Shown one piece after another: positions 1 to 64,000 of a stretch of DNA of 64,000 bases. The stretch covers positions 186,001-250,000 of the forward strand of contig NZ_JAJAVQ010000001.1 in the NCBI RefSeq assembly GCF_020531985.1, in the 5' to 3' direction. The stretch's first letter is position 1, and each line of letters starts with the position of its first letter. Source of the DNA: Rheinheimera aquimaris (lineage in GTDB: Bacteria > Pseudomonadota > Gammaproteobacteria > Enterobacterales > Alteromonadaceae). The notes beneath the pieces are model-generated. The model saw only the letters and a list, made by a program, of their open reading frames with translations. It did not search any database and had not been told where the DNA came from. The translations under genes were made by a program, and so were the position numbers.

Positions 1-1518
1 ACCTATCAGGTGGTTAAAAAGCAGGGTATCCTGATGATGCAACGTGGCAAAGGCATCGATCTTGAACAATTTAGTCTGAATAAAGGGCGTTTACCTGCCA
101 GGTTGCTGGTCGATATTGCCTGTCAGCTGGCAAACGTGCTGCTGGCGCTGCGTGAACATCATAAAGACGGCGAATTACAGCCGATAGTACACGGTGATAT
201 CAAACCCTCAAATCTGGTATTTGATGAGCAAACTGGCCTGGTCAGCCTGATTGACTGGGGTTCGTCTGTGTTTGCGCAGCTCGATGCACAGGGGCAATAC
301 TTGTCTAACAATGTCATGCAGCTGATGTCGGCTGATTTACACAGTTCCAATGCCAGAATGGGCGACGTGTATTTTATCGGGCCAGAGCAGCGCAACGGCG
401 CGTTATCCAGCCCGCGCTTTGATGAGCAGGGCGTTGCCAGTACCTTGTATGCGCTAGCATCCGGTCAGTCCTGCCGTTTTGGCCGTAAAGCTATACCGGC
501 CAGAAGCTTAGGCTTGCCAGTTGAATTTGCAACTATGCTCGACAGTATGCTGTCCGATGATGCGCAGTTAAGAGCTCAGGCGGGTGACTTTTTTTTACAG
601 CAGATGCCACGATTAAAACACCTGATTTTGCCCGATATTGGATTGTTTGATGATGCACCGCTGTTACCCGTCTGGGTTAGCCCTCAGGTGCGTGAGCTGG
701 ATACTGTGGTTTATTCATCGCGCAAATCATTTTTACGGGAACATAGTGAAGAAGATGGCATTGCCTATGTAGATGATGTGCAACTGGAGCGTTATTACAA
801 AAACTATCTGGAGGGGATGGGGGAGACCGAAAAAGCCTTTGTTGCTGCAGTCAGCCGGTTGGCTCGTTATCCGGTGGTGGGCGGGCTGGCTATCCACTGG
901 CAGGCCAGTGGCGTCTACATAGACTCCAGCCTTAACCTGTATGATGACAGTCTGGCCAGATCTTTCGCGTTGTCGGTCAATAATGTTGTATCTCTGGCCA
1001 GAGCTATTGCAAAGGTAGGCATCTTTAAAGCCTGTTTATTCAATGCGCGAAATACTATCCACATCAGCCGTTCAAGTGTGCAGCAGCCATTCCTGCCGCC
1101 TGTGGATGCGGTAATACCTTATCAGCTGGCGCCGGTATTAAGTAATGAAGATGCCAGCAAGCAGCATTCTTACTTTGAAGATGGTAAAGACCCGGATGAG
1201 CAACTGGTGCTACCGGATACCATCATGGCAGATATTGCCAGCCTGAATTTAATCCGCCATACCGGCTGTATCATTTTTGAAGTAACCAGCTTATATATGA
1301 AGATCCACAGCTATTACCGGCTGCTGGATCCGAATGCCGAGGCTGAATTTCGCACTTTGTTACAAAATATCCTGGCGAAGGTCAGCGAAATTACCGGCGA
1401 AGGCGTAGGTGGCTTTATGAAATTACCTTATAAAGATACCCGTTTTTTTGCGCATCAGTCTCAGCTACCTGTACATTATTATCCCGCTAACCCACTTAAA
1501 ATAGCGGGCAAGCAGTAA
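1..1518 (+). CDS. Ser/Thr protein-kinase-like protein, 5' end cut by window edge
   Basis: The frame is open from the first base of the window, so the true start and most of the kinase N-lobe lie upstream; the GTG at 10 is only an internal codon. The catalytic loop reads HGDIKPSN (codons 64-71 from the window edge), an HRD-type loop with Gly in place of Arg, followed by DWG in place of DFG. These keep the catalytic and Mg-binding Asp residues, so activity is possible. About 250 further residues after the kinase fold match nothing I recognise and may be a regulatory or effector domain. A 145-bp gap separates it from msrC. The substrate is unknown. Kinase-fold assignment is firm; function is inferred. 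Confidence 0.75.
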   Translation, partial: TYQVVKKQGILMMQRGKGIDLEQFSLNKGRLPARLLVDIACQLANVLLALREHHKDGELQPIVHGDIKPSNLVFDEQTGLVSLIDWGSSVFAQLDAQGQYLSNNVMQLMSADLHSSNARMGDVYFIGPEQRNGALSSPRFDEQGVASTLYALASGQSCRFGRKAIPARSLGLPVEFATMLDSMLSDDAQLRAQAGDFFLQQMPRLKHLILPDIGLFDDAPLLPVWVSPQVRELDTVVYSSRKSFLREHSEEDGIAYVDDVQLERYYKNYLEGMGETEKAFVAAVSRLARYPVVGGLAIHWQASGVYIDSSLNLYDDSLARSFALSVNNVVSLARAIAKVGIFKACLFNARNTIHISRSSVQQPFLPPVDAVIPYQLAPVLSNEDASKQHSYFEDGKDPDEQLVLPDTIMADIASLNLIRHTGCIIFEVTSLYMKIHSYYRLLDPNAEAEFRTLLQNILAKVSEITGEGVGGFMKLPYKDTRFFAHQSQLPVHYYPANPLKIAGKQ

Positions 1519-1663
1519 AATAATGTATAAATCTCATTCGATCAGCTGTATTAAAGTGTTAAATGCCTGCCGAGGGCGCAAATCTTTGCCGCGAAATGGT
1601 TTAAATTTACGGGCAAAACGAGTAATGTACGGGTTTTGAGCATTAATCAGAATTCCTTACTTC

Positions 1664-2137
1664 ATGTCGAATGAAAAAACTGCGTTATACCACCTGCTGA
1701 ACCAGCAAGCTCAGGCGTTAATCGAGCAAGAAACTGATCTTATCGCCAATATGGCCAATCTAAGCGCGTTGTTATTTAACCAGCTACCCGATTTAAACTG
1801 GGCAGGGTTTTATATCATGCGCTCAGGAGAGCTGGTATTGGGGCCATTTCAGGGCCAGGTGGCTTGTGTACGGATCCCGGTCGGTAAAGGTGTCTGCGGT
1901 ACTGCGGTGGCCAGCGGGCAGGTGCAGCTGGTTAAAGATGTGCATGAATTTCCTGGCCACATTGCCTGCGATGCAGCCAGTAACTCAGAAATCGTTTTAC
2001 CTCTGCGTCATAATGGTGAAATTATTGCGGTATTAGATATCGACAGCCCATTGCATGCCAGATTTGATGGTGACGATCAGGCTGGTTTGGAACAATTGAT
2101 CAGTCTGTTTGAAAAACACCTGGCCGCTACGTTATGA
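1664..2137 (+). CDS. msrC: Free methionine-R-sulfoxide reductase (GAF domain)
   Basis: This enzyme reduces free methionine-(R)-sulfoxide to methionine in the cytosol, using the thioredoxin system. The 157-residue protein is a single GAF domain, the usual fRMsr length. The family's three cysteines are present at C68, C78 and C102, in the contexts ACVRIP, GVCGTA and HIACDA. The ATG at 1664 has only a weak ribosome site. Its stop overlaps the next gene in an ATGA arrangement, so the two are probably translationally coupled. E. coli YebR/MsrC is the reference family member. Confidence 0.9.
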   Translation: MSNEKTALYHLLNQQAQALIEQETDLIANMANLSALLFNQLPDLNWAGFYIMRSGELVLGPFQGQVACVRIPVGKGVCGTAVASGQVQLVKDVHEFPGHIACDAASNSEIVLPLRHNGEIIAVLDIDSPLHARFDGDDQAGLEQLISLFEKHLAATL

Positions 2138-2442
2138 AAGACGCAATTTCACTTCACGATTATCTGTTTGATGTTGCAGATGTCGGTGATTGGGAAGGTG
2201 AAGAAGAACTGGTAACAGATAAGCTCAATGCGGTTTATCATGCTGTCTGGCATACTTTACCTGATGAGATAAGTGCTGCAGAGGTTGAGCAGTTACTACC
2301 TGATATCTGGGATCAGCTACGTGGTGGTACTGTGCTGCTTGAAGCAGATGAAGATGAGTTAATTGATTGGGCGTTGGCTTATGTACGCCAACAGCTGGAA
2401 CAAGGCATACCGAATGCGGATGCTGCAGATGAAGAAGAGTGA
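2134..2442 (+). CDS. Small acidic protein of unknown function between msrC and proQ
   Basis: A 102-residue soluble protein that I do not recognise. It is strongly acidic, with Glu/Asp-rich stretches near residues 18-25, around 70-78 and in a DAADEEE tail, and it looks mostly helical. There is no signal peptide or membrane segment. The start overlaps the msrC stop (ATGA), and the stop lies 7 bp before the proQ start, so it is the middle gene of a tight three-gene unit. The position next to ProQ, a basic RNA-binding protein, invites the idea of an acidic partner, but nothing in the sequence proves this. That it is a real gene is well supported by its spacing on both sides. Confidence 0.7.
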   Translation: MKDAISLHDYLFDVADVGDWEGEEELVTDKLNAVYHAVWHTLPDEISAAEVEQLLPDIWDQLRGGTVLLEADEDELIDWALAYVRQQLEQGIPNADAADEEE

Positions 2443-2449
2443 AGCGTTA

Positions 2450-3130
2450 ATGACCACCCCATCCGAACAAAATGTAAAAGCTGGCAATGTAAAAGAAGTG
2501 CTGGCTTACCTTGCTGTAAAGTTTCCAGCTTGTTTTAGCGTTTCAGGTGAAGCTAAGCCCCTGAAGATAGGTATTTTTCAGGAACTTGCGCAACGACTGC
2601 AAGATGATACAACAGTCAGCAAAACTCAGTTGCGCCAGGCGCTCAGAGTGTACACATCCAGCTGGCGTTATCTGGAGTCGACGAAAGAAGGCGTAAGCCG
2701 CATTGACTTAGACGGTAATGCTGGCGATGTAATTGACGCTTCACAGGCAGAACATGCCAGTAAGGTGCTGGAAGAAAGTAAAGCCAAAGCTGCCCAAAAA
2801 CGTAAAGCAAAAATTGCCGAAGCCAAAAGCCAGGCAACCGCTGAAAAACCTGCTTACAAAAAAAGCGCGAACAAAAAGCCAACTGCAGCCTCTAAAAGCA
2901 CTAAGGTTAACCAGAAACCTGTATCTAATACTGAGGCTCCGGCCAAAGCCGCGCCGGTATTGGAAAGGATACCCGCTGAACATGTTGTTGTTGGTGGTAA
3001 AGTATTGTTAAAGTTGGGGCAAAGCCCAATGCTGGCTACAGTGCTTGAGATCAGCAAAGACGATGTGACTGTACAGTTGGGCTCTGGTATGGTGATCAAA
3101 ACCCGTCAGGATAGTTTATATATTGCCTGA
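2450..3130 (+). CDS. proQ: RNA chaperone ProQ
   Basis: ProQ is a global sRNA/mRNA-binding protein of the ProQ/FinO family. Residues about 10-110 form the FinO-like domain with the signatures LKIGIFQ, SKTQLRQALR and YTSSWRYL. A Lys/Ala-rich linker of roughly 60 residues follows, then a C-terminal Tudor-like domain (about 165-226). The open frame begins at 2363, but the first 29 codons overlap the upstream gene and have no ProQ character. The ATG at 2450 follows a purine-rich AAGAAGAG stretch and gives 226 residues, the usual length. Expression is likely coupled to the two genes before it. Confidence 0.93.
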   Translation: MTTPSEQNVKAGNVKEVLAYLAVKFPACFSVSGEAKPLKIGIFQELAQRLQDDTTVSKTQLRQALRVYTSSWRYLESTKEGVSRIDLDGNAGDVIDASQAEHASKVLEESKAKAAQKRKAKIAEAKSQATAEKPAYKKSANKKPTAASKSTKVNQKPVSNTEAPAKAAPVLERIPAEHVVVGGKVLLKLGQSPMLATVLEISKDDVTVQLGSGMVIKTRQDSLYIA

Positions 3131-3147
3131 CCAACTCTGAGTAGCTT

Positions 3148-5172
3148 ATGAAAAAATTATCAGTACTTGCGACAGCCCTCATCGTTGCCTTTAGTATAAA
3201 TGCTTCTCCTGAATCTAAAACTGAGCCGTTGGTGCTGCCTTCAATTGCACAGGATGCCCAACATGCGACTGCCAGTAAAAGGATTACGGCGCTTTTCACC
3301 CGGGGCCATTATACGCACGTGCAACTTGATGATGAGTTGTCATCCAAGATGTTCGACACTTATCTGAAGAATCTGGATTATTATCGCAATGTACTGACAA
3401 AAGCTGATATTGATGCTTTTGAGCAATACCGGGATAAATTTGACGATGCGATCAACAAAGGAAACCTGAACTTTGCTTTTGATATGTTTAATTTGACGCT
3501 GAAACGCCGGTTTGAACGTTTTGATTATGCTCAGAAGCTGCTGGAAAAAGGTTTCGATTTTGACGTTGAAGATCAGTACATCTACGATCGTGAAAAAGCC
3601 AATTGGGCAGCAAGTACAGCTGAGCTGGATGAAATATGGCGTCAGCGGGTCAAGTTCGATGCATTGAACCTGAAACTGGCTGGAAAAAACGCTGAAGAGA
3701 TCCAGACTATTCTGAAAAAGCGCTATCACAATAGCCAGAAACGTTTAACACAAAGCGAAAGTGAAGACGTTTTTCAATTGATCATGAACTCATTTGCGCG
3801 CAGTATTGAAGCACATACCTCTTATCTTTCTCCCCGTAACGCAGACCGTTTCCAGCAGGAAATGAACCTGTCATTGGAAGGGATCGGAGCGGTACTTCGT
3901 GCTGACGAAGACTATACCGTTATCCAGAGCCTGGTACCCGGCGGTCCTGCCGATTTAACGCAGAAATTGAAGCCAAAAGATAAAATCATCGGTGTGGCGC
4001 AGGACAAAGCTGAATTTGTCGATGTGATTGGCTGGCGTCTTGATGATGTGGTTGATCTTATCAAAGGCCCTAAAGGCAGCACAGTACGGTTACAGGTTGT
4101 CGGTGCTAATGATATTGGTACCAGCCATGCACAGGTTATAAGCATTGTACGCGACAAAATCCGACTGGAGGATCGCGCAGCAAAAGCTGAAGTGTTTAAA
4201 CCTCAGCTGTCTGAATTAGATCAGAAAATCGGCGTGATAAGTATTCCCGGCTTTTACAACAATCTGGCCGACGATGTTAAAAAACTGCTGGTGGAACTGA
4301 AAGAAAGCTCAGTTGATGGCATTATTATCGATCTTCGTGGTAATGGCGGCGGCTCACTGCAAGAGGCGACTTTACTTACCGGGCTGTTTATCGACAGTGG
4401 CCCTGTTGTGCAAATCCGAGAAGGTGACGGCAAGGTATCAGTGTCTCAGGATAATGATGGCGTAAGCTACTATGAAGGTCCGCTAACAGTAATGGTAGAC
4501 CGCTACAGTGCGTCGGCGTCAGAAATATTTGCTGCAGCAATGCAAGACTATGGCCGAGCGCTGATAGTGGGTGAGCAAACCTTTGGTAAAGGCACGGTGC
4601 AGCAGCATCGCGGACTTGGCCGTATTTACGACATGTTTGATAACCCATTAGGCAGCGTGCAATACACTATTGCTAAGTTTTACCGTATTAATGGCGGCAG
4701 TACGCAGCATAAAGGTGTAATACCGGATATACAGTTCCCTACCGCAATTGACCCGGCAGAATGGGGTGAAAGCAAAGAGGAATATGCGTTGCCATGGGAC
4801 TCGATTAATGCGGCGCGTTATAGCAGCCTGAATGATATTTCCGGTGTGTTACCTGCACTGAGAGAAAAACACCAGGCTCGCATCGGTAAAGAGCCTGAGT
4901 TCAAGTATCTGTTGGATGACATCAACGAATACAAACAACAGATGGATGACAAGACCGTATCGCTGAAAGAAGTCGAGCGCGTTGCCGAGCGGGATGAAGC
5001 TAAAGCAAAGCAGCTGGCCAGGGTAAATGCGCGTTTGAAACGTTTTGGTATGCCAGAGGTGACATCTTTAGATGATGTGCCAGAGAAGCTGGAGAAGATT
5101 GACCCGTTTCTGGAAGAAGCGGCTAATATCACTGCAGATTTTAAAATGGTAAGTCGTCTGGCAAAAAAATAG
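3148..5172 (+). CDS. prc: Carboxy-terminal processing (tail-specific) periplasmic protease
   Basis: Prc degrades or trims periplasmic proteins from exposed C termini. The 674-residue protein starts with a signal peptide (cleavage near SINA-S, residues 17-20). It has an N-terminal helical region, a PDZ domain around 240-325 (GIGAVL...GGPA) and the protease core with SASASEIFAAAMQDYG. Spacing to the E. coli enzyme puts the catalytic Ser at 456 and Lys at 481 (FGKGTVQ), with the conserved Asp at 467. The C-terminal DUF3340-like helical region is complete. It begins 17 bp after proQ, the same proQ-prc order as in E. coli, and ends at a clear stem-loop terminator. Confidence 0.95.
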   Translation: MKKLSVLATALIVAFSINASPESKTEPLVLPSIAQDAQHATASKRITALFTRGHYTHVQLDDELSSKMFDTYLKNLDYYRNVLTKADIDAFEQYRDKFDDAINKGNLNFAFDMFNLTLKRRFERFDYAQKLLEKGFDFDVEDQYIYDREKANWAASTAELDEIWRQRVKFDALNLKLAGKNAEEIQTILKKRYHNSQKRLTQSESEDVFQLIMNSFARSIEAHTSYLSPRNADRFQQEMNLSLEGIGAVLRADEDYTVIQSLVPGGPADLTQKLKPKDKIIGVAQDKAEFVDVIGWRLDDVVDLIKGPKGSTVRLQVVGANDIGTSHAQVISIVRDKIRLEDRAAKAEVFKPQLSELDQKIGVISIPGFYNNLADDVKKLLVELKESSVDGIIIDLRGNGGGSLQEATLLTGLFIDSGPVVQIREGDGKVSVSQDNDGVSYYEGPLTVMVDRYSASASEIFAAAMQDYGRALIVGEQTFGKGTVQQHRGLGRIYDMFDNPLGSVQYTIAKFYRINGGSTQHKGVIPDIQFPTAIDPAEWGESKEEYALPWDSINAARYSSLNDISGVLPALREKHQARIGKEPEFKYLLDDINEYKQQMDDKTVSLKEVERVAERDEAKAKQLARVNARLKRFGMPEVTSLDDVPEKLEKIDPFLEEAANITADFKMVSRLAKK

Positions 5173-5193
5173 ATACAGAGTTCATCATTAAAT

Positions 5194-5217
5194 AAGGCGG
5201 TTGTATTACCGCCTTTT
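5194..5217 (+). terminator. Rho-independent terminator after prc
   Basis: A perfect 7-bp stem AAGGCGG / CCGCCTT with an 8-nt loop is followed by a short T run. It lies 21 bp after the prc stop and closes the msrC-proQ-prc unit. Confidence 0.8.
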
Positions 5218-5250
5218 CTAATAAAATCATAATAATTATAAAGGTTTACT

Positions 5251-6582
5251 ATGACAACACGTGGTGAATTCTCCTCGAGAATTGGCTTTATTCTTGCCGC
5301 ATCCGGTTCTGCTGTCGGGTTGGGAAATATATGGGGATTTCCAGCTCAGGTCGCCAGTAATGGCGGTGCAGCTTTTGTTTTAATGTACCTTATTCTTGCT
5401 TTTTTATTGGCCTATCCGGTGTTGATGGCTGAGTTTTTGATTGGCCGTGCAACCGAGTCTAATGTTGTCGATGCGCTTGGCAAAGTGTCAAAGGGGCTCA
5501 GTGGCAGGTTAGTCGGCATGTGGGGTATAGTGACAGTGTCACTAATCCTGGCGTTTTACGGCATCGTCGGCGGCTGGATGCTGGCCTACACGCTGGAGGC
5601 TGTTGCCAGTTTGGCAGGGCTGGAAGATACCGCACAATGGTTGGTTTCACAGTCTGTTAGCCGGAATATTATATTTTGCGGGCTGTTTATGTTACTGACC
5701 GTCGGTATTGTCAGCGGCGGCGTTGTAAAAGGTATAGAGCGTTGGTCAGTGCGATTGATGCCTACGTTGTTTGCGATCATGATTTTGTTGTTCGGTTATG
5801 TGATGACGCAAGATGGCGCAGTTGATGGGCTTAAAGTGTATTTGCTACCTGATTTTTCACAGGTACTGAATCCGGATTTACTGATTAGTGCCATGGGGCA
5901 AGCCTTTTTCTCGATGTCTTTAGGTGTTGGCACCATGCTTATCTATGGCTCTTATGTTAGCCATAAAGAGAACCTGCCAAAGCTGGGTGCCGCCGTATCC
6001 CTTATTGATATTGGTGTTGCAGTTTTGGCCGGATTGCTGATTATCCCTGCAATGTACGTAGCACTGCACAACGGTGTACAGATATTTGCCGAAGACGGCC
6101 GCTTATTGGCTGAAGACACATTGATCTTTGCGGTATTGCCGTCGCTGTTCGATACCATGGGATTGGTTGGTTTATTTGTCGCGCTGGCATTTTTTCTGCT
6201 GATGTCTATTGCTTCATTGACGTCATCTATTTCGATGCTGGAGGTTCCGGTGTCTTATGTGGTAGAGAATAAAAACGTCAGCCGGCACAAAGCAGTCTGG
6301 TTGATTGCTGCCATTATTTTCGCTGCCAGCGTCATCATAATTCTGAATTTCTCAACGCTGTTTGGTTTTGTTATCGCGCTGACAACACGATACAGCCAGC
6401 CTTTATTAGGCTTGATGTTGTGCATATTTGCCGGCTGGGTGTGGAAACGCAATGAAATACTACAGGAACTGAAAAAAGGTGACAGTAACGCAGAGAACTC
6501 TTTGTTCTGGCGCATCTGGCCTTGGTATGTCAGGTTTGTTTGCCCGGTGGTGATCTTACTGATGTTTTACCGTTCGCTATAA
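5251..6582 (+). CDS. Sodium-dependent transporter, NSS/SNF family
   Basis: This is an inner-membrane Na+-coupled symporter of the neurotransmitter:sodium symporter family, whose bacterial members mostly carry amino acids. The 443 residues contain about 11-12 hydrophobic segments. Segment 1 carries the family's Na+/substrate signature GSAVGLGNIWGFP at about residues 21-33. The length is typical for bacterial NSS proteins of the YocR/TnaT/MhsT group. The substrate cannot be told from sequence. The gene lies 65 bp before nhaC, separated by a small hairpin, so the two ion-coupled transporters may share a transcript. Confidence 0.9.
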   Translation: MTTRGEFSSRIGFILAASGSAVGLGNIWGFPAQVASNGGAAFVLMYLILAFLLAYPVLMAEFLIGRATESNVVDALGKVSKGLSGRLVGMWGIVTVSLILAFYGIVGGWMLAYTLEAVASLAGLEDTAQWLVSQSVSRNIIFCGLFMLLTVGIVSGGVVKGIERWSVRLMPTLFAIMILLFGYVMTQDGAVDGLKVYLLPDFSQVLNPDLLISAMGQAFFSMSLGVGTMLIYGSYVSHKENLPKLGAAVSLIDIGVAVLAGLLIIPAMYVALHNGVQIFAEDGRLLAEDTLIFAVLPSLFDTMGLVGLFVALAFFLLMSIASLTSSISMLEVPVSYVVENKNVSRHKAVWLIAAIIFAASVIIILNFSTLFGFVIALTTRYSQPLLGLMLCIFAGWVWKRNEILQELKKGDSNAENSLFWRIWPWYVRFVCPVVILLMFYRSL

Positions 6583-6606
6583 CTAAAAATATAACAAAAG
6601 CAGAGT

Positions 6607-6628
6607 GAAGGGCCGGGCGACGCCCTTC
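6607..6628 (+). promoter_or_regulatory. Hairpin in the leader of nhaC
   Basis: GAAGGGC and GCCCTTC form a perfect 7-bp stem around an 8-nt G/C-rich loop, 18 bp before the nhaC ATG and just upstream of its CGGAG ribosome site. No T run follows, so it is not a standard terminator. It could be an mRNA-stability or processing element between the two transporter genes. Confidence 0.45.
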
Positions 6629-6646
6629 ATCAACCGGAGCAACACC

Positions 6647-8116
6647 ATGTCTGAAAAACAACCCAGTTTTCTTGATGCGTCTATTCCACTCATCGTACTG
6701 GTCATTTTACTCTCAGCGTCAGTCTATCTGTTTGGCGATAATTCATCATACGGTCCTAACCAAATTGCATTGTTTATGGCAACAGCTGTTGCTGTGGTGA
6801 TTGGTTTGAAAAACGGCTATCGCTGGGCCGTTATCGAAAAAGCCATGGTTAAAGGTATTTCGTTGTCGCTGGGGGCTGTGCTTATTTTATTATCTGTCGG
6901 TGCATTAATTGGTACCTGGATGTTATCCGGCACAGTGCCAACGTTGATTTATTATGGTTTACAGCTGTTAAACCCGAGTTGGTTTTTTGCAGCCAGCTGC
7001 CTTTTATGTGGCATTGTAGCGATGAGTATTGGCAGCTCCTGGACAACAGCCGCGACTATAGGTGTTGCATTGATAGGTGTTGCACAGGGCCTGGGATTGT
7101 CGCCGGCAATTACAGCAGGCGCTATAGTGTCGGGGGCCTATTTTGGGGATAAAATTTCACCGTTAAGTGAAACCACTAATTTAGCGCCAGCAGTGGCCGG
7201 GTCTGATTTATTTGATCATATTCGACATATGCTGTGGACGACAGTGCCAAGTTTTGCAATAGCACTGATTTTATTCACTGTTATTGGCTTTAGCACTGAT
7301 GTTACTGCCGATTTTGAAAGAATAAATGAAATAAGTAATGTGCTACAGCAGAACTTTTCCATTAATTTCACCGCGCTGATCCCGTTATTTGTACTGTTAA
7401 CCATGGCGGTTAAGAAAGTACCCGCATTCCCGACTGTCTTTATCGGTGCGCTGCTAGGTGCAGTATGGGCTGTGTTGTTTCAGCAGGATTTGATGGCAAA
7501 ACTGGTTGAGCAGGATATTAACTACGCACTGGCAAGTTTAAAGCTGATTTGGCATATCTTTCATGCTGGTTTTACGATTGATACCGGCAACGCCAGTTTG
7601 AATGATCTGTTAAGCGGCGGTGGCATGGCCAGTATGCTTAATACTATCTGGCTGGTATTTTGTGCGATGATGTTTGGTGCGACTATCGAAAAGATTGGCT
7701 TGCTGCGTAAATTTGTTCAGTCCATTCTGTTTTTTGCAAAAAGCACAGGCTCACTTATCACCAGTACCATTGCGACCTGCTTTGTTACCAACGTACTGAC
7801 GGCCGATCAGTACATGTCGATAGTCATGCCCGGCCGTATGTTTAAAGAAGAATATGAACGTCGTAATCTGGCACCGGTTAATCTGTCCAGAACACTGGAA
7901 GACGGAGGAACGATTACCAGCCCGCTGATCCCATGGAATACTTGTGGGGCTTATATGCACAGCGTGTTACAAGTCAGCCCGCTTGACTATGCGGTTTACG
8001 CTTTTTTTAACCTTATTAACCCTGTGTTGGCGATTATTTACGCTTACTGCGGAATTAAAATATTACGGCTTACCCCTCCGGACTCTGTCGCGAAGGATTT
8101 GGCAGCAAAAGCCTGA
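6647..8116 (+). CDS. nhaC: Na+/H+ antiporter, NhaC family
   Basis: This is a polytopic inner-membrane antiporter of the NhaC family, expected to exchange Na+ for H+ and support pH and sodium homeostasis. The 489 residues form about 11-12 membrane segments. The conserved stretch SGAYFGDKISPLSETTNLAP lies around residues 163-182, and the region EDGGTITSPLIPWNTCGAY near residue 420 is typical of the family. The open frame extends to a GTG at 6605, but that codon overlaps the leader hairpin. The ATG at 6647 has a CGGAG ribosome site and gives a normal N terminus. Some NhaC-family proteins exchange malate/lactate (MleN) instead, which cannot be excluded. Confidence 0.88.
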   Translation: MSEKQPSFLDASIPLIVLVILLSASVYLFGDNSSYGPNQIALFMATAVAVVIGLKNGYRWAVIEKAMVKGISLSLGAVLILLSVGALIGTWMLSGTVPTLIYYGLQLLNPSWFFAASCLLCGIVAMSIGSSWTTAATIGVALIGVAQGLGLSPAITAGAIVSGAYFGDKISPLSETTNLAPAVAGSDLFDHIRHMLWTTVPSFAIALILFTVIGFSTDVTADFERINEISNVLQQNFSINFTALIPLFVLLTMAVKKVPAFPTVFIGALLGAVWAVLFQQDLMAKLVEQDINYALASLKLIWHIFHAGFTIDTGNASLNDLLSGGGMASMLNTIWLVFCAMMFGATIEKIGLLRKFVQSILFFAKSTGSLITSTIATCFVTNVLTADQYMSIVMPGRMFKEEYERRNLAPVNLSRTLEDGGTITSPLIPWNTCGAYMHSVLQVSPLDYAVYAFFNLINPVLAIIYAYCGIKILRLTPPDSVAKDLAAKA

Positions 8117-8117
8117 C

Positions 8118-8146
8118 AAAAAAGCCTGAATTATTCAGGCTTTTTT
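8118..8146 (+). terminator. Rho-independent terminator after nhaC
   Basis: GCCTGAA-TTA-TTCAGGC forms a 7-bp stem, extended by flanking A and T runs, immediately after the nhaC stop. It ends in TTTTTT and is symmetrical, so it could act on both strands. Confidence 0.9.
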
Positions 8147-8192
8147 GTCAGTATACTTCGAAGAACAAAAGACTATTTAGCAGGACACTGAC

Positions 8193-10778
8193 ATGGCAAC
8201 AGATCAGCAAAACCGGCAGGCAAAGTCGCGTCACGATTACCAACCGCCCGCATTCCTTATTCCTACTATCGACCTGCATTTCGAACTGGACAGCGCTGCA
8301 ACTATTGTCAGCTCTGTCATGCAGCTTCGTCGTCAAACTGCGGGGGCAGCACTAAAACTTGATGGGCAGCATCTTAAGCTGCTTCAGGTGCTGATTGATA
8401 ATAAACAACTTTCCGACGCACAATATGACTTAAGCGGTGAAAGTCTGACAATACCTGACGTTCCTGATGCATTTGAGTTGAAGATCGTAACGCAGATTGC
8501 ACCAGTGGAAAACACCGCTCTTGAAGGCCTGTACATGGCGGGAAATAGCTATTGTACCCAGTGTGAAGCGGAGGGATTTCGTCGCATAAGCTATTTCCTG
8601 GATAGACCCGATGTGCTGAGCGAATACCGGGTAACAATTAAAGCAGCTGCCGCCAGCTATCCTTACTTATTGTCCAATGGTAATAAAATTGCCGAGCATA
8701 TAACGGCAGATGGCAGCCGGATAGTGCAGTGGCACGATCCCTTTCCGAAACCTTGCTATTTGTTTGCGCTGGTTGCCGGGGATTATGATTTGCTTGAAGA
8801 CAACTTCATCACGGCTTCAGGTCGAGAAGTTGCATTACAGCTGTTTGTCGATAAAGGTCAGGCGCACAGGGGCGATTTCGCGTTACAGGCATTAAAGCGT
8901 GCTATGCGTTGGGACGAGCAGCGTTTTAATCTGGAATACGACCTGGATATCTATATGGTCGTAGCAACAGATTTTTTTAACATGGGGGCGATGGAAAACA
9001 AAGGCCTGAATGTTTTTAACAGTAAATATGTACTGGCAGAAACGGCAACGGCAACTGACCGGGACTATTTTAATATCGAATCCATTATCGGCCATGAGTA
9101 TTTTCATAACTGGACCGGTAACCGCGTAACGTGCCAAGACTGGTTTCAGCTAAGTCTGAAAGAAGGGTTAACGGTTTTTCGTGATCAGGAGTTCAGTGCG
9201 GATATGGGCTCGGCTACGCTATGCCGTATAGATGCTGTGAAACTGATCCGTACTGCGCAGTTTGCTGAAGATGCCAGCCCAATGGCGCATCCAATCCGGC
9301 CAGAATCAGTGCTTGAGATGAATAACTTCTACACCGTAACCGTTTACGATAAAGGCGCTGAAGTGATTCGTATGCTACAGACAATACTGGGTAAAGAAGG
9401 TTTTGCTCAGGGTATGGCGTTGTATTTAAAACGGCACGATGGACAGGCGGCGACTTGCGACGACTTTATACGGGCAATGCAGGATGCAAATCGTTATGAT
9501 TTAAGCCAGTTTGCACTGTGGTACAGCCAGTCAGGTACAACGCAACTGACTGCTAGCCAGCAATATGATGCTGCTACACAAGTACTGACATTAACACTTG
9601 GGCAATCTACCGCAGCAACGGCTGACCAGAGTGTTAAAAAAGCCTTACTGATACCAGTACGGATCGAACTGCTACTGTCTGGCAATGAAAAACAATCTCA
9701 TCTTTTGCTGCTGACTGAATATGATCAAGTTTTTAGTTTCAATAATATCAGCAACGAACCTGTTGTAGTCTGGCTGGAGCATTTTTCTGCGCCGGTAAAG
9801 CTGCAGCAGCAAAGCTCTGACGATGCACTTTTACACATCGCTGCCTTTGCAACCGATGGTGTCGCCCGTTGGGACGCAATCCAGCAGTTTTGGAGCCGAA
9901 AAGTGGCGGAAGTGATAGCAGGGAAAAATGCGCAGCATGTTTTACCGCCAAAACTGTTTCAAATGATGCAAAGCTGGTTGCGCGACCCAGGAGATGACAA
10001 GGCTTTGATTGCAGAACTGCTATCACTGCCTGATTTTGAGACTTTGGCGGAGCAATATGAGCAGATCCCAGTCGACGGCATTTTATCGGCGTTGGAGCAG
10101 TTCAGGCAAATTATCGCCGACAGGTTGCAAAGCGACTTTGTCAGCTGCTATCAGCAAGTGCCAGTATCAGCTTATCAGTATGACGAGGCGTCTGTCGGTA
10201 ATCGCCGCTTAAGGGCATTGTGCCTTGGTTACATTGCCTTTCAACACAACAGCCAGCAATTGCTGCAAGCTCACTATCATCAGGCCGACAATATGTCAGA
10301 CACTATTGCTGCTCTGATGGCGAGTCAGCAGGCGCAGACTGATACCTTCAAAGCGTTGCTTGCTGATTTTAGCCAGCGCTGGAATAGTGATGTATTGGTG
10401 ATGGACAAAGCCTTTGGCTTGGCGGCTACGCAGCCTTCTGAGCAGGTCTTTACCAGCATCGAAGAGATGCAGAGTCACCCTCTGTTCAGCTGGAAAAACC
10501 CAAATCGGGTAAGAGCGTTATTTTCAGCTTTTAGTATGAGAAACCCCAGGCAGTTCCACAGCGCAGATGGCAAAGGTTATCAGTTATTGCAGTACGCTGT
10601 GGCTAAAATGGATGCAATTAATCCTCAGGTTGCGGCCCGGCTGATAACGCCTTTACTGAGCTGGCGAAGATATGACGAAAGTAGACAGCAGGCAATGCGC
10701 AATGTGCTGCAGGTTTTGGCCGACAGTTCATCGTTGAGTAATGATGTGTTTGAAAAAGTGAGTCGAAGTCTTAGCTAA
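8193..10778 (+). CDS. pepN: Aminopeptidase N (M1 family)
   Basis: PepN is a cytosolic zinc aminopeptidase that removes N-terminal residues from peptides. The 861-residue protein carries the exopeptidase motif GAMEN at 265-269 and the zinc site HEYFH at 301-305 with the third ligand E324 (HEXXH-X18-E). Full M1 architecture is present: N-terminal beta domain, thermolysin-like catalytic domain, beta-sandwich and a long helical C-terminal domain. The length is close to E. coli PepN (870). The ATG at 8193 follows AGCAGGACA. Its stop overlaps the start of the DUF2835 gene by one base (TAATG). Confidence 0.95.
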   Translation: MATDQQNRQAKSRHDYQPPAFLIPTIDLHFELDSAATIVSSVMQLRRQTAGAALKLDGQHLKLLQVLIDNKQLSDAQYDLSGESLTIPDVPDAFELKIVTQIAPVENTALEGLYMAGNSYCTQCEAEGFRRISYFLDRPDVLSEYRVTIKAAAASYPYLLSNGNKIAEHITADGSRIVQWHDPFPKPCYLFALVAGDYDLLEDNFITASGREVALQLFVDKGQAHRGDFALQALKRAMRWDEQRFNLEYDLDIYMVVATDFFNMGAMENKGLNVFNSKYVLAETATATDRDYFNIESIIGHEYFHNWTGNRVTCQDWFQLSLKEGLTVFRDQEFSADMGSATLCRIDAVKLIRTAQFAEDASPMAHPIRPESVLEMNNFYTVTVYDKGAEVIRMLQTILGKEGFAQGMALYLKRHDGQAATCDDFIRAMQDANRYDLSQFALWYSQSGTTQLTASQQYDAATQVLTLTLGQSTAATADQSVKKALLIPVRIELLLSGNEKQSHLLLLTEYDQVFSFNNISNEPVVVWLEHFSAPVKLQQQSSDDALLHIAAFATDGVARWDAIQQFWSRKVAEVIAGKNAQHVLPPKLFQMMQSWLRDPGDDKALIAELLSLPDFETLAEQYEQIPVDGILSALEQFRQIIADRLQSDFVSCYQQVPVSAYQYDEASVGNRRLRALCLGYIAFQHNSQQLLQAHYHQADNMSDTIAALMASQQAQTDTFKALLADFSQRWNSDVLVMDKAFGLAATQPSEQVFTSIEEMQSHPLFSWKNPNRVRALFSAFSMRNPRQFHSADGKGYQLLQYAVAKMDAINPQVAARLITPLLSWRRYDESRQQAMRNVLQVLADSSSLSNDVFEKVSRSLS

Positions 10779-10999
10779 TGCGCCGCTATTTTTTTAATGC
10801 CATGCTTAGCGCGGAACAATGCTATGGTTATTATCGCGGCGACATTAAGAACGTCGTCGTTACTACCGATAGCGGGGAGCGTGTTCAACTGATGTTCAAG
10901 CACTTCCAGCGCTTTATCGGCAGTGATGGCATCCGTGGACGGTTTAGGCTCATCGTAAGTGAACAGGGTGCTTTTGTAAGCCTGGATAAAATTAATTAG
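10778..10999 (+). CDS. DUF2835 family protein
   Basis: A 73-residue protein matching the DUF2835 pattern: a YFFNAMLSAEQC-type start, YYRGDIKNVVV, a VQLMFKHFQRFI core and GIRGRFRLIV. It is small and beta-rich, with no export signal. The biochemical role is unknown. It starts on the last base of pepN (TAATG), so translation is probably coupled to pepN. Family assignment is by recalled pattern only. Confidence 0.8.
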   Translation: MRRYFFNAMLSAEQCYGYYRGDIKNVVVTTDSGERVQLMFKHFQRFIGSDGIRGRFRLIVSEQGAFVSLDKIN

Positions 11000-11176
11000 A
11001 GCTTATACTTTAAACGCTGAATTAAAACAATGACTTGCTTAAAATGAACGTTTGGCCTTTAATTTCATAAGTTTAGCGTTTTCTTCGCTAATGATAGATG
11101 AAGAGGTTAAACCAGATGGGCAGTAATTAGTTTAAAAGTTGAGCGCAATTTGTAAAAAGTGAATACAAATCAACAG

Positions 11177-11213
11177 ATTTCAAGCCTTGCAGCCCTTGCT
11201 TGCAGCTTGAAAT
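11177..11213. promoter_or_regulatory. Inverted repeat upstream of DUF1302 gene
   Basis: ATTTCAAGC and GCTTGAAAT are perfect 9-bp arms separated by 19 nt, roughly 125 bp before the DUF1302 start. The arm spacing suits a dimeric regulator contacting two half-sites. No T run follows, so it is not a terminator. Confidence 0.45.
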
Positions 11214-11225
11214 GATGTAATTATT

Positions 11226-11264
11226 TTGGCTAAGTAGGCTGAGATCGGATCAGTTGGCTTAGTA
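11226..11264 (+). repeat. Direct repeat TTGGCTWAGTA x2
   Basis: TTGGCTAAGTA (11226-11236) and TTGGCTTAGTA (11254-11264) differ in one base and begin 28 bp apart. The second copy abuts a TAATATAAC stretch that could be a -10 region. A pair of activator sites is the simplest reading. Confidence 0.4.
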
Positions 11265-11318
11265 ATATAACTAAAAGAACATTTAAGAATCCTGCAGGGA
11301 CAGGGGGGAGAAAACAAG

Positions 11319-13403
11319 ATGAATAAAAGGTCAATAACCTTTGCTAAAAAGCCTTTAGCAGTGGGTGTTGCGTCAGCGCTGTTTGCCTTGTCATTGGCTC
11401 CGGCTCAGGCCGCATCCTGGGATCTGGGTGATGTAAATATCACTTTTGACTCAACATTTTCGTACGGCGCCAGCTGGCGTATGGAAGACCGCGACTGGGA
11501 TACCATCAGTAAAGTCAATCATCCACGGTTTGACTGGACCGGCTATAACGCCGCGACTAATAATATCTATCTTCCATCCCAGATTTGGCAGCAACCGGGG
11601 GCTTACTCCAGCAACGGTGATGCAGGTAACTTAAACTATGATCGCGGTGATATGTTCAGTAGCCTGGCAAAAGGCCTGCATGAACTGTCCATAACCAAAG
11701 ACAATATTGGTCTGTTCACCCGCTTTATGTATTTCTACGACTTCGCATTGATGGATAAAGACGGCGCTTATACCAATCCGGTATCAGGTCAGCGCGTTGA
11801 TCCATGTGCCGATGACGATGCCCGCGACCTTGCTTGTCGTGACATTCGTCTGCTGGATGCCTATGTATACGGCAATTTTAGCTTTAACGACGGCATGAAC
11901 CCGGTGTCAGTTAAAGTGGGTCAGCAAGTGCTGAGTTGGGGTGAAAGTACATTCATACCCCATGGTATTAATTCTACTCCAATCGATGTGGGGGTATTAC
12001 GCTCTCCCGGCGCCGATTTGAAAGAGGCCTATATCCCCGTCGGCATGGCGGTGTTGAATATCGGTTTAACCGAAAATCTGTCAACTGAAATGTTTTATCA
12101 GTACGAATGGGTAAATAGCTATTTACCGGTACCTGGCAGCTATTTTTCAACCAACGACTTTGCCGGTGAAGGCGGATATTTGCAGAACGTACAGCTCGGT
12201 TTTGCAGGTAACCCGGACATAGATCTGGCGCACCTGCTTCAGAGTCTGAACACACTGGGCGCTGCGGTAGCCGGTGGCGCTATTACTCCGGCTCAGGCAG
12301 GACAGGCCTACCTTGCCTATCCGACGAAAGTAACTTTGCGTCCTTATGGCAGTGCCGGCGAAATCGAACCGGATGATGGTGGCCAATATGGTATTAAGTT
12401 TGACTACTTTGCATCGAACTTAAATGATACTGAATTCTCACTGTATTATATGAACTACCACAGCCGGGTACCGGTAATTTCTGGTATCGCATCTGATTTT
12501 TCGCAGGTAGGCGCAGATATCGGTCGCCTGGTAAATATGGCAGCAACCGGTGGTGTCACAAAAGACAATATTACCCAGCTGGCTGCGTTTTCTAAGGCGC
12601 TTGTTGAGTATCCTGAAGACATCAAGTTGTATGGTTTCAGTTTCAACACCACGCTCGGTGAAACGTCTGTCGCTGGTGAAATAGCGTACCGTCAGGATGA
12701 ACCGTTACAAATTGATGACGTAGAGATATTGTATGCAGGTATGCCTGAACAGCTAGCGAATGCTGGCTTGCGCCCAGATTTAGCCGGTATTTCACAAATT
12801 GGTCGTGATCCGCGCTATGGCGAAAAAGTGCAGCCTGGGCAAAAAGCTAACGGTTTTATTTTAAGCGATACCCTGCAGGCACAGATGACATTTACCCATC
12901 TGTTTGGCCCAACGCTGGGCGCCGACAATTTTACTATGCTGGCCGAAGTTGGCGGTATCCGCATTCAGGATATGCCGGATCAAAGCGTGCTTAGGTTAAA
13001 TGGACCCAATACCGATCGCAGCGGTGCGCCGCTGGTGAATGGCAACGGCGTTGAAATTCCAGGGTTACATACTGGTTTGTCAAACGGCGCGGAAACGAAT
13101 CCGTTCCCAACAGCATCAGCCTGGGGTTATCGTTTACTGGCAAAAGCAGACTATAACAACGTTTTTGCTGGCGTTAACCTGTCTCAGCGCATGGTATTTG
13201 CACATGATGTCAACGGTATTACGCCTGATCCGCTGTTTATGTTTGTCGAAGACCGTAAATCTCTGGCCTATGCTGTTAGCTTTGATTATCTGAGCAAGTG
13301 GTCAGGAGAAGTGTCTTACAACGTATTCTGGGGCGGCCAGGGCACAACCAATAACGTTGCCGACCGTGACTTTATCTCTTTTAACATCAAGTACTCTATT
13401 TAA
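11319..13403 (+). CDS. DUF1302 family outer-membrane protein
   Basis: A 694-residue exported protein. The signal peptide ends at about residue 31 (APAQA-AS). The mature part has alternating hydrophobic and aromatic strands and ends in YSI, and it is predicted as a large outer-membrane beta barrel of the DUF1302 family. The strong ribosome site GGGGGGAG precedes the ATG. DUF1302 genes commonly sit beside DUF1329 and an RND/MMPL permease, as here, in bacteria using or secreting hydrophobic compounds. No substrate has been shown from this sequence; a channel or receptor for lipid-like molecules is an inference from the neighbours. The next gene begins 16 bp downstream. Confidence 0.8.
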   Translation: MNKRSITFAKKPLAVGVASALFALSLAPAQAASWDLGDVNITFDSTFSYGASWRMEDRDWDTISKVNHPRFDWTGYNAATNNIYLPSQIWQQPGAYSSNGDAGNLNYDRGDMFSSLAKGLHELSITKDNIGLFTRFMYFYDFALMDKDGAYTNPVSGQRVDPCADDDARDLACRDIRLLDAYVYGNFSFNDGMNPVSVKVGQQVLSWGESTFIPHGINSTPIDVGVLRSPGADLKEAYIPVGMAVLNIGLTENLSTEMFYQYEWVNSYLPVPGSYFSTNDFAGEGGYLQNVQLGFAGNPDIDLAHLLQSLNTLGAAVAGGAITPAQAGQAYLAYPTKVTLRPYGSAGEIEPDDGGQYGIKFDYFASNLNDTEFSLYYMNYHSRVPVISGIASDFSQVGADIGRLVNMAATGGVTKDNITQLAAFSKALVEYPEDIKLYGFSFNTTLGETSVAGEIAYRQDEPLQIDDVEILYAGMPEQLANAGLRPDLAGISQIGRDPRYGEKVQPGQKANGFILSDTLQAQMTFTHLFGPTLGADNFTMLAEVGGIRIQDMPDQSVLRLNGPNTDRSGAPLVNGNGVEIPGLHTGLSNGAETNPFPTASAWGYRLLAKADYNNVFAGVNLSQRMVFAHDVNGITPDPLFMFVEDRKSLAYAVSFDYLSKWSGEVSYNVFWGGQGTTNNVADRDFISFNIKYSI

Positions 13404-13419
13404 GGGACGAGCACTTATT

Positions 13420-14781
13420 ATGAAAAAACTCACCCTAATTTCTTCAGCAATTGCATTAGTATTAAGCTGCTCTGTAGCTGCAAAAATCTCTCCGGAGCAA
13501 GCCGCACGGCTTGGCAACGACTTAACGCCGCTAGGCGGTGAGAAAGCCGCGAATGCAGACGGTTCTATTCCTGCGTGGAATGGAGGCATCACGTCAGCAC
13601 CTGCGGGGTACACGCCAGGCATGCATCATCCGGATCCGTTTAAAGACGATAAGATACTGATGACGATTGATAAATCTAATGTCGATCAGTATAAAAACTT
13701 GCTAAGCCCGGGCCAGATCAAGTTGTTTGAGATTTATCCTGATACTTACAAGATGAATATCTATCAATCACGGCGTACCGCATCATTTCCACAGTATGTC
13801 TATGACGCAACTAAGCAAATAGCTACCAAGGCTGAGCTGATTGAAGGTGGCAATGGTATTGTGAATGCGGCTATCGGTATTCCGTTTCCTATTCCGCAAA
13901 ATGGCCTTGAGGCAGTTTGGAACCATTTGTTGCGCTACCGGGGTGTAGCAGCAAGCCGTAACGGTGGCCAGGCTGCACCTACTGCAACGGGCGCTTTTAC
14001 AATTATCGGCTTTGATGAGCAAATAATGTTTAAGTACTCTGAGCCGAATGCAACGCCAGAAGCGTTAACAGAAGAAAATATCCTGTTCCGCTTTAAACAA
14101 GGTGTAACTTCTCCGGCGCGTCTGGCTGGTACTGCACTGTTAGTACACGAGACCATGGATCAGGTTAAAACACCACGTCAGGCCTGGACATACAATACTG
14201 GCCAGCGCCGCGTTCGCCGTGCACCAAACGTAGCATATGATGCACCAGGTACAGCATCAGATGGCTTACGTACTACCGATGATTTTGACATGTTCAACGG
14301 CTCACCGGATCGTTATAACTGGACGCTGGTCGGCAAACAAGAGCTGTACATCCCTTATAACAGCTATAAGTTACACAGTAATGAAGTTAAGTATGCGGAT
14401 TTACTGATGGCCGGTCACGTTAACCCTGATTATGTGCGCTGGGAAAAACACCGTGTCTGGGTTGTCGAAGCGAAACTAAAAGAGAATACACGTCATGTAT
14501 ATGGTAAACGTGTATTTTATATCGATGAAGACAGCTGGCAGATCCATGTTGCGGACTTATATGACAACCGTGATGAGTTGTATCGTGTAGCAGTAGCGCA
14601 TGGCCTGAACTACTACGAAGTGCCTACTCACTGGAGTACGTTGGAAGTTTACCACGACCTTAACTCTCGTCGTTACATTGCGATTGGTTTGGATAACGAG
14701 GACAAAATGTACGATTTCTCAGTTAACCTGACTGACGCTGATTTTACGCCGGCAGCATTGCGTCGTGAAGGAACGCGGTAA
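13420..14781 (+). CDS. DUF1329 family periplasmic/outer-membrane protein
   Basis: A 453-residue exported protein with an N-terminal signal peptide (MKKLTLISSAIALVLSCSVA, cleavage near VAA-K). The domain fits DUF1329, which I recall as related to LolA/LolB-type lipoprotein carriers, so it may bind a lipidic ligand in the periplasm. The cysteine at residue 18 is not in a convincing lipobox. The open frame reaches back to 13357 inside the DUF1302 gene; the ATG at 13420, 16 bp after that gene's stop, gives the proper signal peptide. It is followed by a strong stem-loop before the next gene. Confidence 0.8.
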   Translation: MKKLTLISSAIALVLSCSVAAKISPEQAARLGNDLTPLGGEKAANADGSIPAWNGGITSAPAGYTPGMHHPDPFKDDKILMTIDKSNVDQYKNLLSPGQIKLFEIYPDTYKMNIYQSRRTASFPQYVYDATKQIATKAELIEGGNGIVNAAIGIPFPIPQNGLEAVWNHLLRYRGVAASRNGGQAAPTATGAFTIIGFDEQIMFKYSEPNATPEALTEENILFRFKQGVTSPARLAGTALLVHETMDQVKTPRQAWTYNTGQRRVRRAPNVAYDAPGTASDGLRTTDDFDMFNGSPDRYNWTLVGKQELYIPYNSYKLHSNEVKYADLLMAGHVNPDYVRWEKHRVWVVEAKLKENTRHVYGKRVFYIDEDSWQIHVADLYDNRDELYRVAVAHGLNYYEVPTHWSTLEVYHDLNSRRYIAIGLDNEDKMYDFSVNLTDADFTPAALRREGTR

Positions 14782-14799
14782 CCTGATAGTGGTATGACG

Positions 14800-14832
14800 A
14801 CGGTTGGCCTGGTGCCAACCGTTTTTATTTTT
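14800..14832 (+). terminator. Stem-loop terminator or attenuator inside the DUF1302 cluster
   Basis: ACGGTTGGC-CTGGT-GCCAACCGT is a perfect 9-bp stem followed by TTTTATTTTT, 18 bp after the DUF1329 stop. It lies between the second and third genes of what otherwise looks like one operon, so it should lower expression of the downstream propeller and permease relative to the two upstream genes. Confidence 0.8.
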
Positions 14833-14860
14833 GAATTTATTTAGAGTGAAAACTCAAAGT

Positions 14861-15898
14861 ATGGCTAAAAAGATAATCTGTCTGGCAGCAGCGTGTGCGG
14901 CCTTATGTTCAGTAATGACGGCAACAGCGCAGTCTAATGATATGCAACCGCAAGCTGCTGATATTGCTGTATTAGCGCAGCATTCTTTGTTGACCGATAT
15001 CGTTAATATTAACGGCCAGCAAATTGTTGCTGTAGGTGAGCGCGGGCATATTTTGTTAAGTCAGGACGGACAGAACTGGTTGCAGTCACCTGTTCCTGTG
15101 CAGGCTAACCTGAACGGCGTCTATTTTATTGATAAGCAACATGGCTGGGCAGTGGGGCATGATGCCAGTATCCTGGCTACACAAGATGGCGGTGCCAGCT
15201 GGCAGCTGCAGCATTATGCACCTGAGACAGATAAACCACTGTTTGACGTTTATTTTGCCGACAGTAATAGCGGCATCGCAGTAGGTGCGTATGGCTTGTT
15301 TTATCGGACTGAAGACGGCGGTGAGACCTGGCAAAAAGAGTTTCATCCCGAAGTGCTGTCAGAAGATGATCAGGCCTATCTTGAAGAGATGAAAGAAACT
15401 GATCCAGACATGTATGAAGTTGAGCAAGGTGCTATTTTGCCGCATTTTAACCGCCTGTTTGCAGATGGTAACGTACTGTATATGGTGGGGGAAGCTGGTT
15501 TTGCTGCCAAAAGCATTGATAACGGCACTAGTTGGATCAGACTGGAGCCATTTTACAATGGCTCCTTGTTTGATATCACCAGAACACCGCAAATGGCATT
15601 ACTAGCCGTTGGCTTACGCGGGCATGCGTTTTTAAGTCATGATCAGGGACAGAGCTGGCAACAGATTACGCTAAATGAAACTGCGACGTTGAATAGCGCG
15701 TTTTCTGACGACAACGGTCGCTTATATCTGGTCGGTAACGCCGGCACTTTACTGGTCAGCAATGATGATGGTGTTTCTTTTACTAATGTGTCTCTTGCCG
15801 ACGGCAAAGCTATTGTCAACGGTCTGTTATGGCGCGATGAGCTGCTGCTGGTTACAGAAACAGGCATTAAAAGCATCAAGCAGAGTGAATTAAAATAA
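14861..15898 (+). CDS. YCF48/BNR-type periplasmic beta-propeller protein
   Basis: A 345-residue exported protein with a signal peptide ending near ATAQS (residues 20-25). Six Asp-box repeats of the S/T-x-D-x-G-x-x-W type can be read, for example LSQDGQNW, ATQDGGASW, RTEDGGETW and SHDQGQSW, so it should fold as a beta propeller like the photosystem assembly factor Ycf48. The function here is unknown; an assembly or scaffold role for the neighbouring permease is plausible. The open frame begins at 14804 inside the terminator hairpin, so the ATG at 14861 is preferred. The MMPL gene starts 1 bp after its stop. Confidence 0.8.
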   Translation: MAKKIICLAAACAALCSVMTATAQSNDMQPQAADIAVLAQHSLLTDIVNINGQQIVAVGERGHILLSQDGQNWLQSPVPVQANLNGVYFIDKQHGWAVGHDASILATQDGGASWQLQHYAPETDKPLFDVYFADSNSGIAVGAYGLFYRTEDGGETWQKEFHPEVLSEDDQAYLEEMKETDPDMYEVEQGAILPHFNRLFADGNVLYMVGEAGFAAKSIDNGTSWIRLEPFYNGSLFDITRTPQMALLAVGLRGHAFLSHDQGQSWQQITLNETATLNSAFSDDNGRLYLVGNAGTLLVSNDDGVSFTNVSLADGKAIVNGLLWRDELLLVTETGIKSIKQSELK

Positions 15899-15899
15899 C

Positions 15900-18215
15900 A
15901 TGAGTGTAAATCGACTGGTTAATAAATTTGAATACGCATTGTTTCGCCATCGGGCAATGGTTATCGGCGCCTTTGTGCTGGCAACGTTGTTTTTACTGTT
16001 TAAAGCGACAACGATAAAACTTGATGCAGCGTTCACTAAAAATATCCCGCTAAAGCACGAGTATATGCAGACGTATTTACGTCATGCTCAGGATTTTGGC
16101 GGCGCGAATAATATTTTGATTTCGTTATGTGACGAAAGCGGTGATATTTTTAATGCGGGTTTCTTTGACACCTTACGCAAAGCACATGACGAATTGCTTT
16201 ATACCTCTGGTGTCGATCGGGTTCAGGTTAAATCTTTATTTAGCCCAAGCACCCGCTTTGTTGAGGTCGTTGAAGACGGCTTTGCCGGTGGCCCGGTTAT
16301 TCCGGCTGATTTCATCGCCAATGAAGCAGGGTTGGCTAAGGTAAAAGAAAACACTGAGAAAGCCGGCATCGTTGGACGTATGGTTGCTGATGATTACAGC
16401 TGCGCCATGATTTCAGCGCAGTTACTGGAGGTTGACCCAGACACTGGCGAAAAGTTAGATACGATAGGCCTTGCCGGTACGCTTGAGCAGAATATCCGCG
16501 CGAAATACCAGTCTGATAACATCAGCGTACATATTATTGGCTTTGCCAAAATGGTAGGTGATGTAGCCGAAGGGGCGAAAGGCGTATTAGTGTTTTTTGC
16601 TATCGCTATCGCCGTAACATCAATCATGGTGTTTTTCTTCTGCCGCTCACTGATGCTTACGGTATTGCCTATTGCCTGCTCATTGATTGCTGTTGTCTGG
16701 CAGATGGGCTTGCTGTCACTGATGGGGTTTGGCATTGACCCAATGTCTATTCTGGTGCCATTTTTAGTATTTGCCATTGGCGTAAGCCATGGCGTGCAAA
16801 TGATCAACTCTACCGGCAAACGTGTTGCTGCCGGCATGGATGCAAAAACCGCTGCCCAGGCCAGTTTCCGTAAGTTATTGGTGCCAGGTGGTGTAGCGCT
16901 ACTGTCTGATACGGTAGGCTTCTTAACGTTACTGATTATTGAGATTGGCGTTATCCGCGAGTTGGCTATCACGGCCAGTTTGGGTGTCGCCGTTATCATT
17001 CTGACTAACCTGATTTTACTGCCGGTACTGATGTCGTTTGTCCGTTTTAGTCAACGCTATAAAGCCCATGCAGCCGCGCCGTCTCCGACGAGTGACAAAA
17101 TTTGGTTTGCGTTATCTGCTTTTGCCACCCGCAAGTATGCCGCCGTAATTTTGCTGATTACTGCCGCATTATTTGCTTTTGGTTTTATGCAGAGTCAGCA
17201 ATTGAAAATAGGGGATTTACATGCCGGTGCGCCTGCGCTGCATGAAGACTCGCGTTATAACCAGGATACTTTTCTGATCACGGACCGCTATGCTATTTCT
17301 GTCGATTACCTCAATGTAATGGTTGAAACCATACCCAGCGCCTGTACAGAACACAGCATTATGGCCAAGATAGACCGGTTTCAGTGGTTGATGGAAAACG
17401 TCGAAGGCGTGCAGTCTACAGTATCGCTGGCATCAGTATCAAAATCGATCAATGCCGCCTTTAATGAGGGTAATGTGAAATGGCGGGTACTGCCGCGTAA
17501 TACCCAAAGCCTGGTACAGGCGTCATCAAGGGTAGAAACCAGCACCGGTTTGCTAAATGCAGATTGCTCTGTCATGCCGGTGATTCTGTTTTTGCAGGAC
17601 CATAAAGCTGAAACGATGGAGCGAGTGGTTGCTGCTGCTAAGCAATACGGTAAGGAAATCGGTGATGAGCAAACCCGGTTTATGCTGGCATCCGGCCCCG
17701 CAGGTGTCATGGCCGCGACAAACGAAGCGGTGTCAGAAGCCCAGCAGCCAATGATGTGGTACGTATATGGTGCAGTTATTGTGCTGTGTCTGTTAAGTTT
17801 CCGCTCAGTACGGGCAACGGTGTCAGTGATAGTGCCACTGTATGTCGTATCTGTACTGGCTACAGCGTTAATGACAGCACTGCAGATTGGCCTGACGGTA
17901 TCAACCTTACCGGTTATAGCCCTTGGTGTCGGTATAGGGGTGGATTATGGTATTTATATCCTATCGAATATGACACAAATGTTGCGAGATGGTGCACCGT
18001 TGCGTCAGGCTTATTACGAGGCACTTAAAGAGAGGGGCAGTGCAGTGCTCTTCACCGGTATCACACTGGCAATAGGTGTCAGTACCTGGGTATTCTCAGC
18101 TCTGAAATTCCAGGTAGATATGGGGATACTGTTAACCTTTATGTTTATCGTCAATATGCTTGGTGCAATAGTTGTTTTGCCCGCGCTTGCAGCATTTTTA
18201 TGGCGAAAAAATTAG
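15900..18215 (+). CDS. RND/MMPL-family permease
   Basis: A 771-residue inner-membrane protein with the MMPL half-duplicated layout: one membrane segment near residues 18-38, a periplasmic loop, five to six segments (about 225-380), another segment at about 410-430, a second large loop, and five segments at about 620-765. The lengths and pattern resemble HpnN/MmpL-type lipid exporters and the sterol-sensing-like RND family, not three-part drug efflux pumps, and no membrane-fusion protein or TolC is adjacent. It is the last gene of the DUF1302-DUF1329-YCF48 set and is the likely energised transporter of that system. The substrate is unknown. Confidence 0.85.
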   Translation: MSVNRLVNKFEYALFRHRAMVIGAFVLATLFLLFKATTIKLDAAFTKNIPLKHEYMQTYLRHAQDFGGANNILISLCDESGDIFNAGFFDTLRKAHDELLYTSGVDRVQVKSLFSPSTRFVEVVEDGFAGGPVIPADFIANEAGLAKVKENTEKAGIVGRMVADDYSCAMISAQLLEVDPDTGEKLDTIGLAGTLEQNIRAKYQSDNISVHIIGFAKMVGDVAEGAKGVLVFFAIAIAVTSIMVFFFCRSLMLTVLPIACSLIAVVWQMGLLSLMGFGIDPMSILVPFLVFAIGVSHGVQMINSTGKRVAAGMDAKTAAQASFRKLLVPGGVALLSDTVGFLTLLIIEIGVIRELAITASLGVAVIILTNLILLPVLMSFVRFSQRYKAHAAAPSPTSDKIWFALSAFATRKYAAVILLITAALFAFGFMQSQQLKIGDLHAGAPALHEDSRYNQDTFLITDRYAISVDYLNVMVETIPSACTEHSIMAKIDRFQWLMENVEGVQSTVSLASVSKSINAAFNEGNVKWRVLPRNTQSLVQASSRVETSTGLLNADCSVMPVILFLQDHKAETMERVVAAAKQYGKEIGDEQTRFMLASGPAGVMAATNEAVSEAQQPMMWYVYGAVIVLCLLSFRSVRATVSVIVPLYVVSVLATALMTALQIGLTVSTLPVIALGVGIGVDYGIYILSNMTQMLRDGAPLRQAYYEALKERGSAVLFTGITLAIGVSTWVFSALKFQVDMGILLTFMFIVNMLGAIVVLPALAAFLWRKN

Positions 18216-18241
18216 TTTCGTTTACTGCATGAATAAACACG

Positions 18242-18263
18242 AAAATGGCCGAAAGGCCATTTT
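18242..18263 (+). terminator. Stem-loop terminator after the MMPL gene
   Basis: AAAATGGCC and GGCCATTTT form a 9-bp stem capped by a GAAA tetraloop, followed by CTATTT. It lies 26 bp past the stop and separates the envelope cluster from the GDH gene. Confidence 0.75.
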
Positions 18264-18307
18264 CTATTTACAGCGAGTGAATAACTTCTCAGATACCTTA
18301 AAAATCA

Positions 18308-18358
18308 CTGGTTTAACCAGCATAAAAGCCCAAAATAGTGCTCGAAAAGCGCTACAAT
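18308..18358 (+). promoter_or_regulatory. Candidate GDH promoter with upstream palindrome
   Basis: A 13-bp palindrome CTGGTTTAACCAG (18308-18320) lies upstream of TACAAT (18353-18358), a good -10 box with no recognisable -35. If transcription starts about 7 bp past the -10, the palindrome centre falls near -51, a position typical of activator sites. The identity of the regulator is not known; the sequence vaguely resembles FadR-type sites. Confidence 0.4.
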
Positions 18359-18442
18359 AGGCACTACACTGCGCACCTGACACGCTCTGGTTTGTTCGGT
18401 AGCGCCTGCTGTGAAAGCAGTGACTGCAAAAAGGATACAAAA

Positions 18443-21400
18443 ATGGCACTGATAGACGGTCAACCCTCTGTATTACTACAAAATGTTAATAAACTAATCC
18501 AACAGCGAGTAAAAGATCAGGTGAAACTGGTTGAAAAGTTCGCGAATACCCTTTACGGCAATATGTCTAATGAAGATTTGGTTGGCCGTAACGACAGTGA
18601 TTTATACGGTGCAGCCCTTAGCTTATGGCAAACGTTTAACAGCCATGCTGAGCCTGCAGCAAAGATCCGGGTTTTTAACCCCGAAATAGCCAAGCACGGT
18701 TGGGAATCTAAACACACTATTGTTGAAATGGTGGTGCAGGATATGCCATTCCTGGTTGACTCGGTGCGCATGGCCCTGAGCCGGCAAAGCATTACAGCAC
18801 ATTTGCTGCTGCATTACCCACTGCAGACCGAACGTGACAAAGATCAACAGATCACAGACTTCTTTAAGCTGGGCAGCAAAGCCAATGCCAGCACGCAACA
18901 GACCGTATTTCACATTGAAATCGATCGCGTTACAGACAAGGCCGCTATTCAGACACTGACAGACGAGCTGCACTCGGTAATGGAAGATGTTTCTCTGGCC
19001 GTGCAAGATTGGCTGCCGGCAAAAGAGAAACTGCAGGAAGTCATTAAAGCGCTGCCAAAACAAAGTGGCAAAGCCAGTGCAGAAGAAGTAAAGCAGGCCA
19101 GCGAATTTTTAAACTGGCTGGCAAAAGACAACTTCACACTGCTTGGTTACCGCGAATACACCATCACCCCGGTTAAGGGTGATTATAAAATCAGTGGCAT
19201 TGATAAAAGCTCGCTGGGTTTGATGCGCCGCTCAGCATCACGTGATCTGATGTTGTCGGAATTGCCTGAAAGTGGCCGCAAACAAGCAGTCAACAATGCG
19301 CTTTTGATACTGACCAAGACCAACAATAAGTCACGCGTACACCGCCCGGCGTATATTGATTACATCGGCGTGAAGAAATTTGATAAAGACGGCAAAGTCA
19401 TCGGCGAAGATCGTTTTATCGGTTTGTACTCTTCGTCACTTTATAACAACAGCGCCGGCGATATTCCGCTGTTGAAAAGCAAACTGGCTAAAGTCATGCA
19501 AATGTCGGAGTTTGCAACAGGCACTCATGCCTACAAAGCGCTGCTGAATATTCTGGAAACTTACCCGCGTGATGAGCTAATCCAAGCCACAGCAGATGAA
19601 CTGTTGCATGTTGCGATGGGCGTACTGCAAATGCAGGAGCGTGATATGACGCGCCTGTTTATGCGCAAAGACAGCTTTGGCCGTTTCGTCAGTGCTATGG
19701 TGTATGTACCGCGCGAGCGCTATAACACCCAACTGCGTAAAGAGACTCAGGCCATACTGCAGCGTGCTCTTGGTAGCAATGAACCGGTAGAGTTTACCAC
19801 TTATTTTTCTGAATCTGTGCTGGCACGTACTCATTATCTGGTGCGGATCAGCGATAGCCATGTCGAGTATAAAGTGAAAGATATCGAACGTAATCTGGTA
19901 GAAGCGGCCCGTACATGGGAAGATAAATTAGAAAGCGCCTTAATTGGGGTATACGGCGAAGCACGTGGTCGTGAGCTAATCAGCAAATACGTCAACGCGT
20001 TTCCACGTAGCTACAAAGAAGAAATGTTACCAAATGATGCGCTGGTAGATATCGGCAAGCTGGAATCACTGAATGATGATCATAAGCTGGAAATGCTGTT
20101 CTACCGGCCGCAGGAAGAAAAAGCCGACAGCAAAGCCGTAAGGTTAAATCTGTTCCATAAAGATCATCCTATCCATTTGTCTGATGTGCTGCCAATGCTG
20201 GAAAACTTTGGCCTGCGTGTTATCGGTGAAACACCTTATGCAGTGAAATGTGCCGATGGCTCTGTCAGCTGGGTGCTTAACTTCGCAATGGAGCTAAACT
20301 GTGCATTGCCAGCAGATTTTGAAGCTGCTCAGCAATCATTCCAGGAGTCTTTTGCCAAGGTATGGAATGGCGAGCTGGAAGATGATGGTTTTAACCGGTT
20401 AATCCTTGGTGCCGGGTTGAGCGGCCGCGAGGCTTCTTTGCTGCGTGCTCTAGCGAAATACAAGCGTCAGATTGGCGGCACGTTCAGCCAGTCTTATGTG
20501 GAAAACACCTTTGCCCGCTATGCTGAGCTTGCCAACCTGCTGGTGCAGCTGTTTAACAGCAAGTTTGACCCTAAATCCAAAGCGACACCCAAAGCGATTG
20601 AGAAACTGGAAGAGCAGATTGTTTCATCGCTGGAAAATGTTGCCAACCTGGATGATGACCGCATAGTACGTCGCTTTGTCGATATGATTAATGCCACACT
20701 GCGTACAAACTACTTCCAGAAAAGTGCGCAGGGCACCGATAAGCCTTATATCTCGTTTAAGATTAAGTCGGATTTGATTCCGGACATGCCACTGCCGACA
20801 CCGATGTTTGAGATTTTTGTCTACTCACCGCGGGTAGAAGGTGTGCATTTGCGTTTTGGTAAAGTTGCCCGCGGCGGTTTACGCTGGTCAGATCGCCGGG
20901 AAGATTTCCGTACCGAAGTACTGGGTCTGGTAAAAGCACAAACCGTTAAAAATACCGTAATAGTACCTACCGGTTCTAAAGGTGGTTTTGTTTGTAAGAA
21001 ACTGCCGGAAACAGGTGGCCGTGAAGCATTCCTGAACGAAGGTAAAGATTGTTACCGCACCTTTATCCGCGGTTTGCTGGATGTGACCGACAATATCGTG
21101 CAGGGCGCGATAGTACCGCCGAAAGACGTAGTGCGTCATGATGAGGATGATCCGTATCTGGTGGTAGCGGCTGACAAAGGCACCGCGACCTTCTCTGATA
21201 TTTCGAATGGTATTTCTGAAGAATATGGTTTCTGGCTCGGTGATGCGTTTGCTTCAGGCGGTTCAAACGGCTATGACCACAAGAAGATGGGCATTACTGC
21301 GCGTGGCGGTTGGGAATCGGTAAAACGTCACTTCCGTGAAATAGGCATCGATTGTCAAACCACCGACTTTACCTGTGTAGGCATAGGTGACATGGCAGGT

Positions 21401-23281
21401 GATGTGTTTGGTAACGGCATGTTGCTATCAAAACATATCCGCCTGCAGGTTGCATTTAACCATATGCATATCTTTGTAGACCCTAACCCTGATTCAGCCA
21501 GGAGCTGGGAAGAGCGCAACCGGATGTTTAATCTGCCTACATCCACCTGGGATGACTATGATAAGTCGCTTATTTCTGAAGGCGGCGGTATCTTCTTACG
21601 TAGTGCCAAAGCCATTAAGTTATCGCCACAGATGAAGGAAATGCTGGGCACAACTAAGGCCAGCATGACACCGAACGAGCTGATCCGTGAAGCCTTGATG
21701 ATGCCGGTTGACCTTATCTGGAATGGTGGTATCGGTACTTACGTTAAAGCAACCAGCGAAAGCCACGCAGAAGTTGGCGATCGTGGTTCAGAGCCGCTGC
21801 GGGTGAATGGTAAGGACCTGAAAGCGAAAATCATTGGCGAAGGTGGCAACCTGGGTGCTACGCAACGTGGACGTATTGAATACGCGATGAACGGCGGCCG
21901 GGTTAATACTGACTTCGTTGATAACGTGGGTGGGGTTACTTGCTCAGACAACGAAGTAAACATTAAGATCCTGCTCAATACATTGGTTGCCGGTGGTGAT
22001 TTAACGCTGAAACAGCGTAATAAGTTGCTGCTTGATATGACTGAAGATGTGGCAGCAATTGTTATTAAAGACTGCTACCGTCAGACGCAGAGTATCAGTA
22101 TTTCGTCTTTATTAGGCGCTGAGCAGCTAAAAGAATATACCCGTTTTATTCATACACTGGAAAAAGACGGCAAGTTAAACCGTGAGCTGGAGTTCCTGCC
22201 GTCAGATGACGAGCTGGCAGAGCGCATGGCCAAAGGGCAGGGTTTAACCCGTCCTGAGCTGTCTATCCTGACGGCTTACGGTAAGATGGTGTTGAAAGAG
22301 CGTCTGGTACTGCCAGAGATTTATGAAAACGCTTATTTCAAACGTCAGCTGTTTGCTAACTTCCCGCAAATGTTGCAGGACAAGTACGCTGCAGAGATGG
22401 AAAACCATCCGCTAAAAGCAGAAATTATCGCGACCAAACTAGCCAATATGCTGGTTAACGAGATGGGGCCTAATTTTGCACAGCGTATGCAGGAAGAGAC
22501 CGGTGCCGGTGTCGGTGAAGTAACACTGTGTTATGCCATTGCACGTGACCTGTTTGATTTATCGCCAATGTGGCGCAAGCTGGAACAGCTGGATAACGTG
22601 ATACCTGCTGCGCTGCAAAGCAAGCTGCTGCATCAGTTGCGCCGCACAATGCGCCGGGCAACCCGCTGGTTCCTGCGTCACCGTAACAAGGCGCTGGATA
22701 TTCAGCAAACTATCGACTTCTTCAAACCAGCTTATCAGCAGTTAAACAAAGAACTGCCAGCTTATCTGGCGGCATCTGAAGCTGAACAGCTGTTACACAA
22801 GCAATCGGCACTGACAGAGCAGGGCGTACCTCAGGATATCGCCCAGTATCTGGCACAATTAAGTACAGTGTTCTCTGTGATGGATATTGCACAGGTGGCC
22901 GATGCTGAGAAAATTTCACTTTCAATGGTCGCTGAGATCTACTTCAAACTGGGTGACAAGCTTGATTTGCACTGGTTCCTGGAACAGATCACCAATCAGC
23001 CGGTATCAAATCACTGGCAGGCATTGGCCAGAGCGTCCTACCGTGAAGAGTTGGACTGGCAGCAACGTGCATTATCTGCTGTTGTAGTGCGCAGTTGCGG
23101 TAAGGTCTGCGAAGCAGATGAGGTTATCAGCAGCTGGATTAATGAACATGATGCGTTGCTTGAGCGCTGGCGCTTAATGCTGGCAGAGTTCAAAACGACC
23201 AAGAGTCATGAGTTTGCCAAGTTCTCGGTAGCATTGCGTGAATTAATGTTGTTAAGTCACCACTGCGACCCTGTAAAATAA
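18443..23281 (+). CDS. gdhB: NAD-specific glutamate dehydrogenase, large (180-kDa) class
   Basis: This enzyme oxidises glutamate to 2-oxoglutarate and ammonia with NAD+, mainly in amino-acid catabolism. The 1612-residue length matches the large L_180 class known from Pseudomonas and Shewanella relatives. The N-terminal half carries ACT-like regulatory segments; the catalytic part follows, with [12 protein letters not shown] at about residues 842-853 (substrate and NAD region) and [16 protein letters not shown] near 1133-1148. The open frame reaches 18338, but the ATG at 18443 follows AAGGAT and gives the standard N terminus. The gene is alone between two terminators and has its own promoter region. 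The symbol follows P. aeruginosa use. Confidence 0.93.
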
Positions 23282-23298
23282 TAGGCTAAATGGCTACA

Positions 23299-23327
23299 AT
23301 ACCCCGGCTGGTCCGGGGTATTTTTTT
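23299..23327 (+). terminator. Rho-independent terminator after NAD-GDH
   Basis: ATACCCCGG-CTGGT-CCGGGGTAT forms a 9-bp GC-rich stem with a 5-nt loop and runs into a T7 stretch, 17 bp after the stop. Confidence 0.92.
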
Positions 23328-23345
23328 GTTTTTAAAAGGCAATTT

Positions 23346-24356
23346 ATGTTTTATCCAATCGCGCAAAAAGTTATGTTCGCCTGTGATGCCGAATGGTCTC
23401 ACAACTTTGCTCTTGGCAGCCTGAAACGGCTGGCTCATACGCCTGCGGCAGCTTTGTGGCGCCAGCAACTGCCAATGAAGCCTGTTACTGTTGCTGGGAT
23501 CCGGTTTGACAATCCACTGGGTCTGGCTGCGGGTTTAGATAAGAATGCCGAGTGTATTGATGCTTTTGGCCAGATGGGCTTCGGTTTTATTGAAGTGGGT
23601 ACCGTTACCCCAAGAGCACAGCAGGGCAATGACAAACCCCGTTTGTTTCGTTTGCCGCAAGCTAATGCCATTATTAACCGCATGGGTTTTAACAACAAAG
23701 GTGTTGATTATCTGGTCGAAAATGTCAAAAAGGCCAGTTACAAAGGTGTGCTTGGTATTAATATCGGTAAGAATAAAGATACACCAAACGAGCAGGGTAA
23801 AGATGACTATATCCACTGTATGCGTAAAGTCTATGCGCATGCCAGTTATATAACGGTGAATATATCCTCACCAAACACTCCCGGTTTGCGTGATCTGCAA
23901 TTTGGTGATGCGTTGTATGATCTGTTGCAAAGTGTGAAAAATGAGCAGCTGGATTTGCAGGCCCGGCATGACAAGTATGTGCCGGTGTTTGTAAAAATTG
24001 CGCCGGATATGGATCTGGTGGCTGTAAATCAGGTTGCAGAAACACTGCTAAACAGCAAGATGGACGGTGTAATAGCGACCAACACGACATTAGACAGGAG
24101 CCTGGTACAGGGCCTGCAGTATGCAGACGAAGCAGGTGGTCTGAGTGGACAGCCCGTCAGACAAAAAAGTACTGAGGTATTGCGCCAACTAAGAGCCGCC
24201 GTAGGGACTAAGCTGCCAATAATTGGTGTTGGCGGAATAGATGACGCTGAATCAGCGCAGGAAAAACTGGCGGCAGGTGCAAATCTGTTACAAGTTTACA
24301 CCGGTTTTATTTACCGTGGGCCAGAGCTGATAAAACAGATCGTTACCAGCTTATAA
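23346..24356 (+). CDS. pyrD: Dihydroorotate dehydrogenase, class 2 (quinone)
   Basis: PyrD oxidises dihydroorotate to orotate in pyrimidine synthesis and passes electrons to membrane quinone through FMN. The 336 residues match the class 2 length, including the N-terminal helical membrane-association region (residues 1-40). The catalytic base Ser175 sits in [11 protein letters not shown], the same number as in E. coli. [11 protein letters not shown] and GVGGI are the FMN-site signatures. The gene begins just after the GDH terminator with a weak ribosome site. zapC follows, as in E. coli. Confidence 0.95.
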
Positions 24357-24472
24357 GGATCAGTAGCTGATCTTGGTATGTTATAACCAAAAGGTCTTTA
24401 ACATATTGATCAGCATAGTGTATTTCTGTAACTGCATAATTGTTAGTCTACCGGTTTTTAATAGGGAATCTT

Positions 24473-24988
24473 ATGCTTAGGCCGTCAGAGCGCTGGTTTT
24501 GGACATACTGCAATAAAAAAGACCGCTTGTTGCTGGATATCAGCGATGAGGCGCAGTTTTGTTCACCTTTTACTCAGTCGCAGCTGATCCAACAGCCGCA
24601 AAAGCAGCCGTTGTCGATGGCAGAAGCACAGGCGTTCTGGCAAATAGACGAGAGTTTGCAGCAACTTGATTTGCCGGCGGCAGTCCGCCTGGAGTTATGT
24701 CTTACCGCACTATGTGCGCCTTTTGTCCAGCAACAGGCGCACAAAAGTTGGTACTTTCAACAGGGCCAGCAGTATGAGCCTGCTCAGTTTGACGTTGTGA
24801 CGATGCGCGGCCTGAGCAGCCAATATGCGCTGGTACTGTCTACCGACAGAGAATGTGCAAACTGTCTGTTATTAGGCGAAATCACGACGCTGGCCGGTAA
24901 AGTACTGCCAAGGTTGCAGATTATCCGTGTGCTGGCAAATCGTATTAGCTCACTGAAAACTACGGTGTCTTACCGGCAGATTGCCTGA
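24473..24988 (+). CDS. zapC: Cell division protein ZapC
   Basis: ZapC is a cytoplasmic factor that binds FtsZ and promotes bundling of Z-ring filaments. The 171-residue protein aligns by eye with E. coli ZapC over the N-terminal W-x-W-x-Y...RLLLDI region, the central KSWYFQ segment and the C-terminal RVLANRI segment. The open frame begins at 24440, but the ATG at 24473 follows AGGGA at good spacing. Linkage to pyrD, as in enterics, supports the call. Overall identity to the E. coli protein looks low. Confidence 0.8.
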   Translation: MLRPSERWFWTYCNKKDRLLLDISDEAQFCSPFTQSQLIQQPQKQPLSMAEAQAFWQIDESLQQLDLPAAVRLELCLTALCAPFVQQQAHKSWYFQQGQQYEPAQFDVVTMRGLSSQYALVLSTDRECANCLLLGEITTLAGKVLPRLQIIRVLANRISSLKTTVSYRQIA

Positions 24989-25065
24989 ATTTACTAATCT
25001 GTTATTTCCCTGCTGTGTTTAACCGACTAAACTAGCGGCATTTGATATTGCCGTGAATCTAATCT

Positions 25066-26265
25066 ATGCCTGCTGTTGTTTCTTCTGCTGAACTTGATGC
25101 TTTTTTTAACTTGCTTAACTCTGCTGTTAGCGGCCAACAGTTACTTAAACTGGTATTGAGTAAATATCGCGGCAGTGAACCCTTGAAGCAGATTCAGGTG
25201 CGCCCGGTGCAGTTAAAACAGCAATGGCTGCTTAGTTTTACCTATAAATATCAGACAAATGATGTAACACGTAACCTTGATGCCGCAGATGCGCTAACAG
25301 AAATCCACAGTTTACTGGGTAATAGCTTTAGCGCTGCAAACTTATTTACAGTAGATGCGGAAGCACAACTTGCCATCAGTAAAAAAGGGAAAGTGTTGTA
25401 TCAGGTAAAGCAACTGCAGCTCTCCGCCACAGCGCAGGCTGCCACTCATAACCGTGAAAAGCATCGCTACCTGTCGCTGCAAAGGCCTTTTTTGCAGGAG
25501 CTTGGCGTGACTGATGCGCAGCAGCAGTTGATACCGTCGATGTCGCGTAAATGGAAGCAGATAAACAAGTTTATTGAAATTTTTTCTAATGCCGTGCAGG
25601 AATCTGGCTTGAAACAACGGCAGCAGCTGCATGTAGCGGATTTTGGTTCAGGTAAAGCCTATCTGACGTTCGCCATGCATGACTACCTGACCAATACTTT
25701 GGGGCTACAAGCAAAAGTTACCGGCGTTGAGCTACGACAAAACCTGGTGGATTTATGTAATAACACAGCTGAAAAACTGTCGTTAGCGGGCATACATTTT
25801 GAACAAGGTGACGTAAAGCACTTTAAAGCCCGGGGTATCAATGTCATGATAGCACTGCATGCTTGCGACATCGCGACCGATTATGCGATTCATATGGGTA
25901 TAGCAACAGGTGCAGAAATCATCATGTGTTCGCCTTGTTGCCATAAACAATTACGCCCACAAATGAAGCTGCCAGCGGTGCTGGCACCAATGTTAACCCA
26001 TGGCATCCATCTGGGGCAGGAAGCTGAGATGGTAACCGACAGTGTTCGGGCATTGCTGCTGGAAGCTTTTGGCTATAACACAAAAGTATTCGAGTTTGTT
26101 TCGCTCGAGCACACCAGCAAAAACAAGATGATTTTAGCAATAAAAAATAAACAAAAAATTAACAAGGAAAAATATTTATCCCAAGTGTCTGAAATAAAAC
26201 AATTTTATGGTATAAATCAGCATTATCTTGAACGCTTGCTGAATATCACGGATGAAATTAAGTAA
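25066..26265 (+). CDS. SAM-dependent methyltransferase (Methyltransf_32-like)
   Basis: A 399-residue cytosolic protein. The N-terminal 150 residues are of unknown type. A Rossmann methyltransferase domain follows, with motif I VADFGSGKAYLTF at about 189-201, VTGVELR (acidic end of strand 2), IALHACDIATD and a cysteine pair CSPCCHKQL at about residues 286-294. This pattern fits the PF13679-type family that includes METTL25 and the C-terminal part of GSTCD. The methyl acceptor is unknown. The gene stands alone between zapC and the exopolysaccharide locus, with no terminator seen after it. Confidence 0.8.
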   Translation: MPAVVSSAELDAFFNLLNSAVSGQQLLKLVLSKYRGSEPLKQIQVRPVQLKQQWLLSFTYKYQTNDVTRNLDAADALTEIHSLLGNSFSAANLFTVDAEAQLAISKKGKVLYQVKQLQLSATAQAATHNREKHRYLSLQRPFLQELGVTDAQQQLIPSMSRKWKQINKFIEIFSNAVQESGLKQRQQLHVADFGSGKAYLTFAMHDYLTNTLGLQAKVTGVELRQNLVDLCNNTAEKLSLAGIHFEQGDVKHFKARGINVMIALHACDIATDYAIHMGIATGAEIIMCSPCCHKQLRPQMKLPAVLAPMLTHGIHLGQEAEMVTDSVRALLLEAFGYNTKVFEFVSLEHTSKNKMILAIKNKQKINKEKYLSQVSEIKQFYGINQHYLERLLNITDEIK

Positions 26266-26298
26266 CGCGTTAATCACAAAAACTTCACCTGTACAAAA

Positions 26299-26354
26299 TT
26301 GACTTAGCGCGTCAGCCGCCTGTAGTCTGATCCGAAAGCTTAATGTTGTTAAGC
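26299..26354 (+). promoter_or_regulatory. Candidate promoter and dyads upstream of galU
   Basis: TTGACT (26299-26304) and TAGTCT (26323-26328) are 18 bp apart, a weak sigma70-like pair. Just downstream, GCTTAA-TGTTG-TTAAGC (26338-26354) is a perfect 6-bp inverted repeat that overlaps a second one (TTAATG...CATTAA, 26340-26359). These may form an operator for the first exopolysaccharide block. Confidence 0.35.
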
Positions 26355-26403
26355 ATTAATCAGTAAATCGTTTCTTTACTGTCAGGATAAGGATGCAGAG
26401 GCT

Positions 26404-27375
26404 ATGAAAACAGTACCAGCACATAGTGATACCCGCCGCAGCAAGATCACCAAGGCGGTCATTCCCGTTGCGGGCTTAGGCACGAGAATGTTGCCAGCAA
26501 CAAAAGCCATTCCGAAAGAAATGTTACCGGTGCTGGATAAACCTTTGATCCAGCATGTAGTGCAGGAAGCTGTCGCGGCCGGGATGACGGAGATTGTACT
26601 GGTAACACACTCTTCAAAAAACAGTATTGAAAACCACTTTGATACCAGTTTTGAGCTGGAAGCTACGCTGGAAAAACGCGTTAAGCGCCAGCTGCTCGAG
26701 GAAGTTCGCAGCATCACCCCCAAGAATGTCACTCTGATTTCAGTGCGCCAACCGGTAGCGCTGGGGCTGGGAAATGCCATCATGTGTGCTTACCCGGTGG
26801 TTGGTCACAATCCTTTTGCAATTTTGCTGCCGGATGTTCTGGTCGACCAGCATCAGTGCGACCCTGCTAAAGACAATTTGGCGGCAATGATGACGCGCTA
26901 CAGTGAAACCGGGGCCAGTCAGATTATGGTCGAGCCGGTACCCGGTAATATGGTTAATCAGTACGGTATTGTTGACTTGAATGATGCAAGCCTAAATGCC
27001 GGCACCAGCGCAACGATAACTGACATGATTGAGAAACCTGCCGTCAATGAAGCGCCAAGTAATTTTGCGATTACAGGTCGTTATGTGCTGTCAGAACATA
27101 TCTGGGACTTGCTTGCTCATATACCGCCCGGCGCCGGCGATGAAATACAGCTTACCGACGCGATATATCAGCTGTGTTTACGCGAGAAGACAGAGGCATA
27201 TCATATCATTGGTAAGAGCCATGACTGCGGCACCAAGCTGGGGCTGATACAGGCGAATATCGAGTACGCATTGCAGCATGAAAAATATGCTCAGCCCTTG
27301 CGTGCCACCATCGAGCGCATTTTCGCAGATCTGAATAAAGATAAGCGACACCTGCAGCTGTTAAAAACAGTGTAA
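26404..27375 (+). CDS. galU: UTP-glucose-1-phosphate uridylyltransferase
   Basis: GalU makes UDP-glucose from UTP and glucose-1-phosphate, the donor for the glucosyl units of the polymer encoded downstream. The 323-residue protein has the nucleotide-binding signature [20 protein letters not shown] near the N terminus and IEKP for the sugar-phosphate site. It is about 20 residues longer than E. coli GalU because of an N-terminal extension. The ATG at 26404 follows AGAGG. The next gene is 14 bp away, so galU heads the first exopolysaccharide block instead of being a distant housekeeping gene. Confidence 0.93.
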
Positions 27376-27389
27376 GAGGGATACAAGTT

Positions 27390-28178
27390 ATGCAAAACAG
27401 CATACCGCATATCCATAAAAGTCAGCCTGTGGCAGGCGTATCTTTTTGCTTGCTGTCACAGGAACAAATTGTGCAAAGTGTCATGTCACTGGCACCGGAA
27501 GATGAAGCTTTAAGACTGGTGGTGACGACCAATGTTGATCATATGGTCACAATGCGCAGACAGCCAGAATTCAAACATGCCTGTGAAAATGCCTGGCTGG
27601 TTACCGCAGACGGCTTTCCGGTTGTGAGTTTGCTTAAAATGTTACACATTGCTACGCCGGGGCGTATAACGGGTGCCGATTTATTTCCGGCCATCCTTGG
27701 TAGCTTAAGCCCGGTGTGGCATTCACCGTTTTTTGTCTGTGCCAGCGAAGCCACGGCGGATTACTTGCGTTGCTGGTTAGCCGGTAGAGGTTACACCAAT
27801 CCGGAACAACGCGTTATCGTACCTGAGTTTGGTTTTGAAAAAGACGCACTGCGCAGCAACGAAATGCTAAAGCAGATCCGGGCTGTTGCTACTACCCATC
27901 TGTTTTTTGGTGTCGGAGCACCCAAATCCGAATTATGGATGCAAAAACACAGAGCGCAACTTGCCGGTATGTATGGCTTTGGCTTTGGTGCCGGGCTGGA
28001 TTTTTTTGCTGGTACAGCCAAACGGGCCCCGCAGTGGGTGCAACATGTGAACATGGAATGGGCGTGGCGCTTGTTTTCTAACCCGCGGCGTTTAGCAAAA
28101 CGCTATCTGGTTGATTCATGGAGTTTTCTGCGGATAGCACTGACAGAATACAGGTTGACTGCGAAGGAGAGTCGCTAA
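27390..28178 (+). CDS. WecG/TagA/CpsF family glycosyltransferase (GumM-like)
   Basis: This is a GT26-family glycosyltransferase that adds a sugar to a lipid-linked acceptor on the inner face of the inner membrane. The 262 residues contain the family region TADGFPVV near 72 and the signature FFGVGAPKSELWMQKH around 172-187. In xanthan synthesis the homologous GumM adds the second glucose to polyprenyl-PP-Glc. The presence here of a GumD-type initiator and GDP-Man genes makes the same reaction plausible but unproven. It ends by overlapping the next start in TAATG. Confidence 0.85.
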   Translation: MQNSIPHIHKSQPVAGVSFCLLSQEQIVQSVMSLAPEDEALRLVVTTNVDHMVTMRRQPEFKHACENAWLVTADGFPVVSLLKMLHIATPGRITGADLFPAILGSLSPVWHSPFFVCASEATADYLRCWLAGRGYTNPEQRVIVPEFGFEKDALRSNEMLKQIRAVATTHLFFGVGAPKSELWMQKHRAQLAGMYGFGFGAGLDFFAGTAKRAPQWVQHVNMEWAWRLFSNPRRLAKRYLVDSWSFLRIALTEYRLTAKESR

Positions 28179-29233
28179 TGTCTTCATCCTCTATGATGTT
28201 GCCTGATGCCATTATTGATTGTTCTCATTTAGGCCGTAAAACGACAGGTATCGAGCGCATTACAGAAGAGTTATTTTCTGATGAAGCGCTTGGTAACAGC
28301 CAGGTTGTCAGATTAAAGTCGCGTAGTATCAGCGGTATGCTATTACAGCAGTGGTTTGGCATTTTGTATGCGGCGCTTAAGTACCCAGATAGCTTAATCA
28401 TCACTCCGGGTTTTCCACCTTCGGTGCTGGCAACGCTGATGTTAAATGACAGGCTTATCCCTTATATCCATGATGTTTTTCTATTGACCCGCCAGCATGA
28501 GCTTAATCGCAAGGCAAGGCTTTATATGCGGCCGTCTTTCGCTTTTGCGGTAAAAAGATTAAAGCGCTTTTTCGTCAACTCAGAAAAAACCAAGCAGGAT
28601 TTACAGCAGTTTTGCCAGCCCGATGCGCAGATCATTATGTTACGGCCTCAGGTACGAAATGTATTTGAGTTGCAGCATGATGAACAGCGCTATGCAACAG
28701 TTGAACCATCCAGATTAAAGTTGGTAATGCTGGGTACCGTAGAGCCGCGTAAGAATTATGCGGCGGCTGTGGCTATTCTTAATGAACTACGGGCCAGGTC
28801 AGGTAGTGAGGTGGAACTGCATGTTGTAGGACGGCTAGGCTGGGGGCCGGATGCCAATTTACTGCAGAATACCCCGGGCGTGGTGTGCTATGGCTATCTC
28901 AGTGCGGATGAGATCAGAGCGTTAATAAGCAGTGCGACCTTTTATTTATCCACGTCGCATGACGAAGGTTTAGGCTTGCCGCTGTTAGAGCTGCAGTACA
29001 GTGGTATAGCTGTGGTTGCGGCTAAAATACCGGTATTTGCCGAAGTATTGGGTAATTCCGGATTGCTGATAGATACCGGCGACGCTGTAGGGGCAGCTGA
29101 TCAAATTCTGGCATTTTGCCAGGACAGCGCCGCGATGCAGCAGCAAGCTGAACTTGCCAGGCTGAATATTCAGCGCTGGAATGCCCTGGCAATGGCAGAT
29201 AAAGCCAATGCTGCGGCGCTGATCTCAGGGTAG
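28178..29233 (+). CDS. Glycosyltransferase family 4 protein (GumH-like position)
   Basis: A 351-residue GT-B fold enzyme. The C-terminal half has the GT4 pattern: VMLGTVEPRKN (nucleotide-sugar loop, about 186-196), GYLSADEIRALISSA and the acidic STSHDEGLGLPLLE motif (about 263-276). The N-terminal half begins DCSHLGRKTTGIERI. With GDP-mannose genes next door it may be a mannosyltransferase like GumH, but the donor cannot be read from sequence. The open frame reaches 28118 inside the previous gene; the ATG at 28178 shares a base with the upstream stop and follows AAGGAGAG. Confidence 0.8.
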   Translation: MSSSSMMLPDAIIDCSHLGRKTTGIERITEELFSDEALGNSQVVRLKSRSISGMLLQQWFGILYAALKYPDSLIITPGFPPSVLATLMLNDRLIPYIHDVFLLTRQHELNRKARLYMRPSFAFAVKRLKRFFVNSEKTKQDLQQFCQPDAQIIMLRPQVRNVFELQHDEQRYATVEPSRLKLVMLGTVEPRKNYAAAVAILNELRARSGSEVELHVVGRLGWGPDANLLQNTPGVVCYGYLSADEIRALISSATFYLSTSHDEGLGLPLLELQYSGIAVVAAKIPVFAEVLGNSGLLIDTGDAVGAADQILAFCQDSAAMQQQAELARLNIQRWNALAMADKANAAALISG

Positions 29234-29241
29234 GGTAAGCA

Positions 29242-30273
29242 GTGTTTTTCAATGGCATAAACAATTTTCGCGCGCTGGCTATTTTTCTGATCGTCTGTGG
29301 CCACTGCTTCTGGATCTCAAATTGGTACCCGGAGCAAACCTGGGAGAAAGTGTATTTGTACATGATACCCGGTGGCACCTTCTTCTTTGCTTTTATCAGT
29401 GGTTTTCTGTTCGCACACCTTAACGTCAATACGTTCCGTTATGCTGATTTTATCGGAAAAAAGTGGCGCAATATTGCCTCACCTTATCTTTTCCTATCGA
29501 TTCCGGTGATATGTCTGGCGGTTGTTATTCAGTATCCGGGATACTTTGTCGATGAACGTTCTGGCCTGTATTATCAATATATTCAGCCATTTATACAGTA
29601 TCTACTGACCGGGCGGGTACTGACGGGATACTGGTATATACCCTTTATAATGCTGGTGTTTGCAATATCGCCGTTATTGGTTCGGTTTTACCGCATGCAA
29701 AATCAGGTTTTGCAACTGGCTGTCGTTGGCGCTTTGCTGGTAATCGCGATGTTTGTGCATCGCTCAGAAGATAATCTGAATCCGCTGCAGAGTTTTGTCT
29801 ATTTTCTGCCTGTGTTCATGTTTGGCATGGTATTTAATCGTCACTACGCATTGTTGAAGGATAACTATCGCGCTCTACCGTGGCTGTTGCTTATCTGTTC
29901 TCTGATGTTGTCAGTGTATCAAAGTGCCTGGTTGGGTATTGCACATAACGCGCACAAAGCATTTTTCGAGTATGCTGGTGCAGATCTGAAGTTAGTGGAA
30001 AAGGTGATGCAGGCAGTAGCAATTTTGCTACTGTTTGAACGCTACTGGCATAAGCGTTACCGGTTGATTGACCTTATCGCATCGGCCAGTTTTGCAATAT
30101 TTTTTCTGCACCCGATTGTGATTGCCGTATTTAAGCGGGTGCTGCAGAACAATTTTGCCGGCTTTATGTACTGGCATGTTCTGACGTTTACGGTTTTCTT
30201 TACTACGTTGTTGCTGGCCTGGTGTGCGAAGCAGGTTCTGGGTTCGTACAGCAGACGGGTAATAGGCTGGTAA
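29242..30273 (+). CDS. Membrane acyltransferase, acyltransferase-3 family
   Basis: An integral inner-membrane protein of 343 residues with about ten hydrophobic segments. The N terminus [18 protein letters not shown] has the R-x-x-A and Cys-Gly-His pattern of acyltransferase-3 (OafA/WecH) proteins, which move acetyl or similar groups to sugars. It probably decorates the lipid-linked repeat unit, as GumF/GumG do in xanthan synthesis. The start is a GTG at 29242 after AGGGTAAG; the next internal ATG would remove the first membrane segment. It lies 8 bp after the preceding glycosyltransferase gene. Confidence 0.82.
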
Positions 30274-30295
30274 AGGGTATTTTAAAGGAGCTGTT

Positions 30296-31702
30296 ATGTT
30301 TACACCTGTAATTATGGCCGGGGGTTCAGGTACCCGTTTATGGCCGCTGTCGCGTGGTAATTTTCCCAAGCAGTTTTTACCACTGACAGGGCGTCACACT
30401 ATGTTGCAACAAACATTACTGCGCCTGAGCGGGCTGCAGCATAGTACGCCATTGCTGATCTGTAATGAAGACCATCGTTTTATCGCGGCGGAGCAGATCC
30501 GGCAGTTGGGTAATGGTAAAGCAGATATTCTGCTGGAGCCGGCAGGACGCAATACGGCGCCGGCAATCGCACTTGCCGCGCTGCGAGCCAAGCAACAGGG
30601 CCACGCTGAAGCTGTGCTGCTGGTGCTGGCGGCAGATCATGTAATAAACAATACACCTGCTTTCCAGCAGGCAGTTGAACAAGCCTTGCCTTTGGCACAG
30701 GGCGGACAACTGGTTACCTTTGGCATAGTGCCGTCAAGTGCAGAAACAGGCTATGGCTATATTAAACGTGGTGAAAAATCAGGTAACGCGTATCGGGTAG
30801 ACAGTTTTATTGAAAAGCCGGATTTGAGCACTGCAGAGTTTTATCTGCAAAGCGGAGAATACTACTGGAACAGCGGTATGTTTATGTTTCGTGCTGATAT
30901 TTACCTGCAGCAGTTACAGAAGTTCAGACCGGATATTTATGCCGCCTGTGAAGCCGCCATGACAGAACAAGTTGCTGATTTAGAGTTTGTCCGGGTAAAC
31001 AAAACCGCTTTTGAAGCTTGCCCATCGGATTCTATCGATTATGCCGTGATGGAAAAAACTGAACATGCTGTTGCCGTGCCGCTCGATGCCGGCTGGAATG
31101 ATGTCGGCGGCTTTGCAGCGCTTTGGCAGGTATCGGCAAAAGATACTGATGGCAATGTTTTGTGTGGCGACGTACTGGCGCTGGACAGTGAAAACAGTTA
31201 CGTACGCAGCGATGACAAACTGGTGGCGGCTATCGGAGTGAAAGATTTGGTAGTGATCAGCACCAAAGATGCCGTACTGGTGGCGCACAAAGACCAGGCC
31301 CAGCAGGTTAAGCAAATTGTTAACCAATTAGCCCAGATGGGACGCAGCGAAGCGGTGTTTCACCGTGAGGTATACCGGCCATGGGGTAAATACGATTCAG
31401 TAGATTGTGCCGAGCGTTTTCAGGTTAAACGGATCACCGTAAAACCCGGCGCAAAATTGTCGGTACAAATGCACCATCACCGAGCAGAACATTGGATAGT
31501 GGTGTCTGGTACTGCCAGGGTCACTATTGATGGCAAAGAGCAGTATGTTACTGAAAACCAATCTGTTTACATACCAATCACCGCAGTGCATGCATTGGAG
31601 AACCCCGGCAAAGTGCCACTTGAGCTTATAGAAGTACAGTCAGGCGCTTATCTGGGAGAAGACGACATAGTGCGTTTTGAAGACCGATACGGGAGAGCCT
31701 GA
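30296..31702 (+). CDS. manC: Mannose-1-phosphate guanylyltransferase / mannose-6-phosphate isomerase
   Basis: This bifunctional type II enzyme makes GDP-mannose from mannose-1-phosphate and isomerises fructose-6-P and mannose-6-P. The N-terminal nucleotidyltransferase has [19 protein letters not shown] (about residues 9-27) and FIEKPD. The C-terminal cupin (about 355-468) has [19 protein letters not shown], the metal-binding PMI site. 468 residues is the standard ManC/CpsB length. The ribosome site AAGGAG is strong. It pairs with manB, which begins 4 bp after its stop. Confidence 0.95.
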
Positions 31703-31706
31703 TCAG

Positions 31707-33074
31707 ATGCAAAAACTGACATGTTTTAAAGCCTACGATATCCGCGGCAAACTCGGCGAGCAGCTTAACACCGATATTGCTTATCGTATTGGCCGGGCCT
31801 TTGGCGAATTTCTTCAGCCCAAACAAGTGGTGCTGGGGGGCGATGTCCGCGCCAGCTCAGAGGATCTGAAACAGGCGCTGGCAGAAGGTCTGATGGACGC
31901 AGGCAGTGATGTGATAGATCTTGGCATGACTGGCACAGAAGAGGTGTATTTCGCCACCTTTTATCTTGACGTTGATGGTGGTATCGAAGTTACCGCCAGC
32001 CATAATCCTATCGACTATAACGGCATGAAGCTGGTACAAAAAGGTGCCAGACCAATCAGCGGAGATAGTGGGCTGTTCGCCATTCAGCAGCTTGCCGAAC
32101 AGGCCGATTTTAAGCCTGTTACGCAGCGCGGGAAATACAGCAGAAAATCGGTGGTGGATGCCTATATCGAACACTTGCTCAGTTATGTTGATTTAGCGCT
32201 GTTTGAACCTTTGAACATTGTAGTTAATTCCGGCAATGGTGCTGCAGGCCATGTTATTGATGCACTGGAGCAGGCGTTCACCCAACACAAAGTACCGGTG
32301 AACTTTATTAAAGTGCACCATCAGCCTGATGCGACTTTCCCCAATGGTATACCTAACCCACTGTTGGTGGAGAACCGCGCCGATACCCGCAGCGCTGTGC
32401 TGGAGCACAAAGCTGACTTTGGTATTGCCTGGGATGGTGACTTTGACCGCTGTTTTTTATTCGACGAGCAGGGCCGCTTTATCGAAGGGTATTACATAGT
32501 GGGTTTACTGGCTGAAGCTTTCCTGCAAAAAAATCAGGGCGCCAAAATCATTCATGATCCGCGTTTAACCTGGAATACCATCGATCTGGCAATCAGGGCA
32601 GGTGGCATGCCGGTGCAATCCAAGACCGGACACGCTTTTATTAAAGAGCGTATGCGCCAGGAAGATGCGGTGTATGGCGGCGAAATGAGCGCACATCACT
32701 ATTTTCGTGATTTCGCGTACTGCGACAGCGGCATGATCCCTTGGCTGTTGGTTGCGGAGCTAATGTGTCGCAAAGCCCAGCCTTTATCTGAACTGGTCGA
32801 CCAGCGCATAGCGGCTTTCCCTTCATCTGGCGAAATCAACTTCACGCTGTCAGATCCACAGCAGGCAATAGAGCGCGTTATGCAGCATTATCTGTCGGAA
32901 GCCTTGGTTGTGGACAGAACAGATGGTATCAGCCTGGAGTTTGCTAACTGGCGTTTTAACCTGCGAAGCTCAAATACGGAGCCGGTAGTACGGCTGAATG
33001 TGGAAAGCCGGGGTGATATTGATTTGATGCGCCGTTACACCGATGAAATCAGCAAGTTACTGGTGGCAGCATGA
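31707..33074 (+). CDS. manB: Phosphomannomutase
   Basis: ManB (CpsG) converts mannose-6-phosphate to mannose-1-phosphate for ManC. The 455-residue alpha-D-phosphohexomutase has the phosphoserine loop TASHNP with Ser98, the metal loop DGDFDR, the sugar loop [10 protein letters not shown] and the C-terminal phosphate loop RSSNTEP. The open frame starts at a TTG at 31677 within manC; the ATG at 31707 gives the standard [14 protein letters not shown] start. The stop overlaps the next gene (ATGA). Confidence 0.94.
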
Positions 33075-34195
33075 AAATTCTGGTGAACCATTTACTCGAA
33101 CCTGCAAACCGTATTTCCGGGATCAGCAAATACTTATTTTCGCTGCTGGAAGAGCTGGTAAAAACCGGCAGGCATCAATACGTGTTGTTAACGTCGTGGG
33201 ATGAGGAGTGCCTTCCCGCAGCACTTAGAACACCTGCGTTGACGGTAGTATCGGTTCCCTACATTGAGTCAACGCCGCGTAATCTGTTACGCCAGTTAAC
33301 ACTGGTGCCTAAGATCATGCAGCAGCAACATGCTGATATCGAATTTAACTGTAACCCTCTGGGGGGCTTTCTTGGTAGTTGGCCTAGAGTAACGGTAACG
33401 CATGATCTGTATTTTAATGTGTCACCGGCCTCTTACAAAGCGCATCACAGGCTGTGGTGGAAGCTGTTCTATCCGCTAACCTGCCGCTCTGCCAGCAATA
33501 TTATCTGTGTTTCAGAAAATACCCAGCGAGATCTGGTGCGGTATTTCCCCCGGTATGCGGATAAAACAACTGTGATTGCTGAAGGGCCTTGCCTGAATGT
33601 GCCTGAGGGTATCAACAGCGACACACAACAGCGGGAGAACTTTGGGCTTTTTGTTGCAAACGTGTCGCCAAACAAAGGTGCCGATACCTTAGTTAAGGCG
33701 TTGGGTTTGCTGCGGGGCTGCCAGCGCGAGATAGTTGTTAAGCACGTCGGGGCCGACAACGAAGGTAAGTTTTCCCGGATGGTCGCAACTATTCCGGATG
33801 GCGTAGCGCCGGTGTCAATTGGTTATGTCAGTGACGCGGAGCTGAGCAGCTTGTATCGCAAAGCCAGATTTTTGGCATTCCCGTCGCGTTATGAGGGGTT
33901 CGGCTTGCCAGTTATAGAGGCTCAGGCCCACGGTACGCCGGTTATTGCCTCAGATATCCCTGTGCTGCGTGAAGTCGCTGGTGAAGGCGCAGTGTATTTC
34001 CCGCCGGGAGATGCCAGTGAGCTTGCCCGACATATGTATGCCTTATTAAATAATGACAAGATGTTCAGTGAGCTGTCAGAAAAGGCATTGCAGAATCAGA
34101 AACGATTCAGCTGGCGCAAAGCAGCCAGACAAACCGAACAGGTGTTTACGCAGCTAGGCTGCGCCACAGTGGCCAGCCAACGCCAGTTAAACTAA
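33071..34195 (+). CDS. Glycosyltransferase family 4 protein
   Basis: A 374-residue GT-B enzyme. [13 protein letters not shown] near residue 18 is the acceptor-side loop. [17 protein letters not shown] (about 195-211), [14 protein letters not shown] and [14 protein letters not shown] (about 275-288) are GT4 donor-side motifs. The start overlaps the manB stop in ATGA, so it is translated together with the GDP-mannose genes, which hints at a mannosyltransferase. It has some likeness to the mannosyltransferases of Wzx/Wzy systems. The linkage and acceptor are unknown. Confidence 0.8.
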
Positions 34196-34209
34196 CTTAA
34201 GGTAACAAC

Positions 34210-35433
34210 ATGACTTACAAATCAACACTTTTTTCAGTTCATCCGCTGGATCCCTATGGCAGTAAAGTTGGCGGTATTGAAACCCATGTACGTCAGTTAC
34301 TGAAATATTGCCCGCCAGACATGCGGCTGGTACTGATCGGAGTAGACGACAGCGGTAAGCGGAAGCTTGGTGAGCTGACAGAAGTTGAGTTGTATGGTGG
34401 GCGCTTTTTATTTATGCCGATTATGCATTGTCAGCATGAAGCGGTGAACTCAGCGGCAAAGTCACTGTTTCAATCAACCACACTACGATTTTTTGTCAAC
34501 TTTATCCGTTTCAGCGGCCGCATCCGTGCCCTGGCAAAAGAAATGCCGTCGAGTTTTGATATTCAGCGCTATGAGTTTTCCTGGTTGTGCCGCCTGTTTG
34601 GCTTTGATTATGTATTAACAACCCATGGTGATGCTAATCCGGATCAACCGATGGACTCGTTGCTGAGCCGCTACTGGTTTCTGCATAAGTTTAATGAGAA
34701 ACACGCAGTTCATGGTGCACAGCACGTATATTCGGTTAACCAGCAGCAAACCGACAGGATCCGCGCCGATTATCCGAAAGCAGCAGCAAAAACGGATTTT
34801 ATGACAGTAAGTGTGGACGACCAGCTGTTTAAACCAACACCTTACCTGCAGCTGGATGGGCCGTTGAAGGTCGCATTTGTCGGACGGTTAGATACATTTA
34901 AACGCCCGGGTATGATGTTTAAAGTGATAGCTGAGCTGGCCCGCCAAACTGATGATCAGGTCGAGTTTCATTATGTTGGTGCGGCAAAACCGCATAGTTT
35001 TGCCGAGTTTTCAAGCATTGCGCACCTGAGTACCTGTCATGGTTTTAAAACATCCGCTGACGTAGCAAAACTGTGGCCGCAGTGGCATATGGGGATCGTC
35101 ACATCGGTATTTGAAGGCATGCCGGTGTATGTGCTTGAAGCCCTGTGCGCAGGCCGGCCGGTATGCTCTGTTAATTTGCCACAGCTGTCACTGGTGATCG
35201 ATAACGACGTAAACGGTGCAGTACTCACGGCGAATGAAGACTCAGAGCAAATAGTGCAGCAGCTGGCTCAACAGATGTTGCAGTATTGGCAGAAAATACG
35301 CAGCGGCCAACTGCAACCGGAAGTAGTGAGCCAAATGGTTGCACCTTACAAAGCCAGTAATCAGATGCAGGTATTATTTGGCCGTCATCAACAATTACAT
35401 TCTGACAATGGAGATGTCGTCACCCAAAGTTAA
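34210..35433 (+). CDS. Glycosyltransferase, GT4-like
   Basis: A 407-residue GT-B enzyme. The N terminus has KVGGIETHVRQLLKY (about 18-32), usual for GT4 acceptor binding. VAFVGRLDTFKRPGMMFKV (about 219-237) and the acidic motif SVFEGMPVYVLEAL (about 299-312) are donor-side. It is the fourth glycosyltransferase of the locus. In the gum comparison this slot would hold GumK or GumI, but no glucuronate pathway gene (ugd) is in the window, so a GlcA donor is not supported locally. It lies 14 bp after the previous gene. Confidence 0.75.
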   Translation: MTYKSTLFSVHPLDPYGSKVGGIETHVRQLLKYCPPDMRLVLIGVDDSGKRKLGELTEVELYGGRFLFMPIMHCQHEAVNSAAKSLFQSTTLRFFVNFIRFSGRIRALAKEMPSSFDIQRYEFSWLCRLFGFDYVLTTHGDANPDQPMDSLLSRYWFLHKFNEKHAVHGAQHVYSVNQQQTDRIRADYPKAAAKTDFMTVSVDDQLFKPTPYLQLDGPLKVAFVGRLDTFKRPGMMFKVIAELARQTDDQVEFHYVGAAKPHSFAEFSSIAHLSTCHGFKTSADVAKLWPQWHMGIVTSVFEGMPVYVLEALCAGRPVCSVNLPQLSLVIDNDVNGAVLTANEDSEQIVQQLAQQMLQYWQKIRSGQLQPEVVSQMVAPYKASNQMQVLFGRHQQLHSDNGDVVTQS

Positions 35434-35450
35434 ATATACGAGGTTTACCT

Positions 35451-36596
35451 ATGGTTTCGCGCAGACAATTTATGCAACGTATGCTTGGTTTAAGTGCAGC
35501 AGCAATGCTGCCGCCAGCGATGGCAAATGCCGTTAAAAAAGCACCAGCCATTAAAACGGGGCAGGCCGCAGCGGCGACAGCTGTGGCGCAGTCGTCAGCA
35601 GGGACAGAGGTGGAGTCGTTACATCAGATAGCCGCGGCGTCAGGCCGGATGTTTGGTAGCGCCTTTGATATGGCGTCGGTTAACGACCCTCAGTATGGCG
35701 AATTATTAAGACACCATTGCGGTATTTTAACGACAGATTATCAGTTTAAGTTTGCCACACTAAGGTGGCGTGAAGAGTCGATAAATTATTACAAGGCAGA
35801 CCAGTTGGTTGCATTTTGCCAGTCTGCCGGGCTTCCAATCCGCGGGCATACGTTAATTTGGAACGAATGGAACCCGGAGTGGCTGAAACAAGCCGCTCCC
35901 AGTCATGTTGCCTATTGGTTGGACCGTCATATCGAAGAGGTAGTAGGACGCTATGCCGGAAAGTTTCATTCCTGGGATGTGGTTAATGAGCCGATGTGGC
36001 CGGGCCACAATAAAGAGTTTGGCCTGCGCTCCGGGCCGTGGTTCCGAGCAATGGGGCCGGCGTATATCAAACGGGCCTTTGAAGTGACAGCGCGCACAGA
36101 TCCGGCGGCTAAGCGTGTGCTGAACGAAGCCTGGCTTGAGCGTGCAGACCATTGGGGCCGTGGACTCAGAGCCGCATTTTTGCCGATGCTTGATCAGTTG
36201 CTGGAACAAGGCACACCGATTGATGCGATAGGGCTGCAATGCCACCTGGCACCGGATAATCTGGATATGGATGCCTTTTTGCAATTAGTCGAGCAGATTC
36301 AGCAGCGCGGACTGCCAATCTATGTCACTGAACTTGATGTTAACGATCAGATCTTTGCCGATGATATCGCTGAGCGCGATCAACACGTTGCGGCAGTATA
36401 TTCTGATTTTTTGCAGGAGCTGTTGCAACAACCCGGCATTGAAATTATTCAGACCTGGCAGTTAAGTGATAAATATTCGTTCTATCAGGGCCGGCAGGAG
36501 CGTCAGGTCAGGGTGCTGCCGTTTGATCGCGAGATGCAGGTAAAACCGGCCTACCATGCGATTGCCCAGGCGCTGGCGATACCGCGAAATGACTAA
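35451..36596 (+). CDS. Tat-exported GH10 family glycoside hydrolase in the exopolysaccharide locus
   Basis: A 381-residue exported enzyme of GH10, the family of endo-1,4-beta-xylanases. The N terminus SRRQFMQRMLGLSAAAML is a twin-arginine signal ending near AMANA. GHTLIWNEWNPEWL (132-145), WDVVNEP with the acid/base Glu180, and YVTELDVND with the nucleophile Glu294 are present, so it should be catalytic. The usual GH10 substrate motif NEMKW is altered to DYQFKF (residues 96-101), suggesting a substrate other than plain xylan. It lies 17 bp after a glycosyltransferase and overlaps the acyltransferase by 8 bp, so it belongs to the operon and probably trims or releases the polymer. Confidence 0.88.
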   Translation: MVSRRQFMQRMLGLSAAAMLPPAMANAVKKAPAIKTGQAAAATAVAQSSAGTEVESLHQIAAASGRMFGSAFDMASVNDPQYGELLRHHCGILTTDYQFKFATLRWREESINYYKADQLVAFCQSAGLPIRGHTLIWNEWNPEWLKQAAPSHVAYWLDRHIEEVVGRYAGKFHSWDVVNEPMWPGHNKEFGLRSGPWFRAMGPAYIKRAFEVTARTDPAAKRVLNEAWLERADHWGRGLRAAFLPMLDQLLEQGTPIDAIGLQCHLAPDNLDMDAFLQLVEQIQQRGLPIYVTELDVNDQIFADDIAERDQHVAAVYSDFLQELLQQPGIEIIQTWQLSDKYSFYQGRQERQVRVLPFDREMQVKPAYHAIAQALAIPRND

Positions 36597-37656
36597 TATC
36601 TCTGTTATACCCCCCATAGGCGCGACATTAAACGCCAAACCACATTACAGTCATATTGCCCTGGCACGTGGGCTCAGTATTGTATTGGTTGCCTTTGGCC
36701 ACAGCGCGCTGGCTGACATGCATGTCGCTGCAGAAGCGTTAGGCGTTGTCAGAATGCCGTTTTTCTTTTTGCTGGCAGGGTTATTTTTTGCACCGCCGTC
36801 AAATCTGATGCACTACTGTCGCAAAAAAAGCATTGTGCTGTTAAGCCCCTATTTTTTCGTACTGACAGCAATAGGCATAAAGCAATGGCTTGCCGGCGGT
36901 GATCTGCTCAGTTATCTGTCAGGTATGCTGTACGGTAATGGCCAGACTATCGCCTGGACACCTTTGTGGTTCTTACCGCATTTGTTTTTATTGTACTCGC
37001 TGGCAGCACTGACTCTTGGCCACGCAGCGTTCCGGCGTTTGCAACACTGGCAGCAGTATCTGATTACAGTAGTGTGGCTTATCGTTGCCGGTGCCGTGCT
37101 GAATATTATGCAGATACATGTATTTGCCACTGCTGCTGGTTTATTACATACCGGTTTGCCGTGGGGGGCAGATTTTGCCCCGGTGTCGCTGGGGTATTTT
37201 GCACTGGGCTATCTGTTGCGCCAGCAGTTTGTGCAGGCACAGTTTAGCCTGATAAAACTAATTGGGTTTACTGCGTTATTCTGCGCACTGGTTTATCTGT
37301 TAAATGCAGCGGTGGATTTTAACCTTCGGCTGTATACACCCGCACTATTATTACCCGTCATTATCTTGCCCGGCTGTTTCATGCTATTGCAATTTGCTTT
37401 ACTGCTAAGCCAGGTTCCGCTGCTGAGCAAAGCGTTTACGCTGTGTGGCCGGTACAGCTTGTATATTTTAATTTTCCACGTTTTTTTGCAGCAGGTGCTC
37501 AGCCGCCACCTTGGTAACGCGGCACTGTGGCAGCAAGGTACTGTGCTGGTGGGCAGCGTTGTGCTTTCGGTCGCAGCAGGCTGGTGTATACGCAGAGTGG
37601 TGTTGCTGCGCTATTGTTTTGAACCGCTGAATGCAGGTGTCGGAGTAACCCGATAA
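36589..37656 (+). CDS. Membrane acyltransferase, acyltransferase-3 family (second copy)
   Basis: A 355-residue inner-membrane protein with about ten hydrophobic segments. The N-terminal HIALARGLSIVLVAFGHSAL segment has the Arg and FGH pattern of acyltransferase-3 proteins, and MPFFFLLAGLFF follows. It is clearly diverged from the first acyltransferase of the locus, so the two probably modify different positions. The start at 36589 overlaps the end of the GH10 gene (ATGACTAA). Its stop overlaps the flippase start (TAATG). Confidence 0.82.
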   Translation: MTNISVIPPIGATLNAKPHYSHIALARGLSIVLVAFGHSALADMHVAAEALGVVRMPFFFLLAGLFFAPPSNLMHYCRKKSIVLLSPYFFVLTAIGIKQWLAGGDLLSYLSGMLYGNGQTIAWTPLWFLPHLFLLYSLAALTLGHAAFRRLQHWQQYLITVVWLIVAGAVLNIMQIHVFATAAGLLHTGLPWGADFAPVSLGYFALGYLLRQQFVQAQFSLIKLIGFTALFCALVYLLNAAVDFNLRLYTPALLLPVIILPGCFMLLQFALLLSQVPLLSKAFTLCGRYSLYILIFHVFLQQVLSRHLGNAALWQQGTVLVGSVVLSVAAGWCIRRVVLLRYCFEPLNAGVGVTR

Positions 37657-39086
37657 TGCTGATTTCTAATACGCTAAAATATCTGCCATCGCAGGTGCTT
37701 GCGCCGCTGTCACAGTTTCTGTCTATTATTCTCTGGACCTATTTTGCTGATGAGAAGCTGATTGGTTACATCACGCTTATTACGGCGTTTCAGGAACTGG
37801 CAATGGCGATGTTCGTAAACTGGTGGATGCACTATGCGATGCGGGAGTATGGCCATTTCAAGCAGCATAACCAGCTAACTTCTTTCTGGCAGACATCCCG
37901 CTGTGTTATCGCTGTTTCATCTGCGATCATGGTAACGGCAGCCTTGTTGAACTTAGTGTTGTTTGTCGATAACGCTGCCAGCCCAACAGTGTGTGTTCTG
38001 GTTGCATTATATGCAGTTTTTCGGGCGCGTAATAATTTTAATGCTGCGATAGCATCGCTGGAGCAGCAAATTCTGCGCTATTCGATATTGACCAGTATCG
38101 GGCCCTTTGTCGGGCTTTTTATTGGCGTAGCATTACTGTATCAGTTTGGTAGCGATCCGCTTTACCCTTTACTGGGGTATGTATTAGGCGAAATGCTGGC
38201 GACAGTACTGGCGCATCAGCGACAGCAGATCAGACTTAGCTGGCAGCCTGACTCTCAAACCGTTAAGCAAGCACTGCATTATGGTTTGCCGATGATAGGT
38301 GCTGCCTTGTGTGCCTGGTTGATCCTGCAATACCCGCGTTACTTCATTGCCGGGACTTTGAGCCTGGAGCAGGCGGGGCTTTACGCAGTGGGTGTAGGGC
38401 TTGGCCTGCGTATTGCGTCGCTGATTACGATGATGGTGACGCCTGCTGCACTGCCACTATTATTTAAGCTGGTACATGAACAAGGGCAACAGGCAGCGGT
38501 TGCTCAGCTTCAGCAAAATCTGTTGCTGCTGTTAGTCGTTCTGCTCCCCGGTTTGCTTGGCCTGTACACTATTATGCCTGTGCTGGTGCCTGTGCTGGTG
38601 GAACAGCGCTTCGTTGAGGCGACGATGCAGGTTATGCCGTGGGCATTGCTGGCCGGTGGTATAGAAGCAATCAAAAATGGTTATCTGAACCATTACTTTT
38701 TTATTCACAAAAAGACAGCCAGCATTTTTATTTACGACACAGCTATGGCTATCGCGGTAGTAGGATTGTGCTTTTTCATGGTTAATCTGTTTGGGATACA
38801 AGGTGGTGCTATGGCCACTGCTGTTGCTCTGGCGGCAGGTATTGGTGGTATTGTATTGTGGCTGGTGCTCAGTGCCCGAGTCTGTTTGCCGTATATCAAT
38901 ATACTGAAAACGGTGTTTGCTGTGACGGTGATGTTTTTACTGGTTGACAAGGTGTCAGCGGCAACTGCTGTTACTGCACTGGCGCTGAAAATATTTGTTG
39001 GCGCGCTGTCGTACACTGCACTTATGCTGCTGATGTTCAGACAAGATATCAGCGGCCTGATACGGCTTCGTCATTCTGCGGGTTAA
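37656..39086 (+). CDS. Oligosaccharide flippase, Wzx type
   Basis: A 476-residue inner-membrane protein with 12-14 hydrophobic segments spread evenly, the layout of the MOP/PST (Wzx) superfamily. It should flip undecaprenyl-PP-linked repeat units to the periplasmic face. There are no short diagnostic motifs; the call rests on topology, length and position between an acyltransferase and the putative polymerase. TAATG overlap with the previous gene indicates translational coupling. Confidence 0.8.
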   Translation: MLISNTLKYLPSQVLAPLSQFLSIILWTYFADEKLIGYITLITAFQELAMAMFVNWWMHYAMREYGHFKQHNQLTSFWQTSRCVIAVSSAIMVTAALLNLVLFVDNAASPTVCVLVALYAVFRARNNFNAAIASLEQQILRYSILTSIGPFVGLFIGVALLYQFGSDPLYPLLGYVLGEMLATVLAHQRQQIRLSWQPDSQTVKQALHYGLPMIGAALCAWLILQYPRYFIAGTLSLEQAGLYAVGVGLGLRIASLITMMVTPAALPLLFKLVHEQGQQAAVAQLQQNLLLLLVVLLPGLLGLYTIMPVLVPVLVEQRFVEATMQVMPWALLAGGIEAIKNGYLNHYFFIHKKTASIFIYDTAMAIAVVGLCFFMVNLFGIQGGAMATAVALAAGIGGIVLWLVLSARVCLPYINILKTVFAVTVMFLLVDKVSAATAVTALALKIFVGALSYTALMLLMFRQDISGLIRLRHSAG

Positions 39087-39087
39087 T

Positions 39088-40383
39088 ATGCCAGATATTT
39101 TTCAGCGTAATATGCTAATGCCTGCTCCGCAGCTCAGTTTACTGGTATTGGCGCTGGCGATAATCGCCTTGTTCAGTTTATCGGGTAATGTGTTGTACCT
39201 GTTTGGTATTTCTTATGACTCTCCCGGTGGCAGCCCACTGCAAAAGATCCACCCGTCAAGCTACCTGTTATTGTTAAGCATGATGATCTGGGCTTTGTAC
39301 CGAGGTGGCATACAGCAATTGTATTCGCTTACGTTGCTGCGCAGCCACTTCTTGCTACTTGCCGCTGCAGTTTGCTTGTTACTGCAGGATATTTTGCTCG
39401 GCCGGCCTTTGTCTTCGGCTATTGTAAGTTATGTTAGCGCAGCACTTTTTGTCATGCTGTTAAAAGCACAAAGCCTGAAACGTTTGTTACAGCTTAAACA
39501 GATATTACTGTTGTTGTTGTTCGCCAATGCGGCGGTTGGCGTATATGAATATTTAACCGGCGGGTTGATTGCGCCTCTGGTACTGACCGATATCAGCAGT
39601 GGTGACGTCATAGATACATCTCACTGGGGGCAGGTGCGTTCTGCCGGACTTATGGGACATCCACTAACAAGTACCATGTTAAGCGGGTTCTTTCTGGTGT
39701 GTTTTGGCGCGCGCTTTCTGTTTGCCAGAGTGTCGTTAGGGGAAAGCTTAACCGCAGTAATGTTGTTAGTTGCGTTGCCACTTTTCGGCGGTCGCGGCTC
39801 TATTCTGGCTTTTCTGCTAGTGCTATTGTTGATGCTTAGTATCAAAGGTGCGCAAAGCCTGCAGCGCCGCGCTATGTCGCGAAATGCTTTGTTGTATTTG
39901 TTATCCTCGCTACTGCTACTGCCTTTACTGTTGTATGCGGCTTATTTAGCCGGTTTACTGGATCCGGTACTTAGCAGAATGGAGGATGACCAGGGCAGTG
40001 CGTCAACCCGGCTTATTGCCATTGAAATAATGCTTGATACCCCGCTTATAAACATACTGCTTGGCGATATAGACCGTAGTTTAGCCGCTAAGGTACTGCT
40101 GTACGGTTCGCGCTACGGTATTGAAATTGGCTGGATAGCACTGACGCTTACTTACGGGGCGTTGTTGTCCGGTTTTCTGCTGTACGCACTTTATCTGAAT
40201 CTTAGTCATTTATATCGCAAGCTATCAGCGTTGCTTATTTTCCCGTGGCTATATGCTGTTATCGCATGGAGCTCCGGCACTGGGATATCTGGCAAAACCA
40301 TTATGTTAAGTGCAGCATTAATAATGACATTGTTGCTGTTTGCCGAAGAGCATGATGTCCGCCACGGTGCAATTACCGGCTGA
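39088..40383 (+). CDS. Putative polysaccharide polymerase, Wzy/VpsF-like
   Basis: A 431-residue polytopic protein with about 11 membrane segments and a periplasmic loop around residues 150-195 containing TSHWGQVRSAGLMGHPLTS, reminiscent of the R-x-x-G...HP pattern seen in O-antigen polymerase/ligase proteins. As the only such protein in a locus with Wzx, it is the best candidate for the repeat-unit polymerase (GumE or VpsF role). It starts 1 bp after the flippase stop and is the last gene of the first block. No hairpin terminator is visible after it. Confidence 0.7.
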   Translation: MPDIFQRNMLMPAPQLSLLVLALAIIALFSLSGNVLYLFGISYDSPGGSPLQKIHPSSYLLLLSMMIWALYRGGIQQLYSLTLLRSHFLLLAAAVCLLLQDILLGRPLSSAIVSYVSAALFVMLLKAQSLKRLLQLKQILLLLLFANAAVGVYEYLTGGLIAPLVLTDISSGDVIDTSHWGQVRSAGLMGHPLTSTMLSGFFLVCFGARFLFARVSLGESLTAVMLLVALPLFGGRGSILAFLLVLLLMLSIKGAQSLQRRAMSRNALLYLLSSLLLLPLLLYAAYLAGLLDPVLSRMEDDQGSASTRLIAIEIMLDTPLINILLGDIDRSLAAKVLLYGSRYGIEIGWIALTLTYGALLSGFLLYALYLNLSHLYRKLSALLIFPWLYAVIAWSSGTGISGKTIMLSAALIMTLLLFAEEHDVRHGAITG

Positions 40384-40453
40384 CGCTATAGCACGCCAAG
40401 CTGAACAAAATGTGAACATAATGTTGAATAAAGTATTAATTACGAGTGAAAAA

Positions 40454-40474
40454 TTATAACCCAACAGGTTATAA
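40454..40474. promoter_or_regulatory. Inverted repeat in the promoter region of the second exopolysaccharide block
   Basis: TTATAACC-CAACA-GGTTATAA is a perfect 8-bp dyad with a 5-nt loop, in the 223-bp gap between the polymerase and the glucose-phosphate transferase. It is AT-rich and has no T run after it, so an operator is more likely than a terminator. It sits about 133 bp before the next start codon. Nothing else distinctive was seen in this gap. Confidence 0.45.
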
Positions 40475-40606
40475 ATGTTCGTTTGTCACTGTTGCTGTGG
40501 ACGCAGTAGTTTAGTAGCGATGCAGAATATCCGAGGTGTGCATAGCTGCAGTCCGGCCCGGCACCCCCCATATTCTGTGAAGCTGAACTAATGCGGAGCA
40601 GAAACC

Positions 40607-42004
40607 ATGACTAACTCAATATTCCGTTATGAGCATTCGGGCTCATCAGTAGTATACCGGTTAATCGATCTGATGATTCTGGTAGCCGTATTTCTTAGCT
40701 GCTTGTATGTGTACCAGGTGCCTTTTGACAAAGAATACCTGCTGTTACTCAGTGCCTCTTTGGCTATCTACTCTTATCTGGCTGAATCGGTGCAGTTGTA
40801 CCGCTCGTGGCGCGCGGGCCGGTTTTCACGCATGCTGGTGCATGTCGCCGTTATTCATACGGTGTCATTCTTACTGATCGTCGCCGGGCTATTCCTGTTA
40901 AAAGAAGCAGAAACATTCTCCCGACTGGTGTTAAGTACGTCTTATGTAGCAGGTTTATCTGTGCTGATCCTGTGGCGCCTGGTTGCCCGCGCGATAAAAA
41001 CCTGGCGCCGCAAACGTGGTTTGAGCCTGCAACAGGTGGCGATTATAGGGCTGACGCCATCAGGTATCGCGCTGCGCGAAGAAATGGCTCAGCACATTGA
41101 GTTAGGTTTTAACTGCATTGGCTTTTATGATGACCGGACACCTGAAAGGCTTGAAGACATGCCAACAGAAGCACTGCTCGGTGATGTAGAAGCTGCGGTA
41201 AAGATGGCGCGGCGGGGCAAAATTGCCAAGTTGTATATCTGCTTGCCGATGATGGCAGAAAAACGCATAGCAGATATTATCAGCCGGCTTGGAGACACGA
41301 CAGTTGATGTGTTGATGGTGCCGGAATTTCTGCTGAAAAACCTGATGCATGCCCGTATCGGTAATGTCGGTAACATCGATACGCTGAGTGTGTTTGAATC
41401 TCCTATGTTTGGTTTTCAGAGTTTTTACAAACGCAGTTTTGACTTATTGTTTAGCAGCACTGTGTTGTTATTAATATCTCCGCTTTTAATCCTGATTGCA
41501 CTGGCTGTTAAGCTTACGTCAAGCGGGCCTGTGTTATTCCGTCAGGACAGATATGGTCTGGATGGAAAAAAAATAGGTGTCTATAAGTTTCGTTCGATGA
41601 AAGTGATGGAAAACGGCGGCGCTGTAATACAGGCCAAACGTAATGACAAGCGTATTACGCCGGTCGGAGCGTTTTTACGCCGGACGTCATTGGATGAGTT
41701 ACCGCAGTTTTTCAATGTGCTACTGGGCGAAATGTCAGTTGTTGGCCCAAGGCCACATGCCGTTGCGCATAACGAAGAGTACCGTAAACAAGTCGCCTTT
41801 TATATGTTGCGGCATAAAGTCAGACCCGGTATTACCGGTTGGGCGCAGATAAACGGCTGGCGTGGTGAAACGGACACGCTGGAAAAAATGGAAATGCGGG
41901 TGAAATACGATCTGGACTATATCCGAAACTGGTCGCTGCTGTTTGATGTCAGCATCGTATTTAAAACGGTATTTAAAGGCTTTGTTGATAAAAATGCCTA
42001 CTAA
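40607..42004 (+). CDS. Undecaprenyl-phosphate glucose phosphotransferase (GumD/WcaJ/VpsL type)
   Basis: This enzyme starts repeat-unit assembly by moving glucose-1-phosphate from UDP-glucose to undecaprenyl phosphate. The 465 residues have four N-terminal membrane segments (about 15-130), a Rossmann-like middle region, a fifth membrane segment near 285 and the catalytic bacterial-sugar-transferase domain. FRSMKV, RRTSLDELPQFFNVL, GEMSVVGPRPH and RPGITGWAQINGWRG are the family signatures. The ATG at 40607 follows GCGGAG. It uses the product of galU and opens the second block. Confidence 0.92.
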   Translation: MTNSIFRYEHSGSSVVYRLIDLMILVAVFLSCLYVYQVPFDKEYLLLLSASLAIYSYLAESVQLYRSWRAGRFSRMLVHVAVIHTVSFLLIVAGLFLLKEAETFSRLVLSTSYVAGLSVLILWRLVARAIKTWRRKRGLSLQQVAIIGLTPSGIALREEMAQHIELGFNCIGFYDDRTPERLEDMPTEALLGDVEAAVKMARRGKIAKLYICLPMMAEKRIADIISRLGDTTVDVLMVPEFLLKNLMHARIGNVGNIDTLSVFESPMFGFQSFYKRSFDLLFSSTVLLLISPLLILIALAVKLTSSGPVLFRQDRYGLDGKKIGVYKFRSMKVMENGGAVIQAKRNDKRITPVGAFLRRTSLDELPQFFNVLLGEMSVVGPRPHAVAHNEEYRKQVAFYMLRHKVRPGITGWAQINGWRGETDTLEKMEMRVKYDLDYIRNWSLLFDVSIVFKTVFKGFVDKNAY

Positions 42005-42016
42005 CAGGATACGTTA

Positions 42017-43216
42017 ATGTCTCAACACTCTGGATTATGCCAGCCGCTGCTGGCATTACTATTTCTCAATAGTATACCGCTGTCAGCACAACAGCTGATG
42101 ACAACGCCGATTAAAACAGCTTCGGGAGTCGATTTTACCCCGCAGCTGGATTTTGAAATGCGTCATGATGACAATATTGCCAATACCGCAGCTAACGAGC
42201 AAAGCAGCTGGATATCCATACTGACACCTGAGCTTAGCGCGCAGCTGCTGTCCGGCCCGAATCAGTACCGGGCTCTGGTTAAACTGGTCTCGGGTAGTTA
42301 CTTAAGCAGTAAAGATGATAATTATCTCGATTGGCAGGCTCAGACATCAGCATTGCTTGAGCTGTCAAGTCGCCACCGTTTTGATATTTCAGCAAGTTAT
42401 GCTGGTGCACATGAAGCCCGTGGTACCGGCATTACTGAAGGACAGGGTAATCAATTGAGCGAACCGGCAGAGCTACGTAATTTTCGCCTGAACGGTGCCT
42501 ATGAATATGGCACCCGGAGTGGTCGTGCGCAATGGCGTCTGTTTGCCGGTTATTATGATAAACAGTATCAGAACTATGAAGATCTGACGCAGTTCAGAAA
42601 TTACGACAGTACCAAAGTCGGGACAGAGCTATTTTATAATACCGGTGCCAGTACACATTTACTGGCCGAAGTGAATCAGGTGTATACCCGTTATGACCTG
42701 ACCGACGTCACTGGCAGCCGGGACAGCGATACAACCAACTACCGCATCGGTGGGCGCTGGCAGCCAAGCGAGCTGACGGCGGCAGAGCTTCGGGTTGGCT
42801 ATCAGAACCGGCAGTTTGACAACCCGCTACGACAGGACTTTTCCGGTGTCGCCTGGGACATGACATTGCAGTGGGCACCGCTGAGTTACTCGCGTTTTAA
42901 TTTAAGCACCGGGCGTCAATCAAAAGAGCCTGACACGCAAGGTGATTTCGTCAAAGAAACCCATTACAGCCTGTTCTGGACCCACAATTGGCAGCCCCTA
43001 TTCAGCACCCGCGCTGGTATCAAAAGGGTAGAGGATGAATATACCGGTTTTGACCGCAGCGACACGCTAATGCGCTATCAACTCAGCGCTCACTATTCTG
43101 TTATGCCACAGTTACTGCTGGGTGCCGGGGTTGTGTTACACCGCAACGACTCTACCCAGGACAATATCCGTTTTGATAAAAATGAAGTGTTTGTCAATCT
43201 GCAGTTAGCGTTATAA
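42017..43216 (+). CDS. Outer-membrane beta-barrel protein, VpsM/BBP2-like
   Basis: A 399-residue exported protein with a signal peptide ending at about residue 25 (PLSAQQ). The rest is a run of amphipathic strands rich in Tyr, Arg and Gln and ending in LQLAL, typical of an outer-membrane barrel of about 16-18 strands. It occupies the position of vpsM, between the initiating transferase and the Wza-like gene. In Myxococcus xanthus, barrels of this sort partner with short Wza-like proteins to form the outer-membrane exit, and the same role is inferred here. Confidence 0.78.
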   Translation: MSQHSGLCQPLLALLFLNSIPLSAQQLMTTPIKTASGVDFTPQLDFEMRHDDNIANTAANEQSSWISILTPELSAQLLSGPNQYRALVKLVSGSYLSSKDDNYLDWQAQTSALLELSSRHRFDISASYAGAHEARGTGITEGQGNQLSEPAELRNFRLNGAYEYGTRSGRAQWRLFAGYYDKQYQNYEDLTQFRNYDSTKVGTELFYNTGASTHLLAEVNQVYTRYDLTDVTGSRDSDTTNYRIGGRWQPSELTAAELRVGYQNRQFDNPLRQDFSGVAWDMTLQWAPLSYSRFNLSTGRQSKEPDTQGDFVKETHYSLFWTHNWQPLFSTRAGIKRVEDEYTGFDRSDTLMRYQLSAHYSVMPQLLLGAGVVLHRNDSTQDNIRFDKNEVFVNLQLAL

Positions 43217-43224
43217 GGATCACT

Positions 43225-43740
43225 ATGACGAAATACGTAATCGCCATATTGTTATGTTTGTTTGCCTGGCAAACCAAGGCGCAAGAGCAATATCTGCTTG
43301 GACCGGGGGATGTCATTATCATCAAGGTATATGGTCAGGAAGATCTGGAATTGCAAACCCGCCTGACAGACAGCGGCACCATTAATTATCCGTTCCTGGG
43401 TGAGTTACAGCTTACAGGCATGAGTATCAAGCAGGTTGAAAATGTGATTTATCAGGGCCTTAAAGGTGATTATCTGGTAGAACCCAATGTGTTTGTCGGC
43501 ATGGTGGAATACCGGCCATTCTATATCCATGGTGAAGTCAAACTACCCGGTGGTTACCCCTATCAGCCAGGCATGACGGTAAACCAGGCTATAGCTCTGG
43601 CAGGGGGCCTGACCGAGCGGGCATCACGCGACAAGATCCTCATCTCCCGTGAAGGCCAAAAGAACCAGCACGAAAATGGCAACCTGAACAGCCGCATCCT
43701 GGCCGGCGATACCATCACTATTGAACAGAGATTTTTCTGA
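43225..43740 (+). CDS. Short polysaccharide export protein (Wza/OPX-like, VpsN position)
   Basis: A 171-residue periplasmic protein with a signal peptide ending near TKAQE (residue 20). It has the Poly_export domain (YLLGPGDVIIIKVYGQEDL, about 24-42) and one SLBB-type domain (FYIHGEVKLPGGYPY, about 96-110). E. coli Wza has about 380 residues, further domains and a C-terminal helix that crosses the outer membrane; all of that is missing here. There is no lipobox Cys. It therefore cannot make the outer-membrane pore itself and probably relies on the barrel encoded 8 bp upstream. Confidence 0.88.
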   Translation: MTKYVIAILLCLFAWQTKAQEQYLLGPGDVIIIKVYGQEDLELQTRLTDSGTINYPFLGELQLTGMSIKQVENVIYQGLKGDYLVEPNVFVGMVEYRPFYIHGEVKLPGGYPYQPGMTVNQAIALAGGLTERASRDKILISREGQKNQHENGNLNSRILAGDTITIEQRFF

Positions 43741-43742
43741 TT

Positions 43743-45905
43743 ATGGCCGTAAATTCTACCAACACTCCGCTGACATCAGGCGAACAGCTGGTTGACCTGA
43801 GTAAACTTTTTGCAGCGATAGGCCGCTACAAGTGGCGCATTATTTTGCTCGCCATCGTTAGCGCAGTTTGCGCAGCACTGATTGCGCAGAATATGACACC
43901 CATTTACCGCTCTACAGCCACTTTGTTGATTGAGGCTCAGGCTGCACGGGCAATAAAAATTGAAGAGGTGTATGGCTTTAACTCTTCTCAGGAAGAGTAT
44001 TACCTGACCCAATTCGAAATTTTAAAGTCCCGCTCTATCGCCGAACGGGTATATGATGAGCTGAGCTTAGCCGGTCATCCGGCATTGCAGAGTAAGCCCA
44101 CCTTGTATCGTCAGGCGATGAACTTTGTTAAAACACAGCTGGGTATTAAAGAAGAGGTTGTTGCGGACAGCGAGCTTAGCAGTGCACTGACGCGTAAACG
44201 CCGGCTTGACGGTTTTAGCCGCAGCATTCAGATCAGCCCGGTGCGCAAAACACAGCTGGTTAATCTCAGCTTTCAATCTTCAGATCCGCGCCTGGCACAG
44301 TCGGTTGCCAATGCCATTGGTGAAGCTTATATCGCCAGTCAGCTTGATGCCCGGTTAGGGATAACACAAAAAGCAAACAGCTGGCTAGGCGGCCGGCTGG
44401 GTGAGCTACGTGAGCGACTGGAGCAGTCAGAAGCCAGGCTGGAGGCATTTCGCGCTGAGCATAACCTGGTCGATGTTGAAGGGGTGACGGCATTAGATGC
44501 CAGAGAGCTGGAACGCCTGAATGAAGAGCTTACCGATGCGCGCTCAAAGAAAACCAAAGCCGAAGGCTTTCTTGCCCTGGTCAGGCAGTTTGACCAACAT
44601 GATATTGCCGGCTTAGAAAGCTTGCCTGAGATAACGTCGCACCCGTCGGTACAGAATGTAAAGCGTGAAGTGATGGCGGTCGAGCGTAAGTTCTCGGAGC
44701 TGAGCAAAGTATATGGGCCCAAACATCCCAAGATGATTGCGGTTCAGGCCGAGTTGTTAACAGTAAACAACAGCTTACGTCAGCAGATCGGCCGTTTGAT
44801 CGAGGGGATTGAAAAAGAGGCCCAAAGCGCAGCACGCCGGCTGGCGGCTCTGGAGCAGCAATTCAACCGCACTAAAACGGCGTTTTCAAGCTTAGGGTCG
44901 GTTGAGTCAGATTACCGCAGGTTGCAGCGTGAGGTTGAAACCAATCAGCTGTTGTTCGAAAGCTTTTTTGCCCGGCAAAAAGAGACTGAGGTCACCGGTG
45001 ATTTTGATGCGCCGATAGCCCGCTTTACCGATAGAGCAGTGCTGCCGTCGGAACCGGTTAAACCGAATAAAAAGATGATTGTCATGCTGACGTTCGTCAG
45101 CACCCTGTTGCTTGGCACAGTCTTGGCGCTGTTACAGGATGCGTTTAACGACACGATTAAAAACACCGCTGACGCTGAGCAGGAACTGGCGCAATGCGCG
45201 CTGGGGCATTTACCCAGAAGCAAGAAAAAGAAAAACGAGCAACTGCGCAGCCTGGCATATTTTGATCCGAAGCAGCGCCGTTACAGTGAGGCTGTACGTA
45301 ATATTCGTACAGCAATGTCCTTAATGGCCCTTGATAAACCGCTGCAAGTGATTGAGGTCACCTCATCTGTACCGCAAGAGGGTAAAACCACTGTCAGTAT
45401 GAACCTGGCTTTTGCTTACGCCGCGCTTGAACGGGTGCTGCTGATTGACGCTGACTTGCGTAAACCGGCCGTTGGCGCGCGTTGCAAACTGCCAAGCTAT
45501 CAGCCTGGCCTGGCGAATGTGCTGGCTAAGACTGCCTCACTGGAAGAATGTATCGTTAAAGATGTGCAGGACGGAGTCGATGTGATGCCAGCCGGCGCAG
45601 TGCCGCTGAATCCGATGGAGCTGTTAGCCGGTTCCGGTATGCAAAGCTTGCTACAGCAGTTAAAAGGCCAGTACGACAAAATCATCATAGACACGGCGCC
45701 GGTGCAGGCGGTAAGCGATCCTCTGCTACTGGCACCGCTGGCAGATGCTGTTGTGCTGGTGGTTAAAGCCGAGCGCACACGCATTCCTGTGATTAAACAT
45801 ACATTAGGTCAGCTGCATCAGGCGCATGCCCGAATGTATGGCGTGGTGCTCAATCAGGTTAAAAGTGACAAAGCGGAGCCTTACTATGGCAATTACGGCG
45901 CTTAA
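43743..45905 (+). CDS. Polysaccharide co-polymerase / tyrosine autokinase (Wzc-like)
   Basis: A 720-residue inner-membrane protein that controls chain length and export through tyrosine phosphorylation. The Wzz domain with the first membrane segment is at about 30-60, a long coiled-coil periplasmic part runs to about 430, the second membrane segment is near 445, and the cytoplasmic BY-kinase has Walker A QEGKTT (Lys548), Walker A' LLIDADLRKP (Asp569, Asp571) and Walker B IIIDTAP (Asp650). The C-terminal Tyr cluster is short (YYGNYGA), with only three Tyr against a longer run in E. coli Wzc. It begins 2 bp after the export gene. Confidence 0.93.
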   Translation: MAVNSTNTPLTSGEQLVDLSKLFAAIGRYKWRIILLAIVSAVCAALIAQNMTPIYRSTATLLIEAQAARAIKIEEVYGFNSSQEEYYLTQFEILKSRSIAERVYDELSLAGHPALQSKPTLYRQAMNFVKTQLGIKEEVVADSELSSALTRKRRLDGFSRSIQISPVRKTQLVNLSFQSSDPRLAQSVANAIGEAYIASQLDARLGITQKANSWLGGRLGELRERLEQSEARLEAFRAEHNLVDVEGVTALDARELERLNEELTDARSKKTKAEGFLALVRQFDQHDIAGLESLPEITSHPSVQNVKREVMAVERKFSELSKVYGPKHPKMIAVQAELLTVNNSLRQQIGRLIEGIEKEAQSAARRLAALEQQFNRTKTAFSSLGSVESDYRRLQREVETNQLLFESFFARQKETEVTGDFDAPIARFTDRAVLPSEPVKPNKKMIVMLTFVSTLLLGTVLALLQDAFNDTIKNTADAEQELAQCALGHLPRSKKKKNEQLRSLAYFDPKQRRYSEAVRNIRTAMSLMALDKPLQVIEVTSSVPQEGKTTVSMNLAFAYAALERVLLIDADLRKPAVGARCKLPSYQPGLANVLAKTASLEECIVKDVQDGVDVMPAGAVPLNPMELLAGSGMQSLLQQLKGQYDKIIIDTAPVQAVSDPLLLAPLADAVVLVVKAERTRIPVIKHTLGQLHQAHARMYGVVLNQVKSDKAEPYYGNYGA

Positions 45906-45917
45906 AGGCTCAATCTA

Positions 45918-46661
45918 ATGTTTGATTTACATAACCATATTTTGCCGGGAATAGATGATGGCAGCCGTGATATGGCCGAGTCGCTGCAGTTACTGCGCCT
46001 TGCCGCAGAGCAGGGGATAAGTCATATGCTTGCCACTCCCCATATTAACCCGGGCCGTTACGATAACAGTGCTGCTGGCATCAAGCACGCCCTGGACTGC
46101 TTACGTCAGGCTGCCAGTGAGCAACATATCAACATCAGTGTTGCAGCTGCAGCTGAAGTGCGTATCAGCAGTGAAATGCTGCCGCTGGTTGAACAGGGCA
46201 AGTTACCGTTTATCGGGCAGTATCAGGGACGAAATATCGTGCTGCTGGAGTTGCCGCACAGCCATGTTCCACCCGGTAGTGATAAGTTACTGGCCTGGCT
46301 TGGCCGGAAAAATATCAGCGTGATGCTGGCGCATCCGGAGCGCAACCGCGATTTGCTGGCTGAACCGGAGCGAATTAAGCCGTTTATGAAAGCCGGTTGT
46401 TTGTTTCAGCTAACGGCTGGTGCGCTTGACGGCGATATGGGGCCGGACGTTATGGCGCTGGCCCGGCACTGGTTAACACAAGGGTTGTATCACATCATTG
46501 CCAGTGACACGCATTCGGTTAAACGCCGGCCCCCGAAACTTGGGCAGGCATTTGAGTATGTGAAACAGGTTCAGGGGGAAGAACAGGCGCACCGGCTTTG
46601 CGTTAGCAATCCGGCCGAGCTGTCTGCGCCTGTATTCGAACGCGGCATGTTACTGAGTTAA
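45918..46661 (+). CDS. PHP-type protein-tyrosine phosphatase (CpsB/YwqE family)
   Basis: A 247-residue metal-dependent phosphatase of the PHP superfamily, expected to dephosphorylate the preceding tyrosine kinase. The metal-site motif DLHNHILPGIDDG (residues 3-15) is at the N terminus, with ATPHINPGRY near 40, MLAHPERN near 137 and ASDTHSVKRRPP near 195. This type is usual in Firmicutes; here it replaces the low-molecular-weight Wzb phosphatase. It ends the exopolysaccharide locus and its stop overlaps by 4 bp the stop of the opposite-strand gene, with no terminator hairpin between them. Confidence 0.9.
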   Translation: MFDLHNHILPGIDDGSRDMAESLQLLRLAAEQGISHMLATPHINPGRYDNSAAGIKHALDCLRQAASEQHINISVAAAAEVRISSEMLPLVEQGKLPFIGQYQGRNIVLLELPHSHVPPGSDKLLAWLGRKNISVMLAHPERNRDLLAEPERIKPFMKAGCLFQLTAGALDGDMGPDVMALARHWLTQGLYHIIASDTHSVKRRPPKLGQAFEYVKQVQGEEQAHRLCVSNPAELSAPVFERGMLLS

Positions 46662-47881
46662 AAAAAAGTATCAACACTCTGCAACAGGTTGTAGTTATCA
46701 TCTACCAGCCATAAGCTGCGCCATTTATCAAAGGTCAGGCATGGATGTGATGTGCTGAGCAGCACAATATCGCCAATATGGGGCTGGATAGTGCCGCTGT
46801 AGCGCCAGAACGCATGCTGATCCATTACTTTTATCGTCTCGCAGCCCTTAGGTTTGTCGCTTAGCAACTTACCATCGCGGTAAACCGCAATCGCCTGCGG
46901 CAAGCCTGCGTCAAAGGCCGCGTCACGTTTACCAAAGCCGAGCACGGCCAGCCCCGGTTCCGGTAGAGACTGCACATAAGCCGCCAACTCCAGCGCACTG
47001 GATAAACTGTCACCCAGACGACAGGCAAGATGACTGCGCGACATCAGCTGTTGCTGCGCCTGTTCGTATATGCCTTTGTCATGGCTGATATAACAGCCCG
47101 GGCGAAGCACGATACGCATAGTATCGGGTAAAGTAGCTTTGTTAAGTTCAGTGGCAACAATGTCATACCAGACTGAGCCTGCGCCGCTTATCAGCGGTTG
47201 CTGGTATTTAAGCAGCTGTTGTCTGGTCAGCGCTTTCGCCAGCGCGGCAGCACGCTGTACAAACTGGCGCACATCGCGCTCGGTATCATCACTTTTTATT
47301 ACGCCCTCGTAGAATTCGATACCTGCCAGGCTTAAGCCGGGCAGGGTAGCAATATGTTGTGCCAGCTCCGTTGCCTGCTGATTAGTCCGGCAACCGCAGC
47401 GACCACCGGGTACACCAAGCTCAATCAGTACCGGTAAAGTAAGTTTTTCGGCGGCAAAAAAAGCTGACAACGCGCTGGCATTGGCATGACTGTCAACACA
47501 GACATAAATATTACATCCCCTGCCAACAACCGCTGCCACCAACGCCATATTGGCGCGACCAATCAACTGATTGGCCAGAATGATTTGCTGCGCACCGGCC
47601 TGGGCGGCAACTTGTGCCTGATAAGCCGTAGCGACTGTGATACCCCAGGCGCCACTGGCCAGTTGCTGCTGGAACAGCCAGGGCGTCATGCTGGTTTTAC
47701 CATGTGGAGCAAGCGACACGCCACAGCTATTGGCAAAGCGTTGCATCCATTGCAAATTATGCTCAACGGCAGACTGCTTAAGCACAGCCGCTGGCAGGCA
47801 GATATCCTGCTGCAGTAAATTCAGTTGCCGGTTTAATTGCTGCGGTGCTGCAGCTTTATGCCCAGAATTTTGGTACTTCAT
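46658..47881 (-). CDS. PLP-dependent D-amino-acid dehydratase/aldolase (DSD1-like, alanine-racemase fold)
   Basis: A 407-residue cytosolic protein of the alanine-racemase N-terminal fold joined to a D-serine-dehydratase-like C-terminal domain. The PLP lysine is K62 in APHGKTSM. The C-terminal metal pair His379 and Cys381 (SHPCLTFDKWR) matches the zinc site of eukaryotic-type D-serine dehydratase. It should act on a D-hydroxy amino acid such as D-serine or D-threonine; the exact reaction is not certain. It diverges from the RpiR gene across a 190-bp promoter region. RidA downstream of RpiR would remove the 2-aminoacrylate formed by such a dehydratase. Confidence 0.85.
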   Translation of the reverse strand: MKYQNSGHKAAAPQQLNRQLNLLQQDICLPAAVLKQSAVEHNLQWMQRFANSCGVSLAPHGKTSMTPWLFQQQLASGAWGITVATAYQAQVAAQAGAQQIILANQLIGRANMALVAAVVGRGCNIYVCVDSHANASALSAFFAAEKLTLPVLIELGVPGGRCGCRTNQQATELAQHIATLPGLSLAGIEFYEGVIKSDDTERDVRQFVQRAAALAKALTRQQLLKYQQPLISGAGSVWYDIVATELNKATLPDTMRIVLRPGCYISHDKGIYEQAQQQLMSRSHLACRLGDSLSSALELAAYVQSLPEPGLAVLGFGKRDAAFDAGLPQAIAVYRDGKLLSDKPKGCETIKVMDQHAFWRYSGTIQPHIGDIVLLSTSHPCLTFDKWRSLWLVDDNYNLLQSVDTFF

Positions 47882-47956
47882 AACATCTCGCTATTAACTA
47901 ATTGCTATCCAGATTGAAGTGTAACCAGTAAATTGCTGTAAATAAGCGATATTAAT

Positions 47957-47987
47957 GTTTACTTTTGCATCAGCATGGTACAAAGTA
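47957..47987 (+). promoter_or_regulatory. 31-bp candidate operator, copy 1
   Basis: The site reads GTTTACTTTT, two variable bases, ATC, three variable bases, then ATGGTACAAAGTA. Twenty-six of 31 bases match copy 2 at 55526-55556, in the same orientation. TACTTT and AAAGTA at its ends form an inverted repeat with 16 bp between. It lies between the divergent DSD1-like and RpiR genes, about 90-100 bp from each start codon. An RpiR-type dimer is the likely binder. Confidence 0.7.
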
Positions 47988-48007
47988 TCTTTTATGTCTA
48001 GAGAAAT

Positions 48008-48048
48008 GTTACTTTAGCAAAAGTTACTCTGTAACACCATTGCTAAAG
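48008..48048. promoter_or_regulatory. Nested dyads just upstream of the RpiR gene
   Basis: CTTTAGCAA (48012-48020) and TTGCTAAAG (48040-48048) form a perfect 9-bp dyad; inside it GTTAC-TCT-GTAAC (48023-48035) is a second one. TACTTT at 48010-48015 repeats the half-site of the 31-bp operator. Lying 24-64 bp before the RpiR ATG, these could be an autoregulatory site or a leader hairpin. Confidence 0.5.
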
Positions 48049-48071
48049 GTTTCAGCCCGGCGGAAAAAGTA

Positions 48072-48935
48072 ATGAGTTACGAAATAGATGTGTTGTCACG
48101 CATTTCTGAACGTTTTGTCGAAATGAGTGAATCGGAACAAAGGGTAGCGCAGCTGATCCTGGACAATGTCAAAGCTGCAACCGAGATGAGTATCGCTAAA
48201 CTGTCGGAGCAGGCCGGTGTAAGTCAGGCAACAGTTACGCGTTTTGCCCGCACCGTTGACTGTAAAGACGTGCGTCAGCTTAAAGTGAAGCTGGCGCAAT
48301 CGCTGGCTGTCGGCCAGCGCTTTGTTGAAGAAACACCCGATCTTGACGGTATTCAGGGTGTGTACGAAGCAATAAAAAACACGCTGGACCTGAGCCGCAA
48401 ATTGCTGGTAGAGGCCGATATCAAACTGGCAGTCAGTTATCTGCAAGGCGCCAGAATGATTTTTTGTATCGGCATGGGCGGCGGCTCTTCTATCGGATCA
48501 CAGGAACTGCAGTACCGACTGTTTCGTTTTGGTATGCCGGTGTGCAGTTATCAGGATGGTTTACTTACCCGAATGGCCGCTGCTGCAGTTGAACCTCAGG
48601 ATGTCCTTGTTGCCATTTCTCTGACCGGTAACACAGCAGAAATCATTGACTCTGCAGCCATAGCGCGCCAATACGGTGCCAAAGTTATTGCCATTACCAA
48701 ACCCAGCTCAGCACTTGCTGCCAATGCCGACATCGTGCTGGGTCTGCAGGCACCGGAAACCGACTTTATCTATAAGCCATCGGCTTCACGCTACGCCATG
48801 CTGGCGATTATCGATGTGCTGGCGACCGAAGTTGCTAAACAGAATAAGCGTAAATCACGCGACAAATTGCGCCGTGTCAAGCTATCGCTGGATAGCCATC
48901 GCGGTGGTGACGAGCGTCAGCCGCTTGGAGACTAA
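48072..48935 (+). CDS. RpiR/MurR family transcriptional regulator
   Basis: A 287-residue regulator. The N-terminal helix-turn-helix (about 18-75) contains MSIAKLSEQAGVSQATVTRFAR, and a SIS domain (about 120-255) contains FCIGMGGGSSIGSQEL and VAISLTGNTAEIIDSA. SIS domains of this family bind phosphosugars such as MurNAc-6-P or GlcN-6-P. It heads an operon with RidA, a symporter and an M81 protein, and faces the DSD1-like gene. The local repeated 31-bp site makes it the likely controller of this operon, the divergent enzyme and the GH20/receptor pair. Confidence 0.92.
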   Translation: MSYEIDVLSRISERFVEMSESEQRVAQLILDNVKAATEMSIAKLSEQAGVSQATVTRFARTVDCKDVRQLKVKLAQSLAVGQRFVEETPDLDGIQGVYEAIKNTLDLSRKLLVEADIKLAVSYLQGARMIFCIGMGGGSSIGSQELQYRLFRFGMPVCSYQDGLLTRMAAAAVEPQDVLVAISLTGNTAEIIDSAAIARQYGAKVIAITKPSSALAANADIVLGLQAPETDFIYKPSASRYAMLAIIDVLATEVAKQNKRKSRDKLRRVKLSLDSHRGGDERQPLGD

Positions 48936-48941
48936 ACCGTT

Positions 48942-49334
48942 ATGACGATAAAACGCTATGGTATCGATGAAAGTACCGGTACCGGTGGCCAAAAGCTGCC
49001 CTTTGCCAAAGCTGTAGAAGCCGCTGGCTGGCTGTATGTGTCAGGCCAGACACCCATGCGAAATGGTGAGGTCGTTGAGGGCGGTATTGTTGAGCAGTCG
49101 GAACTGGCACTGCAAAACTGCATAGACATTATGCAGCAGGCTGGCTATCAGTTGGCGGATGTTGTGCACGTAAAAGTGTATCTGACAGATGCGCGTTACT
49201 TTGCAAGTTTTAACCAGGTATTCCGCCGGGTGTTTGCTGAGGCGCCACCTGCCAGGATTTGTGCGGTGGCTGACCTGGTGGTCGACTGTAAAGTTGAGGT
49301 TGATTTGACCTGTTACCGCGCTGATCGCTGCTGA
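48942..49334 (+). CDS. RidA family protein (2-iminobutanoate/2-aminoacrylate deaminase-like)
   Basis: A 130-residue YjgF/RidA-family protein. The catalytic Arg is at position 105 (PPARICAV), the same number as in canonical RidA, so hydrolysis of reactive enamine/imine intermediates such as 2-aminoacrylate is likely. It starts 6 bp after the RpiR gene and 1 bp before the symporter gene. Its pairing with a PLP dehydratase makes chemical sense because that enzyme class releases aminoacrylate. The N-terminal sequence differs from housekeeping RidA, so it is probably a pathway-specific copy. Confidence 0.87.
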   Translation: MTIKRYGIDESTGTGGQKLPFAKAVEAAGWLYVSGQTPMRNGEVVEGGIVEQSELALQNCIDIMQQAGYQLADVVHVKVYLTDARYFASFNQVFRRVFAEAPPARICAVADLVVDCKVEVDLTCYRADRC

Positions 49335-49335
49335 T

Positions 49336-50829
49336 ATGAACGGCACACTGTTTCTGCTTGGTTTTGGTCTGTATCTGTTGCTGATGATTACCATCAGTTA
49401 TCTGGTATCACGCAGGCAAAGCAGCAGTGAAGATTTTTTGCTGGCCGGACGTAAAGTGTCCGGCACGCTGACACTGGGAACCACTGTCGCGACGATGATT
49501 GGTACCGGCACCAGTATGGGAGCTGTAGGCTATGCCTATCAGCATGGTTGGGGAGGCATTTTGTATGGTATCGGCGGTGCCGTTGGTATTTTACTGACAG
49601 CCTGGCTGTTTGCACCGCTGCGGCAATTGCGTTTTATGACAATGAGCGAAGAGCTGTGTTACTACGTTGGTGCCAACCAATGGGTAAAGCATTGCAGTGC
49701 GGTGCTTATCTTCCTGGCGTCACTGGGCTGGCTCGGCGCGCATATTATTGGTGGCGCCCTCTATTTATCCTGGGCCACGGGCATAAACTTACTGCATTCC
49801 AAATTACTGATCGCAGGTGCCTTTACTCTGTACGTTATGATAGGTGGTTATAAGGCGGTGGTTTGGACCGACAGTCTGATGGCTGTGCTGCTGTTTTGTG
49901 GATTTATTGTGATGAGTGCCGCTGCGGTGCATATTAGTGGTGGTATAGCACCACTTGCTGGTTTGGTCACTGAAGCGCTGCATTCCGGTCAGATGAAAAG
50001 CCTGCCGTTGCTGCCGGCTATTTCTCTGGCGGTGGTCGTGGCAGTGGGCGTGATGGCGACACCGTCATTTCGGCAACGTATTTATGCTGCACGCAGCGTC
50101 AATACGGTCAGGCGTTCGTTTTTGCTGTCAGGCGGTTTATATCTGTTATTTGCCTCTTTACCGGCCGTCATTGGTATTACCGCATTTTCACTGGCACCCG
50201 AGCTGGATAATCACCAGTTTGCCTTCAGTACGGTGGCCGTTATGTTGCTGCCAGCCGCTTTGGCAATGCTGGTGTTGCTGGCTGGCCTGTCGGCTACGTT
50301 ATCCTCTGCCAGTTCAGATGCTATTGCTGCCGTGTCGGTACTGATCCGCGATTTATACCAGGCAGTAACGGGGCAGATGCCGCCGGTTAATAAAGCCGTG
50401 CGCTACGCCAGACTGGCTGTGCTAGTAGTGTCAGGCTGCGCATTACTGCTGGCTCTGCTATCCGATGATTTAATCAGCTACATCAGCAACATGATCGCGA
50501 CGCTGATTGCCGGTATGTTTGTTGTCGCTGTACTTGGCCGGTTTTGGCAGCGGCTTAACTGGCAGGGCGCATTGGCGGCGATGCTGACAGCTGTATTTAC
50601 CTCGCTGTTGCTGTTAAGCCAACCGCTCTGGCTTGCACTGTGGGGAAACCCCTGTATTCCGGCTGTCAGCTGTGCTTTTTTTGCAGCAGTGCTAGTCAGC
50701 TTGCTGACGCCGGCATCCGCAGTAAGCCGGGATCTGGCATTACAACGTATTACGGCGCAGCGGGAGCTAAACCCTGTTGTGCAGCAAGAGCAAAACGGAC
50801 GCCCTGTCACGCTGGAACAGCGGTACTGA
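49336..50829 (+). CDS. Sodium:solute symporter (SSS family)
   Basis: A 497-residue inner-membrane symporter with about 13 hydrophobic segments. The N-terminal SRRQSSSEDFLLAGRKVSG and TMIGTGTSMGAVGYAYQHGWGG-type regions match SSS proteins that use the LeuT fold. Substrates of the family include sugars, amino acids, sialic acid and pantothenate. Position in an operon with RidA and near an exported GH20 enzyme suggests a sugar-amino-acid or D-amino-acid substrate. It starts 1 bp after the RidA stop. Confidence 0.87.
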   Translation: MNGTLFLLGFGLYLLLMITISYLVSRRQSSSEDFLLAGRKVSGTLTLGTTVATMIGTGTSMGAVGYAYQHGWGGILYGIGGAVGILLTAWLFAPLRQLRFMTMSEELCYYVGANQWVKHCSAVLIFLASLGWLGAHIIGGALYLSWATGINLLHSKLLIAGAFTLYVMIGGYKAVVWTDSLMAVLLFCGFIVMSAAAVHISGGIAPLAGLVTEALHSGQMKSLPLLPAISLAVVVAVGVMATPSFRQRIYAARSVNTVRRSFLLSGGLYLLFASLPAVIGITAFSLAPELDNHQFAFSTVAVMLLPAALAMLVLLAGLSATLSSASSDAIAAVSVLIRDLYQAVTGQMPPVNKAVRYARLAVLVVSGCALLLALLSDDLISYISNMIATLIAGMFVVAVLGRFWQRLNWQGALAAMLTAVFTSLLLLSQPLWLALWGNPCIPAVSCAFFAAVLVSLLTPASAVSRDLALQRITAQRELNPVVQQEQNGRPVTLEQRY

Positions 50830-50844
50830 ATTCAATGAGGGTTT

Positions 50845-52302
50845 ATGCGTATTTTTACTGCCTCGCTGGCAACTGAAACCAACACGTTCTCGCCGATGTA
50901 TACCGATGTGCATAGCTTCTATCAGAGCTTTTATGCGCCACCAGGCCAACATCCGGACACACCTACGTTATGCAGTGCACCACTGATTGCTTGCCGTGAA
51001 TACGCCAGCAGCAATGCCAGTATTGAAGTAATAGAAGGCAGTTGCAGTTGGGCTGAGCCAGGCGGCTTGCTGAACCGGCAGTCTTATGAGCAGTTACGCG
51101 ATGAAATTTTGCTGCAATTGCGTCAGGCTATGCCGGTGCAGGCGGTACTGCTTGGCTTGCACGGTGCTATGGTGGCGCAGGGGTATGACGACTGTGAGGG
51201 TGACTTACTAACGCGGGTACGTGAAATAACCGGGCCAGATGTGTTTATTGGTGCCACGTTAGACCCTCATAGCCACCTGACACCTGACCGGCTCAAAGCG
51301 TCTGATGTGCTCATAGCATTTAAAGAGTTCCCGCATCTGGATTTTATGCAGTGCGCGCGTGATTTGGTGCGCCTGGCGGTGGCAGCAGTGCAGCGTGAGG
51401 TTAAGCCCAGCATGAGCAGTTTCGATTGCCGGATGATAGATGTATTGCCAACCAGCCATGAGCCGATGAAATCCTTTATCACGAAGATCCGTCAGTTAGA
51501 GCAACAACCGTCAGTGCTGTCGATTTCGGTTATTCATGGTTTTATGGCGGGGGACGTGCCATATATGGGCACGCAATTGTTGGTCGTCACTGATAACAAA
51601 CCTGAACTCGGGCAGCAACTGGCAAAACAGCTTGGGTTGGAACTGTTTTCTTTCCGCGGACGCACTTTACCGCGGTTTGACAGCATAGAAACCGCACTGA
51701 CGTTAGCCGTACAAAGTAAGGGCACGACTGTGCTGGCCGACGTCTGGGACAACCCGGGTGGCGGTGTAGCAGGGGATGGCACCTTAATTTTGCAGCAGAT
51801 ACTTGCACGTAAACTGACCAATGTAGCTGTTGGGACTATTTGGGATCCTATGGCGGTTAAGTTGTGTTTTGCCGCCGGAGAAGGCGCCCGGATAAGCTTA
51901 CGTTTCGGTGGTAAAAGTTGTGCCACTGCTGGCGAGCCAATAGACAAAGTAGTGCAGGTTGTCCGGCTTAAAGCCAATGCTGAGCAGCAGTTTGCCGACA
52001 GCAGTGTGCCTATGGGTGACTGTGCATTGATTAAATTTGATGGTATCGACGTTATTCTGAATACCAACCGCTGTCAGTCGTTTGACCCCAGCCTGTTCAG
52101 AGCCCTGGGTATTGCGCCGGAAGAGCGCAGCCTGCTGCTGATCAAGTCGACTAATCATTTTTATCAGGGCTTTGCGCCGCTGGCGGCGCAGGTACTTTAT
52201 GTCGATGCCGGGGCGCCATACCCCAGCGATCCTAAGCGTAATGGCTACCGCCACCTGACCAGGCCGATATGGCCCATAGTAGAAGAGCCGTTCGCGCTAT
52301 AG
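50845..52302 (+). CDS. M81 family metallopeptidase-like protein (MlrC-like)
   Basis: A 485-residue cytosolic protein of the M81/MlrC family, named for a microcystin-peptide-degrading enzyme. ETNTFSP near the N terminus, GLHGAMV (about 105-111), ATLDPHSHL (about 134-142) and DNPGGGVAGDGT (about 306-317) are family motifs; the His and Asp residues are likely metal ligands. Many relatives sit in amino-acid and D-amino-acid clusters and may act on small amides or peptides instead of microcystin. AGGG precedes the ATG. Its stop overlaps by 6 bp the stop of the opposite-strand GH20 gene. Confidence 0.85.
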   Translation: MRIFTASLATETNTFSPMYTDVHSFYQSFYAPPGQHPDTPTLCSAPLIACREYASSNASIEVIEGSCSWAEPGGLLNRQSYEQLRDEILLQLRQAMPVQAVLLGLHGAMVAQGYDDCEGDLLTRVREITGPDVFIGATLDPHSHLTPDRLKASDVLIAFKEFPHLDFMQCARDLVRLAVAAVQREVKPSMSSFDCRMIDVLPTSHEPMKSFITKIRQLEQQPSVLSISVIHGFMAGDVPYMGTQLLVVTDNKPELGQQLAKQLGLELFSFRGRTLPRFDSIETALTLAVQSKGTTVLADVWDNPGGGVAGDGTLILQQILARKLTNVAVGTIWDPMAVKLCFAAGEGARISLRFGGKSCATAGEPIDKVVQVVRLKANAEQQFADSSVPMGDCALIKFDGIDVILNTNRCQSFDPSLFRALGIAPEERSLLLIKSTNHFYQGFAPLAAQVLYVDAGAPYPSDPKRNGYRHLTRPIWPIVEEPFAL

Positions 52303-55300
52303 TGCAATGCGCTCAATGCAGCCACACTGCTGAATGGTGACATACAAAGTCTTTTCGTCACGGCTCAAGGCTACATTCGTCGGTAAGGCATTGTTTAGCC
52401 GGTATTCCTGCAACAGGTTGCCGTTTTTATCCAGTTTCGCTACCACGCCTTTGCCGTAACGCGCGATAAAGAGATTCCCCTGGCTGTCGGTGCGCATACC
52501 ATCAAGGCCATATTCACTGAAGCGGGCAAACAGTGTTTTGTCAGCCAGGCTGTTATCCGGCAGGATCCGAAAACGCCATACTGTTCGCTGCACACTCTCG
52601 TTAACGTATAAAAATTGCTGGTCGGGGCTTACAGCAATGCCATTGGTTGTACCCATATCGGCGCGCATTAACTCGCTTTGGCCGTTTCGGCTAATGCGCC
52701 ATAATTTGCCGCTGTTATCTGCCCAGTTCGGATCGCTGGCAAACAAAGTACCGTTTTGCATAATGGCCAGATCATTAGGCTGGTTCATCGTCTTGTTGTG
52801 GCTGAAGGTATCCAGCGTGCCGTTGTGATAACGCAGAATATTGTGGCCGGTATAGTCGGCGATATACATGGCGCCGTTTTCATCAAACACTATGCCGTTG
52901 CCGGTGCTGCCAGGGGCTAATGTAATGTAACGACTTGCACTGCCATCAGCACTGACTTTGCCGACGGTACCAGCGGTTGCAAAGTTGACAGCATACAGGT
53001 TGCCGGCAGTATCGACAGCCGGACCTTCTACCGCGCCGCTGAAAGTCCCCGCTTTAACCCAGATATGGCTGTGCGGAGTATGTTCGAGTAACTTTTGTAG
53101 TGGCCGGTGCAGGGCAATAATTATCTCATGCTGAATGGTCGCGGCCTGTTCAAGCTGCAGTGCGATGCTGTCGCGCTTTGTTTTTAAAAGCGGTTTTTGC
53201 TGTTCAATGCTGTTCAGCATTAACTGGCCTGACTGGCTTAATGCTACCAGTTGCTGCATCAGAGAGTTGTAAGGTTTGAGAGTTGCGACATTTGTTGCAA
53301 GCAGTCCGTTAGCGGCGGTTTGCCACTTCGCAAGCTGCTCATTAAGCCACTGCTTGTCGACAGCCTGGCGTTGTTCCAACCAAAGCTGCAACCGTTGTTC
53401 AAACTGGCGGACAGCGCTTTGCTCGGCTGGTAAGAAATCAGCCAGCAGGTTAAGCGGGGCATCCTGATGATAAATGCCGGTAGCAGACTTTTGATGCAGA
53501 CGATGATAATAATGCGCGGGTTCAAAAGCCTCACTGACAGTTGCTAAAGCCTGTGAATGTTCACCTGCCAAAGCAGTATACCCCTGTTGCTGTTGCCTTA
53601 TGTTCTGCAGGCTGAAGTGATTTAACCGCTCATTAAGCCAGCCGAGCCGCTGATACATACTGTCTTCGTCAGTGACATCCTGAGCTGACCATAGTCGCTC
53701 AGCAACAGCGAAACCATTCGGCCATAAGCGGATATCGATATTGTCTGGCGTCACCAGCTCGCCCCATAACGCCATTTCGCCACCGAGAATGTGTTGCGTT
53801 GTGCTGCCGTCAGTATCATAGGTGTAAGGAACGGGCGCTGCTACCGGTAACTTTTTATCCGCGCGTTGCTGTAGTGCTATTGCAGAACCGTTGACCTGGT
53901 AAGGCGCATTACCGACAATCAGCTTACCCTGTAGTGTTTCGCCAAGCGTAAAATCTGCAGTAAGCGGCCCCATCCAGCTATCAATCCGGAAGCTTAGTTT
54001 GTCAGCGTTTAAGACAGGTTGCTGTACGAAGGCCGGTGAGCGGCCATCAAACTCCATTAAAGCGTGCACTGTGCCGTCAGTAAGACCGAGCAGGGCCAAC
54101 TTGCCTGTTATGGCGCTGCCGCGCAGCCGCTCGAAATCAAAATGCCAGGCAGACCAATGGGCAGGCGCTGATAAATCTGGCTGCGGCAGGTTTGCTGGCG
54201 CCGGGTCGTTACGGTAGTGAAAGGCGGCAAACTGTGGTTGGTCCAGATAATAGCCGGTCGATAATACGGTATCGTAACCTTCCGCAGCGGCCTGATGCAG
54301 CGATTCTACGCCACGCCATGACTGCACCAGCACCGATTTTGGTAAGCTGCCCTGCGTTATTTCATCCCAGCCCATCATAGTGCGGCCAGCCTGTTGCAGT
54401 ATGCTGTGCAGCCGCTGGTTAAAGTAAGCATGTAACGCAGTAGCGTCAGCCAGCTGATGTTGTTGCATAAACTTTACGATATGAGCCGAGCCAAGCCAAT
54501 GCTCGCTCAACACTTCATCGCCGCCGATATGCAGATAGGGATCAGGAAATACCGTTGTTACTTCCGTGATCAGTTCAGTCAGAAAGTCATAAACGGCTTC
54601 ATTCGTTGGGTCCAACACGGCCGGATGCACTCCCCAGTGTTTTTCGGGTTGTTTCGGCCCGGGTTGGCTCATCAGTTCAGGATAAGCAATACCGAGAGCG
54701 GTCGTATGGCCCGGCAGGTCAATTTCCGGTACGACGCGGATGCCACGCTCCGCGGCATACTGTACCAACTGCCGTAACTGTTGCTGTGTGTAGTAGCCTT
54801 GTTTGCCTCCCAGCTGGTGTAACCTGGGAAAACGCTTTGACTCAAAACGCCAACCCTGGTCATCAGTCAGATGCAGGTGCAGCACATTCAATTTCACCGC
54901 CGCCATAATGTCCAGCTGGCGCAGCAAAGTTGGAAAAGGCAAAAAGCGCCGGGCCGGATCCAGTAACACGCCACGCCAGCTAAACCGCGGCGCATCATAC
55001 AGCTGTAATGCAGGGGCTTTGCCATTTTTCTCCAGCTGTAATAGCGTTTCCAGACCGCGCAAAACACCGATTTCTGTTGTGGCGTCAAGTTCAATTTCGT
55101 GCTGGCTGATACGCAACTGATACTGCTCGTTCATCTGCACAACCGGTATATTGCTTTGGCGGGCGTCAGTGACTGTAATGCGCAAGGTTTGTTGTGGCGT
55201 GTCGGCAATATCGACGCCGGTTTGCAGAGCTAAGCGCTGAACAAACCGCTCTGTTGCCTGATTAAGCAAAATGTTGTCCGAGGCGTCGATATTAAAGCCA

Positions 55301-55455
55301 GAGCTGAAATCAAATTCTCCCTGCTGTAACACCAGTCTGGTCGGCACCGGTAGTAAATTAGGAGGCTCTGAAGCAGAAACCGTACTTATTAACAGCAATA
55401 TAGAACAGCAGATAAATCGCATAAACAGCCAGCTTGAATTGTTACTTGGTAACAT
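52297..55455 (-). CDS. Exported GH20 beta-N-acetylhexosaminidase fused to an SMP-30/gluconolactonase-like propeller
   Basis: A 1052-residue exported protein. The ATG at 55455 is used; a TTG at 55467 and an ATG at 55422 are alternatives, and all keep the signal peptide (ICCSILLLISTVSA). Domains: GH20b-like (about 30-155), GH20 barrel (about 160-610) with HLTDDQGWR and the catalytic Asp313-Glu314 pair in HIGGDE, and a long helical linker. The C-terminal 250 residues (about 801-1052) have repeats such as GNGIVFDENGAMYIAD, typical of SMP-30-like propellers. An extra segment of about 140 residues interrupts the barrel between STGYYLDQPQ and HILGGEMALW. It probably removes terminal GlcNAc or GalNAc from glycans outside the inner membrane. 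Confidence 0.85.
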   Translation of the reverse strand: MLPSNNSSWLFMRFICCSILLLISTVSASEPPNLLPVPTRLVLQQGEFDFSSGFNIDASDNILLNQATERFVQRLALQTGVDIADTPQQTLRITVTDARQSNIPVVQMNEQYQLRISQHEIELDATTEIGVLRGLETLLQLEKNGKAPALQLYDAPRFSWRGVLLDPARRFLPFPTLLRQLDIMAAVKLNVLHLHLTDDQGWRFESKRFPRLHQLGGKQGYYTQQQLRQLVQYAAERGIRVVPEIDLPGHTTALGIAYPELMSQPGPKQPEKHWGVHPAVLDPTNEAVYDFLTELITEVTTVFPDPYLHIGGDEVLSEHWLGSAHIVKFMQQHQLADATALHAYFNQRLHSILQQAGRTMMGWDEITQGSLPKSVLVQSWRGVESLHQAAAEGYDTVLSTGYYLDQPQFAAFHYRNDPAPANLPQPDLSAPAHWSAWHFDFERLRGSAITGKLALLGLTDGTVHALMEFDGRSPAFVQQPVLNADKLSFRIDSWMGPLTADFTLGETLQGKLIVGNAPYQVNGSAIALQQRADKKLPVAAPVPYTYDTDGSTTQHILGGEMALWGELVTPDNIDIRLWPNGFAVAERLWSAQDVTDEDSMYQRLGWLNERLNHFSLQNIRQQQQGYTALAGEHSQALATVSEAFEPAHYYHRLHQKSATGIYHQDAPLNLLADFLPAEQSAVRQFEQRLQLWLEQRQAVDKQWLNEQLAKWQTAANGLLATNVATLKPYNSLMQQLVALSQSGQLMLNSIEQQKPLLKTKRDSIALQLEQAATIQHEIIIALHRPLQKLLEHTPHSHIWVKAGTFSGAVEGPAVDTAGNLYAVNFATAGTVGKVSADGSASRYITLAPGSTGNGIVFDENGAMYIADYTGHNILRYHNGTLDTFSHNKTMNQPNDLAIMQNGTLFASDPNWADNSGKLWRISRNGQSELMRADMGTTNGIAVSPDQQFLYVNESVQRTVWRFRILPDNSLADKTLFARFSEYGLDGMRTDSQGNLFIARYGKGVVAKLDKNGNLLQEYRLNNALPTNVALSRDEKTLYVTIQQCGCIERIAL

Positions 55456-55525
55456 ATTAATAAGCAATAAACGATAGGATGTCTATAATTCAATGCTATA
55501 TGAAGGGATTTTTTGCACAATTTCT

Positions 55526-55556
55526 GTTTACTTTTTAATCTTGATGGTACAAAGTA
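55526..55556 (+). promoter_or_regulatory. 31-bp candidate operator, copy 2
   Basis: Same architecture as the site at 47957-47987: GTTTACTTTT, then ATC in the middle, then ATGGTACAAAGTA, 26 of 31 identical. It lies between the divergent GH20 and TonB-receptor genes, about 86 bp from the GH20 ATG and 153 bp from the receptor ATG. Its presence links both genes to the RpiR promoter region. Confidence 0.7.
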
Positions 55557-55693
55557 ACATTTAAGTGCGGTGGGCTTGGTAGTGCTACCGGCTTAATCCA
55601 GGAAGAACGAGACAAGTATACAGTGGCTTAGCCGGTAGTTGCGCTGCCGACAGAGCTAAACGGATTAAAACAAGAACAGAAGAGAAAAACATC

Positions 55694-58600
55694 ATGTCTG
55701 AATTACTCAGCGATAGCGTTACCTGCGGTAAAAAACGGGCCAGGCTCAGTCTGGCTATTTCGGCTGCGTTACTGGGTCTTAGCCCTTTTGCTGCAACAGC
55801 ACAGACGTCGCCACAAAATGACAGCGATGTCATTGCGAAGAATAGCGAACAACCTGTAGAGGTTATTGAAGTAAAAGGTATAAGAGGCAGTATCCAATCG
55901 GCGCAGGAACTTAAACGCTACGCTGACACAGTAAAAGATGTGATCACCGCCACAGATATCGGTGCTTTACCGGATAAATCAGTGACTGAAGCACTGCAAC
56001 GTGTACCTGGTGTGACGATTGAGCGCTTTGCTTCATCTGACGATCCTAAACATTATGCCGATGAAGGCACCGGCGTGCTGGTGCGTGGCCTTGATCGTGT
56101 GCGCTCCGAGGTAAACGGCCGAGACGCCTTTAGCGCTAATCCTTGGGGTGGTTTAAGCTATGAAGATTTTCCCGCTGAGTTACTCGGTGCGGTAGAGGTT
56201 GTGAAGAATCAGACCGCGGATCTTATCTCCGGTGGTATTGCCGGCACAGTCAACCTGATCACGCGCAAGCCATTTGATTCACCGGAACGTTTGATAGCCT
56301 TTAGCGCTAAAGCTAATTACGGTGATTTTCGCGAAGAAATCACACCGTCTTTCTCGGCGCTGTTTTCAGACAGCTGGGAAACAAAAGCCGGTAAGTTTGG
56401 CTTTTTAATCGCCGGCTCAAGGTCTGAATACAAATCGCGTGGTGATGGCGTAGGGCTGGGTAACTTCCACTCCCGTGGCGACGCTTTTATTCCTACGCTG
56501 GACCAGTGGGGCGGAATAACGGGGGTTGACCCAAGTTCACCGGTCGACGGTCCGGCCTTGCCCGGCCAGCCCGCAGGCAGTGTCTGGCATGTTCCGGTGG
56601 CCATTCATATGAGTACAGCAGACAACGATCGTGAACGCACTGGCTTTACTACGTCGCTGCAGTGGGCTAACACCGATAATACTATCATCGCGACGTTGGA
56701 ACATATCAACTCAGACGCATCTCTGGAATGGAATGAGCGGCAGATTGGTCAGGCAGCGCAGGGCTTTCGTGGTTTTATGGGCTCGTCACAGAACTGGACG
56801 GAAGATCTGGAAAATGGCTATCCACTGACAACCGACAACGGCTTTGTTACCTCAGGTATAGCGCTTGGTGTCAGCCCGGAAACACCGTTTTTCTATCGTA
56901 GCCGCTGGAATTATAACGAAAACACCGTTAAAGACACCTCATTTAACCTGAAGTTAAAACCGAGCGATCGTTTAACGCTGGTGCTTGATTATCAGCATAT
57001 TGATTCAGAAAAAATCGTACACAACTACAGTATGTCCGGTCAAACCCGTGGTAACCATGTACACGTGGTGTCGCCTTATTTCCTTGATATGCGTGGTGAG
57101 CGTCCGACGGTTGAATTTCTGAGTGACAATATTCTTACCGCTGGCTGGTCGCCTAATGAAGACTGGAACGGTCCTGTGCCTAATGTGTTTTTGGGCAGCG
57201 GCATGGAGCAGGAAGAACACAATACGGCTAAAGCCGACAGTTATAAATTCGATGTTACTTATGAGCTGGACGGCGCTTTTACTGCCATTAAAACCGGTTT
57301 TTACTACAGTGACAAAGATCTCACTGTTCGTGATACCGCTTATGAAGGTTGGTCTGCTATCGGTACTCCATGGGACATGAACGATCGTAATGCCGCAGCA
57401 GCAGTAAACCGGCCGGAGCTATTTGAACGGGTAGATTTTTCTGATTACTACAATGGTAAGGTGCTGCAGGGTAATGTGAATAACTTCCTGTTTCCGAAGA
57501 TGGATCTGGTAAGGAATTATGCTGAATCATTACGTCAGGGCTGTCGTGACGGCTGGCATAATGCCACCAGCAGTGCTGCCAATAATGGTGTTTGTACCGG
57601 CACCTATGTGCCTTATGCCGACAAACCTAATCGTGTTGAAGGGCCTTTTGCCGCGCATAATATCAGTTCTTCAAATGAACAACGTACAGAGTTTTATCTG
57701 CGTGCAGACTTTGAGCTGGTGAATCAGGATATTCCGGTTAAAGGTAATCTGGGTTTGCGTTATGTCAGTTATGAGCTGGAGTCTACCGGTGCTTTTGTTC
57801 AGCCGCAAATTACCCGACGCGGAGAGCCAGGAACATCGCTCAATGCAGTAATGCAGCAACCGGAGTATCTGCGCTATTACAACCTGGCTAGCGGTGAGTC
57901 AGAGTTGAGTACCGTTGAGGGCACCGATTACGACACTATACTACCCAGTTTCAACGTTAACTTTGGCCTTACCGATGAAATCGTGGCGCGCTTTGGTATC
58001 TCTAAAGGTTTATATTATCCAAGCCTGGTTGATGCGCGTAATATCAGCTTGCTGGACCTGGATTATACCCGCCGTCTGCAAACACCTGGTGCAGACTACG
58101 ACGAAGAGACTAACCCGGTGGTTGGTATCGATGATATCGAAGTTACAGCACTGGCCGGTAACCCTTACCTTGAGCCGGAGGAGTCAGTAAATGCTGATCT
58201 GAGTGTCGAGTGGTACTTTGCGCCGGCAGGTTATGTTACCGCAGGTCTGTTTCATAAGAAGCTGGATAACATTATTCGTAACCGACAGTTTAATCTGGAC
58301 GTAACATACAACGGCGAAGAATATGATGTGTCAGCCTATGGCCCGGCTAATACCGGCTCAGGCACTATCCGCGGCGTGGAGTTATCTTACTCGCAGTTCT
58401 ACGACATGTTGCCCGGAGCCTGGAGTGGTTTGGGCTTACAGTTTAACTTCACATACATCGATCAGAGCGGCCTGGAAGACCCGAACGAGATCTCGGAAGG
58501 CACGTTAGGCTTTGACGAAAATGGTAACCCGATAGCGGATAACCGCAACACTTTCCGTGTGTTCAGTGGTTTACCACTGCAAGGTTACTCTGATAAAAAT

Positions 58601-58912
58601 ATGAATATCGTCGGTATGTACGAGTACGACAAAATCTCCTTCCGTCTGGCTTACACCTGGCGCTCGGAATACCTGTTAACGCTGCGCGAGTCTGAAGAAT
58701 ATGTTCCGGCCTTCGCTAAAGCATCGGGTATGATGGATGCCAGCCTGTATTACTCCATTAATGACAACTGGAAAGTTGGTATCGAAGGCAGCAACCTGCT
58801 GAATACCGAAACTAAAACTCAGTATCAGATGAATCAGGCCGGCGTAAGAACAGATGCATTAAACTTCACGACTGACCGTCGCTATGCGTTAAGCGTGCGC
58901 GGTGTGTTCTGA
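55694..58912 (+). CDS. TonB-dependent receptor (TonB-Xanth-Caul type)
   Basis: A 1072-residue outer-membrane receptor that uses TonB energy to bring large or scarce ligands into the periplasm. The signal peptide ends at about residue 36 (ATAQT). A TonB-box-like VEVIEVKGIRGS (about 55-66) is followed by the plug domain (VPGVTIER, VLVRGLDRVRSEVNGRD) and a long barrel ending in RGVF. The length and the KGIRGSIQSAQE start fit the TIGR01782-type family linked to carbohydrate uptake in Alteromonadales, Xanthomonas and Caulobacter. It diverges from the GH20 gene across a shared promoter region and should import that enzyme's substrate or product. Confidence 0.93.
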   Translation: MSELLSDSVTCGKKRARLSLAISAALLGLSPFAATAQTSPQNDSDVIAKNSEQPVEVIEVKGIRGSIQSAQELKRYADTVKDVITATDIGALPDKSVTEALQRVPGVTIERFASSDDPKHYADEGTGVLVRGLDRVRSEVNGRDAFSANPWGGLSYEDFPAELLGAVEVVKNQTADLISGGIAGTVNLITRKPFDSPERLIAFSAKANYGDFREEITPSFSALFSDSWETKAGKFGFLIAGSRSEYKSRGDGVGLGNFHSRGDAFIPTLDQWGGITGVDPSSPVDGPALPGQPAGSVWHVPVAIHMSTADNDRERTGFTTSLQWANTDNTIIATLEHINSDASLEWNERQIGQAAQGFRGFMGSSQNWTEDLENGYPLTTDNGFVTSGIALGVSPETPFFYRSRWNYNENTVKDTSFNLKLKPSDRLTLVLDYQHIDSEKIVHNYSMSGQTRGNHVHVVSPYFLDMRGERPTVEFLSDNILTAGWSPNEDWNGPVPNVFLGSGMEQEEHNTAKADSYKFDVTYELDGAFTAIKTGFYYSDKDLTVRDTAYEGWSAIGTPWDMNDRNAAAAVNRPELFERVDFSDYYNGKVLQGNVNNFLFPKMDLVRNYAESLRQGCRDGWHNATSSAANNGVCTGTYVPYADKPNRVEGPFAAHNISSSNEQRTEFYLRADFELVNQDIPVKGNLGLRYVSYELESTGAFVQPQITRRGEPGTSLNAVMQQPEYLRYYNLASGESELSTVEGTDYDTILPSFNVNFGLTDEIVARFGISKGLYYPSLVDARNISLLDLDYTRRLQTPGADYDEETNPVVGIDDIEVTALAGNPYLEPEESVNADLSVEWYFAPAGYVTAGLFHKKLDNIIRNRQFNLDVTYNGEEYDVSAYGPANTGSGTIRGVELSYSQFYDMLPGAWSGLGLQFNFTYIDQSGLEDPNEISEGTLGFDENGNPIADNRNTFRVFSGLPLQGYSDKNMNIVGMYEYDKISFRLAYTWRSEYLLTLRESEEYVPAFAKASGMMDASLYYSINDNWKVGIEGSNLLNTETKTQYQMNQAGVRTDALNFTTDRRYALSVRGVF

Positions 58913-58932
58913 TCGTTGTTTGCTGTTCTGAT

Positions 58933-58965
58933 AAAACGCGCAGTGCTGATACTGCGCGTTTTTTT
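58933..58965. terminator. Bidirectional terminator between the TonB receptor and the CLCA_X gene
   Basis: AAAACGCGCAGT-GCTGAT-ACTGCGCGTTTT forms a 12-bp stem with a T7 run on the + strand and a T4 run on the - strand. It ends one base before the stop codon of the facing gene, so it serves both convergent transcripts. Confidence 0.93.
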
Positions 58966-58966
58966 A

Positions 58967-59773
58967 TCAGCGCAAACTGTTATTTTTGTTAGTTAGCCCG
59001 TGCCCCAGCAAAGAAAAATACTGTAGCCAAATGGCTGCGAGAATATCAGTCAGTGCGTCATCGGGGTATATACCATGCGCGGCGGCGTCACTTTTTAGCG
59101 TACCTGACACCAAAAAGCTGTTTTTCAAAGGCTGCATCTGTAACACCTTTTCAAAGGCTCGCGCGGCCATTTCCTCTGGCCGAGCCAGATAAAACCGGTT
59201 CATTTTTGAGTCGAGTTGCCGGCAGTGGCGAAAGAAGCCGCTTTCACTTTCGGCGCTATCTGACAAAAATAGTTTTTGATAAACTTCGCTTAGCAACGTA
59301 TTGAAATAATGTGGTTTTAAGGGCTTGTGCTGCAGCCAGCAGCTGCTGGAAAACTGGTTACGCGTATCGTGAAGTGTAAACATCTTTTCGGCGATATAGT
59401 GATCAAACGCATGATACCACTCGTGTGCCAAGCTGCCGCCACCGGCATTTTTAGCCAGCGCCAGGATCCGCCCCTGAGGCTGATAATGGGCACATACACC
59501 AGGTTGGCCACCAATACCGAATGTCAGCCCAAGGCTACCTCTGAGTGATATCACCTCTGACGGTACCTGCAACAGTTGCTGCAAATCGCAAAAAGCATCA
59601 AAAAACAGGTTAGCCGCCAGCTGCTGCTCATCAGCTGTGACCCAGCGGCCAATATGGATACTGTTAAATCCAAATATCTTTAGCAGATCGGCAAAGCTGA
59701 CATCGGCTCCGCCACGATGAGGAGGCCCGTTACGGTAATACTGGCGCTGAATACGCGGTGTAAGGTCTGGCAT
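58967..59773 (-). CDS. CLCA_X-like protein with an HEXXH putative zinc site
   Basis: A soluble protein of about 268 residues without export signal. SLAHEWYHAFDHYI contains HEXXH, the usual zinc-protease core, and EEMAARAFE further on could supply a third ligand. It resembles the little-studied CLCA_X family of Alteromonadales and the LPD1 domain found in polyvalent phage and plasmid proteins. No substrate is known. The start is unsure: the ATG at 59773 is used here, and an in-frame TTG at 59806 would add 11 residues; neither has a clear ribosome site. Confidence 0.7.
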   Translation of the reverse strand: MPDLTPRIQRQYYRNGPPHRGGADVSFADLLKIFGFNSIHIGRWVTADEQQLAANLFFDAFCDLQQLLQVPSEVISLRGSLGLTFGIGGQPGVCAHYQPQGRILALAKNAGGGSLAHEWYHAFDHYIAEKMFTLHDTRNQFSSSCWLQHKPLKPHYFNTLLSEVYQKLFLSDSAESESGFFRHCRQLDSKMNRFYLARPEEMAARAFEKVLQMQPLKNSFLVSGTLKSDAAAHGIYPDDALTDILAAIWLQYFSLLGHGLTNKNNSLR

Positions 59774-59824
59774 AGGTTGATAATAACGTGAATTTTGTGC
59801 CGTCAAAAGACGTATAGCATCGGG

Positions 59825-60355
59825 TTATTGCCCCGGGTCAGCAGCCGGGTTTAGTTTACGGCTTCTTATATAGCCGACCAGATTACTGCTTAAAAATGCC
59901 AGCTCCATCAATACAGCAACCGGCGAACCGACCAGCAGATTGTGCACTATCCAGGCACTGGCACCGATTGCCATTAAAATACGCACCAGCGTTACGTTTT
60001 TCTGAAAACTGCCGACGGTACCCACTATGGCAGCGAGATAAGGCAACAGGTTAATTGGGTTAGAATAACTGATAAAAAACAGCAAGCTGGACAATACTAG
60101 AAAGACGTACATCCAATGTAGCCTGGGGCTGACAGCAGCAACCAGAAACCGTACTGATGTAAGTCCAACAAACAAGGCTGCCTGATACTGAGCTAAAACG
60201 GCAAAATGGCAGGCGTTTAGCAGAGCAGAAACAAACCAGAACTTCAGCATCGCTGAACGCTGATGTTGCTGAAAAGCAATAATGCCGCTGGTAAAAGCCA
60301 ATGCCGCCAGCAATTGTGACAGGACAAACAGCAGGGTAAATTCAGGCAAATGCAC
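59825..60355 (-). CDS. YgjV family inner-membrane protein
   Basis: A 176-residue membrane protein with five to six hydrophobic segments, matching the YgjV family (Imp-YgjV), whose function is not known. SALLNACHFAVLAQYQAAL and SVRFLVAAVSPR are typical conserved stretches. There is no ATG: the frame opens with GTG at 60355, and a TTG at 60349 would have a better-placed AGAGG ribosome site. It lies upstream of the CLCA_X gene on the same strand, with about 50 bp between them. Confidence 0.75.
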   Translation of the reverse strand: MHLPEFTLLFVLSQLLAALAFTSGIIAFQQHQRSAMLKFWFVSALLNACHFAVLAQYQAALFVGLTSVRFLVAAVSPRLHWMYVFLVLSSLLFFISYSNPINLLPYLAAIVGTVGSFQKNVTLVRILMAIGASAWIVHNLLVGSPVAVLMELAFLSSNLVGYIRSRKLNPAADPGQ

Positions 60356-60498
60356 CTCTTAAACAACTAAGGTAATAGCGCTATTGTACCTTAATTTACC
60401 GAAGTACTCGCGACAACAAAGGTATAAGATATAAAGAATCCGGCAAAAACCGGAGCCGAAGAGTAATGCCGGTAACGGCTTTAAGAAGGAGAGAAATA

Positions 60499-61185
60499 AT
60501 GCGTGAACTTTACATTGCCAATAAAAATTACTCATCCTGGTCGCTACGGCCATGGGTGCTGATGATGCAGCTTAATATTCCGTTTATCGAGCAGTTGGTG
60601 CCGTTTAGCCAGCAAGGCAATTTTGAAAAGTTCAGAACCTTTTCTCCCAGTGGTAAAGTGCCGTGTCTGGTTCAAAAAGACATCGTGGTTTGGGATTCAT
60701 TGGCCATTACTGAGTTTCTGTACGAAACACATAAAGATATTTGGCCGGAACAGATAAAAGCGCGTGCTTTCGCCCGCTGCGCAGCCGCCGAAATGCATTC
60801 AGGCTTCAGCACATTGCGTAGCACGTGCGGTATGAGCTGTTGCCACCGCGTCAAACTGCACAAAATAAGTGATGCCCTGAAGGCTGATATTGCAAGGCTT
60901 AACGAGTTGTTTGAGCAGGGGTTGAGTACTTTTGGTGGTCCCTTTATTGCGGGTAATAGATTTACTGCTGCCGATGCTTTTTTTGCCCCTGTCGCTTTTC
61001 GTATGCAGAGCTATGACCTGCCGTTTAGCGAAACTGCCAAACAGTACCTGAATCATCTGCTTGCCTTACCGGCGATGCAAAACTGGTATCAACAGGCACT
61101 GGCAGAGCCGTGGCAGGATCAGGCGCATGATGCAGAAATCGCCAACTTCGGACAGGTTATCGCAGATTACCGTCAGAGCAGCTAA
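60499..61185 (+). CDS. Glutathione S-transferase family protein
   Basis: A 228-residue cytosolic protein with a thioredoxin-fold N-terminal domain (about 1-80) and an all-helical C-terminal domain. NYSSWSLRPWVLM (about 8-20) holds the Ser-type glutathione-activating site, and VPCLVQ and DSLAITEFL are the glutathione-contact segments. The open frame begins at 60466; the ATG at 60499 follows a near-perfect AAGGAGAG ribosome site. A Cys-rich stretch STCGMSCCHRV near 110-120 corresponds to a region variable among bacterial GSTs. The physiological substrate is unknown. Confidence 0.87.
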   Translation: MRELYIANKNYSSWSLRPWVLMMQLNIPFIEQLVPFSQQGNFEKFRTFSPSGKVPCLVQKDIVVWDSLAITEFLYETHKDIWPEQIKARAFARCAAAEMHSGFSTLRSTCGMSCCHRVKLHKISDALKADIARLNELFEQGLSTFGGPFIAGNRFTAADAFFAPVAFRMQSYDLPFSETAKQYLNHLLALPAMQNWYQQALAEPWQDQAHDAEIANFGQVIADYRQSS

Positions 61186-61266
61186 CGCCGTAGCTATTCC
61201 GCGGCTGATGTGGCAAATTAGGCGGCGTATAACAATCTTCATGCAAAATAATTATAAGGAACAGAA

Positions 61267-62784
61267 ATGGAAGGCTTTATTAGTGCGCTGAACGGCATTA
61301 TCTGGAGCCCGGCGCTCATTTATTTATGTCTCGGGGCCGGTTTATTTTATTCAATTCTGACACGCTTCGCACAGGTGCGGCATTTCAAGGAAATGTGCAA
61401 ACTGCTGCTTAATAACAATGAATCTGACAAAGGGATCTCCTCATTTCAGGCTTTGGCGGTATCCCTGTCTGGCCGGGTAGGCGTGGGTAATATCGCTGGT
61501 GTCGCTGCTGCTATCGGTTTTGGCGGCCCGGGGGCAATTTTCTGGATGTGGGTAGTGGCATTTTTAGGTGCCAGTACCGCTTATGCAGAATCAACACTGG
61601 GACAAATTTACAAAGTTGAAGAAAATGGCCAGTACCGTGGTGGCCCGGCGTACTACTTTGAACGTTGCCTTGGCTGGCGCTGGCTTGGTGTAGTTTTTGC
61701 TATATCAGCAATCATTGGTTGCGGTATTTTCTTACCCGGTGTGCAGGCAAATGCAGTGGGTAATGCGGTGACGCAAATTTTTGGTGATGGCAACATGGTT
61801 GTCACCAGTTTCGGAGAAGTAGGCACCTATAAGCTGATTGCGCTGGCAATTATATTAATTGTGCTGGCTTTTATCATTTTCGGCGGTATCAAGCGCATTG
61901 CTCATTTTACCCAGATAGTGGTGCCTTTTATGGCACTGGGTTACATTGTTATGGCGCTTATCGTCGTGTTTCTGAATCTTGATAAAGTGCCAGGCGTATT
62001 TAACCTTATCTTCAGTGATGCTTTCAGTGCTCAGGCGGGGTTTGGTGCTGCTATTGGCTGGGGCGTTAAGCGCGGTATTTATTCTAATGAAGCCGGGCAG
62101 GGCACTGGCCCACACGCCGCCGCCGCGGCGGAGGTTGAACACCCATCTCAGCAAGGGCTTGTACAGGCTTTCTCGGTTTATGTTGATACCTTGTTCGTTT
62201 GCACTGCGACAGCACTGATGATCCTGATCACGCAACAGTACAACGTAGCCGGTGAGTTACCGGCTGGCCAGTTTATCGTGCAAAACGTTGATGCGGCCAC
62301 CGAAATTGGTTCAGCTGCTTTTACACAAATGGCCCTGCTGAGTGTTTTTGGTAATTTTGGCCAGATATTTGTTGGCATAGCGCTGTTTTTCTTCGCTTTC
62401 ACCACTATTTTGGCTTATTACTACATTACTGAAACTAACGTAGCGTATTTAAACCGGGTGTTTAACAACAAATTACCGGTAGTGCTGTTTAAGCTACTGC
62501 TGATGTTTATGGTGGCGTACGGTACGGTAAACAGCGCTGGTTATATCTGGAATATCGGTGATATCGGTGTGGGTTTGATGGCCTGGGTAAACGTTGTTGG
62601 TATTCTGGCGATATTTTTTATGTATAAACCGACCATGCGTTGTTTACGGGATTATGAAGAGCAAAAGAAAAATGGTGGCCCAATTAGCTTTGACCCGGTA
62701 AGGCTCGGCATTAAAAACGCCACATTCTGGGAAAACAAGCTGGCGAAGCAACAAGCAGAGCTACAGCAAAAAGATAAGCAGTAG
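61267..62784 (+). CDS. Sodium:alanine/glycine symporter (AGCS family)
   Basis: A 505-residue inner-membrane Na+-coupled amino-acid symporter of the AGCS family, usually for alanine or glycine. About 11 membrane segments are visible. SLSGRVGVGNIAGVAAAIGFGGPGA-type sequence near residues 67-91 and IGWGVKRGIYSNEAGQGTGP near 265-284 are family signatures. ATAAGGA precedes the ATG. No glycine riboswitch fits into the 81-bp leader. It converges on pykA across a bidirectional terminator. Confidence 0.93.
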   Translation: MEGFISALNGIIWSPALIYLCLGAGLFYSILTRFAQVRHFKEMCKLLLNNNESDKGISSFQALAVSLSGRVGVGNIAGVAAAIGFGGPGAIFWMWVVAFLGASTAYAESTLGQIYKVEENGQYRGGPAYYFERCLGWRWLGVVFAISAIIGCGIFLPGVQANAVGNAVTQIFGDGNMVVTSFGEVGTYKLIALAIILIVLAFIIFGGIKRIAHFTQIVVPFMALGYIVMALIVVFLNLDKVPGVFNLIFSDAFSAQAGFGAAIGWGVKRGIYSNEAGQGTGPHAAAAAEVEHPSQQGLVQAFSVYVDTLFVCTATALMILITQQYNVAGELPAGQFIVQNVDAATEIGSAAFTQMALLSVFGNFGQIFVGIALFFFAFTTILAYYYITETNVAYLNRVFNNKLPVVLFKLLLMFMVAYGTVNSAGYIWNIGDIGVGLMAWVNVVGILAIFFMYKPTMRCLRDYEEQKKNGGPISFDPVRLGIKNATFWENKLAKQQAELQQKDKQ

Positions 62785-62800
62785 TTTATCGCTTAAAGTT

Positions 62801-62829
62801 AAAAAGCCCGGTATTCACCGGGCTTTTTT
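62801..62829. terminator. Bidirectional terminator between the AGCS symporter and pykA
   Basis: AAAAAGCCCGG-TATTCA-CCGGGCTTTTTT is an 11-bp stem with T runs on both strands, placed between two convergent stops. Confidence 0.93.
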
Positions 62830-62852
62830 CATGCTAAATACGATGGTAAAAC

Positions 62853-64000
62853 TTATTTCACCTGTACTATCTTGCAGGTGTTAGAGGCGCCGATTGTCTC
62901 CATCACATCACCATGCGTCATAATGACCAGATCGCCGCTTTTTAAACCCGCCTTGGCTTTTATCGCATCAATCGCAGCATCAGCCAGAGACTGACCATCC
63001 AGCGCAGTGCTGTCAAAAAATGCTGGATATACCCCACGATAAAGCGCCATCTTGTTTAGCGTTTTAGTATGCCGTGACAGCGCAAAAATTGGCTGTGGTG
63101 ACGTGATCCGCGACATCAGTTTTGCCGTGTAGCCAGACTCTGTCAGTGTAATGATCGCTTTGATACCTTCAAGATGGTTGGCTGCATACATTGCTGATAG
63201 CGCTATGGTTTCGCTGATCTCGGTAAACGTCACATCCATACGATGCTTGGATATTTGCACGCTCGGGTGTTTTTCAGCCCCATCACAAACCCGCGCCATG
63301 GCGCGCACCGTTTCTGTAGGGTATTTACCGGCAGCAGTTTCCGCCGACAGCATTACTGCATCAGTGCCATCGAGTACCGCGTTAGCCACATCCATTACTT
63401 CAGCACGGGTCGGCATAGGGCTTTCAATCATGCTTTCCATCATTTGCGTAGCGGTAATGACCACGCGGTTTAGTTGGCGTGAACGCGCTATGATGCGTTT
63501 TTGTTGGCCAACGAGTTCTGCATCACCAATTTCAACGCCCAAGTCTCCCCGGGCGACCATCACAGCGTCAGAGGCGCGGATGATGTCATCCAGTGTTTCG
63601 TTATCAGCAACGGCTTCTGCCCGTTCAATTTTGGCCATAATGCGCGCTTCAGAACCGGCGGCCAGTGCTAAGTCACGCGCTAAGCGCAGGTCATCACCAC
63701 TGCGAGGAAATGACACCGCCAAAAAATCTACATCGATTTCTGCCGCAGTAATAATGTCGCGTTTGTCTTTATCAGTCAGGGCAGGGGCAGTTAAGCCGCC
63801 ACCCTGGCGGTTAATACCTTTGTTGTTACTCAGTTTACCGCCGACTGTTACTGTTGTATAAACGCGGGCACCTTCAACACGGTCAACGGTTAATTGAATA
63901 CGACCATCATCCAGCAACAGTAAATCGCCGGCTTTAACGTCTTGTGGTAATTCTTTATAGTCAATACCAACCTGATGCTCATCGCCTTCACCTTTAGCCA
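62853..64000 (-). CDS. pykA: Pyruvate kinase (PykA type), 5' end cut by window edge
   Basis: Pyruvate kinase makes pyruvate and ATP from phosphoenolpyruvate and ADP in the last step of glycolysis. The frame stays open to the end of the window, so the N-terminal part of about 100 residues is missing; about 382 codons are visible. Seen here are [23 protein letters not shown], the catalytic region [10 protein letters not shown] with [18 protein letters not shown], and the complete C-terminal domain ending QVK. The text follows E. coli PykA (AMP/sugar-phosphate activated) closely, including SNNKGIN and ELVGQQK. Confidence 0.95.

Follow-up and report, generated by a model that had tools for sequence, protein, structure and literature searches.

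The window analysed here, a stretch of 64,000 nucleotides from Rheinheimera aquimaris, contains genes for an OngC-like protein, an RpiR-family regulator, a RidA-family protein, an SSS-family symporter, an M81/MlrC-like metalloenzyme, a GH20 hexosaminidase fused to an SGL domain and a TonB-dependent receptor (Table 1). Since ongC, ridA/ongD, SSS, GH20 and TonB-receptor genes lie together, these genes are, judging from domains and synteny, a variant of the ong cluster for oxidative chitin use and not the standard one. The genome also has an AA10 LPMO gene.

Table 1 Genes, 31-bp sites and predicted 15-bp boxes of the ong-type cluster (positions in the window).
Feature	Position	Strand	Basis or remark
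OngC-like D-serine deaminase/DSD1-family protein	46658..47881	-	Pfam D-ser_dehydrat, Ala_racemase_N; synteny
OngR-type RpiR regulator	48072..48935	+	HTH_6 and SIS; OngR clade, apart from HexR
RidA-family protein (OngD-like)	48942..49334	+	65-96% identical in loci with a match
SSS-family symporter (OngIT-like)	49336..50829	+	domain search
M81/MlrC-like metalloenzyme	50845..52302	+	cluster without ongB
GH20 hexosaminidase fused to SGL (lactonase-type) domain (OngA-like)	52297..55422	-	domain search
TonB-dependent receptor (OngOT-like)	55694..58912	+	80-81% identical receptor beside ongC in loci L069 and L071
31-bp site, copy 1 (ongC/ongR gap)	47957..47987	+	half-site GTTTACTTT, spacer and TGGTACAAAGTA; 28-bp inverted repeat TACTTT-N16-AAAGTA
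31-bp site, copy 2 (GH20/TonB-receptor gap)	55526..55556	+	pattern matches; exact core in orthologous gaps
Right arm of copy 1 as degenerate predicted box TGGTACAAAGTATCT	47976..47990	+	11/15 to TGTTAYTNARTAACA
Right arm of copy 2 as degenerate predicted box TGGTACAAAGTAACA	55545..55559	+	13/15
Canonical predicted box TGTTACTTGGTAACA	55440..55454	+	14/15; 18-32 bp upstream of the GH20 ATG
Second predicted box in the ongC/ongR gap, AGTTACTCTGTAACA	48022..48036	+	preceded by half-site TGTTACTTT (48007-48015)
Possible box TGGTACTTCATAACA covering the ongC start codon	47871..47885	+	105 bp away from the copy 1 box

The ong cluster described for Pseudoalteromonas prydzensis in the main text of its founding paper, which names neither Rheinheimera nor Alkalimonas, likewise comprises RpiR, D-amino-acid-deaminase-like, RidA, SSS symporter, GH20 and TonB-receptor genes (PMC9537276). 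Unlike that cluster, the one in R. aquimaris lacks ongB, carries an M81 gene and a GH20-SGL fusion, has no kdgK (relatives at 36-38% occur elsewhere), and has both the symporter and the GH20 gene behind the 31-bp sites (PMC9537276). An ongB query, itself matching PpOngB (PDB 9kb1), found no match at E ≤ 1e-10 in any of nine tested genomes out of the twelve in the clade, and found ongB in all three genomes used for comparison, including the one from which the query came. One pathway enzyme seems to have been replaced, the deacetylase gene ongB being absent from the genomes tested and a gene for an M81 (MlrC-like) protein present instead.

The sequence-only reading had proposed that a nearly identical 31-bp site in two divergent promoters defines a regulon, and re-reading the sequences bore out its description of the sites. 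Copy 1 (GTTTACTTTTGCATCAGCATGGTACAAAGTA) and copy 2 (GTTTACTTTTTAATCTTGATGGTACAAAGTA) agree at 26 of 31 positions with all five differences in the spacer, they lie in the same orientation between divergent genes (the DSD1-like/RpiR gap and the GH20/TonB-receptor gap), and their TACTTT/AAAGTA ends form an inverted repeat, TACTTT-N16-AAAGTA, with no mismatch in either copy. The bare repeat is not significantly enriched in the window (three found at up to two mismatches vs 2.67 expected). The 31-bp pattern itself matched twice in the window at up to three mismatches, a number reached by none of 100 dinucleotide shuffles, and across the whole 4.23-Mb genome both TACTTTN10TGGTACAAAGTA (≤2 mismatches) and TTTACTTTN10TGGTACAAAGTA (≤3 mismatches) matched at these two places only; the control, a reversed pattern, gave one match per search.

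The expected rarity also held across the family, where 22 exact copies occurred in 12 of 196 genomes, all of them with the cluster. An RpiR orthologue at 78% or more was present in 11 of the 12; in the twelfth, G136 (88% complete), the site lies between the GH20 and TonB-receptor genes and an M81 gene is on the same contig. Around four one-mismatch sites elsewhere, the 3 kb examined contained none of the seven cluster proteins; the reversed control gives three such sites. Nearly all orthologous gaps hold TACTTT-N10-TGGTACAAAGTA: with searches of the clade loci allowing up to two mismatches, the exact core was found in 20 of 20 ongC/ongR gaps (Rheinheimera, Arsukibacterium, Alkalimonas and related MAGs) and in 18 of the 19 covered GH20/TonB gaps of the same clade. 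The exception, L104, retains the right arm of site 2 only, which counts against an operator function for OngR, and in L033 and L099 site 2 is kept even with a different TonB-receptor gene present. Within the sites the spacer drifts, with 0 of 10 columns invariant in the ongC/ongR gap and 1 of 10 in the GH20/receptor gap; in the flanks, about 2% of columns do not vary. As the sites for these counts were gathered by the exact core pattern, the 18 core columns are invariant by construction, so that conservation is properly judged by the fraction of orthologous gaps that hold the core. This footprint bears on the notion that one gap was recently duplicated without function. The 26/31 identity inside a single genome would fit a duplication, but the flanks are unlike between the gaps and the core is kept in both across genera while flanks drift; a duplication is already contradicted by this conservation and has a negligible probability.

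The 31-bp sites are not the entire shared element, as each gap also contains 15-bp palindromes that resemble the right arm. This arm is best taken for a degenerate copy of the palindrome TGNTA-N5-TANCA, and the whole site for a degenerate OngR-type box with an added half-site; each gap would then hold two or three putative boxes. Palindrome lengths of 15 and 28 bp are both present, with hexamers offset by 3 bp. In the GH20/receptor gap the canonical box lies 105 bp, or ten helical turns, from the box in copy 2 (start to start). It is identical in all 19 loci with an exact core in this gap (window included), at offsets of -89 to -91 from TACTTT, and L104 shows it too. Box pairs are 105-107 bp apart in 19 of 19 core-bearing GH20/receptor gaps, and the four Alkalimonas loci keep the pair spacing although just 22-31 of the 70 intervening positions are identical to the window. 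In the ongC/ongR gap, all 17 Rheinheimera/Arsukibacterium-type loci, counting the window, have the second box (at +62; ≤3 mismatches), and none of 4 Alkalimonas loci has it. The possible box over the ongC start codon has the same distribution (17/17 and 0/4), though its conservation may reflect coding constraint instead. Equal half-site-to-box spacing in the two composites of the ongR gap was ruled out, the distance being 19 bp in the 31-bp site and 15 bp in the second composite. In the genome of R. aquimaris, TGTTACTNNGTAACA with up to one mismatch occurs at five places, three in the cluster and two inside unrelated coding genes.

Alternatively, the 31-bp site could be a conserved promoter or leader element, for instance an extended -10 in TGGTACAAA. 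Its location upstream of both ongR and the TonB-receptor gene, together with a partial -35/-10 likeness on reading the sequences, would agree with this. A sigma-70-type scan, however, matched nothing in either gap, a promoter would not have 18 fixed bases and occur just twice in a genome, and the unconserved spacer speaks against an RNA stem-loop. This explanation is therefore considered very unlikely.

Related boxes also occur upstream of ongC in other OngR lineages, with dyad counts above control in two of four lineages and no excess in the remaining two. TGTTA-N5-TAACA was found in 11 of 27 loci of distant alteromonads (control maximum 3) and TGATA-N5-TATCA in 23 of 37 Vibrionaceae loci (control maximum 11), where box pairs stand 105-108 bp apart in 32 of 37 loci. 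In the Alteromonas/Gilvimarinus group dyad searches gave nothing above control, and single boxes (≤1 mismatch) are visible. In Pseudomonas/Halomonas the highest dyad count equalled the control maximum (6 and 6), so that this group rests on box inspection, by which boxes with up to one mismatch were seen in 12 of 12 loci. No box (≤2 mismatches, outside genes) was found in 8 of 30 distant OngR loci (L044, L049, L050, L052, L057, L058, L063 and L070). Across the genomes, exact TGTTAYTNARTAACA does not rise above background (43 places, spread over 37 of the 196 genomes, vs about 47 for the reversed control; only 6 of the 43 are near an OngR gene), for which reason it was rejected as a means of wider regulon hunting.

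As to the protein that would bind these sites, the RpiR protein was said to be the only regulator among the cluster genes, and indeed no other is encoded there; this claim needs the correction that HexR, another RpiR-family protein, is encoded just outside the window. In a tree of 94 rows, which did not include the P. prydzensis OngR sequence itself, the cluster's RpiR protein groups with OngR proteins and HexR stands apart at 100% SH-aLRT. The organism's own HexR is 39% identical and belongs to a separate clade. HexR shares with the present system the RpiR family and a 15-bp palindrome, TGTAATTAAATTACA, predicted in Vibrio parahaemolyticus, and differs in its half-site (PMC11906056). No half-site of this type is found among the boxes of the two gaps, and HexR was rejected as the binder on half-site and clade.

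In P. prydzensis ACAM 620, genetic work has shown that OngR represses ongCRBD and the TonB-receptor gene ongOT-1 (PMC9537276). The ongC operon and the TonB-receptor operon, OngR targets there, are predicted targets here, and the grouping of the RpiR protein with the OngR lineage supports the shared regulon that had been proposed from sequence. The link between the sites and this gene set is supported, and two results that would have refuted it, a motif common across the genome and loss of its bases in orthologous gaps, did not appear; what that proposal lacked was the identity of the regulon, namely oxidative chitin use. Another point counts against OngR control: ongIT and ongA are reported to lie outside it in Pseudoalteromonas (PMC9537276), whereas the gene layout in R. 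aquimaris predicts that the symporter and GH20 genes are under it.

Perhaps OngR takes the canonical 15-bp boxes only, and the 31-bp site serves a second regulator common to both gaps. This would account for the 31-bp core being limited to one OngR clade when the 15-bp box family is wider, for a right arm that is off consensus at positions 3 and 7, and for a left arm that is just a half-site. Yet 13 of 15 positions in the right arm of copy 2 agree with the OngR box, and this arm lies 105 bp from a canonical box, a distance also found between boxes in Vibrionaceae. Moreover, the cluster has no gene for a second regulator, and such a protein would have to control the same genes from two sites in each of the genomes. 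A second regulator is accordingly regarded as improbable.

Based on two-copy rarity, retention in orthologous gaps, the OngR grouping, the box family and the 105-bp spacing, both 31-bp sites are probably (at roughly 85%) operators of the OngR-type RpiR repressor for the ong cluster, perhaps looped. OngR would control two divergent promoter pairs, ongC and ongR-ridA-symporter-M81 on one side and GH20-lactonase and the TonB receptor on the other. At each site the right arm would provide a degenerate 15-bp palindrome and the left arm an inward-facing half-site, giving a 28-bp spaced dyad, with a second box 105 bp away (canonical in the GH20/receptor gap, the possible one over the ongC start codon in the other). 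Without inducer, an OngR dimer or tetramer would occupy the boxes and block transcription, perhaps bridging a box pair into a loop, and a product of GlcNAc1A uptake would lift repression; relief by GlcNAc1A is reported for P. prydzensis alone (PMC9537276). From the observed sequences, conservation, co-occurrence, box family and spacing, and from the repression in Pseudoalteromonas reported by others (PMC9537276), we infer OngR binding to both sites, looping, the effector and a role for the 28-bp dyad.

Comparable architectures have been described for other RpiR proteins. RccR of Pseudomonas recognizes 15-bp palindromes and 28-bp dyads of TGTAGT/ACTACA, and at one promoter the 28-bp dyad fully contains a 15-bp palindrome (PMC5489143). 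Similarly, the present system has TGTTAC-N3-GTAACA boxes and a TACTTT-N16-AAAGTA dyad containing a degenerate box. Unlike in RccR, the half-site is another one and the long-dyad hexamers are offset from the short box; RccR also acts on genes of central carbon metabolism and has KDPG as its effector (PMC5489143). NanR of Streptococcus pneumoniae likewise combines a palindrome with a degenerate half-site at a fixed distance, and tetramer bridging and looping have been proposed for it (PMC12713135, preprint). It differs in being an activator responding to sialic acid in another pathway, with an 18-bp palindrome and a half-site 23 bp downstream (PMC12713135).

A more far-reaching and tentative possibility, which we consider rather unlikely in its entirety, is that the pathway was rebuilt in Rheinheimera, Arsukibacterium and Alkalimonas, with M81 replacing OngB, the OngR regulon rewired and a two-mode looping operator. 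The M81 (MlrC/microcystinase-like) enzyme would then be the GlcNAc1A deacetylase in place of OngB, and OngR would have gained control of the symporter and the hexosaminidase-lactonase. It would act through 15-bp boxes together with a 28-bp dyad that includes such a box, forming effector-switched loops of ten helical turns.

The pathway is already known; a description of its control sites was not found, and no OngR operator appeared in the literature searched or in the main text of PMC9537276. With an operator predicted in lineage-specific forms, experiments can address binding, looping and effector directly, and ong regulons become easier to recognise by sequence. In addition, the missing ongB suggests that chitin oxidisers of this branch would be overlooked by searches keyed to OngB.

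The genes around the two 31-bp sites are the ong cluster, for oxidative chitin use, as set out in the main text of Jiang et al. 2022 (PMC9537276), and their Pfam matches are RpiR (HTH_6+SIS), RidA, SSS symporter, M81, D-serine-dehydratase type, GH20+SGL and TonB receptor. According to that text, the RpiR protein OngR represses ongCRBD and ongOT-1, and GlcNAc1A induces both; the main text makes no mention of a binding site, motif, palindrome or EMSA. In a 94-row tree the window RpiR protein groups with OngR proteins, HexR falls outside with 100% SH-aLRT, and the clade with the 31-bp site forms one side of a branch with support 60. A HexR gene, encoding a second regulator of the RpiR family, lies just beyond the right end of the window. 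The genome also carries an AA10 LPMO gene on a different contig from the cluster, and two KDG-kinase-like stretches (36-38%) on other contigs, one of them interrupted by a stop in the frame that matches.

We regard the 31-bp sites as predicted OngR operators, with a probability of about 0.85. The sequence-only reading had reported two nearly identical copies, and these were recovered with 26 of 31 bases identical and all five differences inside the spacer. The window contains two matches to the pattern at up to three mismatches, and none of 100 shuffles yielded two. The site is also as rare as that reading required: searches of the 4.23-Mb genome with the core TACTTTN10TGGTACAAAGTA at up to two mismatches and with a longer core form at up to three both return the same two places only; a reversed control pattern gave one match in each search.

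Features of the ong cluster and its predicted operators
Feature	Position	Remarks
31-bp site, copy 1	47957-47987	ongC/ongR gap
31-bp site, copy 2	55526-55556	GH20/TonB-receptor gap
Weaker box		ongC/ongR gap; overlaps ongC start codon; 105 bp from 31-bp-site box
Further box	48022-48036	ongC/ongR gap; preceded by half-site
Canonical box TGTTACTTGGTAACA	55440-55454	GH20/TonB gap; identical in 19/19 loci having the core
OngR-type gene	48072-48935
M81 gene	50845-52302
GH20-SGL fusion	52297-55422
HexR gene	G000:C1:250454-251284	own genome, beyond the window

Conservation in orthologous gaps, on which the earlier claim of a shared regulon depended, was found in two partly overlapping sets of genomes. 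For the first, 196 family genomes were searched with the RpiR protein and up to 20 kb was examined at each of 40 hits; in the ten loci with 78-97% RpiR identity the core is exact in 10/10 ongC/ongR gaps and in 9/9 GH20-side gaps reached by contigs. A second, named set comprised the best 80 of 149 relatives, 20 of them at 79-97% (Rheinheimera, Arsukibacterium, Alkalimonas and MAGs named just Gammaproteobacteria). Here, searched at up to two mismatches, the core is exact in 20/20 first gaps and in 18/19 covered second gaps; one locus (L104) retains the right arm only and the contig of another (L107) stops short. The remaining 60 loci of this set yielded no core at the same threshold. With the window's sites included, the spacer has no invariant column out of ten in the first gap (21 distinct sites) and one in the second (19), and among flanking columns about 2% do not vary; the constancy of the 18 core columns follows by construction, as the sites were gathered using the exact core. 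In L033 and L099, site 2 is retained although the downstream TonB receptor is a different, 891-aa protein. Across L099-L114 the regulator is the best conserved cluster protein (93-97%, tied by RidA in L111), with GH20 at 46-62% and ongC at 60-78% identity.

Among the 196 family genomes, 12 carry exact core copies (22 in total), and 11 of these 12 have the orthologous RpiR. In the twelfth (G136, 88% complete) the site lies between GH20 and TonB-receptor genes, on a contig that also carries M81. Four one-mismatch sites occur in four other genomes, against three hits for a reversed control; in the 3 kb examined at each site none of the seven cluster proteins was found.

The right arm resembles a shorter, 15-bp box. 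Upstream of ongC, the commonest dyad is TGTTA-N5-TAACA in 27 distant alteromonad loci (11/27; maximum of 3 in 20 control windows) and TGATA-N5-TATCA in 37 Vibrionaceae loci (23/37; control maximum 11); in the Pseudomonas/Halomonas and Alteromonas/Gilvimarinus groups such counts were not above controls. Boxes with at most one mismatch occur in 12/12 Pseudomonas/Halomonas loci, and 8 of 30 distant loci, scanned at up to two mismatches, showed no box outside genes. The right arm of the GH20-gap site, TGGTACAAAGTAACA, matches TGTTAYTNARTAACA at 13/15 positions and that of the ongR-gap site at 11/15. In the own genome TGTTACTNNGTAACA at up to one mismatch has five places, three in the ong cluster and two within coding genes, one resembling a chemotaxis receptor and the other a secretion gene. 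Across the 196 genomes the exact box occurs no more often than background (43 places in 37 genomes; reversed control about 47), which counts against its generality; six of these places have an OngR-type gene within about 1.5 kb. In L061, L064 and L065, OngR-like genes (43-45%) adjoin a TonB receptor without the remaining cluster genes, with a box between the two that is exact in L061 and L064 and has one mismatch in L065. Because these pairs carry boxes, OngR paralogues may have their own small regulons.

Box spacing is also conserved. The canonical box stands 89-91 bp ahead of TACTTT, or 105-107 bp from the 31-bp-site box, and in four Alkalimonas loci this distance is still kept with only 22-31 of 70 intervening bases identical to the window. 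The two ongC/ongR-gap boxes occur in 17/17 Rheinheimera/Arsukibacterium-type loci and 0/4 Alkalimonas loci. In Vibrionaceae two boxes are 105-108 bp apart in 32/37 loci, and pairs 31-33 bp apart occur in several other loci; both distances are close to whole helical turns. RpiR proteins are described as dimers and tetramers, with looping proposed for NanR (PMC12713135), and looping across 105 bp is plausible here, if tentative. For RccR two kinds of target are described, 15-bp palindromes and 28-bp dyads; one dyad encloses a short site, and the two kinds respond oppositely to the effector (PMC5489143). The window sites show the same nesting of a short box in a 28-bp dyad, but their hexamers are offset by 3 bp; effector-driven switching between site types would be an unlikely guess by analogy. 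GlcNAc1A breakdown probably supplies the OngR effector as one of its intermediates, and KDPG is less likely, since glucose gave no induction in P. prydzensis in the published account (PMC9537276).

The SGL (lactonase-type) domain of the GH20 fusion may open the lactone left by LPMO oxidation on chitin ends; distant L060, L062, L067, L069, L071 and L171 carry a separate SGL-matching stretch. The ongC of Vibrio metschnikovii CIP 69.14 (L123, 8753-9908) matched as two pieces, perhaps through a frameshift or sequencing error. In L050, L119, L157 and L168 (46-57% RpiR identity) a D-aminoacylase-type amidohydrolase gene adjoins ridA, and that of L050, the sole one of the four tested, scores 591 bits against PpOngB (PDB 9kb1). 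An OngB query had no match in any of nine genomes tested out of the 12 in the site-bearing clade and matched in 3/3 comparison genomes, one being its own. Thirteen of the 196 genomes have M81, namely the 12 site-bearing ones and one 37% relative; a literature search on Rheinheimera, chitin and M81 yielded one paper, apparently on plant rhizosphere communities. Alignment to MlrC (PDB 7ylq) runs from residue 1 to residue 478 (of 485) and shows the TETN, LDxHxHL and FKxxPHxD stretches to be retained. On the simplest reading of these sequences, the M81 gene is likely a non-orthologous replacement of OngB, the GlcNAc1A deacetylase.
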